DNA of 64,000 bases from Pseudorhodoferax sp. Leaf274 (GTDB lineage Bacteria > Pseudomonadota > Gammaproteobacteria > Burkholderiales > Burkholderiaceae_C). Position numbers and translations under genes: made by a program. Numbering within the stretch: position 1 is the stretch's first letter; every line of letters starts with the position of its first letter. The notes below the pieces were generated by a model. That model made no database searches, had not been told where the DNA came from, and worked only from the letters and a program-made list of their open reading frames with translations. The stretch spans positions 226,932-290,931 of the forward strand of contig NZ_LMNA01000001.1 of assembly GCF_001422445.1 (NCBI RefSeq). Reading direction: 5' to 3'. Shown here in pieces: positions 1-64,000 of this stretch.

Positions 1-52
1 CGAAGGAGCCGAAAAGCCGCCGTGCAAGGGGCCGAAGCGGCGAATTGGCTGG
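1..52 (-). repeat. Possible degenerate attC of cassette 7
   Basis: Downstream of the last visible cassette gene the sequence ends in gcgaattg, as attC sites 2 and 5 nearly do, but the following core is GGCTGG-like instead of GTTAGC. The rest of the site would lie beyond the left edge. Weak evidence, and it may simply be non-cassette DNA. Confidence 0.25.
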
Positions 53-98
53 GTGGGGCTGCATCAGCACATCTCAAAGCGTATTGCGCAGAGCTTCC

Positions 99-544
99 TT
101 AGACCGACGACCAAAACTTCCACCTTGGCTTGTCCTTCCAATTCGTGTAGCGCAGATCGACAACGTCCGCCATTTTCCTGAAGTTCTCCCAAGTGTCTGC
201 AACCAAGTATTCGGACTGAAGACCAGCGGCAAGTGTCTTTTGGTAGTCCTTGAAATATGCCCGGGGATAATATTTCTGAGCGAAGATTCCCCCCCGGTCT
301 TGAGCATTTCTGACAGAAACTTACCACCGTATTCTTGGAGAATAAAATTTCTGCCACTGGTAACTTCGTTGCGCACTTGTTGCACGGCATCTGACCAGTC
401 AGTGCCTGGCAACCTTCCCCACAGACCATTCTTTATTGCCCAAGCGACAAAGAATCCAATGTGAGTCGCTGCGCTTTCCTCAGGCAAGTCCTCGGGAAAA
501 TTATCAGCCCCCGAATGCCATGATGCGTCGTCCAACTTCGGCAT
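99..544 (-). pseudogene. Cassette 7: DUF7832-like protein, frameshifted
   Basis: The N-terminal ~85 residues read well, with DDASWH, FPEDLPEE and ATHIGFFVAWAI. These match an uncharacterised family that I believe is catalogued as DUF7832 (from memory). After a run of seven C on the plus strand (289-295) the annotated-length frame turns into low-quality sequence ending at 74. One extra base in that run restores a coherent C-terminus that includes YYPRAYFKDY, ADTWENF and LRYTNWKDKPRW and stops at 99-101. I therefore read this as a ~148-residue cassette gene with a single-base deletion, or a homopolymer sequencing error. Function unknown; it sits in integron cassette position 7. Confidence 0.75.
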
Positions 545-548
545 GGCG

Positions 549-606
549 GTATAACGTTTGAGCTCAGCGGACGCCGAAGGTGGTCCGATGGAGCGAGTTG
601 TTAAGC
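549..606 (-). repeat. attC site of cassette 6
   Basis: In cassette orientation the site starts with GCTTAAC (a perfect RYYYAAC core) and ends with GTTATAC. Between them lie complementary arms around cagcggacgccgaag / ggtccgatgg. It is 58 bp long, the same as its neighbours, and separates cassettes 6 and 7. Confidence 0.88.
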
Positions 607-625
607 ATCTTTTGCCGCAACATGC

Positions 626-946
626 TTAGGTGCCTTTCGCGAAAACCGCACAGAACAGGAACAGAATTTGAAGATAGCCGCAAATTGCAGCAACCTTATA
701 CAGAACTCCACGTGAACCGCCTAGTGAAAACATACTGGACGGAGTCACAAGCGGCCAAAGCCTATCAGCGGAGGCGACGCTTCCAGCTAAGTATGCGCAC
801 CAAGCAATGCCAAATAGGATCCACAAAATAACAGCCGCTACGCTCTTTCCCGCCACAAAAACGTACACCGCAATTGCCAGTAGAGGAATCACCACAACCG
901 CCAGAATGCCAATTAAGGCACCTCGGACCACGCTAGAAGAGATCAT
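626..946 (-). CDS. Cassette 6: small membrane protein, unknown
   Basis: A 106-residue protein of unknown function encoded by an integron cassette. It has three probable membrane segments: about residues 8-32 (GALIGILAVVVIPLLAIAVY), 35-58 (VAAVILWILFGIAW) and 84-103 (KVAAICGYLQILFLFC). There is no recognisable catalytic motif. The gene fills the space between its upstream core and the attC at 549-606, as expected for a one-gene cassette, and would be transcribed leftward from an integron promoter near attI or from its own weak promoter. Small membrane proteins are common among chromosomal integron cassettes, so the prediction rests on context and hydrophobicity only. Confidence 0.75.
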   Translation of the reverse strand: MISSSVVRGALIGILAVVVIPLLAIAVYVFVAGKSVAAVILWILFGIAWCAYLAGSVASADRLWPLVTPSSMFSLGGSRGVLYKVAAICGYLQILFLFCAVFAKGT

Positions 947-956
947 GGCGCTTGAT

Positions 957-1013
957 GCTTAACGATTTAGCTCAGCGGGCGGCGAAGCCGTCCGCTGCAG
1001 CGAATTGTTAGCA
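957..1013 (-). repeat. attC site of cassette 5
   Basis: The site is 57 bp, with a GTTAAGC core at the low-coordinate end (matching GTTRRRY) and TGCTAAC at the other. The arms cagcgggcggcgaag / ccgtccgctg form the imperfect stem. It shares this arm type with the attC at 2076-2132, giving two attC subtypes in the array. Confidence 0.88.
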
Positions 1014-1026
1014 GGTAGACTGCGCT

Positions 1027-1440
1027 TCATTTAGTGTTAGCTCCAGCTTGCTCTTTAGCCTTCATGCGCCCAAATGCTTCAGTGATTTTCTGCGCATGGG
1101 CGCGCGGTAGTTCCACGCACTCGGGCTGAGCATCATTGAGTAACGCGACAGCATCTGCGGCGGAGCGGTTTCCTATATCTTTCCCGATAATTTCGAGTTC
1201 GGAAGATACGAATTCCGAATTCGTGAGCGCCAACGCCATTCCACGGTAAGTCATGCCCTGAGACAGGAATGGCATGGAATCTCTTCCTTTCTTATTTTGC
1301 TCACCTCGGATATCTGAGATGGCAAGATAGAGAACGGAGCAGCGAAGCAGCTTGGCCGCGATCTCTGGCTCTGGAACAAGCTGAGCTTGTGCAGTCGCAA
1401 TCCATCCCAACAAGATAAGTATGATGATAACCCGCTTCAT
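1027..1440 (-). CDS. Cassette 5: secreted or periplasmic hypothetical protein
   Basis: A 137-residue protein starting MKRVIIILILLGWIATAQA, a clear signal peptide with probable cleavage after AQA near residue 20. The mature part is mostly helical and has two cysteines (C34 and C117), possibly a disulfide pair. I do not recognise the family. The gene lies between attC sites at 957 and 1450 and is the cargo of one cassette. Export to the periplasm is inferred from the signal sequence; the role is unknown. Confidence 0.78.
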   Translation of the reverse strand: MKRVIIILILLGWIATAQAQLVPEPEIAAKLLRCSVLYLAISDIRGEQNKKGRDSMPFLSQGMTYRGMALALTNSEFVSSELEIIGKDIGNRSAADAVALLNDAQPECVELPRAHAQKITEAFGRMKAKEQAGANTK

Positions 1441-1449
1441 TGGGTGTCC

Positions 1450-1507
1450 TGCTAACGCCGAATTTCAGCGGACGCCGAAGGCGGTCCGATGGAAAGACCT
1501 GTTAACC
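1450..1507 (-). repeat. attC site of cassette 4
   Basis: A 58-bp site with GTTAACC and GTTAGCA-like cores facing outward and the arms ttcagcggacgccgaag / gcggtccgatgg. It is almost identical to the attC at 1745-1802, which suggests a common source for the two cassettes or recent homogenisation. Confidence 0.88.
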
Positions 1508-1741
1508 ATTGAAGAATGGACCGAGGTCCGCCCGAGCGTGCTGGACAGCGTACTCGACCACTGCCAGTGGAACGGCCTCAACGTGTTGAAGAAATGACCA
1601 CTCCTTCCTCCCATCAAACCGAACAATCTCGAAGACCAGCTTTTCATCGTTGCCGTCAACAAGGTAGCACTCCCACTGCATCGCGTCCCGACCTGCATCC
1701 GTCGCAATCACCACTCTGTACTCGCGTCCTTCGATGAGCAT
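1502..1741 (-). CDS. Cassette 4: small hypothetical protein
   Basis: A 79-residue cytosolic-looking protein with alternating strand-like segments (EYRVVIATDA, WECYLVDGNDEKLVFEIVRF) followed by an amphipathic helix (VPLAVVEYAVQHA). It has no signal peptide or membrane segment and I recognise no family. The stop codon lies inside the edge of the attC, a typical compact cassette arrangement. Function unknown. Confidence 0.7.
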   Translation of the reverse strand: MLIEGREYRVVIATDAGRDAMQWECYLVDGNDEKLVFEIVRFDGRKEWSFLQHVEAVPLAVVEYAVQHARADLGPFFNG

Positions 1742-1744
1742 GAT

Positions 1745-1802
1745 GGTTAACGTCTGATTTCAGCGGACGCCGAAGGCGGTCCGATGGAAAGAAAGGTTAA
1801 GG
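1745..1802 (-). repeat. attC site of cassette 3
   Basis: A 58-bp site with GTTAACC at the recombination end and the arms ttcagcggacgccgaag / gcggtccgatgg. It differs from the attC at 1450 mainly in the loop-proximal and spacer bases. Confidence 0.88.
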
Positions 1803-2069
1803 CTCTGCCACCCAATAGATTGCAACTGACACGACAAGCACAGCATAGAAAATTATCCCTACGAACAACAACCCATTAGAAGTCACCACGACGCGGCCTT
1901 CTCGTCGAAACCACAACGAACCAGCGCCACTGTAAATACGCCCCTCGTTGCTAATTATCTTTTCTCCGCGCCACCGGCCGAAACTGGCGACTGCGACGAC
2001 GACCTTGCCCGTCCCCACAACCAGCAATTCAAGAAGGCCTGCGAGTAGCCAGCCGATGCTCTCTTCCAC
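1797..2069 (-). CDS. Cassette 3: two-helix membrane protein, unknown
   Basis: A 90-residue protein from a GTG start. It has a hydrophobic N-terminal segment (about 5-30, WLLAGLLELLVVGTGKVVVAV), a central polar strand-rich part (RIYSGAGSLWFRREGRVVV) and a C-terminal membrane helix (about 66-87, LLFVGIIFYAVLVVSVAIYW). No family recognised. It is the single cargo of its cassette, and its stop overlaps the attC at 1745-1802. Confidence 0.7.
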   Translation of the reverse strand: MEESIGWLLAGLLELLVVGTGKVVVAVASFGRWRGEKIISNEGRIYSGAGSLWFRREGRVVVTSNGLLFVGIIFYAVLVVSVAIYWVAEP

Positions 2070-2075
2070 GCCAAG

Positions 2076-2132
2076 CCTTAACGTCGAAGCTCAGCGGGCG
2101 GCGAAGCCGTCCGCTGGAGCGAAATGTTATGC
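2076..2132 (-). repeat. attC site of cassette 2
   Basis: A 57-bp site with core GTTAAGG at the recombination end and GCATAAC at the other, and the arms ctcagcgggcggcgaag / ccgtccgctgg. Same arm subtype as the attC at 957-1013. Confidence 0.88.
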
Positions 2133-2160
2133 GGCGCCCAACTCACCGCGTGCATTCTCA

Positions 2161-2445
2161 TCACTCAAGGTCTCCCAAAACGGTAGGCGCCTGCGCCTTG
2201 ATCAAGCGCCCCCTGAATCGGACATGCCAATCGGGATCGAACTCACGACAAGCGTGAATTTGCAAACCGCCCTCAACCTCTTCGATAGTCAGTGGAAGCA
2301 GGTCAACAGTGGGTCTCGCAACTAGCTCGACCGAATGCCCTGGCGAAAGAACTACCTCCTCCGGGATCATCTCAAGGTAAAGACTCATCTGGCGCGATGT
2401 GTCGTTCGTGAAGACGCCGACAACAGGATATTCCGCGGGACTCAT
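2161..2445 (-). CDS. Cassette 2: small hypothetical protein
   Basis: A soluble protein of 94 residues from the ATG at 2445. A longer reading would start at a TTG inside the neighbouring attC and is less likely. It is rich in beta-strand patterns (VVGVFTND, MSLYLEMIPEEVVL, SVELVARPTVDLLPL) and acidic, with no signal peptide and no family I recognise. It is the single gene of a cassette between the attC sites at 2076 and 2455. Confidence 0.68.
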   Translation of the reverse strand: MSPAEYPVVGVFTNDTSRQMSLYLEMIPEEVVLSPGHSVELVARPTVDLLPLTIEEVEGGLQIHACREFDPDWHVRFRGRLIKAQAPTVLGDLE

Positions 2446-2454
2446 GCAGTAGCC

Positions 2455-2511
2455 GTATAACGCCAAGGTGAACGGACGCCGCAGGCGGTCCGCTCGACTG
2501 ACCTGTTAAGC
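2455..2511 (-). repeat. attC site of cassette 1
   Basis: A 57-bp site with GTTATAC and GCTTAAC cores and the arms cggacgccgcag / gcggtccgctcg. It ends the attI-proximal cassette. Confidence 0.85.
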
Positions 2512-2512
2512 A

Positions 2513-2779
2513 TCATGCGCCGTCTGCCAGCATGCGCATTGCACTAAAAGCAATGTACTCATCGGAAAATGTTGGGCCATATGAATCCGCTCCAGCCAGC
2601 CAGATATCCAACTCATCGTCAAACTTCCGAATTGCCGTGCAAAGCTGATCAATTTCGGCTTCTTGAGCCTGTTGACGAGCCAGCCTGCGTCCATCGAAAT
2701 CGGCGATCCCGAATCGCTCCGCTAGCGGCACCAGCGAATGAAGAGTCGCCGGAATGTTCGAGAGGTCCAGAGGCTTCAT
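2513..2779 (-). CDS. Cassette 1: small hypothetical protein
   Basis: An 88-residue, mainly helical and acidic soluble protein (segments LVPLAERFG, RLARQQAQEAEIDQLCTAIRKFDDELDIWL, DEYIAFSAMRML). No recognised family. Its ATG lies only 8 bases inside the attI/cassette junction and there is no obvious Shine-Dalgarno sequence, so translation may depend on the leader. As the first cassette it is probably the most strongly expressed cargo of the array. Confidence 0.72.
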   Translation of the reverse strand: MKPLDLSNIPATLHSLVPLAERFGIADFDGRRLARQQAQEAEIDQLCTAIRKFDDELDIWLAGADSYGPTFSDEYIAFSAMRMLADGA

Positions 2780-2786
2780 TTGTGAT

Positions 2787-2827
2787 GCTTAACTTGTTGT
2801 ATCACGCACAAAAACGCGAGGTATCAC
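2787..2827 (-). other. attI recombination core and direct repeats
   Basis: GTTAAGC (minus strand, 2793 to 2787) is the junction between cassette 1 and the integrase side and fits the GTTRRRY core. Two direct copies of gtatcac lie at 2799-2805 and 2821-2827, 22 bp apart. They could be accessory integrase-binding repeats like those of attI1. The core assignment is good; the role of the repeats is inference. Confidence 0.65.
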
Positions 2828-2883
2828 AACTCTTGCCGTGCGATCCGGTCGCGGGATGCATTGATTTTCATCACTTTTCACCC

Positions 2884-2912
2884 AGTTTACTGGATCTTCA
2901 TCCAGTGATAAA
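2884..2912. promoter_or_regulatory. LexA-like palindrome in the attI-intI interval
   Basis: ACTGGATcttcATCCAGT (2889-2906) is a perfect 7-bp inverted repeat that contains CTG-N10-CAG, the spacing of the enterobacterial/betaproteobacterial LexA box (CTGT-N8-ACAG). On the minus strand it fills the 17-bp spacer between a TTTATC-like -35 (2912 to 2907) and a TAAACT-like -10 (2889 to 2884), which would drive the cassettes. On the plus strand it lies 78 bases before the intI start. The outer base pair is G/C rather than T/A, so LexA binding is a prediction. Confidence 0.5.
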
Positions 2913-2983
2913 TTGGCCGCCAAACCTCGCGGCTGTTACAAACTTGCTTGACGGTCGCTGGATGTTGACACGAGGAGCCGCGC

Positions 2984-4030
2984 ATGTCGCCTTCTGCCAT
3001 TGCATTCCGTCAGCGTGATATGCATACAAACAACGCTGCCGCTTTGCCGCCGCTGCATGCACCACGGCTGCTCCACCGCCTTCGCGAACGCATCCGCCTC
3101 ATGCACTACAGCTTGCAGACCGAGCGGGCCTATGTCCATTGGTGCCGCGCATTCATCCGGTTCCATGGCTTGCGGCACCCGTCCGACATGGGCAAGGAAG
3201 AGGTCGAGGCATTCCTCACGCATCTGGCTGCCGAGCGGGATGTGGCGCCCTCCACGCACCGGCAGGCGCTCTCGGCCTTGCTGTTCCTTTACGGCAAGGT
3301 GCTGCAGGTGCAACTGCCATGGATGGCAGAGATCGGCCGGCCGGTGCCCAAGCGGCGGCTGCCAGTGGTGCTTTCGGCAGACGAGGTGTCGGCAGTGCTG
3401 GGCCGCATGACCGGCGAGCACGCGCTGATGGCGAGGCTGCTGTACGGCACCGGCCTGCGCATCCACGACGGCCTGCGCCTGCGCGTGAAGGATCTCGATT
3501 TTTCGCAGCGCGCGGTGTTCGTGCGCGAAGGCAAGGGCGGCAAGGACCGCATCGTCATGCTGCCCGACAGCCTGGTGGCCGACCTGCGCGCGCAGTTGGC
3601 CCGCAGCCGCCTGGTCTGGAGCGCCGACGTGGCGGCCGGCCAGGCCGGTGTCGAACTACCCCATGCGCTGGAGCGCAAGTACCCGCGTGCCGGCAGCAGT
3701 TGGACGTGGTTCTGGGTGTTTCCACAAGACAAGCTGTCGACCGACCCGCGCAGCGGCGCCATCCGGCGCCACCATCTCTACGCAGAGACCTTCCAGCGCG
3801 CCTTCAAGCGCGCCGTGCAGCAAGCCGCCATCGCCAAACCGGCCACGCCGCACACGTTGCGCCACTGCTTTGCCACCCACCTGCTGCAGGCCGGCAGCGA
3901 CATCCGCACCGTGCAGGAGCTGCTGGGCCACGCCGACGTGGCCACCACGATGGTCTACACGCACGTGATGCGCATGGGCGGCATGGCGGTGCGCAGCCCG
4001 CTCGACCGGCTGGCCGCGGCTCACGCCTGA
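2984..4030 (+). CDS. intI: Integron integrase IntI (IntI1-like)
   Basis: A site-specific tyrosine recombinase of 348 residues that inserts and excises cassettes at attI and attC. The full catalytic set is visible: R159 (GTGLRI), K184 (EGKGGKDR), H290 and R293 (HTLRHCF), H316 (LLGHAD) and Y325 (MVYTHV). The integron-specific insertion is present around residues 230-248 ([20 protein letters not shown]), which separates IntI from XerCD. The sequence follows IntI1 closely, each catalytic residue sitting 13 positions later. The start at 2984 has AGGAG six bases upstream. An ATG at 3020 would align with the IntI1 start but has no ribosome site. The 3' end overlaps the convergent LysR gene by 10 bp. 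Confidence 0.96.
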
Positions 4031-4989
4031 CTGCCCCCGCCGTCCGCGCCCGGGCCCTCCTGCGCCCCCGTCAACCCCGGCACCGCCTTGCGCATTGCCG
4101 CCACGAAGCGCAGCAGCCGCGACGGGTAGTAGCGCGCCTGCGGATAGACGATGTACACGGGCAACGGCGCGGCCTCCCACTGCGGCGCCAGGTGCAGCAG
4201 CCGGCCCTGGGCGATGTCCTCCTCCAGCAGCCAGGCCGAGCCGGCGCACACGCCCAGGCCTTGCAGTGCGGCGCTGCGCAGCGCGTAGAGGCTGTCGGTG
4301 CTCACGCGCGGCTGCAGCGCGATGCGTGCCAGCCGGCCGCTGCCGCGGTGGCGCAGCGCGATCTCGTGGCGGTAGAAGGTCTGCAGCGCCAGCCAGGGCA
4401 GTGTGGCCAGGTCCTGTGCGTCCTGCGGTGGCGCTGTGCCGTCCAGCAGCTGCGGCGCGCCGACCACGATGCGCGGCACCTCCGACAGGCGCACGGCCAC
4501 CACCGAGGGGTCGGCCGGCTCGCCGACCTGCACGGCGCAGTCGATGCCGGCGGCGATGAAGTCGCGCACGTCGTCGCGCAGCAGCCATTCCACCGACACG
4601 CGCGGATGCGCGCGCAGGAAACCGGCCAGCGGGGCGACGAAGCGCTCCTGGCCGAACGCATGCGGCATGGCCACGCGCAACGTGCCCTCTGGCTCCTGCT
4701 GCGCGCCGCGCAGGTCGGCCTCGAACGCGGCCCAGTTGGCGAGCAGCTCCTTGGCGCGGGCGAAGCAGCGCTCGCCATCCACCGTGAGCCGCATCGCATG
4801 CGTGGAGCGCTGCAGCAGCCGCACGCCCAGCGAGCGTTCGAGCAGTTGCAGCCGCCGGCTCACCGTGGGCTGGGTGGCCTGGAGCTGCGCCGCCGCGGCC
4901 GACAGGCTGCCCGCCTCGACGATGCGCACGAAGGTCTCCATGAGCAGCAGCCGGTCGCCCGCCGCGGGGGGTGTGGTCGCGTCATTCAT
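4021..4989 (-). CDS. LysR-family transcriptional regulator
   Basis: A 322-residue DNA-binding regulator. The winged helix-turn-helix is near residues 15-75 ([33 protein letters not shown]), followed by the LysR effector-binding domain ([31 protein letters not shown]). I place the start at MNDATT because the upstream extension is unlike the family. It is divergent from the MFS exporter at 5085, with 95 bp between the starts, so it probably controls that gene and itself. A TATACG-like -10 on the minus strand lies near 4998-5004. Its 3' end overlaps intI. Confidence 0.92.
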
Positions 4990-5084
4990 GCGCCAAGCGT
5001 ATAGCAATTGTGCAGGTGGCGGCCCTTCCAAGAGTGGGACGACGCCACGACACTCTCCGGCATCGAGTCTGGAAAGAATGCATC

Positions 5085-6284
<1,200 letters not shown>

Positions 6285-6288
6285 GCCG

Positions 6289-7980
6289 CTACGCACCGGC
6301 CGCGTGGCGCCCCGCGATGTAGCCGAAGGTCATCGCCGGGCCCAGGTTGATGCCGCCGGAGGGGTAGCAGCCGCCCAGCACGCTGGCCATGTCGGTGCCC
6401 ACCGCATACAGGCCGCCGATGGGCGCGCCACCGACCCCCAGCACGCGCGCCTGCGCGTCGGTGCGCAGGCCGGCGAAGGTGCCGAAGCTGCCCGGCAACA
6501 CCTTCACGGCGTAGAACGGGCCTTGCGCAATGGGCGCCACGCAAGGGTTGGGGCCGGTGTGCAGCGCATCGCCCATCTTGCGGTTGTAGGGCGTGGAGCC
6601 GCGGCCGAACTCGGGGTCTTCGCCAAGGCGCGCATGCCGGTTGAAGTTCTGCACCGTCTCGGCCAGCGCGGCCGGCGCGATGCCGCAGGCCCGGGCCAGC
6701 GCCTCGATGGTGGCGCCGCGCTGCAGGTAGCCGCTGCGCACGGCCGGGCCCACGGGCAGCGGAAAGGGCCGCGCATGGCCCAGCCCATACAGGCGCTGGA
6801 AGCGGTGGTCGCAGACGAGCCAGGAGCACACCTCTTCGCCCGCAGGCGCCTGCGCCACCATGGCCGCGGTGTAGTCGTGGTAGCCACCGGCCTCGTTGAC
6901 GAAGCGCCGGCCGTTGGACAGCACGCCGATCACCCCCGGCTTGCCGCGGTCGATGATGTGCGGAAAGTGGCCGACCGAACCGTCCGCATGCGGCACGCGC
7001 GAGACCGGCGCCCAGGCCACGGGCGATGCCAGGCCGGTGGCCAGCATGCCGCCGGCCGCCTCGCCCAGGCGGATGCCGTCGCCCGAACAGCTCTCTGGCG
7101 GCAGCGCCAGGTGCTCGTGGCCCGTGGGCGTGCGCGGAAACAGCGCCTGCCGGCGTGCGATGTCGTTCGGAAAGCCGCCGGCCGCCAGCACCACGCCGCG
7201 GCTGGCGCGGATCTCGGTCTCGCCACCGGCCGTGGCGACGACGGCGCCGCGCACCACGCCCCCTTCCACCAGCAGCCGCTGCGCCGGGGCCGAGGCGATC
7301 AGCTGCACGTTCAGGTCCTGCGCCGACTTGGCCAGCCGGCCGACCAGCGCCACGCCGTTGACGAGGTGCATGGCGCGGCCGTGCAGCGCCAGGTCGCGCA
7401 GGTGCCGCACGAAGCGGCCCGCCACGTGCAGGAAGGACTTGGCCGAGCGTGTCATGCCGAGGAAAGCGCCCAGGTCGGCGCCGGCCATGATGGGCATGCC
7501 CAGGAAAGAGGTCTCGCGCATGGTCGGGCGCAGCTGCTTGTTCAGCGCGCCGATCTCGCGTGCGTCGTAAGGCGCGGCGATGAGCTGGTGGCCGCCCGTA
7601 GCCGCGCCGGGCACCTGGCCGTGGATGTCGGGGATGCCGTTGCCGTCCACGAACTGCAGGGCCGTGTGCTGCTCGAAGAACGTCACCATGGCCGGCGCGT
7701 TGTCGAGGAACGCATCCACGCGCGCGGCGTCGTAGTGCGGGCCGAGTTCGTTCTGGAGGTAGGTGCGCGGCTGCTGCGGGTCTTCGTGGATGCCAGCGCG
7801 CTTCGCCAATGGATTGCCCGGCGCCCACATCCAGCCGCCCGACCAGGCCGTGGCGCCGCCGAACACCGGGGCCTTCTCGACCACCACGACCTTCAGGCCG
7901 TGCCAAGCCGCGGTGACGGCAGCAGACAACCCGGAAGCCCCTGAGCCGACGACCAGCAGGTCGCAGTCGATGCGCTTCAT
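6289..7980 (-). CDS. FAD-dependent dehydrogenase (KstD / fumarate reductase fold)
   Basis: A 563-residue flavoprotein. The N-terminal Rossmann motif VVGSGASGLSAA (residues 10-21) and the ribose-binding glutamate in VVVEKAP bind FAD. The C-terminus has the second FAD contact (GLYAVGTDMAS, GGINLGPAMTFGYIAGR), as in 3-ketosteroid delta-dehydrogenases and flavocytochrome c fumarate reductases. There is no signal peptide or heme motif, so it is probably a cytosolic dehydrogenase acting on a ring ketone or enoyl substrate. Its ATG overlaps the stop of the isomerase-like gene by 4 bp, so the two are translationally coupled. The substrate is unknown. Confidence 0.88.
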   Translation of the reverse strand: MKRIDCDLLVVGSGASGLSAAVTAAWHGLKVVVVEKAPVFGGATAWSGGWMWAPGNPLAKRAGIHEDPQQPRTYLQNELGPHYDAARVDAFLDNAPAMVTFFEQHTALQFVDGNGIPDIHGQVPGAATGGHQLIAAPYDAREIGALNKQLRPTMRETSFLGMPIMAGADLGAFLGMTRSAKSFLHVAGRFVRHLRDLALHGRAMHLVNGVALVGRLAKSAQDLNVQLIASAPAQRLLVEGGVVRGAVVATAGGETEIRASRGVVLAAGGFPNDIARRQALFPRTPTGHEHLALPPESCSGDGIRLGEAAGGMLATGLASPVAWAPVSRVPHADGSVGHFPHIIDRGKPGVIGVLSNGRRFVNEAGGYHDYTAAMVAQAPAGEEVCSWLVCDHRFQRLYGLGHARPFPLPVGPAVRSGYLQRGATIEALARACGIAPAALAETVQNFNRHARLGEDPEFGRGSTPYNRKMGDALHTGPNPCVAPIAQGPFYAVKVLPGSFGTFAGLRTDAQARVLGVGGAPIGGLYAVGTDMASVLGGCYPSGGINLGPAMTFGYIAGRHAAGA

Positions 7981-8792
7981 TCGCCCACCTGCGCCAGCAC
8001 GCGCCGCGTGGCGGCCAGCGCCCGGCGCGCGCGCTCCGTGGCGTCCACGGTGCGCGCCAGCGCCTGCGTCGGCACCTCGATGCTGAGCGGGATGCCGGCC
8101 GGCACGGCGCGCAGCAGCGCCACGAGGTCCAGCGCGCCCTCGCCCGGGAACAGCCGCTCGGCCCGCGCCTGGGCCAGGATCGCATCCATGCTCGGCGGAA
8201 TGGCGGCCGGCACGTCGCAGAACTGCAGGTAGCGCAGCTGTGTGTGCGGCACGCGCGCGATGTCCTCCAGCCGGCTCCGCGAGCGGCTGAAGTGGAAGGG
8301 GTCGATCAGCACGCCCGCGTTGGCGCAGCCACTGCGCGCCACGATGCGCGCGGCGGCGGCCAGGTCCTTCGCATCCGTCCAGGGCATGAACTCCAGCACG
8401 GCGCCCAGGCCGTAGCTGTCGGCCAGCTCGCAGAACGCGGCGAAGGCGGCGATCTGGCGCGCGTCGTCGGGGTCGTTGCCGGCCACCAGCAACTCGCTCG
8501 CGCCCAGCCGCGCCGCGGTGGCGATGGCCGCCTCATAGTCGGCCGCGCGCTTGCCGGGCTGGATGCGGAAGATCTCGGCGTCGAGCACCTTCACGCCGGT
8601 GTCGGCCAGGGCGGCCTCGACCTCGCGCAGGAGCGGCGTGTCGCCCACGATGTCGTACTGTGGCTCGGTGGCGGTCGCAGGGATCAGGCGCATGCCGATG
8701 TGGCTGTAGCCGGCGTCTGCAGCGCAGCGCACCATGGCGGGCGGGGCCAGCTCCAGCACCGTGAGGGCGGCCAGCGAAATCGGGCGGTTCAT
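7977..8792 (-). CDS. Sugar phosphate isomerase/epimerase-like TIM barrel
   Basis: A 271-residue protein of the xylose-isomerase-like / AP-endonuclease-2 fold. Metal-site segments are visible: LDAEIFRI, GAVLEFMPW, NAGVLIDPFHFSRS, LRYLQFCDVP and LSIEVPTQ. Relatives isomerise sugars or hydroxypyruvate, or act on dehydroshikimate. The start at MNRPIS is preferred over a longer reading that would run into the divergent promoter. It is first in a two-gene leftward operon with the FAD dehydrogenase and divergent from the LysR at 8883, its likely regulator. The reaction cannot be assigned. Confidence 0.85.
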   Translation of the reverse strand: MNRPISLAALTVLELAPPAMVRCAADAGYSHIGMRLIPATATEPQYDIVGDTPLLREVEAALADTGVKVLDAEIFRIQPGKRAADYEAAIATAARLGASELLVAGNDPDDARQIAAFAAFCELADSYGLGAVLEFMPWTDAKDLAAAARIVARSGCANAGVLIDPFHFSRSRSRLEDIARVPHTQLRYLQFCDVPAAIPPSMDAILAQARAERLFPGEGALDLVALLRAVPAGIPLSIEVPTQALARTVDATERARRALAATRRVLAQVGE

Positions 8793-8872
8793 GCGTGTGG
8801 TGTCTCCGGTGGGAATGCGGCACTCTACTGACGACACTTCGCGCGAACAAGCAGCCACATGTGGTTCTATGA

Positions 8873-8887
8873 TTCACGAACCGTGAA
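8873..8887. promoter_or_regulatory. Palindrome at the LysR start (possible LTTR operator)
   Basis: TTCAC-GAACC-GTGAA is a perfect 5-bp inverted repeat of the T-N(11-13)-A type bound by LysR proteins. It straddles the GTG start of the LysR gene and lies 81 bp upstream of the divergent isomerase gene. Binding there would block its own translation start region; this is inference. Confidence 0.45.
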
Positions 8888-9824
8888 CCTCAACTTCCAG
8901 CTCGACGACCTGCGTGTGTTCTGCCTCGCAGCGCGCAAGGCCAGCTTCGCCGCCACCGCGACCGAGCTGGGCACCTCGCCCGCTTATGTCAGCAAGCGCA
9001 TCGCCCTGCTGGAGAAGGCGCTGGGCGTCACGCTGTTCCACCGCGCCGCACGGCGCGTGACGGTGACAGAGGACGGCGAGCGCGTCTACGCCTCGGCCCA
9101 GCAGATCTTCCAGGGCGTGGACCACCTGGGCGAGACCGTGGCCGGCGGGCGGCTCGACCCGCGCGGCACGCTGCGCGTGACCACCAGCTTCCGCCTGGGC
9201 AGGCGCCACATCGGCCCCCTGCTCTCGCAGCTCGCGCAGCGCCACCCGGCGCTGGACATCACGCTGGACGCGGTGGACCGCCGTGTCGACCTGATCGCCG
9301 AGAACGTGGACCTGGACGTGCGCGTGGGCGCCGTCGACGAGCCGCACCTCGTGGCGCACCAGCTCGCGGCCGGCGCGCGCCTGCTCTGCGCCGCGCCCAG
9401 CTACCTCGCACGGCGCGGCGCACCGGCCAGCGTGGCCGAGCTGAGCCGGCACGACTGCCTGGTGCTGCGCGACCGCAACCAGGCCTTCGGCGTCTGGCGC
9501 CTGGCCGGCCCCAGCGGCGAGGAGAAGGTCAAGGTCACGGGCCGGCTCGCGTCCAACAACGCCGAGATCGTGCGCGGCTGGGGGCTGGACGGCCACGGCA
9601 TCGTGCTGCAGGCCGACTGGGACCTGCACGACGACCTGGCCGCCGGCCGGCTCGTGCCCGTGCTGCCGGGCACCACGCAGCCGGCCGACATCTGGGCTGC
9701 CAGCACGGTGCGGCTGAGCCACTCGGCCAAGGTGCGCGCCTGCGTGCAGTTCCTGCGCGAGGAACTGGCCGGCGACGGGCCCTTCGCGCTGCGGCGCTCG
9801 CATGCCATCCACGGCCGTGGGTGA
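8883..9824 (+). CDS. LysR-family transcriptional regulator
   Basis: A 313-residue regulator from the GTG at 8883 (reads MNLNFQLDDLRVFCLAARKA). An upstream ATG at 8859 would add eight residues and has no ribosome site either. HTH residues are in ATATELGTSPAYVSKRIALLE, and the effector domain includes RGTLRVTTSFRLGRRHIGPLL and VDLDVRVGAVDEP. The subfamily looks like the DmlR/AaeR-type activators. Divergent from the isomerase/FAD dehydrogenase operon, which it probably controls. It is followed by an SDR 54 bp downstream on the same strand. Confidence 0.92.
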   Translation: MNLNFQLDDLRVFCLAARKASFAATATELGTSPAYVSKRIALLEKALGVTLFHRAARRVTVTEDGERVYASAQQIFQGVDHLGETVAGGRLDPRGTLRVTTSFRLGRRHIGPLLSQLAQRHPALDITLDAVDRRVDLIAENVDLDVRVGAVDEPHLVAHQLAAGARLLCAAPSYLARRGAPASVAELSRHDCLVLRDRNQAFGVWRLAGPSGEEKVKVTGRLASNNAEIVRGWGLDGHGIVLQADWDLHDDLAAGRLVPVLPGTTQPADIWAASTVRLSHSAKVRACVQFLREELAGDGPFALRRSHAIHGRG

Positions 9825-9878
9825 CACGCCGGCCCACGATCGCCCCCGATACTGGCCGGCCACCGAACAAGGACCACC

Positions 9879-10658
9879 ATGGGCACTCCACCAACCGCAC
9901 GCAAGGTGTGCGTCGTCACCGGCTCTTCCTCCGGCATCGGCGCGGCCACCGCCCGCCTGTACGCCTCCCACGGCTGGGACGTGGCCGTCAACTACTCGCG
10001 CGATCCGGCGCCGGCCGACGAGGTGGCCGGGCAGTGCCGCGCCCTGGGCGCCGAAGTGCTGGTCGTCAAGGCCGATGTCTCCAGCGATGCCGACTGCAGG
10101 CGGCTGGCCGCCGAGGTGCAGGCGCGCTGGGGCCGGGCCGACGTGCTGGTCAACAACGCTGGCACCACGCGCTTCGTGCCGCTGAAGAACCTCGACGCCC
10201 TGGAGGCCGACGACTTCCAGCGCATCTACGCCGTCAACGTGGTCGGCGCCTACCAGATGACGCGCGCCTTCGTGCCGCTGCTGGAGCGGCACCCCGTCAC
10301 CGCGGTCGTCAACGTCTCGTCCATCGCCTCGTTCATGGGCACGGGCTCGTCCATCGCGTACATGGCGTCCAAGGGCGCGCTCAACGCGATGACCATCGGC
10401 CTGGCGCGCGCGCTGGGGCCGAAGATCCGCGTCAACGCCATCGCGCCGGGCCTGGTCGACTCGCCCTGGCTCAAGAACGGGCTGGGCGAGGTGGCCTACG
10501 CCGCGGCCGTGGAGAGCTACAAGCAGCGCGCCGCACTGGAAGAAGTCATCCAGCCCGAAGACGTGGCACAGGCCGCCTGGTGGCTCGGCGTCGGCGCGGC
10601 GAAGACCACGGGCGAGGTCTTGCTGATCGACGGCGGCCTGCGCTTGACGCGCGCCTGA
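9879..10658 (+). CDS. SDR-family oxidoreductase (FabG-like)
   Basis: A 259-residue classical short-chain dehydrogenase. The cofactor motif TGSSSGIG (15-22) is followed by an NYSRDP loop typical of NADP users, then NNAG, the catalytic serine in NVSSIASF and YMASK for the Tyr-Lys pair. The C-terminus reads [11 protein letters not shown], as in FabG-type 3-oxoacyl reductases. Likely role: reduction of a keto group or oxidation of a hydroxyl in a catabolic pathway. It lies downstream of the LysR gene and ends at a strong hairpin. The substrate is not known. Confidence 0.9.
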
Positions 10659-10665
10659 CATGCCG

Positions 10666-10686
10666 GGCGCGCTGCAGCGCGCCTTT
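10666..10686 (+). terminator. Hairpin terminator after the SDR gene
   Basis: GGCGCGC-TGCA-GCGCGCC is a perfect 7-bp stem with a four-base loop, eight bases after the SDR stop and followed by TTT. The U-tract is short. The convergent LysR gene ends further on at 10771. Confidence 0.6.
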
Positions 10687-10770
10687 CAAGCCTTCTTTAA
10701 CGCACCCTTTCCGCGCCCCTTCCGCGCGGCGTGCGTGCACCCCGGCCAGCTTGCCTGCGCAATCCCCTGC

Positions 10771-11703
10771 TCACCGATCCGAGGCCGCCTCCAGCCCCGC
10801 ATGCCATTGCGGCAGCCACGCCTGCAGGTGCTCGGCAAAGCCCAGCGCCGCGGGCGAGGCCTGGCGTCCCAGCGCCTGGTACAGCCCGACCGAGCGCACC
10901 GTCTCCGGCCCGAGCACACGACGCATCACCAGGCCGAAGTGCCGTGCCAGCACCTGCACGTAGGCCGGCGCCAGCGTCGCGGCCTGGCCCTGCGCCGCGA
11001 TGCCCAGCGCGGTGCTGATGTGCTCGACCACCTGCACGGGGACGATGCGTGCGTCCTCGGGCGCGCCCAGCCGCATCATCGCCACGCTGCGCTCGTGGTC
11101 GCGGCCGGCGGCCACGAGCGCAGCGTCGCGCAGGTCGTGCCAATGCAGGCGCGCGCGCCGGGCCAGCGGATGGTCGCCCGCGCACCACAGCACCCACGGG
11201 CTGTCGAACAGCGGCAGCCGCTGCACCTGGTCGCCGACGGGGCGGTCCGGGCCCACGGCCAGGTCCACGTCGCCGCTGGCCACGGCCTCGACCAGGCCCT
11301 CCACGGGCAGGTCGTGGATGCGCACCACCACCTTGGGCCGCCCGGCCACGTAGGCGCGCACGGCCTCGGGCAAGGCACTGGCGGCCAGCACCATGGGCGC
11401 ACCCACACGCACCACGCCGGCCGCACGGTGGCGCACGTCGGCCGCCGTGCTCTCGGCCGCGCGCACGTGGCGCAGCACGGTCTCGGCCGAGGCCAGGTAG
11501 TCGCGCCCGGCGCTGGACAGCGCCACGCGCCGCGTCGTGCGGTCGAACAGCCGAAAGCCGAGCACGGCCTCCAGCTCTGCCACCAGCTGGCTCACGGCCT
11601 GCGCCGTCAGGCCCAGGCGCTCGGCCGCGGCGTGGAAGTTCAGCAGCTCGGCCACGGCGGCATAGGCCTCCAGCTGGCGCAGCGTGATGCGGGTCAAGGG
11701 CAT
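10771..11703 (-). CDS. LysR-family regulator of the hpa-type operon
   Basis: A 310-residue LysR protein with HTH segment [22 protein letters not shown] and effector domain ([45 protein letters not shown]). The start is the ATG at 11703; longer readings run through the divergent promoter. It is divergent from the hydratase gene of the homoprotocatechuate-type operon, with 105 bp between the starts and a perfect palindrome in that interval. It is therefore probably the pathway-specific activator. Confidence 0.93.
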
Positions 11704-11712
11704 GCGGCCATT

Positions 11713-11729
11713 ATCAAGACATGCTTGAT
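11713..11729. promoter_or_regulatory. LysR-type operator between LysR and hpaH
   Basis: ATCAAG-ACATG-CTTGAT is a perfect 6-bp inverted repeat containing T-N13-A. It lies 10 bp upstream of the LysR start and 80 bp upstream of hpaH, the usual position for an autoregulatory and activating LTTR site. Confidence 0.6.
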
Positions 11730-11808
11730 GACTGGGCGTATTCCATTGCTTGTGCGGATGATCGCGGCGCCGCACACTGCGCCGCATCCACCAAAGGAGA
11801 CACACCGA

Positions 11809-12624
11809 ATGAGCACCCCCGCCCTGCCCGCGGCGCTGCATGCCGAGCTGGCGCGCGAGCTGCACGCGGCCGAACGCGAGCGCCGGCCCGCCACGCAGTT
11901 CTCGCGCCGCCATCCGCAGATGACCATGGCCGACAGCTACGCCATCCAGCGCGCGTGGATGGACATCAAGCGCGCCGAGGGCCGCCACGCCATCGGCCAC
12001 AAGATCGGCCTGACCTCGCGCGCCATGCAGCAGGCCTCGCAGATCACCGAGCCCGACTACGGCCTGCTGCTGGACGACATGGTGGTGGCCTGCGGCAGCG
12101 AGCTGCCCGCCGACCGCTTCCTGGTGCCCCGGCTGGAGGTGGAGTTCGCCTTCGTGCTGGCGCGCCCGCTCAAGGGCCCGCGCGTGACGCTCGTCGACGT
12201 GCTCAATGCCACCGACTATGTGGTGCCGGCGCTGGAACTCATCGACGCGCGCATCGAGCAGTTCGACCGCGACACCAAGGCCCCACGCAAGGTGCTGGAC
12301 ACCATCGCCGACAACGCGGCCAACGCCGCCATCGTGCTGGGCGGCCGGCCGATGCGGGTGGACGCGGTGGACTGGCGCTGGGCCGGCGCGCTGCTGTTCA
12401 AGAACGGCGTGGTCGAGGAATCGGGCCTGGGCGCGGCCGTGCTCAACCACCCCGGCAACGGCGTGGCCTGGCTGGCCAACAAGCTGGCGGCCTTCGACGA
12501 GGGCCTGGCGGCCGGCGAAACCGTGCTCGGCGGCTCGTTCACGCGGCCCGTGGCCTGCGCGGCAGGCGACGTGTTCCATGCGGACTACGGCCCGCTGGGC
12601 GCCATCAGCCTGCGCTTCGTCTGA
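11809..12624 (+). CDS. hpaH: 2-oxo-hept-4-ene-1,7-dioate hydratase (HpaH-like)
   Basis: A 271-residue member of the 2-oxopent-4-enoate hydratase/decarboxylase family (MhpD/HpaH, FAH-superfamily fold). These enzymes add water to the dienol product of meta-cleavage. Characteristic segments are [38 protein letters not shown] and LELIDARI, with acidic metal ligands in the EVEFAF stretch. AAAGGAGA precedes the ATG. First gene of an operon with hpaE, hpaD and hpaG genes spaced 0-11 bp apart. The hpa rather than mhp assignment comes from the neighbouring HpaE and HpaD homologues. Confidence 0.82.
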
Positions 12625-12631
12625 AAGGCCC

Positions 12632-14101
12632 ATGACCATGCTCGACATCGACGGCATCGCCGTTTCCCCCGACCACTACATCGATGGCCGCCGCGTGCCG
12701 TCCACCGAGAGCTTCGAACTCTTCAGCCCCATCGACCAGCGCCCGCTGGGCCGCATCGCCGAAGGGCTGGCCGTGCACACCGACGCCGCCATCGCCGCCG
12801 CGGAGCAGGCCTTCCCGGCCTGGAGCGCGCTGGGCGCGGCCGAGCGCAAGCCCCTGCTCGACCGCTTCGCCGAAGAGATCGGCCGCCGTGCCGACGCCTT
12901 CTGCCGGCTCGAGAGCGTGGACGCCGGCGTGCTGCTCTCGCGCATGCGCCATGGCGTGGTGCCGCGCGCCATGCTCAACATCGGCTGGTTCGCGCAGCAT
13001 GCGCTCAGCCTGCAGGAGCGCCCCATCGAAACCGAGCAGGCGCACCACATCGTCCGGCACGACCCGGCCGGCGTGGTGGTCATCATCACGCCCTGGAACG
13101 CGCCGCTGATGCTGTCGACCTGGAAGCTCGGCCCGGCCCTGGCGGCCGGCAACTGCTGCATCCTGAAGCCGCCGGAATGGGCGCCGCTGACCTGCTCGCT
13201 GCTGGCCGACGCGGCGCACGCCGCGGGCCTGCCGCCCGGCGTGTTCAACGTGGTGCAGGGCACGGGCGCCCGCACCGGCGCGCGGCTGGTGGCCGACCCG
13301 CGCGTGGCGCGCATCTCGTTCACGGGCAGCGTGCCCACGGCCAAGCTGATTGCCCAGGCGGCGGGCGCCAACCTCGTGCCCTGCAGCCTGGAGCTGGGCG
13401 GCAAGAGCCCGTTCATCGTGCTGGAGGATGCCGACCTCGACGGTGCGGCCGCCACCGGCGCGCTGATGTACCGCAACGCGGGCCAGGTCTGCCTGGCCGG
13501 CACGCGCTTTCTCGTGCACGAGAAGGTGGCCGACGCCTTCACCGCCGCGATGCGCGGCTACGTGGAGAAGCTGACCGTCGGCGACCCGCGCGAGGAATCC
13601 ACCGAGGTCGGACCCATCATCCACCCGCGCCAGGTCGAGCGCGTACAGGGCTTCGTGCAGCGCGCCGTGGCGGGCGGCGCCCAGCTGCTGTGGGGCGGCG
13701 CGCCGCACGACTTCGGCGCACAGTACTTCCAGCCCACCATGCTCACGCGCCTGCAGCAGACGGACGAGATCGTGCAGAACGAGGTGTTCGGCCCGGTGCT
13801 GACGCTGCAGACCTTCAGCGACGATGACGAAGCCATCGCGCTGGCCAACGGCACCGACTACGGCCTGGGCGGCGTGTGCTACGGCGCCACCGCGCACGCC
13901 ACGGCCGTGGCCGAGCGTGTGCGCACGGGCTTCATCTGGGTCAACAGCTTCGGCATCCGCGACCTGGCCGCGCCGTTCGGCGGCATCAAGCGCAGCGGCA
14001 TCGGCCGCGAGGGCGGCGACTGGAGCTTCGAGTTCTTCTGCGACATCAAGGACGTGGTGGTGCCGAAGAAGCCGTTCAAGGCCAGCTTTTCCCACCGCTG
14101 A
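12632..14101 (+). CDS. hpaE: 5-carboxymethyl-2-hydroxymuconate semialdehyde dehydrogenase (HpaE-like)
   Basis: A 489-residue NAD(P)-dependent aldehyde dehydrogenase. Active-site residues are all present: N156 in TPWNAPL, K179 in ILKP, E254 in LELGGKSP and catalytic C287 in NAGQVCLAG. The Rossmann motif FTGSVPTAK is at 230-238. In the homoprotocatechuate pathway it oxidises the ring-cleavage semialdehyde to the tricarboxylate. It starts 7 bp after the hydratase stop. A second in-frame ATG six bases downstream is possible. Other ALDH substrates cannot be excluded, but the operon context supports HpaE. Confidence 0.85.
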   Translation: MTMLDIDGIAVSPDHYIDGRRVPSTESFELFSPIDQRPLGRIAEGLAVHTDAAIAAAEQAFPAWSALGAAERKPLLDRFAEEIGRRADAFCRLESVDAGVLLSRMRHGVVPRAMLNIGWFAQHALSLQERPIETEQAHHIVRHDPAGVVVIITPWNAPLMLSTWKLGPALAAGNCCILKPPEWAPLTCSLLADAAHAAGLPPGVFNVVQGTGARTGARLVADPRVARISFTGSVPTAKLIAQAAGANLVPCSLELGGKSPFIVLEDADLDGAAATGALMYRNAGQVCLAGTRFLVHEKVADAFTAAMRGYVEKLTVGDPREESTEVGPIIHPRQVERVQGFVQRAVAGGAQLLWGGAPHDFGAQYFQPTMLTRLQQTDEIVQNEVFGPVLTLQTFSDDDEAIALANGTDYGLGGVCYGATAHATAVAERVRTGFIWVNSFGIRDLAAPFGGIKRSGIGREGGDWSFEFFCDIKDVVVPKKPFKASFSHR

Positions 14102-14112
14102 GGAGACACGAC

Positions 14113-14994
14113 ATGGGACAGATCGTCGGCGCGGCCCTGGTATCGCACCATCCCGGCCTCATGCAATGCGAGGAGTTCCGCCGCCTGCAGGGCGCCGGCG
14201 AGGACTCCGACCTCATCGCGGGCTACGCACGGCTGCGGCAGAAGATCGCGCAGGTGCAGCCCGATGTGGTGATGGTGTTCGACACGCACTGGTTCACCAC
14301 CGGCTACCACCTCGTCGATGCGGGCGCGCACTACCGCGGCCTGTACACCTCGGACGAGATGCCGTGGTACCTGCACGGCGTGCCCTACGACTACACCGGC
14401 CTGCCCGCGCTGGCCTACGCCATCGAGGAACTCTCGCGCGAGATGCGCGGCTACCACCGCGCCATCGGCCACCCCGACCTGGGCCGCCAGTACCCGACCA
14501 TCAACCTCGTCAAGCAGTTGCGCCTGGAACTGGCGGGCTTGCCCGTGGTCAGCGTGAGCAGTTGCCAGAACTGCGAGTGGCGCCAGTTCCTCGATTCCGG
14601 TGAGGTCATCGGCGAGGCCATCCGCCGCAGCCCCTACCGCGTGCTGCTGCTGGCCTCGGGCGCGCTCTCGCACAAGTTCAACGGCATCGACTGGAAGCCG
14701 AACCACCCACGCATCTTCCACGAGAGCAACGTGGCGCGGCCCGAGAACATCGCCAGCGACAAGCAGGCCATCGCGCTGATGGCCGAGGGCCGGCACGACC
14801 TCGTCCTGGAGCGCTGGGACGGCGACTACCGCAGCAAGCCCTGGGAGGCCTTCGGCGCGCACTACCTGCAGATGCTGGGTGCGCTGGGCGGTGCGGCCTG
14901 CCGCGCCAAGGGAGAGCAGTTGTCCGCCTACGAGAACGCGCGCGGCACGGGCAACGTCCACATCTGGTTCGGCATGCAGGAAGCGACCCCATGA
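14113..14994 (+). CDS. hpaD: 3,4-dihydroxyphenylacetate 2,3-dioxygenase (HpaD-like)
   Basis: A 293-residue class III (LigB-type) extradiol ring-cleavage dioxygenase. Metal-binding histidines are visible at residues 12-13 (LVSHHPG) and 59 (FDTHW), with the conserved segment LLLASGALSHKF later. The opening follows enterobacterial HpaD/HpcB (VMVFDTHWFTTGYH, GLYTSDEMPWY). It needs Fe(II) and cleaves homoprotocatechuate between C2 and C3. Eleven bases separate it from hpaE, and its stop overlaps the next start (ATGA). Another catechol-type substrate is possible. Confidence 0.87.
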   Translation: MGQIVGAALVSHHPGLMQCEEFRRLQGAGEDSDLIAGYARLRQKIAQVQPDVVMVFDTHWFTTGYHLVDAGAHYRGLYTSDEMPWYLHGVPYDYTGLPALAYAIEELSREMRGYHRAIGHPDLGRQYPTINLVKQLRLELAGLPVVSVSSCQNCEWRQFLDSGEVIGEAIRRSPYRVLLLASGALSHKFNGIDWKPNHPRIFHESNVARPENIASDKQAIALMAEGRHDLVLERWDGDYRSKPWEAFGAHYLQMLGALGGAACRAKGEQLSAYENARGTGNVHIWFGMQEATP

Positions 14995-15929
14995 ACTTCG
15001 AATTTCCCTTCGCCGAGCTGCCCGCCGTGCTGCGCGGCCCGCGCACCGAGCGCCGCCGCGTGCTGGTCCAAGGCTCCGCCTTTTGGGGCACGCTGCAGGA
15101 CGATGGCCAGCTGCGGCTGGACGACGGCCGGCTGCTGGATGCCGAGGCGCAGAGCTACCTGCCGCCCGTCGATCCCAGCAAGATCATCGCCGTGCACATC
15201 AGCTACCGCTCGCGCAGCCTGGAGACGCGCAACAAGGACAAGCCGACCGACACGCCCACCTACTTCACCAAGCCGCCCACTGCGCTGAACGGCCACAGGG
15301 GCCAGATCCTGAAGCCGGCGGACTGCACCTACCTGAACTACGAGGGCGAGTACGCCGTGGTGATCGGCCGCACCTGCCGCAACGTCACGCCCGACGAGGC
15401 CTGGGACCACATCGAGGGCTTCTGCCCCGCGCTGGACATGGGCCTGCAGGACTTCCGCGACACCGACCAGGGCAGCATGCTGCGCGTGAAGGGGGCCGAC
15501 ACGCTGCTGCCCATCGGGCCCGGCATCGTGCGCGGCGTGGACATCTTCGCGCAGACGCTGCGCACGTTCGTCAATGGCCTGCTGGTGCAGGAGGCGCACA
15601 TCGGCGAGGAGACCATCTGGGGCCCGCACTACGTGGTGGCCGACATCGCGCGGCACATCACGCTGCTGCCCGGCGACGTCATCCTGATGGGCACGCCCTG
15701 CCACTCGCGCAGCGTGGATGCGGGGCAGACGGTGGCCTGCGAGATCACGGGCATCGGCCGCATCGAAGGCACGGTGGTGGCCGTGGCCGCGCCGCGCGCA
15801 TCCGCGCTGGGCGTGGGCCATGCGCCAACCGACAGCCCCGAGGTGCGCCGCGTGGCGCTGGGCTTCGACGAGCGGGTGCCGCAACTGCTCAAGGACAACC
15901 TGCGCAAGGCCCGGGGCGAGACCGCCTGA
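14991..15929 (+). CDS. hpaG: FAH-family isomerase/decarboxylase (HpaG-like)
   Basis: A 312-residue fumarylacetoacetate-hydrolase-family protein. The metal triad is in LNYEGEYAVVIG (two Glu) and PALDMGLQDFR (Asp). In the homoprotocatechuate pathway this family decarboxylates 5-carboxymethyl-2-oxo-hex-3-ene-1,7-dioate and can isomerise it. It is a single-domain form, shorter than the duplicated E. coli HpaG. No separate HpaF isomerase or HpaI aldolase is in the window, so those steps must be done here or elsewhere. It overlaps hpaD by 4 bp and ends the operon. Confidence 0.83.
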   Translation: MNFEFPFAELPAVLRGPRTERRRVLVQGSAFWGTLQDDGQLRLDDGRLLDAEAQSYLPPVDPSKIIAVHISYRSRSLETRNKDKPTDTPTYFTKPPTALNGHRGQILKPADCTYLNYEGEYAVVIGRTCRNVTPDEAWDHIEGFCPALDMGLQDFRDTDQGSMLRVKGADTLLPIGPGIVRGVDIFAQTLRTFVNGLLVQEAHIGEETIWGPHYVVADIARHITLLPGDVILMGTPCHSRSVDAGQTVACEITGIGRIEGTVVAVAAPRASALGVGHAPTDSPEVRRVALGFDERVPQLLKDNLRKARGETA

Positions 15930-16005
15930 CGCTCTGCCGCGCGACGCGGTGCGCGGGCCGCCCGCGCCGCGCAGCGCCGCGCCGCGCCGCGCCAGTCTCG
16001 GTCAG

Positions 16006-16034
16006 CTGTGCATCAACTGTGCATCAACTGTGCA
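16006..16034. repeat. 11-bp tandem repeat at the end of 16024-16368
   Basis: ctgtgcatcaa occurs twice in tandem followed by ctgtgca. The last copy continues into caactg-tg-cagttg, a small hairpin overlapping the stop region of the leftward hypothetical gene. It is preceded by a GC-rich cgccg run. Confidence 0.7.
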
Positions 16035-16368
16035 GTTGGACCTTGGCCTCGTCGAGCAGGTCCACGGCCACGAGGCTCTCGTTGTGGCGCACATGCCAGG
16101 CGGCCTCGCTCAGCTTGGCCAGCTGGGGCTCCAGCGCCTTGTCGTCGCAGCTTTCGAGCAGCTGCATGGCGTGCCGGATGGCGACCAGGGCCTGGGCCCG
16201 GTGGTCGCAATACAGCTCGACCTGGGCCATCTGAACATCGTGCCGTGCCGCGCGCTCGGCGGCCTCGTGCGAGACGTGCTGCGCAGCGGATTCGAGGTGC
16301 GCGTCGTAGCCGCCGGCGCCGACGATGGCGCCCAGCAGGGCCGAATGGGAAGCGGTGTCGTTGTACAT
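16024..16368 (-). CDS. Small helical hypothetical protein
   Basis: A 114-residue soluble protein predicted to be almost entirely helical, rich in His, Ala and Glu. It includes AAQHVSHEAAERAARHDVQMAQ and AQALVAIRHAMQLLESCDD. I recognise no family. The start is supported by AAAGGACA seven bases before the ATG, and a competing longer frame on the same strand lacks this. It precedes the repeat at 16006 and is not closely coupled to its neighbours. Function unknown. Confidence 0.7.
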   Translation of the reverse strand: MYNDTASHSALLGAIVGAGGYDAHLESAAQHVSHEAAERAARHDVQMAQVELYCDHRAQALVAIRHAMQLLESCDDKALEPQLAKLSEAAWHVRHNESLVAVDLLDEAKVQLHS

Positions 16369-16506
16369 GGTGCTGTCCTTTCAGGTGGGTTGCCTTGCAA
16401 TGTCTTCATGGTGCGCCGCGCGCATGTCCTGGCGGCTACGCCGCTGGCCGCCGAGGTTGCATCTGCAACCGGGCTGGCGTGCGGCAGGCGATGGCCGCTA
16501 CGGCCC

Positions 16507-17163
16507 TCAGCGCCAGTGGCGGCCGCCCCAGCCGGTGTCGAACTCCAGGCCGACGGGCGGCGGGCCCCAGGGGCGCTGCACGATGAGCGGCGCGGGCGCC
16601 ACCGCCACGGCCGGCAGCACCGTCGTGGTGCTGTAGGCCACCGGGGCCGGCTGCACCACCGTGTTGGCCGGCGTCACGCTGACGTTGAGCGGCACGTGGT
16701 CGCCCGGGTCGCTGGCCAGCCGCGTGCTGTAGCGCTGGCCGTTGTAGTCGTACACCACGTCGAAGCCGACCAGGCGGTTCTCCACGCGCTGCTCCTGGTG
16801 GCAGGTCTGCACGGGCGTCACCACGTTCGGCGCGCCGTTGGCCTCGACGTTGTTGCCGGTGATGGCACCGGCCAGCACGCCCACGCCGGTGGCGAGCGCC
16901 CGGCCGCCGCCGTGGCCGATCAGGTTGCCGGCGCCGCCGCCGACGAGGGCGCCGATCAGCGCGCCGGCACCGCTGGGCTGGGCCCGGCTGACCTGGTCCT
17001 GCTGCACGCACTGCTGCACCGGCACGGCCACCTGGCTGTACACGGCGGTCTTGGAGACCACGGTGCCGTATTCGGTGGCCATGGCGTTGCCGGCCAGCAG
17101 CGCGGCGGCTGCGGCGATGGCCTGGATGGCCTGGATGGCCCGGCGTTGCGAGATCCTGTTCAT
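16507..17163 (-). CDS. Glycine-zipper outer-membrane-type protein
   Basis: A 218-residue exported protein. A signal peptide covers about residues 1-29 (QAIAAAAALLAGNAMA). A glycine-zipper 2TM segment follows at about 68-105 (GALIGALVGGGAGNLIGHGGGRALATGVGVLAGAITG), as in SlyB and the rickettsial 17-kDa antigen family, then a short beta-rich part (GFDVVYDYNGQRYSTRLASDPGDHV) and a Pro/Val-rich tail ending in WGPPPVG. Two cysteines lie on either side of the zipper. It probably inserts in or tethers to the outer membrane. AAGGGAAT lies before the ATG. Confidence 0.82.
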   Translation of the reverse strand: MNRISQRRAIQAIQAIAAAAALLAGNAMATEYGTVVSKTAVYSQVAVPVQQCVQQDQVSRAQPSGAGALIGALVGGGAGNLIGHGGGRALATGVGVLAGAITGNNVEANGAPNVVTPVQTCHQEQRVENRLVGFDVVYDYNGQRYSTRLASDPGDHVPLNVSVTPANTVVQPAPVAYSTTTVLPAVAVAPAPLIVQRPWGPPPVGLEFDTGWGGRHWR

Positions 17164-17278
17164 GGCGGATTCCCTTTCGTTTCCGTGACGGGCCGGGTGC
17201 GCCATGCGCCAGCGGCTCCGTTGGGATCGACTGTGCGCGCGCCCGGTTACGCCGCCATGCGGCCAGGCGCCGGGCCGG

Positions 17279-19804
17279 TTACGTTTGCAACCCGGCCTGC
17301 AAAGCCTGCGCCATGGCCCGCGCCAGTTCGGCCCGCGCCAGCGGCTTGGCCACCAGCACGCGCACACCGGCGGCGGCGGCGCGCTGCGCGAGCTCGGGCC
17401 CGCCGTAGCCGCTGGCCAGCACCACGGGCAGGTCGGGGCGCACGCAGCGCAGCGCCGCCACGAGCTCGGTGCCGGCCATCCCGGGCATGCGCTCGTCGGT
17501 CAGCACCAGGTCGAAACGGTCGGGCGCGGCCGTGAAGCGCGCCAGCGCCTCGGTGCTGGACACCAGCCCGAACGGCTCGTAGCCCAGGCCGGCCAGCATC
17601 TCCTCGGCCAGCGCCACGAGCGCGGGCTCGTCGTCCACCACCAGCACGGCCTCGCCCTGGCCGAGCGGCACGGCGCCGCCGCCCGCCGGGGCCGCGGCGT
17701 CCGCCGGCACATCCAGGCACGGGAAGTACAGCGTGAAGCAGGCCCCCTCCCCTGGCCGACTCTGCACGTCGATGGCGCCGCCGAGTTCGGCCACCACGCC
17801 GTGCACCACGGCCAAGCCCAGGCCCGTGCCCTTGCGCGGGCCCTTGGTGGTGTAGAAGGGTTCGAACAGGCGGTCCAGCGCCTGCGGCGCGATGCCGGTG
17901 CCGTTGTCCTGCACGCGCAGCCGCGCGTAGCGGCCGGGCTGCAGCTGTGCTTCGAACAGCGTGCGCGTGGTGTCCACCTGCTCCACGTCGAGCAGCACGT
18001 GGAGCGCGCCGCCGTCGGGCATGGCCTGCACGCCGTTCGTGCACAGGTTGAGCACGGCCTCGTAGACCAGCGTGGGGTCGCCCGCCAGCACGGTGCCGGG
18101 CGCATGGAGCTCGGGCGCCAGCGTCACGCCGGCCGGCAGCGAGGCCGCCATGAGTTGCAGCACCTCCTCGACCACGGGCTGCAGCACGAAGCGCTGCGCC
18201 ACGTGGGGCGCGCCGCGGCTGAACGACAGCACGCGCTCGACCAGCGCCTTGCCGCGCTGGCCGGCCTGCAGCACCTGGTCGATCTGGCGCGCCTGGTCCG
18301 AGCCGTCGCCCGCGGCCGTGCGCGCCAGCTCGCCATAGCCGATCACGGAGGCCAGGATGTTGTTGAAGTCGTGCGCCACGCCGCCGGCCAGCGTGCCGAT
18401 GGCCTCGAGCCGGCGCGCGCGCTGCAGCTGCTCCTCGAGCTGGCGCTCGCGCGCGCGGCCTTCGACCTCGTCGCTGACGTCGGTGGCCATGCCCGAGAAC
18501 AGTTGCGCCGCGCCGGCCGCGCCGCGCCATGCGTTGCCGCGCAGGCGCACATGGCGCCAGCCGCCCTCCAGCCGGCGCATGCGCACGGTGGCGTCGAACA
18601 GCGGCACGCGCCCGCGCGCATGGGCCGCCAGCGCATGGCGCAGCACGCGCAGGTCGCGCGGGTGCGCCTGCGTGCGCAGCAGGGCCTGGGCCGCGCCTTC
18701 CACGGCCGCGTCGCGCGGCAGGCCCAGCAGCTCCTTCATGCGTGGCGACAGGTGCAGCCGGTCGCTGCGCGGGCTCCACTCCCAATTGCCTTCCTGGGCG
18801 GCCTGGAAGGCGCGCACGGCGCGCTGCTGCTCGGCCGCCAGGCTGGCCTGGGCGGCCAGCCGCAGCCGTTGCTCGCGCACGTTGCGCACCAGCAGGAACA
18901 GCGTGACGGTGAGCGCCGACGCCGCAAAGGCGACCACCAGCCAGGCCTGCTCGGTCCAGTCGGCCAGGGCCGGCTGCAGGTCGCGCGCGACCACCACCAT
19001 GAGCGGATGGCCGCGCAGCTGCTGGGCCGCCACCAGGCGCTCGCGACCGTCGGGCAGGCGCACGCGGTGCGGCGCGGGCATGTCCCACAACGCGTCGGTC
19101 ACGGCGGTGGGCAGCAGCTGGGCGCTGCCGTCGCCCGGGCCGTCGGACACCAGCACGCGGTCGCTGCGGTAGATCGCCAGGCTGGTGTCGACGGCCGGCG
19201 CGATGCGGCGGAAATCGCCGTCCAGGAACTCCGGGTTGGCCAGCAGCGCCACCGTGCCCTGGAAGCTGCCGTCGGCAGCGTGCCAGCCCATGGACACGCC
19301 GATCAGCAGCCGGCCATCGCGCCGGCTGCGGAACGGGCTGCCCACGAACAGGCTGGGCGCCGTGCTGCTTTGCGCCGCGTGGAAGAAGTCGCGGTCGGCG
19401 AGCAGGCCGGTGGGCAGCGGCCCGGGCGCCGAGCTGGCCACCACCCGGCCGGCCGCGTCGGCCACCGTCAGCGCGCGGAACTGGGGCAGCGCCGCCATGC
19501 GCGTGCGCAGCAGGGCCTGGGCGGCCGGCGTGCCGGTCTGCAGCAGGCCTTCCACGACCTCGGTGCCGGTGGCGCGCAGCGTGGCCTCGGCCACATCGAG
19601 CCCGGCATCGGCCTGCGTGGCCATGGCCGCCGCCAGCGAGCCGAGGCGGCGCAGCTCGCCGTCCAGCGACTGCTGGCGCAGCACCCACAGGCCGTAGGCC
19701 ACGGCCGCGAGGATCAGCGCTTCGACCAGCAACACGGCCGCCACGCCGCGCAAATGGGCACGGCCGGAACGGGGCGGCAGGGCCGCTATAGTGGAATCGT
19801 CCAT
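17279..19804 (-). CDS. Hybrid sensor histidine kinase (Cache-PAS-HisKA-REC)
   Basis: An 841-residue membrane kinase. TM1 is at about 21-40 and TM2 at about 286-307, flanking a ~245-residue periplasmic dCache-like sensor (DRDFFHAAQSSTAPSLFVGSPF). A PAS-like domain follows at about 328-445, then the phosphoacceptor H478 in GGVAHDFNNILAS, ATP-site boxes NLCTNGVQAM, DNGTGIAP and GLGLAVVHG, and a C-terminal receiver with the phospho-Asp in LVLTDERMPG. I use the ATG at 19804; a TTG at 19831 would add nine residues. It is divergent from the OmpR-type regulator at 19834, its likely partner. The signal is unknown. Confidence 0.92.
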   Translation of the reverse strand: MDDSTIAALPPRSGRAHLRGVAAVLLVEALILAAVAYGLWVLRQQSLDGELRRLGSLAAAMATQADAGLDVAEATLRATGTEVVEGLLQTGTPAAQALLRTRMAALPQFRALTVADAAGRVVASSAPGPLPTGLLADRDFFHAAQSSTAPSLFVGSPFRSRRDGRLLIGVSMGWHAADGSFQGTVALLANPEFLDGDFRRIAPAVDTSLAIYRSDRVLVSDGPGDGSAQLLPTAVTDALWDMPAPHRVRLPDGRERLVAAQQLRGHPLMVVVARDLQPALADWTEQAWLVVAFAASALTVTLFLLVRNVREQRLRLAAQASLAAEQQRAVRAFQAAQEGNWEWSPRSDRLHLSPRMKELLGLPRDAAVEGAAQALLRTQAHPRDLRVLRHALAAHARGRVPLFDATVRMRRLEGGWRHVRLRGNAWRGAAGAAQLFSGMATDVSDEVEGRARERQLEEQLQRARRLEAIGTLAGGVAHDFNNILASVIGYGELARTAAGDGSDQARQIDQVLQAGQRGKALVERVLSFSRGAPHVAQRFVLQPVVEEVLQLMAASLPAGVTLAPELHAPGTVLAGDPTLVYEAVLNLCTNGVQAMPDGGALHVLLDVEQVDTTRTLFEAQLQPGRYARLRVQDNGTGIAPQALDRLFEPFYTTKGPRKGTGLGLAVVHGVVAELGGAIDVQSRPGEGACFTLYFPCLDVPADAAAPAGGGAVPLGQGEAVLVVDDEPALVALAEEMLAGLGYEPFGLVSSTEALARFTAAPDRFDLVLTDERMPGMAGTELVAALRCVRPDLPVVLASGYGGPELAQRAAAAGVRVLVAKPLARAELARAMAQALQAGLQT

Positions 19805-19833
19805 CGCATCGAGCACATCGGAAGTTCCCAAGT

Positions 19834-20580
<747 letters not shown>

Positions 20581-20595
20581 AAGCCCGTCGGGCGC

Positions 20596-21573
20596 CTAGA
20601 CGTCCCAGTTGCCGCCCAGGCCGCCGGCATCGGCTTCCGGGCCATCGTCCCAGCCACCGCCCGCATCGCGGATGCCGAAGTCCGGTTCGGGATCGGACCA
20701 GGCGTCCGCGGCCGGTGCGCCCATGGCCCCTGTCGCGCCCGTCGAGCCCTGCACCGGCGCGGCCGTGAACGGCACCGCCGCCGGCGCCGCAGCCGTCTCG
20801 TGGCCGAACAGGCGCCGGCCCAGTTCCTGGCCTGCCACCGCGGCTGCACCGGCCGCCAGGCCGCCGGCCACGCCGGCCGCCACCTGGGAACCCCATCCGG
20901 GCCTGGCCGGCGCCGGGGCTGCGGGCGCGCCGCCCCAGGGCACCACGCCATCGGGTTGTGCCGTGCTGCGCGGCCATGCCATGGCCGGGCCGGCGGCGCT
21001 GGCCATCGGCGTCATCGGAGTCATGGGTGCCATCGGCGCCATGGCCGGCCCCTGCGGCGCAGGCCGCGGGCGGTTGGCACGGGTCAGCAGCCAGCCCAGC
21101 AGCGCGCCGCAGGCCACCGCCAGCGCCAGTCCCCAGGCCAGGGGCCGGCCGCGTGTGCCGTCGGCGGCCTCGGCCGCGGGCATGGTCAAGGGCATGCGGT
21201 TCGTTGCCGCAGCGGCCGGCTGGCCGTCCAGCACGCGGCGCAGGTGCTGCAGCGACTGCTCCTGCACGAAGGGCAGGCCGGGCGCCAGCCGCTCTGCGGT
21301 GGCCAGTTCGGTGCGCGCCGGCCCCAGGCGTCCCTGCTGGGCCAGCAACTCGGCCTCCACATAGTGGGCCTTGCCGCTGTTGGGGTGGTCGCGCAGCACC
21401 GGGTCCATCATCTGCAGGGCCTGGTCGACATGGCCGCCATGGGCCGCCTGGTAGACCTGGTCCAGGCTGGCGTCGGCGGCCAGCGCGGGGCCTGCGAGGG
21501 TGGCGGCGCAGGCCAGTGCCAGCAGCAGGCGGGCGGCACCGTGGCGGCGTGGGGGGGTGGTGGGTTCGGGCAT
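20596..21573 (-). CDS. TPR-containing membrane-anchored protein
   Basis: A 325-residue protein. A signal peptide covers about 1-32 (LLLALACAATLAGPALA). Two to three TPR-like helices follow at about 35-115 (DQVYQAAHGGHVDQALQMMDPVL, HYVEAELLAQQGRLGPARTEL), then one membrane helix at about 145-164. The long low-complexity cytosolic or periplasmic tail contains Met-Pro-rich MAPMTPMTPM repeats, a small Ala/Gly-rich hydrophobic patch and an acidic Trp/Gly end (GGWDDGPEAD, GNWDV). CAGGAGAC precedes the ATG, which rules out the longer reading. Probably an envelope assembly or scaffold protein; function not known. Confidence 0.78.
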   Translation of the reverse strand: MPEPTTPPRRHGAARLLLALACAATLAGPALAADASLDQVYQAAHGGHVDQALQMMDPVLRDHPNSGKAHYVEAELLAQQGRLGPARTELATAERLAPGLPFVQEQSLQHLRRVLDGQPAAAATNRMPLTMPAAEAADGTRGRPLAWGLALAVACGALLGWLLTRANRPRPAPQGPAMAPMAPMTPMTPMASAAGPAMAWPRSTAQPDGVVPWGGAPAAPAPARPGWGSQVAAGVAGGLAAGAAAVAGQELGRRLFGHETAAAPAAVPFTAAPVQGSTGATGAMGAPAADAWSDPEPDFGIRDAGGGWDDGPEADAGGLGGNWDV

Positions 21574-21822
21574 GCGCGTCTCCTGCAGCAGGGCCAAAGG
21601 CAGGGCGGGCCGCCCTGCCATGGCCGCACTGTGGCGCGCGCGCACTGCGGCGCCGTTGCAGCGGCCGCCGCTTCGATGACATTTGCAACGCAGCGTCCGG
21701 GCAGGCCATCAGCCGAATCGATGGCTCCGCATCAGCAATCCGTATTTCCGTGATGGCCGGCGTTCTGCAACAGTGCCTGCACCGCAGCGCAAAGCGCCGT
21801 GGCAACAGCAGGAGACCAGCCC

Positions 21823-23391
21823 TTGAACGCCCCAGCCCCCCGCCCCGTGACCAACGTGGGTGCCCTCGTCGCCCGCAGCGCGCAGCGCCATGCCGCACGC
21901 CCGGCCATCGTGACCCCGCAACGCAGCCTGAGCTACGCCGAGCTCGATGCGCGGTCCAACCGCCTAGCCCATGCGCTGCTGGGCCTGGGCCTGGCGCGCG
22001 GCGACCGCGTCGGCATCTACCTGCCCAACTGCGCCGAGATCGTCGAGACCGAGCTGGCCTGCTACAAGGCCGCCTTGGTCAAGGCCCCGTTCAACGCGCG
22101 GCTGTCGCCGGCCGAGGTCGGCGCCACGGTGGACAACAGCGAGGCCACCCTGGTCATCACCACGGCCGCGCGCGCCGAGGCCTTCCGCCCGCATGTGCGC
22201 GGCGCCATGCCGCGCCTGCTGCTGCTCGACGGCCCGGCCGCGACCGGCTACGAGGCCCTGCTCGCGCGCGCCAGCGACGTCTTCGAGGCCGTGCCCGTGC
22301 ACGCCGACGAACTGGCCGTGCTGCACTACACCTCGGGCTCCTCGGGCGTGCTCAAGGCCGCGATGCAGACCTTCGGCAACCGGCTCGCGCAGCTGCGCAA
22401 GTTCCTAATGCGCACCGACACCACGCGGCCCGACCACATCCTGGGCCTGGTCGGCCCGATCACGCACGCATCGGGCATGCAGCTGGTGCCCGCGCTGTGC
22501 AGCGGCACCACCATCCGGCTGTTCAGCGGCTTCGAGCCGGGCCGCTTCCTGGCCGAGATGCGGGCCGAGCGCGTGACCCACACCTTCCTCGTGCCCACCA
22601 TGGTCAACATGCTGCTGGGCGAGCTCGAAGGCCAGTACCGCCCGCTGCCCGACCTGCAGCGCCTGGGCTACGGCGCCGCGCCCATGGCACCGGCGCGCAT
22701 CCTGCGCGCGATGGACGTGTTCGGCCCCGTGCTGTCGCAGGGCTACGGCGCGGGCGAGACCACCTCGGGCGTGTGCGGCCTCACGGTGGAAGACCATCTG
22801 CACGCCCGCGCCGCGCGGCCCGAGCGCCTGGCCTCCTGCGGCCGTCCGCTGCTCGAATGCGATGTGCAGGTCCTGGGCGACGACGGCAGGCCCGTGGCGC
22901 TAGGCGAGATCGGCGAGATCGTGGTCGGTGGCGAGGACGTGTTCGCCGGCTACTGGCGCGCGCCCGAACTCACGGCCGAGGTGCTCAAGGACGGCCGCTA
23001 CCACACGGGCGACCTCGCGCGCGTGGACGAGGAAGGCTTCGTCTACATCGTCGACCGCAAGAAGGACATGGTCATCAGCGGCGGCTTCAATGTCTACCCG
23101 TCCGAGGTCGAGGCCGTGCTGTACCAGCATGCCGCCGTGGCCGAGGCCTGCGTGTTCGCCGTGCCCGACGACAAATGGGGCGAGTCCGTCGCCGCGCACG
23201 TGGTGCTGCGGCCCGGCCAGGCGGCCGACGCAGGCATGCTCGACGCGTTCTGCGCCGAACGGCTGGCCGGCTTCAAGCGGCCGCGCCACCTGGAGTTCGT
23301 CGCCGCGCTGGAGAAGAACAGCAACGGCAAGGTGGCCCGCAAGGCCATCCAGGCGCCGTACTGGGCCAACCACGCACGCAAGGTGAACTGA
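21823..23391 (+). CDS. Acyl-CoA synthetase / AMP-dependent ligase
   Basis: A 522-residue acyl-adenylate-forming enzyme that activates a carboxylic acid with ATP and CoA. Motifs are the P-loop-like YTSGSSGVLKAA, YGAGETTSG, YHTGDLARVDEEGFVYIVDRKKD and the C-terminal catalytic lysine in NSNGKVARKAI. The TTG at 21823 is the best start because AGGAGA lies seven bases upstream; a GTG at 21799 would add eight residues and has no such site. It is first in a three-gene operon with an acyl-CoA dehydrogenase and a Bug-type binding protein. The acid substrate is unknown. Confidence 0.9.
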   Translation: MNAPAPRPVTNVGALVARSAQRHAARPAIVTPQRSLSYAELDARSNRLAHALLGLGLARGDRVGIYLPNCAEIVETELACYKAALVKAPFNARLSPAEVGATVDNSEATLVITTAARAEAFRPHVRGAMPRLLLLDGPAATGYEALLARASDVFEAVPVHADELAVLHYTSGSSGVLKAAMQTFGNRLAQLRKFLMRTDTTRPDHILGLVGPITHASGMQLVPALCSGTTIRLFSGFEPGRFLAEMRAERVTHTFLVPTMVNMLLGELEGQYRPLPDLQRLGYGAAPMAPARILRAMDVFGPVLSQGYGAGETTSGVCGLTVEDHLHARAARPERLASCGRPLLECDVQVLGDDGRPVALGEIGEIVVGGEDVFAGYWRAPELTAEVLKDGRYHTGDLARVDEEGFVYIVDRKKDMVISGGFNVYPSEVEAVLYQHAAVAEACVFAVPDDKWGESVAAHVVLRPGQAADAGMLDAFCAERLAGFKRPRHLEFVAALEKNSNGKVARKAIQAPYWANHARKVN

Positions 23392-23394
23392 ACC

Positions 23395-24594
23395 ATGACG
23401 ACCGCATCCAAACCCCTGTTCGACGGCCCCTTCGAAGGCAGCCCGCGCGCCGCCGAGATCATCGCGCGCGTGCAGGACTTCCTGCACGGCGAGCTGGCCG
23501 AACTGGCCCGCGCGCACGGCGTCGACCACGAGCACGGCGCCGACCGCGCGCTGCTGCAGCAGGTCTGGCGCCGCTCGCATGCGATGGGCTTCTACGGCAT
23601 GACGCTGCCCGAGCAGATGGGCGGGCTCGGCCTGCCGGTGCTGGACCATGTGCTGGTCAAGGAGGCCATCTACGCCAGCGGCTCGCCGTTCGCGCCGCAC
23701 GTGTTCGGCGAACTGAGCGGCCCGCCGCGCGTGGGTGCGCTGGCGCGCCAGGCCACGCCGCAGCAGATGGCGCAATTCATCGTGCCCGTGGCCCAGGCCG
23801 AGATGGCGATCTGCTTCGCGCTGACCGAGGCCGAGGCCGGCTCCGATGCCGGTGCCGTGCAGACCCGCGCCGTGCTGGACGGCGAGCACTACGTCGTCAA
23901 CGGGCGCAAGCGCTTCATCTCGGGTTCGCCCTTCGCCGACGCGGCCGTGCTGCTGGCCTCCACCGCCGCCGAAGACGCGGACGAGCGCGAGGTGACAGCC
24001 TTCTTCGTCGACCTGCACGCCCCCGGCGTGCGCGTGGAAACGGGCTACAAGACCATGGCCGGCCAGAGCAGCACGGGCGACATCGTGCTCGAGGACTGCC
24101 GCGTGCCGCTGGCCAACCGCATCGGCGCGCCGGGCCGCGGCCTGGCGCTGGCACTGGGCCGCATCAGCGTGAACCGGCTGCTGCACTGCCCGGCCATGCT
24201 GGGCCTGGCGCAGCTGGCGCTGCGCGATGCGCGCGACTACGCGCTGCAGCGCCGCCAGTTCGGCCGCAGCATCGCGCAGTTCCAGGCGATCCAGCACATG
24301 CTGGCCGACATGGCGACCGAACTCGCCGCGGCGCGCGCGCTGATGCTGGGCACCGCCCGCGCGCTGGATGCCGGCGGCGCCGCGCGGGCCGAGACTTCGA
24401 TGGCCAAGCTCTTCTGTTCGGAGACCGCCTTCCGCGTGGCCGACCGGGCCGTGCAGATCCACGGCGGCGAGGGCATCGTGCAGGGCCGGCGCGTGGAGTT
24501 CCTGTTTCGCATGCTGCGCATGTACCGCGTGCTGACGGGCACCAGCGAGATCCAGAAGAACACCATCGCCAAGGAACTGCTCGCGTCCGCCTGA
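23395..24594 (+). CDS. Acyl-CoA dehydrogenase
   Basis: A 399-residue FAD enzyme introducing an alpha-beta double bond in an acyl-CoA. Family signatures are ICFALTEAEAGSDAG, YVVNGRKRFISG, DYALQRRQFGRSIAQFQAIQ and HGGEGIVQGRRVEFLFRMLRMYRVLTGTSEIQKN. The catalytic base would be the Glu/Gly region near VLTGTSE. It starts 3 bp after the ligase gene, so the two very likely act on the same substrate in sequence. Chain length or branching specificity cannot be read. Confidence 0.93.
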   Translation: MTTASKPLFDGPFEGSPRAAEIIARVQDFLHGELAELARAHGVDHEHGADRALLQQVWRRSHAMGFYGMTLPEQMGGLGLPVLDHVLVKEAIYASGSPFAPHVFGELSGPPRVGALARQATPQQMAQFIVPVAQAEMAICFALTEAEAGSDAGAVQTRAVLDGEHYVVNGRKRFISGSPFADAAVLLASTAAEDADEREVTAFFVDLHAPGVRVETGYKTMAGQSSTGDIVLEDCRVPLANRIGAPGRGLALALGRISVNRLLHCPAMLGLAQLALRDARDYALQRRQFGRSIAQFQAIQHMLADMATELAAARALMLGTARALDAGGAARAETSMAKLFCSETAFRVADRAVQIHGGEGIVQGRRVEFLFRMLRMYRVLTGTSEIQKNTIAKELLASA

Positions 24595-24628
24595 GCAGCG
24601 CCTGCCGAGAAACACCGGAGACAGACAG

Positions 24629-25621
24629 ATGACAACGCCATTCAACCCGCAACGCCGCGCCCTGCTGGGCGCCGGCCTGGCCGCGGCCCTCGCCCCCGCC
24701 GCGAAACGGGCCCATGCCACCGAGCCCTACCCCAGCCGCCCCGTCAAATGGCTGCTGCCCTACCTGGCCGGCACCGCGCCCGACAACACCGCCCGCATCC
24801 TGGCCGAGGCCGTGGGCCCGCTGCTGGGCCAGGCCGTGGTGATCGAGAACCGGGGTGGCGCGGCCGGCAACATCGGTGCGCGCATGGCGGCCAAGGCGCC
24901 GGCCGACGGCTACACCTGGGTCTACTCGGCCGCGCCCATGGCGGCCAACATGCGCATGTACCGGCAGCCGGGCTTCGACGCGCTCAAGGACTTCCGCCAC
25001 GTGATGCGGCTGACCAGCGCGGACATCGTGCTGATCGTGCATGCCGATTCCGGCATCGACAGCGTGCAGGCCCTGGCCGCGAAGCTGCGCGCCGCGCCCG
25101 GCAAGCTCGAGTACGCTTCGGGCGGCGTGGGCACGCCCTCGCACCTGGGCGTGGAGCTGCTGCTCAGCGCGCTTGATGCGCGCGCTCTGCACGTGCCCTA
25201 CAAGGGCGCTTCCGAACTCGTCAACGCCGTGCTGGGCCGGCAGGTGGTGTTCGGCACGCCCATCCTGTCCGTGCCCTACCAGCAGATCAAGGCCGGGCAG
25301 CTGCGCGCGCTGGCCGTCGCCGGCACGCGCCGCAATCCCATGCTGCCGCAGGTGCCCACGCTGGCCGAGGCCGGCGTGCCCGGTGTCGAGCTCGCGTCCT
25401 GGGGCGGCATCTCGGTGCCGGCCGGCACGCCGGACGCCGTGGTCGAGCGCATCCGCACGGCGTTCCGGGCCGCGCTGCAGCAGCCGCGCGTGGTCGAGGG
25501 ACTGCTGGCCCAGGGCGGCAGCGTGGACATGCAGGACGGCGAGGACTACGTGCGCGGCTTCACGCGGGAGATCGCGTTCACCGAGGCGATGATGAAGCGC
25601 GTGGGCCTGGAACCCATGTGA
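24629..25621 (+). CDS. Bug-family (TTT) substrate-binding protein
   Basis: A 330-residue periplasmic solute receptor of the tripartite tricarboxylate transporter type. A twin-arginine-like signal (RRALLGAGLAAALAPAAKRAHA) ends near residue 31. Typical Bug segments are YPSRPVKWLLPY, VVIENRGGAAGNIGA, FGTPILSVPYQQIKAGQLRALAV and VPTLAEAGVPG. No TctA/TctB membrane genes are adjacent, which is common for orphan Bug proteins in Burkholderiales. It lies 34 bp after the acyl-CoA dehydrogenase and presumably captures that pathway's carboxylic acid. Confidence 0.92.
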   Translation: MTTPFNPQRRALLGAGLAAALAPAAKRAHATEPYPSRPVKWLLPYLAGTAPDNTARILAEAVGPLLGQAVVIENRGGAAGNIGARMAAKAPADGYTWVYSAAPMAANMRMYRQPGFDALKDFRHVMRLTSADIVLIVHADSGIDSVQALAAKLRAAPGKLEYASGGVGTPSHLGVELLLSALDARALHVPYKGASELVNAVLGRQVVFGTPILSVPYQQIKAGQLRALAVAGTRRNPMLPQVPTLAEAGVPGVELASWGGISVPAGTPDAVVERIRTAFRAALQQPRVVEGLLAQGGSVDMQDGEDYVRGFTREIAFTEAMMKRVGLEPM

Positions 25622-25662
25622 GCCCAGGGGGCGCAGGCCGCCCGGCCTTACAGTCGGCCACC

Positions 25663-26679
25663 GTGGAACTGCGGACCCTGCGCTACTTCATCGCCGTGCT
25701 CGAAGCGGGCAGCCTGTCGCGCGCGGCCGGCTCGCTGTATGTGGCCCAGCCCGCGCTGACGGCGCAGATCCGCAAGCTGGAGGAAGAACTCGGCGCGCAG
25801 CTGTTCGAGCGCTCGCACGCGGGCATGGCGCCCACGCCGGCCGGGCTGCAGCTGTACCAGGACGCGCGCCGGCTGCTGTCGGACGCTGCCGCCGTGCGCG
25901 AGCGCGTGCGCAGCCTGCCGCAGGGGCCCGAGGGCTCGGTGACCGTGGCATTGCCCTTCCTGATCGCCTCGCTGCTGATGGGGCCGGTGCTGGCCGGGCT
26001 GAAGGCCACGCACCCGCGCATCCGCGTGTTCGTGCTCGACGACCTGAGCCTCATGGTGCGCAAGGCCATGCTGGACCGGCGCGCCGACATCGGCATCCTG
26101 GTCGACCAGGCCCAGGTCGACGGCCTGCGTTGCCGCCCGTTCGCGCGCGAAGCCATGTACTTCTGCGGCCGCGACCTGCAAGGCACGGTGGCGCCGCTGC
26201 TGCAGCCGGCGCCGGCAGGCGAAGGCCATCCGCGCATCGCCTTCGCGGCGGCGGCGGCGCAGCCGCTGGTGCTGCAGTCGCGCCGCTTCTCGATCCGCCA
26301 GCGCGTGGAGGATGCCGCCAACGCGCAGGAGGTGCCGCTCAACATCGTCCACGAGCACGATTCGGCCCGCGTGATCCGCTCGCTCTACGCCTGCGGCGCG
26401 GGCTTCACGTTCACGCCGGCCTGCGCGCTGCCCGACGCCGGGCGCCAGGCCGCGCCCTGGCTGGTGGCGCGCGTGGTGCAGCCCGAGCTGCAGCGCAGCT
26501 ACAGCCTGGCCACCGCCGCCGACCGGCCGCTGGACGCCGCGGCCAGGGTGGTGGTGCAGGCGATCGAGGCCCATGCGCGCACGCTGATCGCAGGCGGCCG
26601 CTGGGAGGCCGAGTGGCTGGGCGAGGCCGATGCCGTGCCCGCCGGGCACGGTCCGAAGCCCGGGCGCGCCGCCCGCTAG
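25663..26679 (+). CDS. LysR-family transcriptional regulator
   Basis: A 338-residue regulator starting at the GTG at 25663 (reads MELRTLRYFIAVLEAGSLSRAAG). An ATG at 25618 overlapping the previous stop (ATGTGA) could instead give a coupled start with a 15-residue extension. HTH residues are in SLYVAQPALTAQIRKLEEELG, and the effector domain is of the Nac/Cbl-like type (GSVTVALPFLIASLLMGPVL). It is last in the ligase/dehydrogenase/Bug operon and probably regulates it. Its TAG stop shares the four bases CTAG with the stop of the convergent PEP-CTERM gene. Confidence 0.9.
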   Translation: MELRTLRYFIAVLEAGSLSRAAGSLYVAQPALTAQIRKLEEELGAQLFERSHAGMAPTPAGLQLYQDARRLLSDAAAVRERVRSLPQGPEGSVTVALPFLIASLLMGPVLAGLKATHPRIRVFVLDDLSLMVRKAMLDRRADIGILVDQAQVDGLRCRPFAREAMYFCGRDLQGTVAPLLQPAPAGEGHPRIAFAAAAAQPLVLQSRRFSIRQRVEDAANAQEVPLNIVHEHDSARVIRSLYACGAGFTFTPACALPDAGRQAAPWLVARVVQPELQRSYSLATAADRPLDAAARVVVQAIEAHARTLIAGGRWEAEWLGEADAVPAGHGPKPGRAAR

Positions 26680-27857
26680 GCGCCGGCCGTGCCAGCGGCA
26701 GCGGCGCGCGCGCGGCCGGCGCCCGCACGCCGCAGCAGCCCGAGCGACGCCAGCGCCAGCAACGCCAGCGTCGGCGGCTCGGGCACCTCGGCCGGCGGCA
26801 CGTCGTTGGCTGCCAGGTAGAGATCGGCCGCGCCCAGCGCGTCCGTGACCTCCAGGCCCAGCCGGAACTGCCCGCGCTGCCACGCGGCCAGCAGGTCGGA
26901 GAACATGGTGTCCAGGTCCAGCGCCAGCTGCAGCGTCGGCGCGGCGCCGGGATCCTCGTACGCGAACCGCAGCCCGAAGTCCGGGACGATGCCCGCGCTG
27001 CCGGGCGGCAGGGCCACCGGGCCGTTCCCCGCGGTGGCGCCGACCGGCTTCAACTCCACCGTGGCGCCGCTCTCCCGCAGGGCCTGCCGCAGCGCAGCCG
27101 CCTCGGCCGGGCTGGCGTTGGCCAGCAGCACGGATGGCGCGTCGTCCACCAGTTGCTTGGCCTGCGTGAGGCCCAGGCCCGTCAGGTCGCGGACCGCCTT
27201 GATGACGGCGATCTTGTTCGTCCCGGCGCTGGCCAGCACCACGTCGTAGCCCGTCGGCGCGGCGCCCGGCATGGTGACCCCCACGTTCGCGCCGGCCGGG
27301 ACCGAAGGGTCCTGGCGGCTGGTCAGCGTCACGCGGGCACCCACGCTCTCCAATGCCTGCTTGAGCTGCGCGTCGCCATCGGGCGTGGACGCCGTGCGGA
27401 TCACGGTGGGTGCGCGGTCCACCAGGTCCTTGGCCTCGCCGAGGCTGATGCCCAGGGCGTCGGTCAGGGCCTTGATCACCGCGATCTTGCTGGCGCCGGG
27501 GCTCTCCAGCACCACCTCGTGCAGCCGGGTCTCGGACAGCCGCACCAGCGGCCCGCCCGACAGGCTGTCGCGCGCGACCGCGCCGGTGGTGTCCTGCACG
27601 TACAGGCCCGTGATCCTGGCGCCCGGGTCGGCAGTGGTGAACAGCTGCAGCACGGCCTGGTTGCCGCTGCCGCCCTGGTTCAGCGCCGCGCTGAAGCGGC
27701 CCGCAGCTTCGCCCGCGCCGTTGTCCGACACCTTCTGGAACACGATCGGCGCAGCCTGCGCCGCCTGCCACGGCATGGCGGCCAAGAGCCCGCAGCACGC
27801 CGCCCAGGCCACCGCCCGGGCCACCCCGGCAGCACGCATGCACGTTCTTCTGACCAT
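26676..27857 (-). CDS. PEP-CTERM protein with two L7/L12 C-terminal-like domains
   Basis: A 393-residue exported protein. A signal peptide covers about 1-35 (cleavage after AQA), then a beta-type segment (about 36-112, PIVFQKVSDNGAGEAAGRF). Two tandem domains at about 113-178 and 204-270 strongly resemble the C-terminal domain of ribosomal protein L7/L12: SKIAVIKALTDALGISLGEAKDLV and, closer still, NKIAVIKAVRD, TGLGL, AKQLVDDAP. Another beta segment follows (about 290-350). The end is a PEP-CTERM sorting signal (VPEPPTLALLALASLGLLRRAG, then Arg-rich), normally processed by an exosortase. The start has GGAGG six bases upstream of the ATG at 27857. No exosortase is in the window. Function unknown. 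Confidence 0.88.
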   Translation of the reverse strand: MVRRTCMRAAGVARAVAWAACCGLLAAMPWQAAQAAPIVFQKVSDNGAGEAAGRFSAALNQGGSGNQAVLQLFTTADPGARITGLYVQDTTGAVARDSLSGGPLVRLSETRLHEVVLESPGASKIAVIKALTDALGISLGEAKDLVDRAPTVIRTASTPDGDAQLKQALESVGARVTLTSRQDPSVPAGANVGVTMPGAAPTGYDVVLASAGTNKIAVIKAVRDLTGLGLTQAKQLVDDAPSVLLANASPAEAAALRQALRESGATVELKPVGATAGNGPVALPPGSAGIVPDFGLRFAYEDPGAAPTLQLALDLDTMFSDLLAAWQRGQFRLGLEVTDALGAADLYLAANDVPPAEVPEPPTLALLALASLGLLRRAGAGRARAAAAGTAGA

Positions 27858-28030
27858 CGCAAGCCTCCGAGCTTCAGTAGGGAAGCTCCCATGCAGGCGC
27901 GCCCTGCGCCGCACGGGAGACTGGCCGGAGTATGGTGAGACGGTGCGCAGGCAACCATCCCGTGATTGCGGTAGCGGCGCGGCAGGCGACCTACCGCCTT
28001 CGCGCCGCTCGTTCGAAGCCGCTTGTGCTC

Positions 28031-28253
28031 AGAAGCTGTGAATGAACCGATCGCGCCCACGACGGGGTGCGGCGGGCCGCAGGCGTAGGCGCAGTCCGCC
28101 GCCCTGGCTGGTGCCAGGGCAAGGACTGCAACGCCCGCCTGCGGCCTGGCGCGCTCCGGCCCGAAGGGCGAGGCCCCGGACGCCAGGCTTGGCTTGCGAA
28201 AAGACGGTCATGGGGGGCCTCGCGTGGGTGTGAGCGGTTCGTTCACAGCTTCT
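28031..28253. repeat. Interspersed palindromic element, copy 1
   Basis: A 223-bp element with 19-bp ends (28031-28049 and 28235-28253) that pair with one wobble. Internal stems are GCCCTGG-CTGGTG-CCAGGGC (28101-28120) and gcgaggcccc/ggggcctcgc (28168-28177 with 28214-28223), the latter enclosing a loop unlike that of copy 2. Copy 2 is at 40555-40775. The element begins at the last base of the SDR stop codon on the minus strand. The gene-free stretch 27858-28252 contains only this element and ~170 bp of leader of the PEP-CTERM gene, in which I see no further feature. Confidence 0.9.
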
Positions 28254-29080
28254 CAGCCCGCCGCGCCCGGCCCGCGCCGCCCCGCGGCCTCCAGCGCCGG
28301 CTTGACGCTCTCCAGCGCACCGCCTCCGTCGCAGGGAATCAGCGCCCCCGAGATGTAGGCAGCGTAGGGCGAGCCCAGGAACAGCGCCAGGTTGGCGATG
28401 TCGTCCAGGCTGCCGAAGCGCTGCAGCGGCACCTGGCCCAGCGCGAACGCGCGGTCCTCGGCCGTCGGCGCCATGAGCTTGCGGAAGCCCTCGGTGCCGT
28501 CGATGGGGCCGGGCGAGATCGAGTTCACGCGGATGCCCTCGCCGCCCCACTCCAGCGCCAGCGTGCGCGTGAGCTGGTCCACGCCGGCCTTGGCCGCGCT
28601 CGCATGGGCCTGGTAGCGCATGGGCACGAACGATTGCGGGGCCGTGATCTGGATGACCGACGCGCCGGGCTTGCGCAGGTGCGCATGGGCCTGGCGCAGC
28701 ACGTGGAAGCTGCCGACCAGGTCGATGTCCACCACCACCTTGAAGCCGTTGGACGACATGGCCTGCGCCGCGCACAGGAAGTTGCCGGCCGCGCCCGAGA
28801 CCAGCACGTCGACCGGGCCGAAGCGCTGCACCGACTGCGCGAAGGCCGCGCCCACGGCGTCGAAATCGCGCACGTCGGCCACCACGCCGTGCACCTCCGC
28901 GCCGGCCTCGCGCACCGCGGCCAGCGCGGCCACGGCGGCGTCCACGTTCTCCTGCCGGCGGCTGGCCACGGTGACCCGCGCGCGCTGGCGCGCGAAGGCC
29001 TGGGCGATGCCGAAGTTGATGCCCGTGGTGCCGCCGAACACCACGACATGGCGGTCCGCGTAGTCGAGATCGATCTGCAT
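28253..29080 (-). CDS. SDR oxidoreductase, 2,4-dienoyl-CoA reductase-like
   Basis: A 275-residue short-chain dehydrogenase. The cofactor loop is the variant FGGTTGINFGIAQAF rather than TGxxxGIG, the NNAG position reads SGAAGNF, and the usual YxxxK is not present: the lysine remains in HASAAKAG but four positions before it is Ala. These changes, together with SPGPIDGTEGFRKL, match the mammalian peroxisomal dienoyl-CoA reductase (DECR2) type as I remember it. That would suit a pathway removing double bonds from acyl-CoAs. The start MQIDLDY is preferred; upstream sequence is repeat DNA. It lies third in the leftward run after the acyl-CoA dehydrogenase and AraC genes. Confidence 0.82.
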   Translation of the reverse strand: MQIDLDYADRHVVVFGGTTGINFGIAQAFARQRARVTVASRRQENVDAAVAALAAVREAGAEVHGVVADVRDFDAVGAAFAQSVQRFGPVDVLVSGAAGNFLCAAQAMSSNGFKVVVDIDLVGSFHVLRQAHAHLRKPGASVIQITAPQSFVPMRYQAHASAAKAGVDQLTRTLALEWGGEGIRVNSISPGPIDGTEGFRKLMAPTAEDRAFALGQVPLQRFGSLDDIANLALFLGSPYAAYISGALIPCDGGGALESVKPALEAAGRRGPGAAG

Positions 29081-29172
29081 GTCAGTGCCGCCCGGCCGCC
29101 CGAAGGGACTGACGCACCCCCTCGGGGGGCAGCGGACCACGCGAAGCGGGGAAACGTGGGGGTGGTTTCATC
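29081..29172. repeat. GC-rich intergenic repeat-like segment
   Basis: This interval between the AraC stop and the SDR start contains the hairpin ccccctcggggggc and, next to the AraC stop, ggggtggtttcatctca. The same post-stop string (ggggtggtttcatttca) adjoins the DctQM stop at 43023. It looks like one of the interspersed non-coding repeats of this genome. Confidence 0.55.
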
Positions 29173-30021
29173 TCAGTGGTAGCTCGAGCGCGGCACCCCG
29201 GCGCCGCTGGCGTACAGCGCCAGCTTGCGGCTGCCTGCGAAGATGGACTTGGGCGTGAGCCCGTAGACCTGCCGGATCGAGTGGCTGAAGTGGGTGGAAT
29301 CGGGGTAGCCCGCGTCCAGCGCGATGTCGGTGAGGTTGCTGCTCTGCGTCACGTAGTACAGCAGGCTGCGCGCGCGCTGCCAGGTGCGAAAGCTGCGAAA
29401 CGGCGAACCGGTCTCGGCCTTGAACAGGTGCAGGAAGCGCGAGACCGACAGGTGCGCGGCCACCGCGCATTGCTGCGCCGAGACATGGCCGTTGGGGTCG
29501 GCCTTGATGCGGTCCAGCACGGCCTGCACGCGCGCATCCAGCGGCCGCGCGCGCAGCGGCGCGCCGAAGAAGGCTTCGTCGAACGCCGCCGTGCTGGCGT
29601 AGCGCCGGTTGTCGGCCAGGCGCAGGACGTCCAGCGCCGCGCGCATGCGCTGCAGCGCCGCCGGCGCGTCCACCGCGCCGCGGCCCGCGCGCAGGTGCAG
29701 CGGCAGCGTGGCCACGTCCACCGTCTCGGCCTCGACCAAGAGGTTGCAGATCATGCGTTCGCCAGAAACGATGCGGTGGCGCACATAGGGCGGCACGACC
29801 GAGACGGCGCTGTCCTGCCAGTCGCCGCCATCCACGCAGATGCGGTGCGTGCCCCGCAGCGAGAGGTAGACCGAGAAGCCGCCGAAGCAGCGCACCGTGG
29901 GCTCGCCGAGCAGGCCCAGGTAGAGCACGCGGTCGGCGTTGATCCACATCATGCGCTGCCAGTCGGCGTCGGGCGGTCGGCGCCCGGCCTGCAGGGCCGC
30001 GCCATGGAAATCGATCTGCAT
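29173..30021 (-). CDS. AraC-family transcriptional regulator
   Basis: A 282-residue regulator. The N-terminal part (about 1-150) looks like a cupin-type sensor (GGFSVYLSLRGTHRICVDGG, VVPPYVRHRIVSGER). The C-terminal ~100 residues carry two HTH motifs: VSAQQCAVAAHLSVSRFLHLFKAETGSPFRSFRTWQR and TDIALDAGYPDSTHFSHSIRQVYGLTPKSIF. It sits 39 bp after the acyl-CoA dehydrogenase in the same orientation and probably controls this operon or a related one in response to a pathway intermediate. Confidence 0.9.
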   Translation of the reverse strand: MQIDFHGAALQAGRRPPDADWQRMMWINADRVLYLGLLGEPTVRCFGGFSVYLSLRGTHRICVDGGDWQDSAVSVVPPYVRHRIVSGERMICNLLVEAETVDVATLPLHLRAGRGAVDAPAALQRMRAALDVLRLADNRRYASTAAFDEAFFGAPLRARPLDARVQAVLDRIKADPNGHVSAQQCAVAAHLSVSRFLHLFKAETGSPFRSFRTWQRARSLLYYVTQSSNLTDIALDAGYPDSTHFSHSIRQVYGLTPKSIFAGSRKLALYASGAGVPRSSYH

Positions 30022-30060
30022 GCCTTGTCTCCTGTTGCTTGCGTCGTGCCTGCGGGCACG

Positions 30061-31263
<1,203 letters not shown>

Positions 31264-31397
31264 ATCGTCCTTTCAGGGCGGCCCCGGAGCCGCATGGCGT
31301 GCGGCGCGCGGCGCCGTCTGGCGAGTGCGCGTTGCACCGTGAACAGGGCTTGCGCGCGCCGTCGCCGGCCGTTGCAAGGCGTCGAATGGTAGGCCTG

Positions 31398-31412
31398 GAT
31401 TGTCAGACAATC
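31398..31412. promoter_or_regulatory. GntR/FadR-type operator
   Basis: GATTGTC-A-GACAATC is a perfect 15-bp palindrome and matches the TnGTnnnACnA core recognised by FCD-type GntR proteins. It lies between the acyl-CoA dehydrogenase and rlpA-like starts. A degenerate version precedes the GntR gene at 32085, so that protein is the likely ligand. Confidence 0.6.
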
Positions 31413-31551
31413 ATCAGGGTTTCTCCGGCGTCCGCGGCGATGGGCGCGCAGGCATTTCGGGCCCCGGGAGGCCGGCTGACGCGAGCGTATGCGGCGCGCT
31501 GGCGGCCGTCTTGCGCCCAGGCACTGCCGCCTGCGCCAAAATGCGGGCCGC

Positions 31552-32013
31552 ATGAAGTTCCTACCGTTCGCCCGTTCCTGCATCGGCTCCTGCATGCGCG
31601 CGTGCACCTGCACCGCGCTGCTGCTGGCCTGCGCCGCGGCGGCCGGTGCGCAGCCGTCCGCCCCCGCGCCGTCCGGCCTGGTGGCCGAGACCATGCACGC
31701 ACTGGAAGGCAGGCTGACCTACTACGCGCGCCGGCTCGCGGGCCGGCCGACGGCCAGCGGCGAACGCTTCGACCCCGACCAGATGACGATGGCGCACATG
31801 ACGCTGCCCTTCGGCACGCTGGTGCGCGTGACCAATGTGCTGAACCAGCGCAGCGTGGTGGTGCGCGTCAACGACCGCGGCGCCTGGGGCGCCAGCCGCA
31901 TCGGCGACGTGTCGACCGCCGCCGCGCGCGAACTGGGCATGCTGGGCCGCGGCATCGTGCGGGCGCAGCTGGAAGTGCTGCACGCCGACGACGGCGCGCC
32001 GGCCCTGCGCTGA
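31552..32013 (+). CDS. RlpA-like double-psi beta-barrel lipoprotein
   Basis: A 153-residue exported protein of the septal ring lytic transglycosylase RlpA family. The N-terminus is a signal with a possible lipobox LLAC (C27) and an unusual number of cysteines (C10, C14, C18, C20, C27). The barrel domain (about 53-150) shows GRLTYYARRLAGRPTASGERFDP, TMAHMTLPFGTLVRVTN and VVRVNDRG, including the conserved acidic residue in VNDRG. No SPOR domain is present, so it is shorter than E. coli RlpA. It probably acts on denuded glycan strands or is a structural relative. No operon partner. Confidence 0.86.
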   Translation: MKFLPFARSCIGSCMRACTCTALLLACAAAAGAQPSAPAPSGLVAETMHALEGRLTYYARRLAGRPTASGERFDPDQMTMAHMTLPFGTLVRVTNVLNQRSVVVRVNDRGAWGASRIGDVSTAAARELGMLGRGIVRAQLEVLHADDGAPALR

Positions 32014-32084
32014 GAAGCGGCGGACGGCGTGTGAGCCGGCCGCCCTGCCCAGCGGCTGCGGGCGGGCGCCGCCGCCTGCGCCAC

Positions 32085-32099
32085 GATGGCCTGACAATC
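32085..32099. promoter_or_regulatory. Degenerate GntR operator before the GntR gene
   Basis: GATGGCCTGACAATC shares one complete half-site (TGACAATC) with the perfect palindrome at 31398-31412 and lies seven bases before the GntR start. This is consistent with autoregulation. Confidence 0.4.
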
Positions 32100-32105
32100 C
32101 ACGGC

Positions 32106-32819
32106 ATGCGCACCACGCCCCACGTCGACACCGGGCCTGCGGCGGCTGCCAAGCCCGCCGCCGCACGCCATCCGCGCAGCACGCCCGACCGCGTGGCCGA
32201 CGCGATCAGCAAGGGCATCCTGTTGCGCCGCTTCTCGGTGGGCCAGCGTCTCGTGGAGGCCGACCTCATGCGCGAACTCGGCGTGAGCCGCAGCACGGTG
32301 CGCGAGGCGCTGCGCGTCCTGGCCGCCAGCGGCGTGGTGGAGCTCACGCCGCACCGCGGCGCGGTGATCCGCTCGCTCACGCGCGAGGACGCGGGCCACC
32401 TGCTGGACGTGCTGGAAGTGCTCTCGGGCCTGGCGGCGCGGCTGGCCGCCGCCCACATCGACCACGGCGACAACGCGCAGCGCTTCGCCGCAGCGGCCCG
32501 CCAGCTCGTGGCCGTGGACACGCCCGAGGCGCGGGGCCGCGTGCTCGATGCGCGCGCCAACTACTACCGGGTGATGTTCGAGATCGCCGGCAACCATGAA
32601 CTCGACCGCGTGCTGCCGCAGTCGCGCGCGCACCTGTTCCGCGCCCAGTTCCATGACGCGCTCACGGGCGCCGACCTGCGCGCCATGGTGGCCGAGTACC
32701 GCGGCATCACGGATGCCATCCTGGCCGGCGACCCCGCCCTGGCCGAGAAGCGCATGCGCCGGCACCTGCAGAAGTCGGGCGAGCGCACGCTGCCGCGCAT
32801 GGCGCGGCCGGCGCCCTGA
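32106..32819 (+). CDS. GntR-family (FCD) transcriptional regulator
   Basis: A 237-residue regulator. The winged HTH (about 24-88) reads DRVADAISKGILLRRFSVGQRLVEADL and LGVSRSTVREALRVLAASGVVEL. The helical FCD effector domain (about 95-225) has the metal-ligand-like RANYYRVMFEIAGN and the C-terminal AGDPALAEKRMRRHL. FCD regulators usually sense carboxylic acids or acyl-CoA intermediates. The operators at 31398 and 32085 suggest it controls the acyl-CoA dehydrogenase operon at 31263 and itself. It converges on livM, whose stop is 13 bp away. Confidence 0.92.
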   Translation: MRTTPHVDTGPAAAAKPAAARHPRSTPDRVADAISKGILLRRFSVGQRLVEADLMRELGVSRSTVREALRVLAASGVVELTPHRGAVIRSLTREDAGHLLDVLEVLSGLAARLAAAHIDHGDNAQRFAAAARQLVAVDTPEARGRVLDARANYYRVMFEIAGNHELDRVLPQSRAHLFRAQFHDALTGADLRAMVAEYRGITDAILAGDPALAEKRMRRHLQKSGERTLPRMARPAP

Positions 32820-32832
32820 CCCCGGCCGTGCA

Positions 32833-33903
32833 TCAGGCGGGCCTGGCGCGCAGGCCGCGCAGCTTGCCCACGATGCCCGCCGGGAAGAAATACACCGACA
32901 GCACGAACACCAGCCCGAACCACAGCATCCAGCGGTCGGGGTGGAACAGCTCGGGCAGCAGCGGCAGGCCCCGGGCGCCCGCGCTCACGCCGCCCAGCAG
33001 GGCCTGCAGGTAGTTCTCGGCCACCACGTACAGCGTGACGCCGACCACCGCGCCATAGACCGTGCCCAGGCCACCGATCACGGCCATGAGCAGGATGTTG
33101 AGCATGACGTTGAAACCCACCGTGGTCTGCGGCCCCACATAGCGCAGCCACAGCGCCATCAGCACGCCGGCGCAGGCCGCCATGGCCGCGGCCAGGCAGT
33201 TGATGGCGATGCGGTAGTGCAGCGTGCGGTAGCCGATGGCCTCGGCGCGGAAGTCGTTCTCGCGGATCGCTTCGAGCACGCGGCCGAAGCGCGAATTGAC
33301 CACGCGCAGCATGCACAGGAACAGCGCCAGCGAGACCGCGAACACGAGGTAGTAGACGAAGACCTTGCCGGTGACCGTGACGCCCAGCACGTCGTCTTCG
33401 AACGGGCGGAAGGCCGGCATCAGCACCGCGGGCAGGCGGAAGCTGCGGCCGTCGTCGCCGCCCGTGAGGTCCGACAGGCGCAGCACGAGCGCGCCGAACG
33501 CGGCGCCGAAGGCAAGCGTCATCATGGTGTAGAAGATCGCGCGCACGCGCAGCGAGATCAGTGCGATCAGGAACGACAGCAGCACCGCCAGCGCGACCGC
33601 CGCCAGCGTGCCCAACGCCATCGCGCCCCAGGTGGGCCCCAGGCGGTGCATGGCGATGGCCACGCCGTAGGCGCCGATGCCGTAGAACATGGCGTGCGCG
33701 AACGAGACCACGCCGCAGTAGCCCAGCAGCAGATCGAACGAAGCCACCAGCACCACGAACACGCAGATGGTGGCCGCCACGTTCAGCGCGCGCGCACCGG
33801 GGAACAGGAACGGCGCGGTGGCCAGGTACAGCAGGATCAACAGCAGCACGCCCGTGAGCAGGCGGCTGCGCGGGAAATCGCCGGACAACAAGTGCGTCAA
33901 CAT
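32833..33903 (-). CDS. livM: Branched-chain amino acid-type ABC permease LivM
   Basis: A 356-residue inner-membrane permease with about ten hydrophobic segments and the LivHM signature in FGRVLEAIRENDFRAEAIGYRTLHYRI, where EA(A/I)RENxxxA contacts the ATPase. It starts at MLTHLL; a longer reading crosses the upstream repeat. It is the last gene of the leftward Liv-type operon, separated from livH by a 183-bp interval containing a repeat. The substrate is likely an aromatic or short-chain carboxylate rather than an amino acid, given the acyl-CoA ligase at the operon head. Confidence 0.92.
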   Translation of the reverse strand: MLTHLLSGDFPRSRLLTGVLLLILLYLATAPFLFPGARALNVAATICVFVVLVASFDLLLGYCGVVSFAHAMFYGIGAYGVAIAMHRLGPTWGAMALGTLAAVALAVLLSFLIALISLRVRAIFYTMMTLAFGAAFGALVLRLSDLTGGDDGRSFRLPAVLMPAFRPFEDDVLGVTVTGKVFVYYLVFAVSLALFLCMLRVVNSRFGRVLEAIRENDFRAEAIGYRTLHYRIAINCLAAAMAACAGVLMALWLRYVGPQTTVGFNVMLNILLMAVIGGLGTVYGAVVGVTLYVVAENYLQALLGGVSAGARGLPLLPELFHPDRWMLWFGLVFVLSVYFFPAGIVGKLRGLRARPA

Positions 33904-33965
33904 TTCAGGCCCTTGTGTGGGGCATCGTCCGCAGACCACGGCCAGGGAATGCAAGCAGGTGCTCG

Positions 33966-34086
33966 GAAGGCCGCGGAGCAGGCCATGCCAGCGGACGCCG
34001 CGGAACGGGCTCTGCCCGGCCGCTGGCGGCGCCCCCTGGAGGGCGTTGGCGGAGCGCGCAGCGCGGAGACTCGGGATGTTTCCATG
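33966..34086. repeat. Intergenic repeat family B, copy 1
   Basis: The interval between livH and livM contains gaaggccgcggagcaggcc (33966-33984) and a ggctctgcccggccgctgg...ccccctggaggg block. Both recur in the same order at 42910-43022. The element ends at the livH stop codon, as copy 2 ends at the dctQM stop. Confidence 0.75.
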
Positions 34087-35118
34087 TCATTGGTTCACGG
34101 GATAGAGCCCTTGCGGGCGCCACAGCAGCACGGCCGTCATCACGAGGATGTTCGACACCAGTGCCAGGTCCGGCAGCAGGAAGCCCACGTAGTTGGTGGC
34201 CAGCGCGATCAGCATGGCGCCGGCGAAGCAGCCTGTGATGGAGCCCAGCCCGCCGATCACCACGATGATCAGCATCTGCACCAGCACCTCGGCGCCGATG
34301 GCCACCGTGAACTGTTCGCGGTAGAAGGCCCACATCACGCCGCCCAGCCCGGCCAGCGCCGAGCCGGCCACGAACACGCCGACGAAGATGCCGCGCACCC
34401 GGTAGCCCAGCGCCTCGACCATGGCACGGTTCTCCACGCCGGCGCGGATCAACAGGCCGATGCGCGTGCGTCCCAGCAGCAGCGTGAGGCCGGCGAACAC
34501 CACCGCGCCCACGCCCACGGCGACGAGCCGGTAGCGCTCCACGCCCACGTCGCCGATGACGATGGAGCCGCGCACGGCCTCGGGCAGCGGCAGCATCATC
34601 TGGTTGACGCCGAACAGCACCAGCACCAGCTGCTCGATGATGATCATGGAGCCGATGGTCACGAGGATCTGCTTGAGGTGGTCGCCGTAGACCGGCTTGA
34701 TGAACAGCCGCTCGTACACCCAGCCCAGCGCAGCCGTCACGAGCATGGCGGCAGCGATCACGGCCAGGATGGCCAGCAGGCTCGCCCCCACCGCCGGCGA
34801 GGCCAGCAGGCCCTTGAGCGGCGCCACCAGCAGCGTGGCCGTGTAGGCGCCCACGGCGACGAAGGCCGCGTGGCCCAGGTTCATCACGTCCATGAGGCCG
34901 AACACCAGCGTGAGCCCGCTGGCCATGATGAACAGCATCATGCCCATGGCCAGCGCGGCCACGGTCAGCGTGATCCAGGTCGGCACGCTGCCGACCAGGG
35001 GCAGCGCCAGCGCGATGAAGCCGGCGATCATGGCGGCCGGTACCCAGTCGCGCGTGCGGCCCGGCAAGGGCTCCGGCGCGGGCTCGGGCGCGGCCAGGGG
35101 TGGATCGAGGACGGCCAT
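34087..35118 (-). CDS. livH: Branched-chain amino acid-type ABC permease LivH
   Basis: A 343-residue permease with about nine membrane helices. Conserved LivH segments are GLTLVFGLMDVMNLGHAAFVAVGAY, IGLLIRAGVENRAMVEALGYRVR (ATPase-coupling loop) and VVIGGLGSITGCFAGAMLIAL. The N-terminal ~25 residues are a Pro/Ala-rich cytosolic extension. It starts at the ATG at 35118, 35 bp after livF. It pairs with LivM in the membrane complex driven by LivF and LivG. Confidence 0.93.
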   Translation of the reverse strand: MAVLDPPLAAPEPAPEPLPGRTRDWVPAAMIAGFIALALPLVGSVPTWITLTVAALAMGMMLFIMASGLTLVFGLMDVMNLGHAAFVAVGAYTATLLVAPLKGLLASPAVGASLLAILAVIAAAMLVTAALGWVYERLFIKPVYGDHLKQILVTIGSMIIIEQLVLVLFGVNQMMLPLPEAVRGSIVIGDVGVERYRLVAVGVGAVVFAGLTLLLGRTRIGLLIRAGVENRAMVEALGYRVRGIFVGVFVAGSALAGLGGVMWAFYREQFTVAIGAEVLVQMLIIVVIGGLGSITGCFAGAMLIALATNYVGFLLPDLALVSNILVMTAVLLWRPQGLYPVNQ

Positions 35119-35153
35119 GGCTTCTCCGGGGGAAGGGGCGGCGGTGCGCACCG

Positions 35154-35891
35154 TCAATGCACCGCGCCGGCGTGCAGGCCGAGCAGGCGCGACTGCAGCG
35201 CCTCGTCGGCCGACAGGTCGGCCATGCGGCCCGTGTGCACGATGCGGCCATCGTCCATCACCGCCACGTGGTCGCCCAGGCTGCGCACGAAGTGGAAGTT
35301 CTGCTCCACCAGCAAGATGGTGGTGTCGCGCGCCTTGAGGTCGTCGAAGGCCTGCGCCAGGTTGTCGACGATGGCGGGCGCCAGGCCCTTGGTGGGCTCG
35401 TCGATCAGCAGCAGCTGGCGCGGCTCGACGATGGCGCGCGCGATCGCCAGCATCTGCTTCTGCCCGCCCGAGAGCAGGCCGCCGGGCCGCAGCCAGAAGC
35501 GCTTGAGCGCGGGGAACAGGCCGAAGATCCAGTCCAGCCGCGCGCTGTCGAAGCGACCCGCGATGGCGGCCAGGCGCAGATTCTCCTGCACCGTGAGGCC
35601 GGCGAAGATGCCCATGTCCTCCGGCACGAAGGCGATGCCGGCGCGCGCGATGTCGGGTGTCTTCGCAGCCGTGATGTCGCGGCCATCGAACGTGATGCGC
35701 CCGCGGCTGGCCTGCCACAGGCCCATGATGGTGCGCAGCGTGGTGCTCTTGCCGGCACCGTTGCTGCCCAGCAGCACGGTCAGCGCGCCGCGCGGCACCG
35801 TGAGGTCCACGCCCTGCAGGATGTGGTACTCGCCGATGTGGGTGTGCACGCCTTGCAGGCGCAGGAGCATGTCCTTCGCAGCCTCAGGCAT
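35154..35891 (-). CDS. livF: ABC transporter ATP-binding protein LivF
   Basis: A 245-residue ATPase. Walker A GSNGAGKST (about 43-51), signature LLSGGQKQML, Walker B LLLIDEPTKGLAP and the H-loop region VEQNFHFVRSL. The FVPEDMGIFAGLTVQENL segment is typical of LivF. It overlaps the end of livG by 8 bp, indicating translational coupling. It energises the LivHM permease. Confidence 0.95.
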   Translation of the reverse strand: MPEAAKDMLLRLQGVHTHIGEYHILQGVDLTVPRGALTVLLGSNGAGKSTTLRTIMGLWQASRGRITFDGRDITAAKTPDIARAGIAFVPEDMGIFAGLTVQENLRLAAIAGRFDSARLDWIFGLFPALKRFWLRPGGLLSGGQKQMLAIARAIVEPRQLLLIDEPTKGLAPAIVDNLAQAFDDLKARDTTILLVEQNFHFVRSLGDHVAVMDDGRIVHTGRMADLSADEALQSRLLGLHAGAVH

Positions 35892-36666
35892 GCGCCACCT
35901 CCTTGCGCGTGCGGCGCACGCCCAGGTAGGCCTCCTGCACGATGGGCGAGGCCATCACCTCGGCCGGCAAGCCGTCGGCCACGAGGCGGCCGTTGTGCAG
36001 CACCACGATGCGGTCGGCCAGTGAGTGGATCACGTCCATCTTGTGTTCCACGAGCAGGATGGTCTTGTCGCCGCGCGCCTTCAGGCGGCGGATCAGCTCG
36101 AGGATCACCGGCACCTCGTCCACGCCCATGCCGGCGGTGGGCTCGTCGAACATCACCACCTCGGGCTCCAGCGCCATCAGCATCGCCACCTCCAGCTTGC
36201 GCTTGTCGCCGTGCGGCAGCTTGGCGGCCTGGTCGTCGCGGCGCGCGGCCAAACCCACCTCTTCGAGGCAGGCATCGGCCTCTTCGATGAGGTCGGCACG
36301 CTGGCGCCACATCGCCAGCATGTTGAAGCCGGCGCGGTGCCGGCTCTGCACGGCCAGGCGCACGTTCTCGCCCACCGACAGGCGCGGGAACAGATTGGTC
36401 AGCTGGAACGCCCGGCCGATGCCGCGTGCCGTGCGCTGCGCGGCGCTCAGGCGCGTGATGTCCTCGCCCTGGTAGAGCACCTGGCCCGCGCTGGCCCGGA
36501 GCTGGCCCGACAGCAGGTTGAAGTAGGTGGTCTTGCCGGCACCGTTGGGGCCCACGATGGCCGTCAGCGTGCCGGCCGCGAAGGCGCAGCTCACACCGTC
36601 CACGGCCGCGTGGCCGCCGAAGCGGATGCCCAAGCCACGGCTGGCCAGAGCCGCGTTGCTTGTCAT
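35884..36666 (-). CDS. livG: ABC transporter ATP-binding protein LivG
   Basis: A 260-residue ATPase. Walker A GPNGAGKTT (about 38-46), the Q-loop and LivG-type insert GRAFQLTNLFPRLSVGENVRLAVQ, Walker B EVVMFDEPTAGMGVDEV and H-loop LLVEHKMDVIHSL. The usual LSGGQ is altered: the signature position reads KLPHGDKRKLEVAM, as in several carboxylate-type LivG proteins. Only 4 bp separate it from the binding-protein gene. Confidence 0.94.
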   Translation of the reverse strand: MTSNAALASRGLGIRFGGHAAVDGVSCAFAAGTLTAIVGPNGAGKTTYFNLLSGQLRASAGQVLYQGEDITRLSAAQRTARGIGRAFQLTNLFPRLSVGENVRLAVQSRHRAGFNMLAMWRQRADLIEEADACLEEVGLAARRDDQAAKLPHGDKRKLEVAMLMALEPEVVMFDEPTAGMGVDEVPVILELIRRLKARGDKTILLVEHKMDVIHSLADRIVVLHNGRLVADGLPAEVMASPIVQEAYLGVRRTRKEVAHA

Positions 36667-36670
36667 GGGA

Positions 36671-37870
36671 TCAGTTCTTCACCGTGATCGGCACCGGCAT
36701 CTCGCTGGCCGGAATCTCGCGCACGAGCTCGAACAGATCCCACTCGCTCTTGCCGTCCTTCTTCATGCGGAACTGGTATTGCACCTGCATGGCCTGGTGG
36801 TCTTCCTTGCGGAAGGTCATCTTGCCCTTGGGGGTGTCGAACTCCATGCCCTCCATGGCGGCGATGAGCTTGGGCGTGTCCACGCTGCCGGCCTTCTTGA
36901 TGCCGGCCACGATGGCGGCCGCGGCCGTGAAGCCGCCCGCGGTGAACAGGTCCGGCGGCACGCTGTAGCGCTTCCTGTGCTCGGCCACGAGCCAGTCGTT
37001 CATGGGGTTCCTGGGGAAGTCGTAGTAGTAGAAGGTGCCGCCGCCGATGTCCAGCCCCTTCCAGGGCTTGGCGTTCTCCAGGTTGGCGCCGCCGATCGAG
37101 AGGAACTCGATGCCGTAGCGGCCCGGGTTCAGCTCGGAGATCTTGCGGATCGGGTTCGGCGCGCCCCAGATCACCACCAGGTACTTCTTGCCCTTCAGGT
37201 CTTTCATGCGGTCGAAGATGCGCTGCATGGGCGCCGTGAAGTCCGTGGTCGACAGCGGGATGTACTCCTCGTGCACGAGGTTGGCCTTGCGCCTGGTGGC
37301 GCCCAGCGCGTCCTTGAAGGCCTTGACGCCGTCCTTGCCGTAGACGTAGTCGGGCGCGAGGAAGGCCACGTTGTCGCCGTCGCCGAGCGCCGCGGCCGTG
37401 GCCAGCGCGTCCTGGAACGAGTTGCGGCTGGCGCGGAACAGGTACTTGTTCCAGGCCGAGCCGGTCAGCGAGTCGGCGATCGCGGGCTCCAGCATCAGGA
37501 TCCTGCCGTACTCCTCGGCCACGGGCGCCATGGCCAGCGCGCCGCCCGACCAAGAGGTGCCGATGGCGATGTCGGCCTTGTCGTCGGCGAAGGCCTGGGT
37601 CAGCAGCGCCTTGGACTGCTCGGGCTTCATCTGGTCGTCCTTGACGATGAGCTCGATCTTGCGGTCCAGCAGCGTCATGGAGCCCTGGGTCAGGTAGTCC
37701 AGCGCCAGGCGCACGCCGCGCTCGGTGTCGCGCGCATATTGCTCCGACGGGCCGGTCTTGCTCGCGATCAGCGCGATCTTGATGGGCTTGCCGGCCTGGG
37801 CCAGCGCGGCCTGCGGCAGCGCGCAGAAGGCCAGGGCCGCGGTGGCGGCGAGGATCGTGTTCATCAGCAT
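36671..37870 (-). CDS. Periplasmic substrate-binding protein of Liv-type ABC transporter
   Basis: A 399-residue type I periplasmic receptor with a signal peptide of about 24 residues (ILAATAALAFCALPQAALAQA). It shows the Peripla_BP_6 pattern: IKIALIASKTGPSEQYARDTERGVRLALDYL, IGTSWSGGALAMAPVAEEYG, LAPDYVYGKDGVKAFKDAL and TAGGFTAAAAIVAGIKKAGS. It feeds the LivHMFG complex encoded downstream. The ligand is unknown; such receptors near acyl-CoA ligases usually bind aromatic or aliphatic acids. It is preceded by the ligase gene 30 bp upstream. Confidence 0.93.
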   Translation of the reverse strand: MLMNTILAATAALAFCALPQAALAQAGKPIKIALIASKTGPSEQYARDTERGVRLALDYLTQGSMTLLDRKIELIVKDDQMKPEQSKALLTQAFADDKADIAIGTSWSGGALAMAPVAEEYGRILMLEPAIADSLTGSAWNKYLFRASRNSFQDALATAAALGDGDNVAFLAPDYVYGKDGVKAFKDALGATRRKANLVHEEYIPLSTTDFTAPMQRIFDRMKDLKGKKYLVVIWGAPNPIRKISELNPGRYGIEFLSIGGANLENAKPWKGLDIGGGTFYYYDFPRNPMNDWLVAEHRKRYSVPPDLFTAGGFTAAAAIVAGIKKAGSVDTPKLIAAMEGMEFDTPKGKMTFRKEDHQAMQVQYQFRMKKDGKSEWDLFELVREIPASEMPVPITVKN

Positions 37871-37900
37871 GGCGTGGTCTCCTTCGTTGTGTTCCCGCGG

Positions 37901-39484
37901 TCAGCCGACGGCACGCCGCTGGCCCTTCCAGTAGGGCTCGCGCAGCACGCGCTTGAGGATCTTTCCGCTCGGGTTGCGCGGCAGCGCGTCGACGATGTCC
38001 ACGCTCTTGGGGCACTTGTAGTGCGCCAGGTGGTCGCGCATGAAGCCGATGATGGCGGCGGCGTCGGCCTGCATGCCCGGGCGCAGCACCACGCAGGCCT
38101 TGACGGCCTCGCCCCAGGTGGCGTCGGGCACGCCGATCACGGCACCATCGGCCACGGCGGGGTGGCGCATGAGCACGTTCTCGACCTCGGCCGGGTAGAT
38201 GTTCTCGCCGCCCGAGACGATCATGTCCTTGATGCGGTCGTGGATGTAGAGGTAGCCGCCCTTGAGGTAGCCGCCGTCGCCCGAGCGGAACCAGCCGCCG
38301 TTGGCATTGCGGCCTTCCGGGTAGGCGGCGGCCGTGGCCTCGGGCTTGCGCCAGTACGCCAGCAGGTTGCGGTCGGACTCGATCCAGACCTCGCCGACCG
38401 CGCCCTCGCCCGCCACGTCCTGCTGCGTGATCGGGTCCACGATGCGCAGCCGCGCGCCGCCGATGGGCCGGCCGGCCGAACGCAGCAGCTCGGGATCGGC
38501 CGCGCGGTGGTCCTCGGGCCGCAGGAAGGTGGCCGGGCCCGAGACCTCGGTCAGGCCGTAGACCTGCAGGAAGTCGCAGCCGAAGACCTCGAAGGCCTGC
38601 TGCAGCACGGTCTCGCTGATCGGCGATCCGCCGTACGCCACCAGCTGCAGGGCGGGCTTGGGCATGTCCTTCGCGCCGGGCACCTGCAGCATGAACAGCA
38701 GCATGGCCGGCACCACGAAGGTGTGGGTGATGCCGTGCGCGGCGAAGGCCGCCAGGTAGGCCTTGGGGTCGAAGTCCGGGTACGAGGTGGTCTGCCCGCC
38801 CGTGTAGAGCGTCAGCAGCAGCATGGTCATGCCGGCCACATGGAACACCGGCAAGGGATTGCCCAGCACATGGCGCGCGTCGAACTTCCATTCGTGCGAC
38901 ACCACGCGCGAGGTCGACAGCAGGCCCGCGTGCGAGAGCACCACGCCCTTGGGCAGGCCGGTCGTGCCCGAGGAGTACAGCTGCAGCGCCGCGTCCTGCG
39001 GGTCCAGCGGCACCGGCGTGCAGTGCTCGCCGAAGCCGGCATACCAGTCGGCCAGGCCCGGCACGCCGCCGGCACCGCCCTGCGTGCAGACCACGGTCTT
39101 GACGCCCGGCAGGTCGGCCGCCTGCACGGTCGGCAGGAAGTCGGCATCGGCCATCAGGAAGCCGGCCTCGCCGTCGTTGACGATGTAGGCCACCTCGGCC
39201 CCGGTGAGCCGCCAGTTCACGGGCATGCAGACGGCGCCCAGCTTGCACGCGGCCAGGGTGACCAGCAGGCACTCGATGTGGTGCTTGGTCAGCACCGCCA
39301 CGCGGCTGCCGCGGCCCACGCCGGTGGACGCCAGCGCGTTGGCAAGCCGGTTGGTCTCGCGCTCCAGGTCGGCGAACGTGAGGCGGCGCTCGCCGCAGCG
39401 GCAGGCCGTGGCCTGGGGCCGAGTGGCCAGCTGGCGGGCCAGGCCATCGACCAGCGTGCGGTCGTTCGTGGCGGGGTCTTGCAT
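37901..39484 (-). CDS. Long-chain-fatty-acid-CoA ligase type AMP-binding enzyme
   Basis: A 527-residue adenylate-forming ligase. Motifs are LYSSGTTGLPKGVVLSH (P-loop), YGLTEVSGPATFL, FRSGDGGYLKGGYLYIHDRIKDMI, SGGENIYPAEVENVL and the catalytic lysine in RNPSGKILKRVLREPYW. It activates the acid imported by the ABC transporter encoded downstream. The start is the ATG at 39484, which has AAGGA seven bases upstream; an ATG at 39490 is too close to it. It is first in the operon, with a conserved upstream box at 39597-39610. Confidence 0.92.
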   Translation of the reverse strand: MQDPATNDRTLVDGLARQLATRPQATACRCGERRLTFADLERETNRLANALASTGVGRGSRVAVLTKHHIECLLVTLAACKLGAVCMPVNWRLTGAEVAYIVNDGEAGFLMADADFLPTVQAADLPGVKTVVCTQGGAGGVPGLADWYAGFGEHCTPVPLDPQDAALQLYSSGTTGLPKGVVLSHAGLLSTSRVVSHEWKFDARHVLGNPLPVFHVAGMTMLLLTLYTGGQTTSYPDFDPKAYLAAFAAHGITHTFVVPAMLLFMLQVPGAKDMPKPALQLVAYGGSPISETVLQQAFEVFGCDFLQVYGLTEVSGPATFLRPEDHRAADPELLRSAGRPIGGARLRIVDPITQQDVAGEGAVGEVWIESDRNLLAYWRKPEATAAAYPEGRNANGGWFRSGDGGYLKGGYLYIHDRIKDMIVSGGENIYPAEVENVLMRHPAVADGAVIGVPDATWGEAVKACVVLRPGMQADAAAIIGFMRDHLAHYKCPKSVDIVDALPRNPSGKILKRVLREPYWKGQRRAVG

Positions 39485-39572
39485 GCGCATGTCCTTGGTT
39501 GAAGGGCGGATCCGGCTGGCCACGCGGCCGGCTGCCTGCACCCGGCCCCGCACCCATCGTGGCGATGGCGGA

Positions 39573-39610
39573 AGGCTACCGGCGGGGTGGCGCCGGCTCT
39601 TGCGTCAACT
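39573..39610 (-). promoter_or_regulatory. Shared AGTTnnCGCAAGA box and -10-like hexamer (copy a)
   Basis: On the minus strand AGTTGACGCAAGAG (39610 to 39597) is followed 18 bases later by TAGCCT (39578 to 39573), upstream of the acyl-CoA ligase gene. The same arrangement precedes the genes at 56914, 58188 and 58414. It looks like a promoter with an activator or -35-overlapping operator. Confidence 0.5.
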
Positions 39611-39723
39611 CGCTGTGGCGCTGCGGGTCTGCCCGCACTGCCCACCGGCCCGCGCAGCGCCTGAGCGCAAGACAGGGCGCCCTGCGCGGCATGCCGGGGC
39701 GGCGCGCCGCCGCCCCAAGGACT

Positions 39724-40536
39724 TCAGAACCCGTACAGCGCGGCCGGGTTGTCCACGAGGATGCGCTGCGCCCGCTGCGCATCGCCGATGCAGTCGACTG
39801 CCCAGTCGCGCAGCGCGCGGTTGTCGGGCGTGGGCTGCACGTTGGGATGCGGCCAGTTGCTGGCCCAGAGGCAGCGCTCGGCGTGGTGCGCGGCCAGCGC
39901 ACGCGCCAGCGGTGCCACGTCGGCATAGGCGGGCGGGCCGCTGCGCGAGGTCTCGTAGGGCGCGGCCAGCTTGATCCAGCAGCGCCCGGCGTCCAGCACG
40001 CGGCGTAGCGCGACGAAGGCGGCATCGTCCGGCGTGGTCGGGCCGAGGAACTTGCCGATGTGGTCGATCACGAGGCGGCCCGGCAGCCTGCGCAGCCGCT
40101 CCGCATGCAGTGGCATGTCGCGGCAGTCGAACTGCAGGTCGATGTGCCAGCCGAGCGGCTCCACGCGCGCGGCCAGGGTCTCCAGCGCGTCCCAGGGCAG
40201 CAGGCCGCCGGCCAGCATCATGAAGCGGATGCCGCGCGCACCGGCCGCGTGCAGGCGCTCGAGTTCGGCATCGGGCACGTCGGGCGGCACCACCACGACC
40301 GCGCGCGCGTCGGCACCCAGACCCGCCACGGCGGCCAGCGTGCAGGCGTTGTCGAAGCCATAGCCGGTGGGCTGCACGATCACTGCGCGGCGCAGGCCCA
40401 GCGCCTGCTGCACGGCACGGTAGGCCGACAGCGGCGCATCGGGCGGCGTGAAGGTGGCGGTGGGCGCCAGCGCGTGGCCGGGCTCGTAGATGTGCACGTG
40501 GCAATCGCACGCGCCGTCGAATGCAGCCGAGGTCAT
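39724..40536 (-). CDS. Amidohydrolase-2 family hydrolase (LigI-like)
   Basis: A 270-residue metal-dependent TIM-barrel hydrolase. Metal and catalytic residues are visible in CDCHVHIYE (HxH near the N-terminus), HIDLQFDCRD, RLVIDHIGKF and WASNWPHPN. The nearest known activity is 2-pyrone-4,6-dicarboxylate lactonase (LigI) and related lactonases. It is last in a leftward run with a LacI regulator and a 2-hydroxyacid dehydrogenase; only the repeat element at 40555 separates it from the latter. Start MTSAAF has GGAG upstream. It probably opens a lactone formed in the same pathway. Confidence 0.85.
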   Translation of the reverse strand: MTSAAFDGACDCHVHIYEPGHALAPTATFTPPDAPLSAYRAVQQALGLRRAVIVQPTGYGFDNACTLAAVAGLGADARAVVVVPPDVPDAELERLHAAGARGIRFMMLAGGLLPWDALETLAARVEPLGWHIDLQFDCRDMPLHAERLRRLPGRLVIDHIGKFLGPTTPDDAAFVALRRVLDAGRCWIKLAAPYETSRSGPPAYADVAPLARALAAHHAERCLWASNWPHPNVQPTPDNRALRDWAVDCIGDAQRAQRILVDNPAALYGF

Positions 40537-40554
40537 GGAAGCTCCGGGAAGTTC

Positions 40555-40775
40555 AGGACGTGTGAATGAACCGATCGCGCCCACGACGGGGTGAGGCGGG
40601 GCGCAGGCGAAAGCGCAGGCCGCCGCCCGGGCTGGTGCCCGGGCAAGGACTGCAAGGCGCGCATGCGGCCTGCTGCGCCCCGGCCCGCAGGGCGAGGCCC
40701 TGGGCGCGGCGACCATGATGGAAACAGGTGTTCTCGGGGCCTCGCGTGGGTGTGAGCGGTTCGTTCACACGTTCT
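40555..40775. repeat. Interspersed palindromic element, copy 2
   Basis: A 221-bp relative of 28031-28253. Ends ggacgtgtgaatgaaccg and cggttcgttcacacgttc pair with each other; inner stems are GCCCGGG-CTGGTG-CCCGGGC (40623-40642) and gcgaggccct/ggggcctcgc (40692-40701 with 40736-40745). It occupies nearly the whole gap between the amidohydrolase start and the dehydrogenase stop, beginning at the last base of the TGA. Short open frames inside both copies are not considered genes. Confidence 0.9.
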
Positions 40776-41785
40776 CAGGCCGTGGCGGCGGCGAAGGCCG
40801 GCCAGCGCCGCACGCGCGTGGCATCGCCCGCGTTGACGGCACCGGGCGGCATCTCGCCACGCAGCAGCGCGCCGAGCTGGGCGACGGTCTCCAGCGCCTG
40901 GTGCTCGATGGCCGGCGGCGTGAGGCCGCCGATGTGCGGCGCGGCCACCACGCGCGGATGGCGGGCCAGCGCGGGGCTGGGCATCTGGTCGGGCGCCATG
41001 CCCACGTCGAGCGCGGCGCCGCCCAGGTGGCCTGCGTCCAGCGCAGCCAGCAGCGCAGCCTCGTCCACCAGTTCGCCACGCGCCGCATTCACGAAGAACG
41101 CACCGGGCCGCATGGCGGCGAAGGCGGCGGCATCGAACAGGTGCCACGTCTCGGGCTTGGCCGGCGCCAGGCAGACGACGAAGTCGCTCTCGGCCAGCAG
41201 CGCGGGCAGCGCCGCCTGGCGCAGCGCGCCCTGCGCCGGCACGGCCTCGGGCGCGGCCACGCGCACCTGCATGCCCAGCGCCAGCGCCAGCTCGCACAGG
41301 TAGCGCGCGATCTGCCCATAGCCCACCACGCCCAGCGTGCTGCCGCGCAGCTGCCGGCCCATGGCCGGCGCCGGCACCTGGCCCGCGTGGTAGGCCGCCG
41401 CATACCGGCTGGTGCCGCGGCCCAGGTCGACCATGGCCCCGACGATCCATTCGGACACCGACGCGATGAAGCCGGCGCTGGCCTGCGTGACCAGCACGCC
41501 GTGGCGGCTGGCGGCCGGCACGTCCACCGTGCGGATGTCGATGGCGCAACGCACGAAGGCGGCCAGCTGCGGCAGCGCCGCGAACAGCGCCTCGGGGCCG
41601 GCCGTGCCGCGGTAGGCGATCAGCGCGTCGCAGCCGTCGAGCGCGGCCACGAGTTCCGGCAGTGCGAGCTCGCGCGCCTCGGGGTTGCAGCGCACATCGG
41701 CCACGCTGCGCAGCTGCGCCAACGCGCGCTGCCCGAAGTAGTGGTCGAGCTTGTCCTGCGGGTGGCTCACGAAAACCGTCGTCAT
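40775..41785 (-). CDS. D-2-hydroxyacid dehydrogenase family protein
   Basis: A 336-residue NAD(P)-dependent enzyme. The nucleotide motif is GVVGYGQIARYL (about 155-166); catalytic Arg lies in VNAARGELVDE and His in APHIGGLTPP. The usual Glu of the DVxxxEPxP motif is not evident: that segment reads DVGMAPDQMPSP, so catalysis may differ. The start MTTVFVSHPQ is 13 bp after the LacI stop. Likely role: interconversion of a 2-keto and 2-hydroxy acid from the compound imported by the TRAP system. The annotated partner amidohydrolase lies beyond a repeat element. Confidence 0.86.
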   Translation of the reverse strand: MTTVFVSHPQDKLDHYFGQRALAQLRSVADVRCNPEARELALPELVAALDGCDALIAYRGTAGPEALFAALPQLAAFVRCAIDIRTVDVPAASRHGVLVTQASAGFIASVSEWIVGAMVDLGRGTSRYAAAYHAGQVPAPAMGRQLRGSTLGVVGYGQIARYLCELALALGMQVRVAAPEAVPAQGALRQAALPALLAESDFVVCLAPAKPETWHLFDAAAFAAMRPGAFFVNAARGELVDEAALLAALDAGHLGGAALDVGMAPDQMPSPALARHPRVVAAPHIGGLTPPAIEHQALETVAQLGALLRGEMPPGAVNAGDATRVRRWPAFAAATA

Positions 41786-41798
41786 GTCTGCCCTGTTC

Positions 41799-42830
41799 TC
41801 ATTGCGGTGGCGGCGCCACGGAAGCGCGCTCGACCAGCCGCACCTGGTGGAAGATCTGTTCGGGCGGCGGCGCACCCTCGCCCGCGATGGCCTCGACCAT
41901 GGCCTGCGCCATCTCGCGGATGGGCAGTTGCACATGGGTCAGGCCGGGGTTGGACAGCGCCGCGAGGAACAGGCCGTCGATGCCCACGACCGAGACCTCG
42001 CCGGGCACATCCACCCCGCCCTCGCGCAGCCCGGCCATGAGGCCCAGCGCCATGAGGTCGTTCAGCGCGACCAGCCCGGTCGGCCGCCGCGGGTCGGCCG
42101 CGAGCTGCAGGCCCATGGCGCGGCCGACCTCGGCGATCACCGAGTCGCCGTATTCGTCCAGCGGCCCGCCATCGAGCACGCTGGCGCTGGCGGCCAGGCC
42201 CGCGGCCGCGGCGGCGGCATGGAAGCCCGCCATCTTGTCGCGCCGGCTCATGGTCATGCCGGCCACCGTGACGAAGGCCAGCCGGCGGTGGCCGTGCGCG
42301 ACCAGGTGCGCCGCGGCCAGGCGGCCGGCCTCGAAGTTGTCGGGCGTCACATGGCCCACGGCCGAGGGCTGGCCCGGCGTGGCGCGCCGGTCGTAGCTCA
42401 TCACGGCCATGCCGCGCTCCACGGCCGACTCCAGGTGCCGCTCCTCGGCCAGCGAGGAGATCACGATCACGCGGCGCACGCCGTGCGCCAGCATGTCCTC
42501 GAAGAAGGCGGCCTCCTTGGCCGCGTCGCGGTAGGTGCTGCCAATCAAGAGGCGCAGGCCGAAGCGCTCCTGCGCGCAGGTCTCCACCTCGCGCGCGATG
42601 AAGCCGTACATGGGGTTGGCCATCGAGGGCACGAGCAGGCCGAGCAGCGGCGTCTGCCCGGTCTTGAGCTGCTGGGCCAGCTTGCTCGGGCGGAACTGCA
42701 GGGCCTCGATGGCGGCCTGCACGCGCGCACGCGTCTCGGGCCGCATGCGGTCGCCCCGGCCGTTGAGCACGTTGGAGACCGTGCTGGCCGAGACCTCGGC
42801 ATGGCGGGCGACATCCTGGATGGTGGTCAC
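41799..42830 (-). CDS. LacI-family transcriptional regulator
   Basis: A 343-residue repressor. The HTH is TTIQDVARHAEVSASTVSNVLNGRGDRMRPETRARV (2-37), followed by the hinge and a sugar-binding-protein-like domain (LLGLLVPSMANPMYGFIAREVE, RPTGLVALNDLMALGLMAGLRE, VSVVGIDGLFLAAL). Such regulators bind a sugar or sugar-acid effector. It is flanked by the TRAP transporter genes upstream and the 2-hydroxyacid dehydrogenase downstream, so it probably controls this catabolic set, perhaps through the operator at 45944. Confidence 0.94.
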   Translation of the reverse strand: MTTIQDVARHAEVSASTVSNVLNGRGDRMRPETRARVQAAIEALQFRPSKLAQQLKTGQTPLLGLLVPSMANPMYGFIAREVETCAQERFGLRLLIGSTYRDAAKEAAFFEDMLAHGVRRVIVISSLAEERHLESAVERGMAVMSYDRRATPGQPSAVGHVTPDNFEAGRLAAAHLVAHGHRRLAFVTVAGMTMSRRDKMAGFHAAAAAAGLAASASVLDGGPLDEYGDSVIAEVGRAMGLQLAADPRRPTGLVALNDLMALGLMAGLREGGVDVPGEVSVVGIDGLFLAALSNPGLTHVQLPIREMAQAMVEAIAGEGAPPPEQIFHQVRLVERASVAPPPQ

Positions 42831-42909
42831 GTGGGAAGAAGCTGTTCAGTTGTTCAAAGGGCCAGCGCGCAGTCGCAGGGCACGAAACCGGCTCGCAAGC
42901 AGCGGTTCA

Positions 42910-43022
42910 GAAGGCCGCGGAGCAGGCCCCGCGGGGCCGGCTCTGCCGGACCGCTGGGTGCGCCCCTGGAGGGGGATGGGACTTCTACCCGCAGTGAGAA
43001 GTCCAAACGGGGTGGTTTCATT
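42910..43022. repeat. Intergenic repeat family B, copy 2
   Basis: The LacI-dctQM interval contains gaaggccgcggagcaggcc (42910-42928) and ggctctgccggaccgctgg...cccctggaggg, both shared with 33966-34086, plus the post-stop string ggggtggtttcattt also seen at 29158. A small hairpin, gggacttctacccgcagtgagaagtcc, lies near the dctQM stop and may act as a terminator. Confidence 0.75.
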
Positions 43023-44900
43023 TCACAGGCCGAGCCGGTTCGGCAGCCACAGCGAGAAAGCGGGCACGAGCACCAGCACGATGAGCGTGGCCAGCAGCAC
43101 TGCCAGGTACTTCATCATAGGCCGGGCCACATCGCGCACCGTGGTGCCCGTGATCGCACAGGTGGCGAACAGGCCGAGGCCGATCGGCGGCGCGAACAGG
43201 CCCAGGCCCATGGCGATGACCATCACGGTGCCGAAGTGCAGCAGGTCGATGCCCAGCTGCTGCGCGATGGGCGCCAGCAGCGGGCCGAAGATGATCAGCG
43301 CGGGCGCGCCTTCCAGCACGGCGCCGAACACGATCATGATGCCGACGGCCAGCAGCAGGAACATGGTGCTGCCATAGTCCTGCGCGAACGCGATCATCCA
43401 GCCCGAGACCATCTGCGGGATCTGCTCGATGGTCAGCGCGAACGACACGCTGGACGCCGCCGCCACGATGAACAGGATGCTGCCCGCCATCGACGCCGAG
43501 CGCACGAACAGCCGCGCCACCGAGGCCATGGTCAGCTCGCGGAAGGCCAGGCCGCCGACCACCAGCGCGTACACCACGGCGAAGGCCGAGACCTCGGTCG
43601 AGGTGGCCACGCCCGAGGTCACGCCCTTGCCGATCATGCCGACCATGAGCAGCGCCACGAGCGCGCCGCCGATCAGCGGCAGCAGCGCGGTGCGCTTGTC
43701 GAAGGCGTCGTCCGGGTTGATCTTCTTGCCCACGATGACGGCGATCACGGCCAGCGACAGCGCCAGCACCGCGGCCGGGATCAGCCCGGCCATGAACAGC
43801 CCCGCGATCGAGATGTTCGCGACGAAGCCCATGATGATCATGTTGATGCAGGGCGGGATGGTCTCGGCCATCACGGCCGTGCAGGCCAAGAGGCCCGCGG
43901 CCTCGTTCGGGTCCTGCTTGGTGCGGCGCACGGCCGGCATCACGATGCCGCCGACGGCCGCGATGTCGGCCAGCTTGGAGCCCGACACGCCCGAGAAGAA
44001 GGCTGTGGCCAGGATGGAGATGATGCCCAGCCCGCCGCGCACGCGGCCGAACATGCGCAGCAGCAGCTCGATGAGCCGCGCCGACATGCCGTTGGCCTCC
44101 ATCAGCAGGCCGGCCAGCACGAAGAACGGGATCGCCAGCAGCACGAAGTGGTCGGCCCCGGCCATGACCTGCTGCGAATACACCAGCATCGGCAGGCTGG
44201 GGTCGGACAGGAAGTACAGCAGCGCCGCGAACGCCAGCGCAAAGCCGATCGGCACGCCCAGCACCAGGCCGCCGACGAAGCCCACGGCCAGCAGCAGGCC
44301 GTGCGGGATGGCATGGCCGGGCAGCACCAGGTTCCAGCCGTAGACCACGAGTGCGGCCACGACGCAGCCGATGAGCGTAGCGCGCACCAGGCGGCCCGGC
44401 CCGTTGCAGGCGTTGGCGATGCCGAACAGCGTCATGAACGCGCTGCCGAACACCACCGGGAACACGTAGAGCCACTGCGGCAGGCCGATGGAGGTGGTCT
44501 GCTCCCAGGTGTCCACCAGCAGCAGCACCGAGGACAGGCACAGGCTGGCCGACACGCCGGCGATGATCCAGTGCACGACCTGGATCATGGCGGGCCGCCA
44601 GCGCGTGGGCAGCATGTCGCGGAACAGGTCCACGCCCACGTGCTGGCTGCGCGCCAGCACCGTGGCCGCGCCGAAGAACACCAGCACGATCATGAGTGCC
44701 CGCGCGATCTCCTCGGCCCAGTCCACCGGGTCGTGCAGGAAGTAGCGGAACACCACCGACAGGAACACCACCACCACGTCGACCGCGAGCACGATGCCCG
44801 AGAGCGCCTCGGTCGCGCGCGTGAGGCGGCCGAGCCAGTTGCCGGCCGTGGTGTCGGACCGGAAACCCAGCGTGGGTGCTGCGGCTGCCTCTGCGCTCAT
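43023..44900 (-). CDS. TRAP transporter fused permease DctQM
   Basis: A 625-residue membrane protein in which the small (DctQ, about 1-165, VVVVFLSVVFRYFLHDPVDWAEEIARALMIVLVFFG) and large (DctM, about 205-622) subunits are fused. DctM signatures include HFVLLAIPFFVLAGLLMEANGMSARLI, FFSGVSGSKLADIAAVGGIVMPA and FAPPIGLGLFATCAITGTTV. It imports a solute with sodium or proton motive force. Its start overlaps the DctP stop by 4 bp. The substrate is unknown; the neighbouring LacI and hydroxyacid dehydrogenase suggest a sugar acid or lactone-derived acid. Confidence 0.94.
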   Translation of the reverse strand: MSAEAAAAPTLGFRSDTTAGNWLGRLTRATEALSGIVLAVDVVVVFLSVVFRYFLHDPVDWAEEIARALMIVLVFFGAATVLARSQHVGVDLFRDMLPTRWRPAMIQVVHWIIAGVSASLCLSSVLLLVDTWEQTTSIGLPQWLYVFPVVFGSAFMTLFGIANACNGPGRLVRATLIGCVVAALVVYGWNLVLPGHAIPHGLLLAVGFVGGLVLGVPIGFALAFAALLYFLSDPSLPMLVYSQQVMAGADHFVLLAIPFFVLAGLLMEANGMSARLIELLLRMFGRVRGGLGIISILATAFFSGVSGSKLADIAAVGGIVMPAVRRTKQDPNEAAGLLACTAVMAETIPPCINMIIMGFVANISIAGLFMAGLIPAAVLALSLAVIAVIVGKKINPDDAFDKRTALLPLIGGALVALLMVGMIGKGVTSGVATSTEVSAFAVVYALVVGGLAFRELTMASVARLFVRSASMAGSILFIVAAASSVSFALTIEQIPQMVSGWMIAFAQDYGSTMFLLLAVGIMIVFGAVLEGAPALIIFGPLLAPIAQQLGIDLLHFGTVMVIAMGLGLFAPPIGLGLFATCAITGTTVRDVARPMMKYLAVLLATLIVLVLVPAFSLWLPNRLGL

Positions 44901-45925
44901 GCCTGTCCCCGCGCTGCGTCGATGGCCTTGAACAGCGGCTCGGTCACCGGGTACTGCTTGGCGAAGCCCGACCACAGCGACTTCTGCATCTCGGCGCGCA
45001 CGCTGGCGCGCTCGTTGGCCGCCATCGGGAAGAACGTCATGCCCTTGGCCTTGAGTTCCTCCACCGCCGCCGTGCTCTTCTGGCTGGCGATGGTGCGCTG
45101 CTGCGCGGTGGCATCGGCCACGGCCTTCATGAAGGCCGGCTTGAGGTCGGCCGGGATCTTGCCCATGCCGCGCTTGCCGATCACCACCACCATGGGGCTG
45201 AACAAATGCTCGGTCAGCCAGCAGGACCTGGTCACCTCGTTGAGCTTGCTGGCCAGCACGGTGGCGGCGTCGTGCTCGAAGCCGTCGACCACGCCGGTCT
45301 GCGCCGCCATGTAGAGCTCGCCGAAGGGGATGGGCGTGGGGATGGCGCCCATGGCCTTGAAGGTCTCGATGAAGGCCGGCGTGGGCAGCACGCGCAGCTT
45401 GACGCCCTTGATCTCGGCCAGCGACTTGACGGGCGCCTTGGTGTAGACGCTGCGCGCGCCGAAGTGCGAGGCCCAGGTCAGCACCGAGCAGCCCGAGCGC
45501 TTGTTGAGGATCTCGTCCAGCTGCTTGCCGACGCTGCCGTCCAGCGCCTTGCCGGCGTGGGCGTAGCTGTCGAACAGGTAGCCCAGGTCGAGCATGCCGA
45601 TCTCGGGCGCCACGGTGGCGAAGATCGACGAGCCCGTGACCATCATGTCGATGGAGCCGACCTTGACCTGCTGCACCACGTCGGCCTCCTTGCCGAGCTG
45701 GTTGTTCGGGAAGTAGTCGATCTTGAAACGCTCGCCGGTGCTGGCCTTCAGCGCCGTTTCGAAGCTGCGGTACCAGACGAAGTGCGCGGCGTTGTCGTCG
45801 GCCAGCATGGACGAGGAAAAGCGCAGCGCGATGGGCGCCTGCGCGCGCGCCACCCAGGGCGCGGCGGCGCCGGCGGCCACGGACGACAGGGCGGCGGTCT
45901 GCAAGAAGCTTCGGCGGGATGGCAT
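44897..45925 (-). CDS. TRAP transporter solute receptor DctP
   Basis: A 342-residue periplasmic receptor with a twin-arginine-type signal ([26 protein letters not shown]). DctP features: [57 protein letters not shown], the conserved carboxylate-binding Arg region [12 protein letters not shown] and [18 protein letters not shown]. It is first gene of the leftward TRAP operon, with a three-repeat operator 18-60 bp upstream. GGAG lies before the ATG. Confidence 0.94.
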
Positions 45926-45943
45926 GGCGGTCTCCTGGAGTGT

Positions 45944-45985
45944 TTGTGTATCGGTTTACTGCATCGATTTACTATATCGATACAC
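45944..45985. promoter_or_regulatory. Operator/promoter region of the TRAP operon
   Basis: An unusually AT-rich stretch for this genome. TGTGTATCG and CGATACACA form a perfect 9-bp inverted repeat 24 bp apart. Between them (T/C)ATCG(A/G)TTTACT repeats at a 12-13-bp period (45949, 45961, then TATCGATACA at 45974). It lies just upstream of dctP and could bind the LacI protein encoded downstream or another regulator. Confidence 0.55.
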
Positions 45986-46133
45986 ACAAGCCACGGTCCA
46001 TCGGGTTTACCCGCAGCGCGCGCGGGCGCCGAGCGTGGCATCCGTCACACTTGCGCGACATTTGTGCGGCCCCCCGCTCCTACAGTCCGTCCGTCCCGGC
46101 ATAGACCGGGCCCCACCACAACAGGACGATGAC

Positions 46134-47789
46134 ATGCTGAGCAACCTGAGTATTCGCACCCGGCTGGCCCTGGCCTTCGGCGGGCTGACCACCCTGGTGC
46201 TGGCCGTCGCCGGCCTGGCGCTGTTGGAGCTGGCCGCGGCCAACGACCGCTTCCTGCACTACACCGAGGGCATGAACGCCCGCGCCACCGTGGCCGCCCA
46301 TGTGCGCGCCGCCGTGGACGACCGCGCCATCGCCGCGCGCAACCTCGTGCTCGTCACGCAGGCGTCCGATCTGGCCGCAGAGAAGGTGGCGGTCACCGCC
46401 GCCCACCAGCAGGTGCAGGAACAGCTGGCGCTGCTGGGCCGCATGCTGGCGGCCGACACCACGGTGTCCGAGCAGGCACGCAAGCTCGCGGCCGACATCG
46501 GCCAGGTCGAGCAGCGCTACGGCCCCGTGGCCCTGGCCATCGCCGACCTGGCGCTGAACGGGCAGCGCGAGCAGGCCGTGGCCCGGATGAACGCCGAATG
46601 CCGTCCGCTGCTGGCCGCCCTGGTGCGCGCCACCAACGCCTACGCCGAGTTCACCGAGCAGCGCACGCGGGACCTGCAGCTGCAGGCCGCCGTGGACTAC
46701 GGCCGCCAGCGCGGCCAGATGATCGCGCTGTGCCTGCTGGCCATGGCCGCGGCCATCGTGGCGGGCTGGTGGATCACGCGCAGCATCACGCGGCCGCTGA
46801 ACCGGGCCGTGCAGGCGGCCGACCGCATCGCCGCCGGCGACCTGGGCATGTCCATCGAAGCCACGGCACGCGACGAGACCGGCCACCTGCTGACCGCACT
46901 GCAGCGCATGCAGCAAGGCCTGGTCGACACCGTGCAGGCCGTGCGCGGCAATGCCGAAAGCGTGTCGGCCGCCAGCACGCAGATCGCCCAGGGCAACAAC
47001 GACCTGAGCCAGCGCACCGAGGAGCAGGCCTCGGCGCTGCAGCAGACTTCTGCCGCCATGGAGCAGCTGGGCACCACGGTGCGCACCAACGCCGACAACG
47101 CACGCCAGGCCGGCGCGCTGGCCGGCGCCGCGTCCGAGGTCGCCGCGCGCGGCGGCGTGGTGGTGGGCGAAGTCGTCGCGACCATGGGCGGCATCCAGGA
47201 CAGCGCGCAGCAGATCGGCGAGATCATCGGCACGATCGACGGCATCGCCTTCCAGACCAACATCCTGGCGCTGAACGCGGCCGTGGAAGCCGCCCGGGCC
47301 GGCGAGCAGGGCCGCGGCTTCGCCGTCGTGGCCGGCGAGGTGCGCAACCTGGCGCAGCGCAGCGCCGACGCCGCCAAGCAGATCCGCAAGCTCATCACCG
47401 CCAGCGTGGCGCGCGTCGAGCATGGCACGGTGCTGGTGGACCGCGCCGGCAGCACGATGCAGGAGATCGTGGCCTCGGTGCAGCGCGTGTCGGACCTCAT
47501 GGCCGCCATCAGCACCGCCAGCCACGAGCAGAGCCTGGGCGTGGACCAGATCGGCCAGGCCGTTGCGCAGATGGACCTGACGACGCAGCAGAACGCCGCG
47601 CTGGTCGAGGAAAGCGCCGCCGCGGCCACCAGCCTGCAGAGCCAGGCCGGCGAGCTCGTGGATGCGGTGGCGGTGTTCCGCCTGCCGGCGACCGAGGCCG
47701 AGCGGCCCGCCACGCGCCGCCCGGAGCGCGGCGCGAGCATCCCGCGCCTGCGCGGCAACGCCCTGCCCGCGGGCTGGGCCGGCGCCTGA
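46134..47789 (+). CDS. Methyl-accepting chemotaxis protein
   Basis: A 551-residue chemoreceptor. TM1 is at about 10-33, a four-helix-bundle-type periplasmic domain spans about 35-185 ([16 protein letters not shown]), TM2 is at about 192-212, then HAMP ([23 protein letters not shown]) and the signalling hairpin with the highly conserved tip [43 protein letters not shown] class 36H-like cytoplasmic length is likely. It ends in a variable basic tail without a CheR pentapeptide (ends PAGWAGA). It faces the TRAP operon and may report on the same substrate, though that is only positional inference. Confidence 0.95.
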
Positions 47790-47810
47790 AACGCCCCGCC
47801 GAACACAGCC

Positions 47811-47850
47811 AGATCGCGCAAGACCGCGCACCGCGCCGCCGCGCTAGAGT
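47811..47850 (+). promoter_or_regulatory. Possible fifth copy of the CGCAAGA promoter box
   Basis: agatcgcgcaagac (47811-47824) is followed 20 bases later by TAGAGT (47845-47850), six bases upstream of the hydrolase ATG. It resembles the boxes at 39597, 56978, 58236 and 58349 but with wider spacing, and the leader would be very short. Weak. Confidence 0.3.
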
Positions 47851-47856
47851 GCGTGG

Positions 47857-48843
47857 ATGAACCAGAGCACTCCCTCCCCCGCCCTGCCGGGCTGGCGCCG
47901 CCTGCAGAGCAACGGCATCACGATGGCCGCCAGCGTGGTCGCGCCGGCCACGGGCCAGCCCACCGTCGTGCTGCTGCACGGCTTTCCGGAACTGGCCTAC
48001 TCCTGGCGCCACCAGGTTGCGGCCCTGGCCGCCGCTGGCTACGGCGTGGTGGCGCCCGACCTGCGCGGCTACGGCGAAACCGGCCCGCAGGGCCCGGTCG
48101 ATGCCTACCGCATGCAGAACCTCGCATTGGATGTGACCGGCCTGCTCGACACGCTGGGCATCGCGCGCGCGGCCGTCGTCGGCCATGACTTCGGCGGCGC
48201 CCTGGCCTGGACGCTGGCACGCGACCATGCCGACCGCGTGCTGGGCGTGGTCTCGCTGAACACCCCCTACACGCGCCGCACCGAGACCGACCTGGTGGAG
48301 ACCATGCGCCGCACGCGCGGGCCCACGCACTACATGGTGCAGTACCAGGAACCCGGCGTCGGCGAGGCGCTGCTGGGCAAGGATGTGGACGCCACGCTGC
48401 GCGGCCTCATGCGCCGGCCCGGCGTGACGCTGGCCCAGTTCGCACAGGCGCCGCAGGCATTGCAGGCGCTGCCGGCCGAGCTGTTCAAGGGCGACGAGCA
48501 GGTGATGGGCGCGCCGCTGCTCGGCGACGAAGAGCTGGCGGTCTTCGTGCAGGCCTTCGAGCGCACCGGCTTCACGGGCCCGCTGAACTGGTACCGCAAC
48601 CTGCGCCGCAACTGGGAAGACACGGCGCACACGCCCGACCGCATCGACGTGCCGGCACTGATGGTCTGTGCGGAGCAGGACATCTTCCTGCCGCCATCGA
48701 CCACGCGCGGCATGGAGCGCATCGTGCCCGACCTGGAGCGCCACACCGTGGCCGGCTGCGGGCACTGGACGCAGCAGGAAAAGCCCGAGGAGGTCAATGC
48801 ACTGCTGCTGGAGTGGCTGAGGCGGCGTTTTCCAGCGGCCTGA
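47857..48843 (+). CDS. Alpha/beta hydrolase, epoxide hydrolase-like
   Basis: A 328-residue alpha/beta hydrolase. The oxyanion motif HGFPELAYSW (41-50) and nucleophile D111 in VVGHDFGGALAW are those of epoxide hydrolases rather than esterases (Asp in place of Ser). The acid lies in CAEQDIFLPP, and the catalytic His in GCGHWTQQEKP. The lid contains the expected tyrosines (PYTRRTETD, NWYRNLRRNW). It probably opens epoxides; haloalkane dehalogenase activity is less likely. Stands alone on the plus strand. Confidence 0.9.
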   Translation: MNQSTPSPALPGWRRLQSNGITMAASVVAPATGQPTVVLLHGFPELAYSWRHQVAALAAAGYGVVAPDLRGYGETGPQGPVDAYRMQNLALDVTGLLDTLGIARAAVVGHDFGGALAWTLARDHADRVLGVVSLNTPYTRRTETDLVETMRRTRGPTHYMVQYQEPGVGEALLGKDVDATLRGLMRRPGVTLAQFAQAPQALQALPAELFKGDEQVMGAPLLGDEELAVFVQAFERTGFTGPLNWYRNLRRNWEDTAHTPDRIDVPALMVCAEQDIFLPPSTTRGMERIVPDLERHTVAGCGHWTQQEKPEEVNALLLEWLRRRFPAA

Positions 48844-48905
48844 ATCTGCGTACCCCCCAGTTTCGCGCGCAGGCGCCGGTTCCTGAAGGTTTGCCCAAGG
48901 CCGCC

Positions 48906-48933
48906 TTGCGCTCTGGCCGCAGCTGCCTATCAT
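48906..48933 (+). promoter_or_regulatory. Sigma70-type promoter of the APH-like kinase
   Basis: TTGCGC (48906-48911) and TATCAT (48928-48933) are separated by 16 bp and lie 26 bp upstream of the ATG at 48959. A good match to a vegetative promoter. Confidence 0.55.
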
Positions 48934-48958
48934 CGCGCCCTTTTTGCCTGGGGCTTGC

Positions 48959-49978
48959 ATGCAACTGGAGATCGCTCAATCCACCCCCACGGCGGCCAGC
49001 ATCGCTCGGCTGGTCGAACTGCACTACGCGTTCGGCCACGTCGTGGCCAGCGAATTCCTGCGGCGCAGCTTCAACCAGGTGTACCGGCTGGACTTTGCCG
49101 ACGGCCGGCGCACCATCGCGCGGCTGTGCGCTGACCGCCCGCGCGGCGCCCCCAACCTGGCGTTCGAGGCCGAGGCGCTGGCGCATTGGTCCGGCGCCGG
49201 TTGCGCGGTAGCGCGCTGCCTGCCCACGGCGCAGGGCGATGTGGCCATCTCCGTGCCCTTGCCCGAAGGCGCGCGGGCGCTGGCTTTGTTCGAGTACGTG
49301 GAGGGCGAGGCCACCAGCGACAAGACGCCAGACATACAGGCCTTCGCCCGCGGGCTCGCAGGGTTGCATGCGGCCGGCCATGGTTACCGCGGCGTGGCCA
49401 GCGCCTACACGCTGGACTGCGACTACCTGCTGCTGCGCCCGCTGCAAGGGCTGCTCCGAGCGTCCACCATGACGGCCGAACTCGGCCGCCAGTTCGAGGA
49501 ACTGGGCGCGCGGCTGCACCAGCGCATCCTGGCGCTCGGCCCGCTGGGCCGGGTGCTGTGCCATGGCGACGCGCATGGCAGCAACAACTTCGTGCTGCCA
49601 GCCGACCCGACCGGCCAGATCGTCGACCAGCAGCGCACGGCCGTGTTCTTCGACTTCGACGAAGCGGGCCCCGGCTACCTGGCCTACGAGCTGGCGGTCT
49701 ATCCCTGGAGCCTGTTCCCGCGCACGCCCGACGGCGTGCCCAGCGCCAAGGTGCTCGCGCAGTGGCAGCAGTTCATCCGCGCCTACTGCGCGGCCCGACC
49801 CATGGCCGAAGTCGACCTCGCCGCCATCGCCCCGTTCATGGCCGTGCGGCAGTTCTGGCTGCTGGGCGAGTACGCCGGCCGGGTGCCGGTCTGGGGCTCG
49901 CAGGCGATCCCGACCGATTACCTGCGCCGGCAGGTGGAAATGTTGCGGCGGTGGGAAACGCTGGAGTTGCCGCACTGA
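48959..49978 (+). CDS. APH-fold phosphotransferase (SrkA-like)
   Basis: A 339-residue kinase of the aminoglycoside phosphotransferase / choline kinase fold. Catalytic loop VLCHGDAHGSNNF (Brenner-type HGDxHxxN) and metal-binding FFDFDEAGPGYLAYEL are present. The N-lobe is shorter and has TIARLCADRP in place of the usual lysine strand. Similar proteins include the stress kinase SrkA/YihE and uncharacterised APH-family enzymes. Start is the ATG at 48959 under a sigma70-like promoter. The substrate could be a protein, an amino sugar or a small alcohol. Confidence 0.85.
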   Translation: MQLEIAQSTPTAASIARLVELHYAFGHVVASEFLRRSFNQVYRLDFADGRRTIARLCADRPRGAPNLAFEAEALAHWSGAGCAVARCLPTAQGDVAISVPLPEGARALALFEYVEGEATSDKTPDIQAFARGLAGLHAAGHGYRGVASAYTLDCDYLLLRPLQGLLRASTMTAELGRQFEELGARLHQRILALGPLGRVLCHGDAHGSNNFVLPADPTGQIVDQQRTAVFFDFDEAGPGYLAYELAVYPWSLFPRTPDGVPSAKVLAQWQQFIRAYCAARPMAEVDLAAIAPFMAVRQFWLLGEYAGRVPVWGSQAIPTDYLRRQVEMLRRWETLELPH

Positions 49979-50159
49979 GCGCACGCGCGCGCGTACGCCT
50001 TGAAACCATTTCGCTTCAGTTCGAACTTGGATCGGAGAAGAATGGAACAACTCGCCTGGGTCTGCAGGGATCCTGTGAAGGGCTCATGACGACGCCGCAG
50101 CACCTTGAACGAGACCATGCTTTCGGCGACACGCGGAGCCGAACAAGGAGAAGACCAAC

Positions 50160-50834
50160 GTGGGTGACGCCTCCGACAGCGCCCTGGTCCGTACGCCGAA
50201 TTACTTCGGCCAGAAACTCAGGCGCATGGCCAGGGTCTCGTGGCTGCGGACATTTTTCGGCGTCCTTCAGCACCGGCAGGGTTTCCGGGTCTTGTTGAGC
50301 GGCAGTGCCCGGCTGGTCGTACGCGGGACGCTGGAGGTCGAGAAGGGGTCGGTGTTGCGGTTCAACGAGCCCTGGCCATTCGCCAACACCGAGCGCGCGT
50401 CCTTGATCATCGGGCGCGGCGCACGCCTGAGCGTGCACGGCGGTAACTTCGCCTTCAAGTCCGGCGCCTATGTGGAACTCTTCGACAATGCCCAGCTACG
50501 CGTTGGCGGGGGCGATGGCTACATCTCGCGCGGCGTCAGCATCGAGTGTCGGCGCGAGATCACCATCGGCGCTGGTGTCGCGATCAGCAACGACGTGATC
50601 ATCCGAGACACCGACAGCCACGCGCTCACCGACAGCGCGCGCCCGATGACGCAGCCGGTCACGATTGGCGACCATGTCTGGATTGGCGCGCGTGCGACCA
50701 TCCTCAAGGGCGTGAACATCGGCAACGGCGCGATCATTGCCGCCGGCGCGGTCGTCGCGCACGATGTGCCACCCGCCGCGCTGGCTGCCGGCGTTCCGGC
50801 CCGGGTGATCCGGACCGGCGTCGCCTGGACCTAG
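50160..50834 (+). CDS. Left-handed beta-helix acyltransferase (hexapeptide repeats)
   Basis: A 224-residue O-acetyltransferase-like protein. From about residue 80 it is built of hexapeptide repeats ([91 protein letters not shown]). The catalytic His is probably in RDTDSHAL. The family acetylates surface polysaccharides, serine or chloramphenicol-like alcohols; this one most resembles polysaccharide acetyltransferases. GTG start with AAGGAGAAG upstream. The region is somewhat less GC-rich than its neighbours, so recent acquisition is possible. No glycan genes adjoin it. Confidence 0.87.
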
Positions 50835-50969
50835 CGCAGCATCCGTCCGATTTCGCTGGTAACGCCTTGCAGGGGCGCGAGGTCGCGGCGGCGCGGTCGG
50901 CCGGGTTCGGCGATGCGCATCATGCCGTGCCGGCCGTCTGCTGGCGGACAGGCCGCGTGCACTTGGGTG

Positions 50970-50984
50970 GCGCCGGACCGGCGC
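50970..50984 (-). terminator. Hairpin after the enoyl-CoA hydratase gene
   Basis: GCGCCGG-A-CCGGCGC is a perfect 7-bp stem directly after the hydratase stop on the minus strand. There is no T-run, so it could be a Rho-dependent or pausing structure. Confidence 0.45.
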
Positions 50985-51770
50985 TCAGCGCCCCGTCCAC
51001 ACCGGCTTCCTCTTCTCGTTGAACGCGGCCAGGCCTTCGCGCGCGTCCTCGGTCATGGCCAGCAGGGCGATCTGGCTCTCGGTGTAGGCGATGCCTTCGT
51101 CGAAGGACATGGCCGCCATGGCGCGCATCGCGTACTTGCCGCGCCGGATGGCGGTGGGCGACTTGCCGGCCAGGCGTTCGGCCAGCCAGTCGGTCTTGGC
51201 GTCCAGCCCGGCGCCGGGCACCACGTGGTTGACGAGGCCTGCCGCACGCGCCTCGTCGGCGCCGAAGGGCTCGCCCGTCAGGCACCACTCGCGCACCGTG
51301 CGGCGCGGGACGATGTCCTGCAGCAGGCTCAGCACCTGCATCGGGAACAGGCCGATCTTGACCTCGGGCAGGCCGAACTGCACATGGTCCGCGGCGATCG
51401 CCAGGTCGGTCATGCAGGCCAGGCCCACGCCGCCGGCCATGCACACGCCGTTGATGCGCGCGATGGAAGGCAGCGTGCTGTCCTGCACCTCGCGCAGCAT
51501 GTCGGCGTAGTCCACGCTGGGCTGGGACATATCGAACGCGAAGCCGGCGCCGGGCTGCAGGTCGCCGCCGGCGCAGAAGGCCTTCTCGCCAGCGCCGGTC
51601 AGCACGATCACGCGCACACCGGGGTCGGCGTGCGCGGCGCGCCAGCCGGCGCGGATGCCGGCCACCACGTCCTTGTTGATGGCGTTGCGCTTGTCGGGGC
51701 GGTTGATCGTGATCCATAGCGCGTGCCCGCGCTTCTCGCACACGACGGCGTTCGGGTTGGTGTCTCCCAT
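50985..51770 (-). CDS. Enoyl-CoA hydratase/isomerase family protein
   Basis: A 261-residue crotonase-fold enzyme. The oxyanion-hole segments are AFCAGGDL (about 64-71) and CMAGGVGLACMTDLAIA (109-125); the FGLPEVKIGLFPM stretch and the Glu positions match hydratases acting on branched or carboxylated acyl-CoAs (LiuC/AtuE-like). It lies 19 bp after the biotin carboxylase gene in the leftward cluster. It would hydrate the carboxylated glutaconyl-type product. Straight-chain hydratase activity is also possible. Confidence 0.88.
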   Translation of the reverse strand: MGDTNPNAVVCEKRGHALWITINRPDKRNAINKDVVAGIRAGWRAAHADPGVRVIVLTGAGEKAFCAGGDLQPGAGFAFDMSQPSVDYADMLREVQDSTLPSIARINGVCMAGGVGLACMTDLAIAADHVQFGLPEVKIGLFPMQVLSLLQDIVPRRTVREWCLTGEPFGADEARAAGLVNHVVPGAGLDAKTDWLAERLAGKSPTAIRRGKYAMRAMAAMSFDEGIAYTESQIALLAMTEDAREGLAAFNEKRKPVWTGR

Positions 51771-51789
51771 GCTTGTCTCCCGTGCTTGT

Positions 51790-53772
51790 TCAGGCCGGTG
51801 CAGCCGCCTCGGCCTCGATCTCGGCCACCACGCGCCTGGACGCGACCTGGTCGCCGGTCTTCACATGCAGCGCCACGAGCCGGCCGGCGCAGGGCGCGGC
51901 GTGGATGTGCTCCATCTTCATGGCCTCCAGCGTCACCACGGGCTGCCCGGCCTGCACCACATCGCCCACGGCCGCCAGCACGGCCACCACGCGGCCGTTC
52001 ATGGAGGCGCGCAACTTGCCGTCGCCGCCCTGCTCGCCCCGGCGCTGCGCGACCGCGCGGGTCTGGTCCTGCACGCGCAGCGGCTGCCCACGCAGGTGCA
52101 GCAGCAGGCTGTCGCCGTCGCGGTGGAAGACCACGCGCTCGCCCAGGCCTGCACAGGTGAAGCGCGCCGTGTCGGCCTGCAGTGCGTCCAGCACCACGTC
52201 CAGCCGCGCGGCGCCGATCTCCACCTCGTAGCGGTGGCGGCTCGGCTGCGTCAGCCGCGCGGTGAGGGCCTCGCCGTCGAGTTCGAAGCGCAGGCCGATG
52301 GGCAGGCGGTGCGTCATGCGCTGGGCCGATGCCGGACGCCGCGCACCCGTGGTCTCGTCCAGCAGCACGGCGGCGATGGCGGCGGCGCGCACGCGCAGGG
52401 CCGCGTCCGGCGCCAGCAGTGCATCCAGGTGCTGCGCGATGAAGGCCGTGGTGGCGCCACCGGCCGCGAACACCGGGTGCGCCAGGCAGCGCTGCAGGAA
52501 GCCCTGGTTGGTGGTGACGCCCAGCGCCACGGCATCCTCCAGGCCCGAGAGCAGCTGGCGGCGCGCAGACTCGCGCGTGTCGCCGTGCGCGATGAGCTTG
52601 GCGATCATGGAGTCGTAGTACGGCGGGATCTCGGCGCCGGGCTCCAGCGCATGCTCCACGCGCAGCGCGGCGGGCATCTGCCACAGCGCCATGGTGCCGC
52701 TCTGGGGCATGAAGCCCTGGTCGGCGTCTTCCGCGCACAGGCGCACCTCGATGGCATGGCCCGAGAAGCGCACCTGCTCCTGCGTGAGCGGCAGCGGCTC
52801 GCCGGCGGCCACGCGCAGCTGCAGCGCCACCAGGTCGAGCCCGGTGATGGCCTCGGTGACGGGATGCTCCACCTGCAGCCGCGTGTTCATCTCCATGAAG
52901 TAGAAACGGCCCTCGCGGTCGAGCAGGAACTCCAGCGTGCCCGCACCTTCGTAGCGGATGGCCTGCACGGCCTTCACGGCGACGGCGCCCATGCGCGCGC
53001 GCAGTTCGGCGTCGACAGCCGGCGATGGCGCCTCTTCCACGAGCTTCTGGTGGCGGCGCTGCACGGAGCAGTCGCGCTCGCCCAGGTGGATGGCGTTGCC
53101 GTGGCGGTCGGCAAAGACCTGGATCTCGATGTGGCGCGGCTCCACGATGGCGCGCTCGAGGATCACCTCGGGGTCGCCGAAGGCGCTCTGTGCCTCCGAG
53201 CGCGCGCTGCGCAGCAATTCGGGAAACTCCTTGGCGGACGGTGCCAGCCGCATGCCACGGCCGCCGCCGCCTGCCGTGGCCTTGACCATCACGGGAAAGC
53301 CGATGCGCGCGGCCTCCTGCGCCATGCGTTCCTCGCCCTGGTCTTCGCCCTGGTAGCCGGGGATGCAGGGCACGCCCGCCTCGATCATCAAGGCCTTGGC
53401 GCCGGCCTTGTGGCCCATGGAGCGGATGGCCTCGGCCGACGGGCCGATGAAGACCAGCCCGGCATCCTTGCAGGCCTGGGCGAAGTCCTCGTTCTCGGCC
53501 AGGAAACCGTAGCCGGGGTGCACGGCATCGGCACCGGCGATGCGGGCGGCCTCCACGAGGGCGGCAATGCGCAGGTACGACTGCGCGGGCAATGGCTCGC
53601 CGATGCAGACGGCCTGGTCGGCTTCGCGCACGTGGCGCGCGCCGGCATCGGCTGTCGAGTACACGGCCACCGTGCGGTAGCCCAGCGCGCGTGCCGTGCG
53701 GATGATGCGCAGCGCGATCTCGCCGCGGTTGGCGATCAGGATCTTGCGGAACGGGGTGGTGGGGGTGGTCAT
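51790..53772 (-). CDS. Acyl-CoA carboxylase biotin-carboxylase/BCCP subunit
   Basis: A 660-residue biotin-dependent subunit. The biotin carboxylase domain (about 8-450) has KILIANRGEIALRII, the ATP-grasp loop VKATAGGGGRGMR, HLGERDCSVQRRHQKLVEEAPS and EMNTRLQVEHPVTE. A linker/BT domain follows (about 480-580), and a C-terminal biotinyl domain with biotinylated Lys in LEAMKMEHIHA. This is the alpha subunit layout of methylcrotonyl-CoA (LiuD), geranyl-CoA (AtuF) and propionyl-CoA carboxylases. Partnered with the carboxyltransferase at 55292. Start at the ATG at 53772. The substrate is branched, judging from the cluster. Confidence 0.95.
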   Translation of the reverse strand: MTTPTTPFRKILIANRGEIALRIIRTARALGYRTVAVYSTADAGARHVREADQAVCIGEPLPAQSYLRIAALVEAARIAGADAVHPGYGFLAENEDFAQACKDAGLVFIGPSAEAIRSMGHKAGAKALMIEAGVPCIPGYQGEDQGEERMAQEAARIGFPVMVKATAGGGGRGMRLAPSAKEFPELLRSARSEAQSAFGDPEVILERAIVEPRHIEIQVFADRHGNAIHLGERDCSVQRRHQKLVEEAPSPAVDAELRARMGAVAVKAVQAIRYEGAGTLEFLLDREGRFYFMEMNTRLQVEHPVTEAITGLDLVALQLRVAAGEPLPLTQEQVRFSGHAIEVRLCAEDADQGFMPQSGTMALWQMPAALRVEHALEPGAEIPPYYDSMIAKLIAHGDTRESARRQLLSGLEDAVALGVTTNQGFLQRCLAHPVFAAGGATTAFIAQHLDALLAPDAALRVRAAAIAAVLLDETTGARRPASAQRMTHRLPIGLRFELDGEALTARLTQPSRHRYEVEIGAARLDVVLDALQADTARFTCAGLGERVVFHRDGDSLLLHLRGQPLRVQDQTRAVAQRRGEQGGDGKLRASMNGRVVAVLAAVGDVVQAGQPVVTLEAMKMEHIHAAPCAGRLVALHVKTGDQVASRRVVAEIEAEAAAPA

Positions 53773-53829
53773 GTTGCTTGTTCGTAACGCAGGGCTGCTG
53801 GGGTCGCGTGCGTAGGTAGTGCGTGGGCC

Positions 53830-54060
53830 GAGGCCACCGGGTGGCCTCTTTCGCTCATGTCCCCCGCCAGGGCCGCAGGCGGCCCAGGCTCCTCCTTGAC
53901 TTCGCTGCAGAGGCCACCCGATACCCTCGACCTTGGACACGTCGTGTCGTGCGGACCATACAAGCGCTGCGCCCATAGACCACGTCGATGGCGTGCTCTG
54001 CGCAGCGAAATAAAGGAGGAGCCCCGGGCCGCCCGCGGCCCGGGGCGGGGGACATTCGCG
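53830..54060. repeat. Large inverted-repeat element in the 53773-54126 gap
   Basis: Two ~59-bp arms (53850-53908 and 54002-54060) are inverted copies with most positions matching (gcagcgaa..aaggaggagcc..ggcggggGacat). They are separated by 93 bp. Each arm also folds on itself; arm 2 contains CCCCGGGCCGC-CC-GCGGCCCGGGG. A further hairpin GAGGCCACC-G-GGTGGCCTC lies at 53830-53848. I see no gene or promoter in this 354-bp gap. It probably belongs to the same class of interspersed repeats as the other elements in the window. Confidence 0.7.
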
Positions 54061-54126
54061 GAACAGAGCACGCCGTCGGCGGGGTCCCGCGCCGCCGCGC
54101 GCATGGATGCATCGCAATGCACCACC

Positions 54127-55281
54127 TCAATGCCCCGAAGGAAACGTGCCCATGAACTTCGAGAGGATCTGCAGCATCACCTCGTCAGCGCCGCCGCCGA
54201 TGGACGTCAGCCGCCCGTCGCGGAAGATGCGCGAGATCGGTGTCTCGTCCATGTAGCCCATGCCACCCCAGAACTGCAGGCAGCCATCGGCCACCTCGCG
54301 GATCAGGCGGCCGGCCTTGAGCTTGGCCATGGTGGCGGTGCGCGTGGCGTCTGCACCTGCCACGACCTCCTGCACGCCTTGCCACGACAGCGCCCGCAGC
54401 GCCGCCACCTCGGTCTGCAACTCCGCCAGCTTGAAGTGCACCCACTGGTTGTCCAGGATGGAGCGGCCGAAGGCCCGGCGCTCGCGCGTGTAGGCGATGG
54501 TGGTGTCGATGGCGCGCTGCGCCATCGCGCCGCAGTTGAGCGCGCCCCAGAGCCGCTCGATCTGGAACTGCTCCATCTGGTAGATGAAACCCATGCCCTC
54601 TTCGCCGATCCGGTGGCGCTGCGGCACGCGCACGCCGTCGAAATGGATCTGCGCCGTGTCGGACGCGTGCATGCCCATCTTGACGAGCTTGCGCGCCACG
54701 CTGACGCCGCGCGTCTTCATGGGCACCACGATCAGCGACTTGTTCTTGTGGCTGGAGCCTTCCGAGGTGTTGGCCAGCACCACGCAGAAGTCTGCCTGCG
54801 TGCCGTTGGTGGTCCACATCTTTCCGCCGTCGACGATGTAGTCGGCGCCATCCTTGCGCGCGGTGGTCTTGACCGAGGCGACGTCCGAGCCGCTGCCGAC
54901 CTCGGAGACGCCCAGGCAGGCCACATATTCGCCCGAGATGGCAGGCGCCAGGAACTCGGCGCGCAGCTCGGCGCTGCCGCGGTGCGCCAATGCTGGCGTT
55001 GCCATGTCCGTCTGCACGCCGATGGCCATGGGGATGCCCCCGCAGTGCATGTGGGCCAGCGCCTCGGCCATGACGGCACCGTAGGAGTAGTCGAGCCCGG
55101 CGCCGCCGTTCTGCGCAGGCTTGGTCAGGCCCAGCATGCCGAGCTCGCCCAGGCGGCGGAAGACCTGGTGGGCCGGGAAGATCTGGGCGCGCTCCCATTC
55201 GTCGACGAACGGATTCACCTCCTTGTCGATGAAGCGGTGCAGCGTGTCGCGCACGCTCTCGTGTTCGGGGGTCAGTTGCAT
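54127..55281 (-). CDS. Acyl-CoA dehydrogenase (AtuD/LiuA-like)
   Basis: A 384-residue FAD enzyme: CLGVSEVGSGSDVASVKTTA, YIVDGGKMWTTNGTQADF, GMHASDTAQIHFDGVRVP, YTRERRAFGRSILDNQWVHFKLAELQTEVAALRAL and WGGMGYMDETPISRIFRDGRLTSIGGGADEVML. The last segment, with GGGADEVM, replaces the usual GTxEI and occurs in citronellyl-/isovaleryl-type dehydrogenases. Start MQLTPE at 55281, 10 bp after the carboxyltransferase. It probably introduces the alpha-beta bond before carboxylation. Confidence 0.92.
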   Translation of the reverse strand: MQLTPEHESVRDTLHRFIDKEVNPFVDEWERAQIFPAHQVFRRLGELGMLGLTKPAQNGGAGLDYSYGAVMAEALAHMHCGGIPMAIGVQTDMATPALAHRGSAELRAEFLAPAISGEYVACLGVSEVGSGSDVASVKTTARKDGADYIVDGGKMWTTNGTQADFCVVLANTSEGSSHKNKSLIVVPMKTRGVSVARKLVKMGMHASDTAQIHFDGVRVPQRHRIGEEGMGFIYQMEQFQIERLWGALNCGAMAQRAIDTTIAYTRERRAFGRSILDNQWVHFKLAELQTEVAALRALSWQGVQEVVAGADATRTATMAKLKAGRLIREVADGCLQFWGGMGYMDETPISRIFRDGRLTSIGGGADEVMLQILSKFMGTFPSGH

Positions 55282-55291
55282 GGCGTGTTCC

Positions 55292-56914
55292 TCAAGGACG
55301 TGCGACGGAGAACTGCATGGCCTGCGGCTGGCGCAGCTCGGCATCGCGGCAGATCGACAGCACGCGGGCCAGCACCTCGCGGGTGTCGCGCGGGTCGATC
55401 ACGGCGTCGTCCAGCATGCGCGCGCTGGTGGTGAACACGCTCATCTGGCTGTCGAAGCGGTCGATGATGCGGCGCTCCATCTCGGCCAGCTTGGCGCGGT
55501 CGACCTCGCCGCCCTTGCGGCGCATGGCGGCCTCGGTCACGTTGACCATGGTCTGCGCGGCCTGCTCGCCGCCCATCACGGCGGTCTTGGCGTTGGGCCA
55601 GGAGAAGCAGAAGCGCGGGTGGAAGCCGCGCCCGCACATGCCGTAGTTGCCGGCGCCGAACGACGCGCCGCAGTAGATGGTGATCTGCGGCACCGTGGCG
55701 TTGGTGACGGCCTGGATCATCTTGGAGCCGTGCTTGATGATGCCGGCCTCCTCATACGCCTTGCCGACCATGAAGCCGGTCGTGTTGTTGAGGTACAGGA
55801 TGGGCGTACGGCTCTGGCAGCAGGCCTGGATGAAGTGCGTGGCCTTGCTCGCGCCGGCCGGGTCGATCGGGCCGTTGTTGGTGACGATGCCCAGCGGCAT
55901 GCCCTCGACCTTAATGTGGCCGACCACGGTGGCGCTGCCGTAGTTCTCCCCGAACTCCAGGAAATCGGAGTCGTCGGCGATGCGCGCGATCACCTGCTTC
56001 ATGTCGACCGGGCGCTTGTGGTCCATGGGCATGATGCCCAGCAGCTCCCCGGCCTCGTAGCGCGGCGGCTTGAAGCTGCGCACGGGCTCGGCAGGCATGC
56101 CGCGCTGCCAGTCGATGTTGGCCAGGATCTCGCGCGCCAGGCGGATGGCGTCGCGGTCGTCCTCGGCCAGGTAGTCGCCCAGGCCCGAGACGGTGGTGTG
56201 CATCTCGGCGCCGCCCAGCTCCTCCTCGGTCGCGATCTCGCCGGTGGCGGCCTTCAGCAGCGGCGGGCCGGCGAGGAAGGCGCGCGAGCGGCCGCGCACC
56301 ATCACGATGTAGTCCGACAGGCCGGTCTGGTAGGCGCCGCCCGCCGTGGACGATCCGTGCGTGACGGTCACCACCGGCAGCCCCGCGGCCGAGATGCGCG
56401 CCAGGTTGCGGAACAGGTTGCCGCCGGTCACGAACTCCTCGACCTGGTAGGTCATGAGGTTGGCGCCGGCGCTCTCGACCAGTTGCACGTAAGGCAGCTT
56501 GTTCTCGAGCGCGAGTTCCTGCAGGCGCAGCTGCTTGGGGATGCCCATGGGCTGCAGCGCGCCGGCGTCGATGCCCGAGTCGGAGGCATTGACCATCACG
56601 CGCACGCCCGACACCCAGCCGATGCCGCCGATCACGCCGCCGCCGGGCACGCTCTTGTCCAGGTCAGGGTTGTCCAGGCCCAGCCCGGCCAGGGCGCCGA
56701 TCTCCAGGAAAGGCGTGCCGGGGTCCAGCAGCAGGGCCAGGCGCTCGCGCGGCAGCAACTGGCCGCGCTTGTCGAAGCGCTCGCGCGACTTGCCCGAGGT
56801 GGCGACGCTGCGCTGCGTGTAGCCCTGCACGCGCTCGAGCAGGGCCAGCATGCCGGCGCGGTTGGCGTCGAAGGCTTCGCTGCCGGGAGAGATGGTCGAC
56901 TCGATGGTGCTCAT
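55292..56914 (-). CDS. Acyl-CoA carboxylase carboxyltransferase subunit
   Basis: A 540-residue beta subunit of the carboxyltransferase fold (two crotonase-like halves). The N half has GGGVIGGIGWVSGVRVMVNASD and VESAGANL; the tail of the domain reads GSSTAGGAYQTGLSDYIVMVRGRSRAFLAGPPLLKAATGE. The C half has GIVTNNGPIDPAGASKATHFIQ and YCGASFGAGNYGMCGRGFHPRF. The phenylalanine/glycine pattern distinguishing geranyl- (AtuC) from methylcrotonyl- (LiuB) subunits cannot be judged by eye. It forms the holoenzyme with the subunit at 51790. It heads its transcript, with a conserved box upstream at 56978. Confidence 0.94.
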   Translation of the reverse strand: MSTIESTISPGSEAFDANRAGMLALLERVQGYTQRSVATSGKSRERFDKRGQLLPRERLALLLDPGTPFLEIGALAGLGLDNPDLDKSVPGGGVIGGIGWVSGVRVMVNASDSGIDAGALQPMGIPKQLRLQELALENKLPYVQLVESAGANLMTYQVEEFVTGGNLFRNLARISAAGLPVVTVTHGSSTAGGAYQTGLSDYIVMVRGRSRAFLAGPPLLKAATGEIATEEELGGAEMHTTVSGLGDYLAEDDRDAIRLAREILANIDWQRGMPAEPVRSFKPPRYEAGELLGIMPMDHKRPVDMKQVIARIADDSDFLEFGENYGSATVVGHIKVEGMPLGIVTNNGPIDPAGASKATHFIQACCQSRTPILYLNNTTGFMVGKAYEEAGIIKHGSKMIQAVTNATVPQITIYCGASFGAGNYGMCGRGFHPRFCFSWPNAKTAVMGGEQAAQTMVNVTEAAMRRKGGEVDRAKLAEMERRIIDRFDSQMSVFTTSARMLDDAVIDPRDTREVLARVLSICRDAELRQPQAMQFSVARP

Positions 56915-56953
56915 GGCGTGGTCGGAGGTGCTGTTGGCCTGGGTCTGGCCACG

Positions 56954-56991
56954 AGCTTAGGCAACGGTGCGCCGGGGGTCTTGCGCCAACT
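56954..56991 (-). promoter_or_regulatory. Shared AGTTnnCGCAAGA box and -10-like hexamer (copy b)
   Basis: Minus strand: AGTTGGCGCAAGAC (56991 to 56978), 18 bases, TAAGCT (56959 to 56954), then 39 bases to the carboxyltransferase ATG. Matches the copies at 39573 and 58211 and, on the plus strand, 58349. Confidence 0.55.
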
Positions 56992-57012
56992 GGCTGCACG
57001 CCGGGCCGCGCC

Positions 57013-58188
57013 CTACAGCCCCAGTTGCCGTGCCGCGAGGTCCTTCATGACCTCCTCCGACCCACCGCCGATCATCATGACCTTGACCTCGCGGTAGATG
57101 CGCTCGCTGGCGGTGCCACGCATGAAGCCCATGCCGCCGAGCAGTTGCACCGCCTGGTCGGCGCAGAACTGCATGGCCTGCGTGGCCTGCACCTTGGCCA
57201 GGCAGACGCGGGCCACGAGCTGGGCGGGCCGCGCGTGCTGGTGCTCGATGCGCCAGGCGAGCTCATACACCAGCGTGCGCGCGGCGTCGATGCGCATGGT
57301 CATGTCCATGAGCTTGTGGCGCACCACCTGGCGTTCGGCCAGCGGGCTGCCCGCGATCTGGCGCTGGCGCGCCCAGCCCACCGCCTCGCGCAGGCAGACC
57401 TCGGCGAAGCCGCAGGCCAGCGCGGCCATGAACAGGCGCTCGCTGTTGAAGTTGTGCATGAACACCTTGAAGCCGCGGTGCTCCTCGCCCACCAGGTTGG
57501 CCACCGGCACGCGGCAGTTGTCGAAGCGCAGGTGTGCCGTGTCCGAACTCCACCAGCCCATCTTTTGGAGCGCGGTGCGCGTGAGTCCGGGCGTGTCGCC
57601 GTCGATGACCAGCACAGAGATGCCGCCCGCGCCCTTGACCGTGGGATCGGTGCGCACGGCGGTGGTGATGAAGTCGGCCCGCATGCCCGAGGTGATGAAT
57701 GTCTTCTCGCCATTGACGACGTAGTGGTCGCCGTCGCGGAAGGCGGTGGTGCGCAGGTGCGCCACGTCGGAGCCGCCGCTGGATTCGGTCACGGCCAGGG
57801 CCGCGATCTTCTCGCCGCGCAGCACGGGCGGGATCACGCGGCGCTGGATCGCGGCGCTGCCGGCTTTCAGGATGGGCGGCAGCGCGATGCTGTGCGAATT
57901 GAGCGATGCCTGTACGCCGCCGCAGCCGCAGCGCGCGAACTCCTCGGCCACGACGAGCTGGTAGAACAGATCGGCCGGCGTGCCGCCGAGTTCCTCGGGG
58001 TAGCCCAGGCCCTGCACGCCGAGTTCGGCCACGCGCGCGTAGAGCGCCCGCGGGAAGGTCTCGGCCTCGTCCCACTCGTTCACATGCGGCGTGATCTCGC
58101 GCGCGATGAAGGCGCGCAGGGTGGCGCGGAATTGCGCGTGCTCGGGCGTGAAGTAAAAGGGCAGCGCGGGCGCGTCGAGAAAGTCCAT
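57013..58188 (-). CDS. Acyl-CoA dehydrogenase
   Basis: A 391-residue acyl-CoA dehydrogenase: ALAVTESSGGSDVAHLRTTAF, YVVNGEKTFITSGMRADF, GWWSSDTAHLRFDNCRVP, WARQRQIAGSPLAERQVVRHKLMDMTMRI and LLGGMGFMRGTASERIYREVKVMMIGGGSEEVMKDLA. The GGGSEEVM ending is again of the isovaleryl/citronellyl type, so the cluster has two related dehydrogenases, perhaps for different intermediates. The start MDFLDAP at 58188 has TGGAG upstream; a longer reading runs through tandem repeats. Divergent from the AtuA gene. Confidence 0.92.
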   Translation of the reverse strand: MDFLDAPALPFYFTPEHAQFRATLRAFIAREITPHVNEWDEAETFPRALYARVAELGVQGLGYPEELGGTPADLFYQLVVAEEFARCGCGGVQASLNSHSIALPPILKAGSAAIQRRVIPPVLRGEKIAALAVTESSGGSDVAHLRTTAFRDGDHYVVNGEKTFITSGMRADFITTAVRTDPTVKGAGGISVLVIDGDTPGLTRTALQKMGWWSSDTAHLRFDNCRVPVANLVGEEHRGFKVFMHNFNSERLFMAALACGFAEVCLREAVGWARQRQIAGSPLAERQVVRHKLMDMTMRIDAARTLVYELAWRIEHQHARPAQLVARVCLAKVQATQAMQFCADQAVQLLGGMGFMRGTASERIYREVKVMMIGGGSEEVMKDLAARQLGL

Positions 58189-58210
58189 CGGGGCTCCAGG
58201 TGCGCGGACA

Positions 58211-58249
58211 AGCCTAGCGGCGCGGCGGCGCCGGGGTCTTGCGCGAACT
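58211..58249 (-). promoter_or_regulatory. Shared AGTTnnCGCAAGA box and -10-like hexamer (copy c)
   Basis: Minus strand: AGTTCGCGCAAGAC (58249 to 58236), 19 bases, TAGGCT (58216 to 58211), then 22 bases to the acyl-CoA dehydrogenase ATG. Confidence 0.55.
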
Positions 58250-58276
58250 GGCTGCGGTGGGGCGCGAACGGGCCGC

Positions 58277-58320
58277 GGAAGGGCTGCGGAAGGGCTGCGG
58301 AAGGGCTGCGGAAGGGCTGC
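58277..58320. repeat. Four perfect 11-bp tandem repeats between divergent promoters
   Basis: ggaagggctgc occurs four times in tandem, with partial copies on both sides (gggccgc before, gggagaactgc after). It separates the acyl-CoA dehydrogenase and atuA promoter boxes. An 11-bp period is close to one helical turn. Confidence 0.85.
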
Positions 58321-58348
58321 GGGAGAACTGCAAGGGCGCGTGCCAGCC

Positions 58349-58386
58349 AGTCGGCGCAAGCCGGCCCCGGCCACGCGCGCTACGCT
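58349..58386 (+). promoter_or_regulatory. Shared AGTTnnCGCAAGA box and -10-like hexamer (copy d)
   Basis: Plus strand: AGTCGGCGCAAGCC (58349-58362), 18 bases, TACGCT (58381-58386), then 27 bases to the AtuA ATG. It is the divergent counterpart of copy c. Confidence 0.5.
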
Positions 58387-58413
58387 GGCCCGTTCCACAG
58401 GAGGCCCATTCCC

Positions 58414-60225
58414 ATGACCAGCAGCAGCCCACCGCCCCGCAAGACCGTCCGCATCGGCGGCGCCTCAGGCTTCTGGGGCGACAGCATGGTGGCGGCGCCG
58501 CAACTCGTGCACGGTGGCCGGCTCGATTACCTGGTGTTCGACTACCTGGCCGAAACCACGATGGCCATCCTGGCCGCCGCGCGTGCCAGGAAGCCGGAGC
58601 TCGGCTACGCCACCGACTTCGTCGACATCGCCATGAAGCCGGTGCTGGCCGAGGTCAAGCGCCAGGGCATTCGTGTCATCAGCAACGCGGGCGGCATCCA
58701 TCCGCAGGCCTGCGCCGCGGCACTGCAGTCGCTGGCCGAATCCCAGGGCATCGCGCTGCGCATCGCGGTTGTCGAAGGCGACGATGTGAGCGCGCAGATG
58801 CCGGCCCTGCGCGCGGCCGGCACGCGCGACATGTTCACGGGCGAGGCCCTGCCCGAGAAGGTGCTCAGCGCCAACGCCTACCTGGGTGCCACGCCCATCG
58901 CGGCCGCGCTCGCCGCCGGCGCCGACGTGGTCATCACGGGCCGCTGCGTGGACAGTGCGGTGACGCTGGGCGCGCTCATGCACGCCTTCGGCTGGTCGGC
59001 CGACGACCACGACCGGCTGGCCTCGGGCAGCCTGGCCGGCCACATCATCGAATGCGGCTGCCAGGCCACGGGTGGCCTGCACACGGATTGGGAAGACATC
59101 CCCGATTGGGCCCACATGGGTTACCCGGTCGTGGAATGCAGCGCCGACGGCAGCTTCGTCGTGACCAAGCCCGAAGGCACGGGCGGCCGCATCCTGCGCG
59201 CCAACGTGGCCGAGCAGTTGCTCTACGAGATCGGCGACCCGGGCGCCTACCTGCTGCCCGACGTGCGCTGCGACTTCCGCTTCGTGGAGATCACGCAGCA
59301 GGGCGAGGACCGCGTGCACGTGGGCCCGGCCCGCGGCAGCGCGCCGACGCCCCACTACAAGGTGTCGGCCACGCAGCTCGATGGCTTTCGCTGCGCGGGC
59401 AGCATGGTGTTCATCGGCATCGATGCGGCGAAGAAGGCGCGCCGCACGGGCGAGGCCATCCTCGAACGCACGGGCGAGATCCTGCGGGCGCAGGGGCAGC
59501 CGCCGTTCACCTCGACCCATCTGGAGGTGCTGGGCGCCGAGACGCTGTACGGGCCGCATGCGCGCACGGGCGCCGCGCGCGAGGTGATGCTGCGCATCGT
59601 GGCGAACCACCCGGACAAGAACGCGCTGGCCATGTTCGCGCGCGAGATCGCGCCGTCCGGCACGTCGTGGGCGCCCGGCACCACCAGCCCGGGCGGCGGC
59701 CGGCCGGCCGTGTCGCCGCTGGTCAAGCCCTTCGCCTTCCTGCTGGACAAGCGGGCTGTGCCGGTGGCCATGGCGCTCGATGGCCAGCGCCACAGGGTGG
59801 CTGTGGCTGCAGGCACCGAGAGCGGCCACACGGCGCCCGCGCCGCAGCCCGGCGCCAGGGACGAGCCTGCCGAGCCATCGGAGGACGTGCGCCTGGTCGA
59901 CCTGGCCTGGGCCCGCAGCGGCGACAAGGGCGACATCTCCAACATCGGCATCGTCGCGCGCCGGCCCGAATGGCTGCCCCTGCTGTGGGACCGGCTCACG
60001 CCGCAGGTGGTGAAGGCCTACTTCGCGCACCTGGTGCACGGCCAGGTCGAACGCTTCTACCTGCCGGGCATCGCGGCCATGAACCTGCTGCTGCACGAGG
60101 CGCTGGACGGCGGCGGGCCTTCGTCGATGCGCATGGACCCGCTGGGCAAGGGCATGGCGCAGATGCTGCTGGACTTGCCGATCGCCGTGCCGGCCAGCGT
60201 CGCGCGCGCAGCCCGGCGCAAGTAA
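58414..60225 (+). CDS. atuA: Acyclic terpene utilisation AtuA family protein
   Basis: A 603-residue protein of the AtuA family (DUF1446). The N-terminal domain (about 10-460) contains VRIGGASGFWGDSM, LDYLVFDYLAETTMAIL, ISNAGGIHPQACA, VVITGRCVDSAVTLGALMHAFGW and GHIIECGCQATGG. The C-terminal ~110 residues form the second AtuA-associated domain (LVDLAWARSGDKGDISNIGIVAR). AtuA is required for citronellol/geraniol degradation in Pseudomonas, but its reaction is not settled. CAGGAGG precedes the ATG. Divergent from the acyl-CoA carboxylase cluster, and the shared promoter boxes suggest joint control. Confidence 0.9.
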   Translation: MTSSSPPPRKTVRIGGASGFWGDSMVAAPQLVHGGRLDYLVFDYLAETTMAILAAARARKPELGYATDFVDIAMKPVLAEVKRQGIRVISNAGGIHPQACAAALQSLAESQGIALRIAVVEGDDVSAQMPALRAAGTRDMFTGEALPEKVLSANAYLGATPIAAALAAGADVVITGRCVDSAVTLGALMHAFGWSADDHDRLASGSLAGHIIECGCQATGGLHTDWEDIPDWAHMGYPVVECSADGSFVVTKPEGTGGRILRANVAEQLLYEIGDPGAYLLPDVRCDFRFVEITQQGEDRVHVGPARGSAPTPHYKVSATQLDGFRCAGSMVFIGIDAAKKARRTGEAILERTGEILRAQGQPPFTSTHLEVLGAETLYGPHARTGAAREVMLRIVANHPDKNALAMFAREIAPSGTSWAPGTTSPGGGRPAVSPLVKPFAFLLDKRAVPVAMALDGQRHRVAVAAGTESGHTAPAPQPGARDEPAEPSEDVRLVDLAWARSGDKGDISNIGIVARRPEWLPLLWDRLTPQVVKAYFAHLVHGQVERFYLPGIAAMNLLLHEALDGGGPSSMRMDPLGKGMAQMLLDLPIAVPASVARAARRK

Positions 60226-60257
60226 CAACGTAGGGCCGGAGGATCAAAGCACGGGCA

Positions 60258-60293
60258 AAGAAAAAAGGCCTTGCGACGAATCGCAAGGCCTTT
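60258..60293 (-). terminator. Rho-independent terminator of the tRNA-Gly operon
   Basis: Minus strand AAAGGCCTTGCGA-TTCG-TCGCAAGGCCTTT is a perfect 13-bp stem followed by a T-run, six bases after the last tRNA-Gly gene. Classic intrinsic terminator. Confidence 0.92.
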
Positions 60294-60298
60294 CGATC

Positions 60299-60374
60299 TG
60301 GAGCGGGAAAAGAGTCTCGAACTCTCGACCTCAACCTTGGCAAGGTTGCGCTCTACCAACTGAGCTATTCCCGC
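60299..60374 (-). tRNA. tRNA-Gly (GCC), copy 3 in transcription order
   Basis: A 76-base tRNA with encoded CCA. Acceptor GCGGGAA / TTCCCGC, D-arm TAGCTCAGTTGGTAGAGC, anticodon stem-loop CAACC-TTGCCAA-GGTTG with anticodon GCC, and T-arm GAGAGTTCGAGACTC. It reads GGC/GGT glycine codons. Confidence 0.97.
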
Positions 60375-60434
60375 ATCTTTCTTCGCTGCCGCAGAGCGAT
60401 GCCTTCTCTGCGGCCCTGTACTTTCGTACGGATC

Positions 60435-60510
60435 TGGAGCGGGAAAAGAGTCTCGAACTCTCGACCTCAACCTTGGCAAGGTTGCGCTCTACCAACTGAG
60501 CTATTCCCGC
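60435..60510 (-). tRNA. tRNA-Gly (GCC), copy 2
   Basis: Sequence identical to the copies at 60299 and 60571. The spacers on both sides (60375-60434 and 60511-60570) are 60 bp and nearly identical, so the unit is a 136-bp tandem duplication. Confidence 0.97.
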
Positions 60511-60570
60511 ATCTTTCTTTGTTGCCGCAGAGCGATGCCTTCTCTGCGGCCTTGTACTTTCGTACGGATC

Positions 60571-60646
60571 TGGAGCGGGAAAAGAGTCTCGAACTCTCGA
60601 CCTCAACCTTGGCAAGGTTGCGCTCTACCAACTGAGCTATTCCCGC
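60571..60646 (-). tRNA. tRNA-Gly (GCC), copy 1
   Basis: Identical to the other two copies; promoter-proximal. A TATAAT box lies 10 bp upstream. Confidence 0.97.
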
Positions 60647-60656
60647 GAAGCCTCAG

Positions 60657-60686
60657 ATTATAAGCTACAAAACCGCTGTTCGGCAA
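60657..60686 (-). promoter_or_regulatory. Promoter of the tRNA-Gly cluster
   Basis: Minus strand: TTGCCG (60686 to 60681), 18 bp, and a perfect TATAAT (60662 to 60657), immediately before the first tRNA. A strong vegetative promoter is expected. Confidence 0.75.
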
Positions 60687-60708
60687 ATCTCCTGCGAACT
60701 TTTCGCCC

Positions 60709-63132
60709 TCAGTGCTTGGTCGAGACGCGCGTGGCCTCGGCCGTCGCGGGCACGTCCAGGGGCGCAGCGGCGGCCTCGTCATCCGCCAGGGGCGTGGGCA
60801 CGCGCTCCAGCGCCACTTCCAGCACCTGGTCGATCCACTTGACCGGCACGATCTCGAGGCCGTTCTTCACGTTCTCGGGGATCTCCTGCAGGTCCTTGGC
60901 GTTCTCTTCCGGGATCAACACCGTCTTGATGCCGCCGCGCAGCGCGGCCAGCAGCTTTTCCTTCAGGCCGCCGATGGCCGTCACCTCGCCGCGCAGCGTG
61001 ATCTCACCGGTCATGGCGACATCGCTGCGCACGGGGATGCCGGTCAGCGCAGACACGAAGGCGGTGGTCATCGCCGCACCGGCGCTCGGACCGTCCTTGG
61101 GCGTGGCGCCGTCGGGAACGTGGATGTGGATGTCGCGCTTCTCGAACGCCTCGTCCTTGATGCCGAGGCGGCGCGAGCGGCTGCGCACCACCGTGCGTGC
61201 GGCCTCGACCGATTCCTTCATCACGTCGCCCAGCGAGCCGGTGCGCGTGATCACGCCCTTGCCGGGCATGGTCGCGGCTTCGATGGTCAGCAGGTCGCCA
61301 CCGACCTCGGTCCAGGCCAGGCCCACGACCTGGCCGACCTGGTTCTGGTTCTCGGCGCGGCCATAGGTGTACTTACGCACGCCCAGGAAGTCGTTGAGGT
61401 TGTCGGCGTTGACGACCACCTGCGGCGCCATCTTCTTGAGCTGCAGCGCCTTCACCACCTTGCGGCAGATCTTGGACAGCTCGCGTTCGAGCGAACGCAC
61501 GCCGGCTTCGCGCGTGTAGTAGCGCACCACGTCGCGCACGGCGTCCTCGGTGACCAGCAGTTCCTCGTCCTTCACGCCGTTGTTCTTGAGCTGCTTGGGC
61601 AGCAGGTACTTGAGCGCGATGTTGACCTTCTCGTCCTCGGTGTAACCCGACAGGCGGATCACTTCCATGCGGTCCAGCAGGGCCGGCGGGATGTTCATCG
61701 AGTTCGAGGTGGCGACGAACATCACGTCCGACAGGTCGAAATCGACCTCGACGTAGTGGTCGCCGAAGGTGTGGTTCTGCTCGGGGTCCAGCACTTCCAG
61801 CAAAGCGCTGGACGGATCGCCGCGGAAATCGGTGCCCAGCTTGTCGATCTCGTCGAGCAGGAACAGCGGGTTGCGCGTGCCGACCTTGGACAGGCTCTGC
61901 AGCACCTTGCCCGGCAACGCGCCGATGTAGGTGCGGCGGTGGCCTCGGATCTCGGCCTCGTCGCGCATGCCGCCGAGCGCCATGCGCACGTACTTGCGCC
62001 CAGTGGCCTTGGCCACCGACTGGCCGAGCGAGGTCTTGCCCACGCCCGGGGGGCCGACCAGGCACAGGATCGGCGCCTTGACCTTGTCCACGCGCTGCTG
62101 CACCGCGAGGTATTCGAGGATGCGGTCCTTGACCTTGTCCAGGCCGTAGTGGTCTTCGTTGAGCACGGCCTCGGCGTTGGCCAGGTCGTGCTTGATCTTC
62201 GTGCGCTTGCTCCAGGGCAGGTTGGTCAGCACGTCGATGTAGTTGCGCACCACGGTGGCTTCGGCCGACATGGGCGACATGAGCTTGAGCTTCTTGAGCT
62301 CGGCCTCGGCCTTCTTGAGCGCCTCCTTGGACATCTTGGCGAGGCGGATCTTCTTCTCGATCTCCTCGATGTCGGCACCCTCCTCGCCCTCGCCAAGTTC
62401 CTTCTGGATGGCCTTGACCTGCTCGTTGAGGTAGAAGTCGCGCTGGTTCTTCTCCATCTGCCGCTTCACGCGGCCGCGGATCTTCTTGTCGACGTTGAGG
62501 ATGTCGACCTCGCGCTCGAGCTGCCCGTACAGGTTCTCCAGGCGCTCGCGCACGTCCGACAGGTCGAGCACGACCTGCTTGTTGTCCAGCTTGAGCGGCA
62601 GGTGCGCGGCGATGGTGTCGGCCAGGCGGCCGGCGTCGTCGATGCTGGAGATCGAGGTCAGGATCTCGGGCGGGATCTTCTTGTTCAGCTTGACGTACTG
62701 GTCGAACTGCTGCATCACCGCACGGCGCAGCGCCTCGACCTCGGTGTTCTTCAGCGTCGCGTCGGCAGGCTGGATCGGCGTGACATTGGCGCTGAAATGC
62801 GACTCGCCATCCTGGATGGCGTTGACGCTCGCGCGCTGCTGGCCCTCGACCAGCACCTTCACGGTGCCGTCGGGCAGTTTCAGCATCTGCAGGATGGTGG
62901 AGACGCAGCCGACATCGAACATGTCGGTGACCGCGGGTTCGTCCTTGGCGGCAGCCTTCTGCGCCACCAGCATGATGCGACGCTCTGCCTCCATCGCGGC
63001 CTCCAGCGCCTTGATGCTCTTGGGGCGGCCCACGAACAACGGGATCACCATGTGGGGGAACACCACCACATCGCGCAGCGGCAACAGCGGCAGGTCCAGC
63101 GGCTCGGCTGGCAGGGGGGTTTGACCGGACAT
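60709..63132 (-). CDS. lon: ATP-dependent protease Lon
   Basis: An 807-residue LonA protease that degrades misfolded and regulatory proteins in the cytosol. The N-terminal substrate-binding domain (about 12-200) begins [23 protein letters not shown]. The coiled helical part is followed by the AAA+ module with Walker [11 protein letters not shown] and Walker [11 protein letters not shown]. The C-terminal protease domain carries catalytic Ser in [11 protein letters not shown] and Lys in [13 protein letters not shown]. It follows clpX, the standard betaproteobacterial order, and has a sigma32-like promoter upstream. AAAGGA precedes the ATG. Confidence 0.98.
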
Positions 63133-63157
63133 CAGAATCCTTTGTGTGACCCAGCGA

Positions 63158-63185
63158 ATATGGTCGCGTGTGTCACATTTTCAAC
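63158..63185 (-). promoter_or_regulatory. Sigma32-like promoter of lon
   Basis: Minus strand: GTTGAAA (63185 to 63179), 14 bp, ACCATAT (63164 to 63158), compared with the heat-shock consensus CTTGAAA-N(11-16)-CCCATnT. It lies 26 bp upstream of the lon ATG, as expected for a heat-shock gene. Confidence 0.6.
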
Positions 63186-63213
63186 CCGTGCCGCGTGCGG
63201 CACAGGAGGGGTT

Positions 63214-63247
63214 GAAGAAAGCCGGCACCGCCCTTGCGGGAACCGGC
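63214..63247 (-). terminator. Terminator between clpX and lon
   Basis: Minus strand GCCGG-TTC-CCGC-AAGG-GCGG-TG-CCGGC forms an interrupted stem after the clpX stop and is followed by TTTCTTC. It would partly separate lon from clpX transcription. Confidence 0.6.
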
Positions 63248-63254
63248 AGCACGG

Positions 63255-64000
63255 TCAGGCTTTCTTGGCCGCTTCGCGGTAGACCAGCAGCGGCGCCTTG
63301 TTTTCTTCGATGGTGGACTCGTCGACGACCACCTTGTCGACGTTGGCCGTGTTCGGCAGCTCGAACATGGTGTCGATCAACGACAGCTCGAGGATGGAAC
63401 GCAGGCCGCGCGCGCCGGTCTTGCGCGCCAGCGCCTTGCGGGCGATCGCCTTGAGCGCCGCGGGGCGGATCTCCAGGTCCACGTCTTCCATGGCCAGCAG
63501 CTTGGCGTATTGCTTGACGAGCGCGTTCTTGGGCTCGGTCAGAATCTGCACCAGCGCGTCTTCGCTGAGCTCGGCCAGCGTGGCCACCACCGGCATGCGG
63601 CCGACCAGTTCGGGGATCAGGCCGAACTTGATCAGGTCCTCCGGCTCGACCTCACGGAACACCTCGGTCAGCGCGCGCTCGGCCTTGCTCTTCACCGCGG
63701 CGCCGAAGCCGATGCCCGAGGACTCCTGCCGGCTGCCGATGACCTTCTCCAGGCCAGCGAACGCACCGCCGCAGATGAACAGGATGTTGGTCGTGTCGAT
63801 CTGCAGGAAGTCCTGGTTCGGGTGCTTGCGGCCACCCTGCGGCGGCACGCTGGCCATGGTGCCTTCGATGAGCTTGAGCAGCGCCTGCTGCACGCCCTCG
63901 CCCGACACATCGCGCGTGATCGAGGGGTTGTCCGATTTGCGCGAGATCTTGTCGATCTCGTCGATGTAGACGATGCCGCGCTGGGCCCGCTCCACATCGT
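63255..64000 (-). CDS. clpX: ATP-dependent Clp protease ATPase subunit ClpX (partial)
   Basis: The C-terminal ~248 residues of ClpX; the N-terminus, including the zinc domain and Walker A, lies beyond the right edge, and the frame stays open to the last base. It begins in [21 protein letters not shown] (Walker B). The RKHR-adjacent and pore/GYVG-distal parts follow with [36 protein letters not shown], the IGF-loop region [11 protein letters not shown] that docks ClpP, sensor [12 protein letters not shown] and the end of the small AAA domain. ClpX unfolds substrates for ClpP. Upstream of lon in the same orientation. Confidence 0.97.

Follow-up and report, generated by a model that had tools for sequence, protein, structure and literature searches.

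The gene described here lies within a window of 64,000 nucleotides, which is the whole stretch of DNA that was analysed. Its open reading frame had been proposed by a first-pass annotation made from the letters alone, and its position and its orientation on the minus strand were confirmed (Table 1). From the N terminus, the encoded protein is laid out as an export-signal pattern, an orphan beta-like part, a first L7/L12 C-terminal domain (CTD), designated D1, a linker, a second such domain, designated D2, a further orphan part, and a PEP-CTERM tail. A GGAGG sequence was found upstream of the start codon in 6/6 orthologues. A loose-pattern search for a sigma-54 promoter upstream of the six orthologues revealed nothing common to all six.

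Table 1. Coordinates, in the window, of the gene, its ribosome-binding site and the parts of the encoded protein
Feature	Position	Strand	Basis
Whole gene, 393 amino acids plus stop	26676..27857	-	ORF list, Pfam, orthologues
GGAGG ribosome-binding site before the ATG at 27857	27864..27868	-	Sequence
Residues 1-35, signal peptide by eye, AxA motif	27753..27857	-	Sequence reading
Residues 36-112, orphan N-terminal part, low-confidence strands	27522..27752	-	Profile searches, model
Residues 113-178, first L7/L12 CTD (D1), PF00542 61.5 bits	27324..27521	-	Pfam, model
Residues 179-203, conserved linker	27249..27323	-	dN/dS, alignment
Residues 204-270, second L7/L12 CTD (D2), PF00542 87.5 bits	27048..27248	-	Pfam, 1ctf superposition
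Residues 271-354, orphan C-terminal part before the tail	26796..27047	-	Profile searches, model
Residues 358-377, PEP-CTERM match (VPEPPT, hydrophobic stretch), then Arg-containing end	26727..26786	-	Pfam, NCBIfam

When the protein was searched against Pfam, the model PF00542 matched it twice, with 139.8 bits against a cut-off of 25.9 (E 3.5e-41). The matched stretches were close to residues 113 to 178 and 204 to 270, for which a tandem pair of L7/L12 CTDs had been claimed in the first-pass annotation. In the genome search, D1 and D2 each exceeded the PF00542 cut-off separately, D2 over profile positions 1 to 67 of 67 and D1 over positions 2 to 66 of 67 (27324 to 27518 in converted coordinates). 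The NCBIfam model of bL12, TIGR00855, scored 125.5 bits against a cut-off of 84.4; its best stretch was confined to profile positions 42 to 125 of 125 and did not take in the N-terminal, uL10-binding dimerisation domain. By sequence, the closest solved chain was the E. coli L7/L12 CTD, 1ctf (E 2.6e-16). Across the whole genome, PF00542 gave three matches, namely the two in this gene and one in a 128-amino-acid frame on contig C4 (107.7 bits), which was taken as the ordinary, normal-sized bL12.

Structures were predicted with AlphaFold2, the model of the whole protein being based on an alignment of six sequences. Both domains were modelled with the order beta-alpha-alpha-beta-alpha-beta and with pLDDT values mostly of 75 to 89 per ten-residue block. 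The whole-protein model had a mean pLDDT of 52.4 and a pTM of 0.29, with most of the protein outside the domains below 50. The model of the tandem alone had a mean pLDDT of 76.2 and a pTM of 0.40, so that the mutual placing of D1 and D2 is not readable from it. For both models, 1ctf superposed on one predicted domain at 0.7 Å, with a TM score to the target of 0.95 and 57% identity; it ranked first in the structure search with one model and third by E value in that with the other. The identity of 57% indicates that the superposed domain was D2, and it is in line with the earlier by-eye estimate that more than half of the positions of the second repeat are identical to E. coli L7/L12. For D1, the evidence for the CTD fold is the predicted secondary structure. 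The claims of the first-pass annotation regarding the domains were therefore upheld by a significant profile match and by the predicted alpha/beta arrangement. As judged from the profiles and the predicted fold, the protein holds two true L7/L12 CTDs.

The N terminus of the protein has an Arg-rich start followed by a hydrophobic stretch and an AxA motif, a signal pattern that was judged by eye. The residues A33 and A35 of this motif were invariant in 6/6 orthologues, as was the EVPEP sequence near the C terminus. The PEP motif, with its hydrophobic stretch and basic end, was clear in the tail, and the scores were borderline, at 20.3 bits against a cut-off of 20.7 in Pfam (whole protein), 15.9 bits against 16 in NCBIfam, and 20.9 bits, above the cut-off, in the genome search. 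Pfam identified L12 in 6/6 orthologues and PEP-CTERM in 4/6 at E up to 0.05. In the Pseudorhodoferax soli orthologue (L064, 7953-9278), the frame continued for about 50 residues past the PEP-CTERM stretch, giving an end unlike that of the other five. An exosortase A gene with an EpsI domain was found in the same genome (356.6 bits versus 208), along with 29 PEP-CTERM matches, 25 of which were over the cut-off, this protein included. The proposal of an exported-looking PEP-CTERM protein built around two CTDs was supported. A second exosortase-like match was observed in this genome (L043, C1:810176-810901; 73.9 bits in Pfam), a stretch that no NCBIfam model matched.

The regions flanking the domains were mostly modelled with pLDDT below 50. 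In NCBIfam and Pfam, the 186 residues that remain without the CTDs matched nothing beyond PEP-CTERM models and a few weak families; the PDB gave one chain (E 0.32). A profile of the orphan part was run against PEP-motif frames from 24 of 26 loci of the same genome, the loci L082 and L083 being left out as they had no such frame, and none of the matches was significant (best E 0.021). In 200 family genomes, the same profile picked up the 3 members of the genus that were in the sample and gave 4 weak matches, of which three lay in the tail and one at positions 40 to 92 (G194, 23.1 bits). NF038129 was considered as a family of the orphan part because of weak matches in 6/6 sequences (best E 0.00018, below the cut-off); it was dropped after a profile comparison with five members aligned the tail only, over 24 columns. 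The full-length search gave two non-bL12 matches outside the genus near E 1e-3. The one in G073 (residues 32 to 104) was rejected as a chance match to a place where a dehydrogenase-like frame on one strand is overlapped by other frames, and the one in G029 covered residues 44 to 160. No convincing relative of the flanks was found outside the genus in the searches made, and from sequence and model they appear to be an orphan region, modelled without confidence. They might be the two halves of one beta-type domain into which the pair of CTDs is inserted, as suggested in the first-pass annotation.

In a search of 149 relatives, full-length orthologues with 64 to 73% identity were found in 5/5 other genomes of the genus, and the matches elsewhere were bL12-like except for the two near E 1e-3. 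Five loci were also found when genome contigs of all phyla were scanned with two short peptide patterns, which were drawn from this family, such that remote relatives could escape. These loci were filed as Pseudorhodoferax soli, P. aquiterrae, Pseudorhodoferax sp. Leaf265 and Leaf267, and Variovorax boronicumulans, and from matching protein lengths and identities they were taken as the same genomes as the five congeners. The whole layout of signal pattern, D1, linker, D2 and EVPEP tail was kept in 6/6 genomes of the genus.

PF00542 was present in 367 of 397 family genomes. Three matches were found in 6/6 genomes of the genus and more than one in 33 other family genomes, as counted by eye. A single match over positions 1 to 67 was found in each of 31 of these 33; in G209 the bL12 was split in two, and G244 had no match over those positions. 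The further matches in the 33 genomes were partial, with at most 40.3 bits, and mostly fell within positions 4 to 46. Sixteen loci from other family genomes (L045-L060) encode small proteins separate from bL12, most of which contain the L12 helix-hairpin motif (of the kind KIEAIKLLRDATGLGLKEAKDAVE) once or twice. Most of these proteins end in a hydrophobic stretch, which in L053, L058 and L059 is placed before the motif instead; L052 differs. A PEP-CTERM tail was not seen in any of the small proteins, which were read from 16 of the 33 genomes, and from their sequences they look like membrane-anchored proteins.

Of 370 genomes of the class, the window's genome was the only one in which a profile of the tandem matched across both domains (among the matches listed, sorted by E value). 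Five other genomes of this sample (G641, G691, G739, G792 and G814) had two matches each, of single-domain strength by best E. Similarly, at E up to 1e-24, no genome but the window's carried the tandem in samples of 399 genomes from the order and 398 from the phylum; the three samples overlap, all lie within the window's phylum, and a limited number of candidates was scored per genome. The same tandem was not found in other Burkholderiales genomes in the samples outside the genus. Matches were obtained in 38 plasmid records, none of them covering 80% of the query; of the five listed, one was annotated rplL and the others had no annotation under the match. Viral contigs gave no match to two patterns. 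In a viral structure library, the top viral matches to the tandem model were phage proteins annotated as bL12 CTD-containing (A0A7M1RYT6); one such protein has 308 amino acids and belongs to the uncultured phage cr126_1. The combination of an L7/L12 CTD with PEP-CTERM was not found in print in the open-licence literature, where the one paper in which L12 and PEP-CTERM both occurred was on Acetobacteraceae metabolites.

A tree was calculated from 46 CTDs (34 bL12 plus D1 and D2) and 69 columns, the bL12 rows being mostly chosen as best matches to the query. It contained a bL12 group (99/97), a D1 group (100/100) and a weak D2 group (69/0). Mean identities were 45% between D1 and D2, 38% between D1 and bL12, 47% between D2 and bL12, and 79% among the bL12 themselves, with 67% among the D1 domains and 69% among the D2 domains. 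These sequence relationships fit a bL12-type CTD that was captured, and duplicated before the sampled species split, with D1 drifting further; we infer the order of capture and duplication. Recent copying from the present bL12 does not fit them.

In the window and in three orthologous loci (L062, L064 and L065), the gene is flanked on one side by an SDR-AraC-acyl-CoA dehydrogenase group and on the other by a LysR-receptor-acyl-CoA dehydrogenase group; approximately 3 kb extra precede LysR in L062 and L061. In L061 (Variovorax boronicumulans DE0202 as filed, 7500-8000), there was no SDR nearby and only a 51-residue AraC match was left directly upstream. None of these neighbours was present within 8 kb on either side of L063, where the frames around the gene resembled, by eye, polyphosphate kinase and lytic transglycosylase. 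Where fully present, the neighbours were 85 to 96% identical, compared with 64 to 73% for the gene. The mean pairwise dN/dS, from a simple method uncorrected for the high G+C, was 0.43 to 0.59 in the signal, flanks, domains and tail. The lowest value, 0.22, was that of linker residues 181 to 201, compared with 0.53 and 0.59 in the domains it joins, all without a control gene. From these comparisons, the gene appears to stand alone, to evolve fast and to be mildly constrained, and the fast evolution may itself reflect weak constraint.

On the ribosome, the L7/L12 CTD catches translation factors. The corresponding face was described from 15 charged positions (E. coli numbering) that are conserved in 90% or more of the 34 bL12 in the set. 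At the factor-face positions 65, 70, 73, 82 and 84, of which 73, 82 and 84 were presumed to belong to this face, the bL12 residue was kept in 44/60 cells, and at the other ten positions in 12/120; since the six sequences are related, the cells are less independent than these counts suggest. On a per-position count, the enrichment of the factor face had a p value of 0.08 for D1 and 0.02 for D2. K70 and K84 were kept in 12/12 domains and K65 in 11/12, the exception being an Arg in one D1. R73 was kept in 0/6 D1 and 4/6 D2 domains, K81 was lost in all 12, and E82 was lost in 7/12. In one study of L7/L12 (PMC10602876), EF-Tu is bound more weakly when K65 or K70 is substituted, Arg at position 65 is a change that weakened binding, and K81 is named as highly conserved. 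K65, K70 and K84 were also present in most of the small L12-like proteins as read by eye, and hence may be a signature of the fold rather than a pattern peculiar to the binding of factors.

Our preferred reading, which is held tentatively, is that the gene encodes a surface or matrix protein, sorted by exosortase, in which the L12 CTD has been put to new use as a two-headed binding module. The identity and conservation of the domains are established, and from the parts around them we infer export, sorting and binding. The protein would leave the cytoplasm by its N-terminal signal, its tail would be handled by the exosortase A of the same genome, and its final place would be the cell surface or the exopolysaccharide matrix. 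By profile and prediction, its recognisable folded part is formed by the two CTDs, which the conserved linker joins. The tree suggests that the CTDs were copied from the ribosomal bL12 CTD, or from a close relative of one, and that D1 and D2 were already distinct when the species sampled from the genus diverged. Off the ribosome, they may have become a two-headed protein-binding module acting through the lysine face of bL12, with some surface or matrix protein as the partner; this is the weakest step. According to a proposal by Haft et al. 2006, PEP-CTERM tails are recognised by EpsH at the inner membrane (PMC1569441). In Aquincola, overexpression of a PEP-CTERM protein reportedly led to more cell-bound polymers and rescued the floc formation of a mutant (PMC9850573). 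A repurposed adhesion or matrix module, as suggested in the first-pass annotation, would fit the published PEP-CTERM work (PMC9850573, PMC1569441).

The CTDs could instead be a stable filler or spacer, kept for the fold and binding nothing, with the lysines persisting by ancestry or structure. The dN/dS of about 0.5 in both domains, not below that of the orphan flanks, speaks for such a spacer, as do the loss of most conserved charges, the variable gene neighbourhood with no constant partner (that of the L063 orthologue being different) and the presence of these lysines, by eye, in most of the small L12-like proteins. Even so, both domains were kept in 6/6 genomes, K70 and K84 were invariant and K65 was present in 11/12 domains despite only 67% (D1) and 69% (D2) identity, and the linker was the most constrained region. 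A mere spacer is possible and is considered rather unlikely. It appears distinctly unlikely that the captured, doubled and exported stalk domain serves as a surface or matrix receptor whose translation-factor face binds a protein outside the cell, possibly translation GTPases that are displayed on surfaces or released; we are not aware of another L12 CTD that works outside the cytoplasm.

EF-Tu is also present on the surfaces of bacteria. Binding of extracellular translation GTPases, such as EF-Tu on surfaces or from lysed cells, would accord with the retention of K65 and K70, the residues whose substitution weakens EF-Tu binding (PMC10602876), but is very unlikely in view of the loss of R73 in D1, of K81 in 12/12 domains and of E82 in 7/12. 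A cytoplasmic protein that competes with bL12, its signal and tail having been misread, would agree with a PEP-CTERM score just under the curated cut-offs and with a signal peptide judged by eye. The AxA motif, EVPEP and the general signal and tail pattern were, however, kept in 6/6 orthologues, and the genome has exosortase A and 25 PEP-CTERM matches, making a cytoplasmic location highly improbable. Overlapping long frames are frequent in this DNA, but a reading frame that is an artefact of the GC-rich genome or of the assembly can be dismissed, with a known domain matched twice and an identical layout in six genomes, the orthologues of which already refute it.

The proposed sorted surface or matrix protein can be compared with several known systems. 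With the bL12 CTD (PF00542/1ctf) it shares nearly all 67 profile positions, the same fold, and K65, K70 and K84; unlike bL12, it has an exported-looking context, two CTDs per chain and no match to the N-terminal part of bL12, while R73 is partly changed and most other conserved charges are changed. The small L12-like proteins of the family resemble it in carrying the L12 helix-hairpin motif once or twice outside bL12, but differ in having only partial PF00542 matches (at most 40.3 bits, mostly positions 4 to 46). ClpS, the N-degron adaptor of the cytosolic Clp protease, has the same general fold and was the next PDB family after L12, with TM scores to the target of 0.53 to 0.73 but identities of 7 to 23% among the listed matches.

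PepA, a flocculation PEP-CTERM protein (NF033554), has a sorting tail of the same kind (PMC9850573). The NF033554 model weakly matched the C-terminal part of the present protein, with E 0.0064, or 0.00064 without the CTDs, but this match was far below the cut-off of 80 bits. To our knowledge, PepA has no L12 domain. More generally, the PEP-CTERM/exosortase A proteins (PF07589, TIGR02595 and TIGR03109) share with it the signal pattern, as judged by eye, the tail of EVPEP, hydrophobic stretch and basic end, and exosortase A. The gene apparently stands alone, as do most PEP-CTERM genes according to Haft et al. 2006 (PMC1569441), where fewer than 10% of PEP-CTERM proteins matched any family then in Pfam. 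Since most PEP-CTERM ectodomains are without known relatives, their ligands are hard to guess. What sets this protein apart is the L7/L12 CTDs in its ectodomain, a combination found nowhere else in the searches made. It is a new architecture built from known parts, seen in one genus only in the samples searched, and its unusual point is a translation-factor-binding domain that has kept part of its face and yet apparently lies outside the cytoplasm. The known structure and binding face of the CTD would make possible a direct test of the ligand of an exosortase-sorted protein, and so far in this one genus, a ribosomal domain has left the ribosome and apparently the cytoplasm as well.
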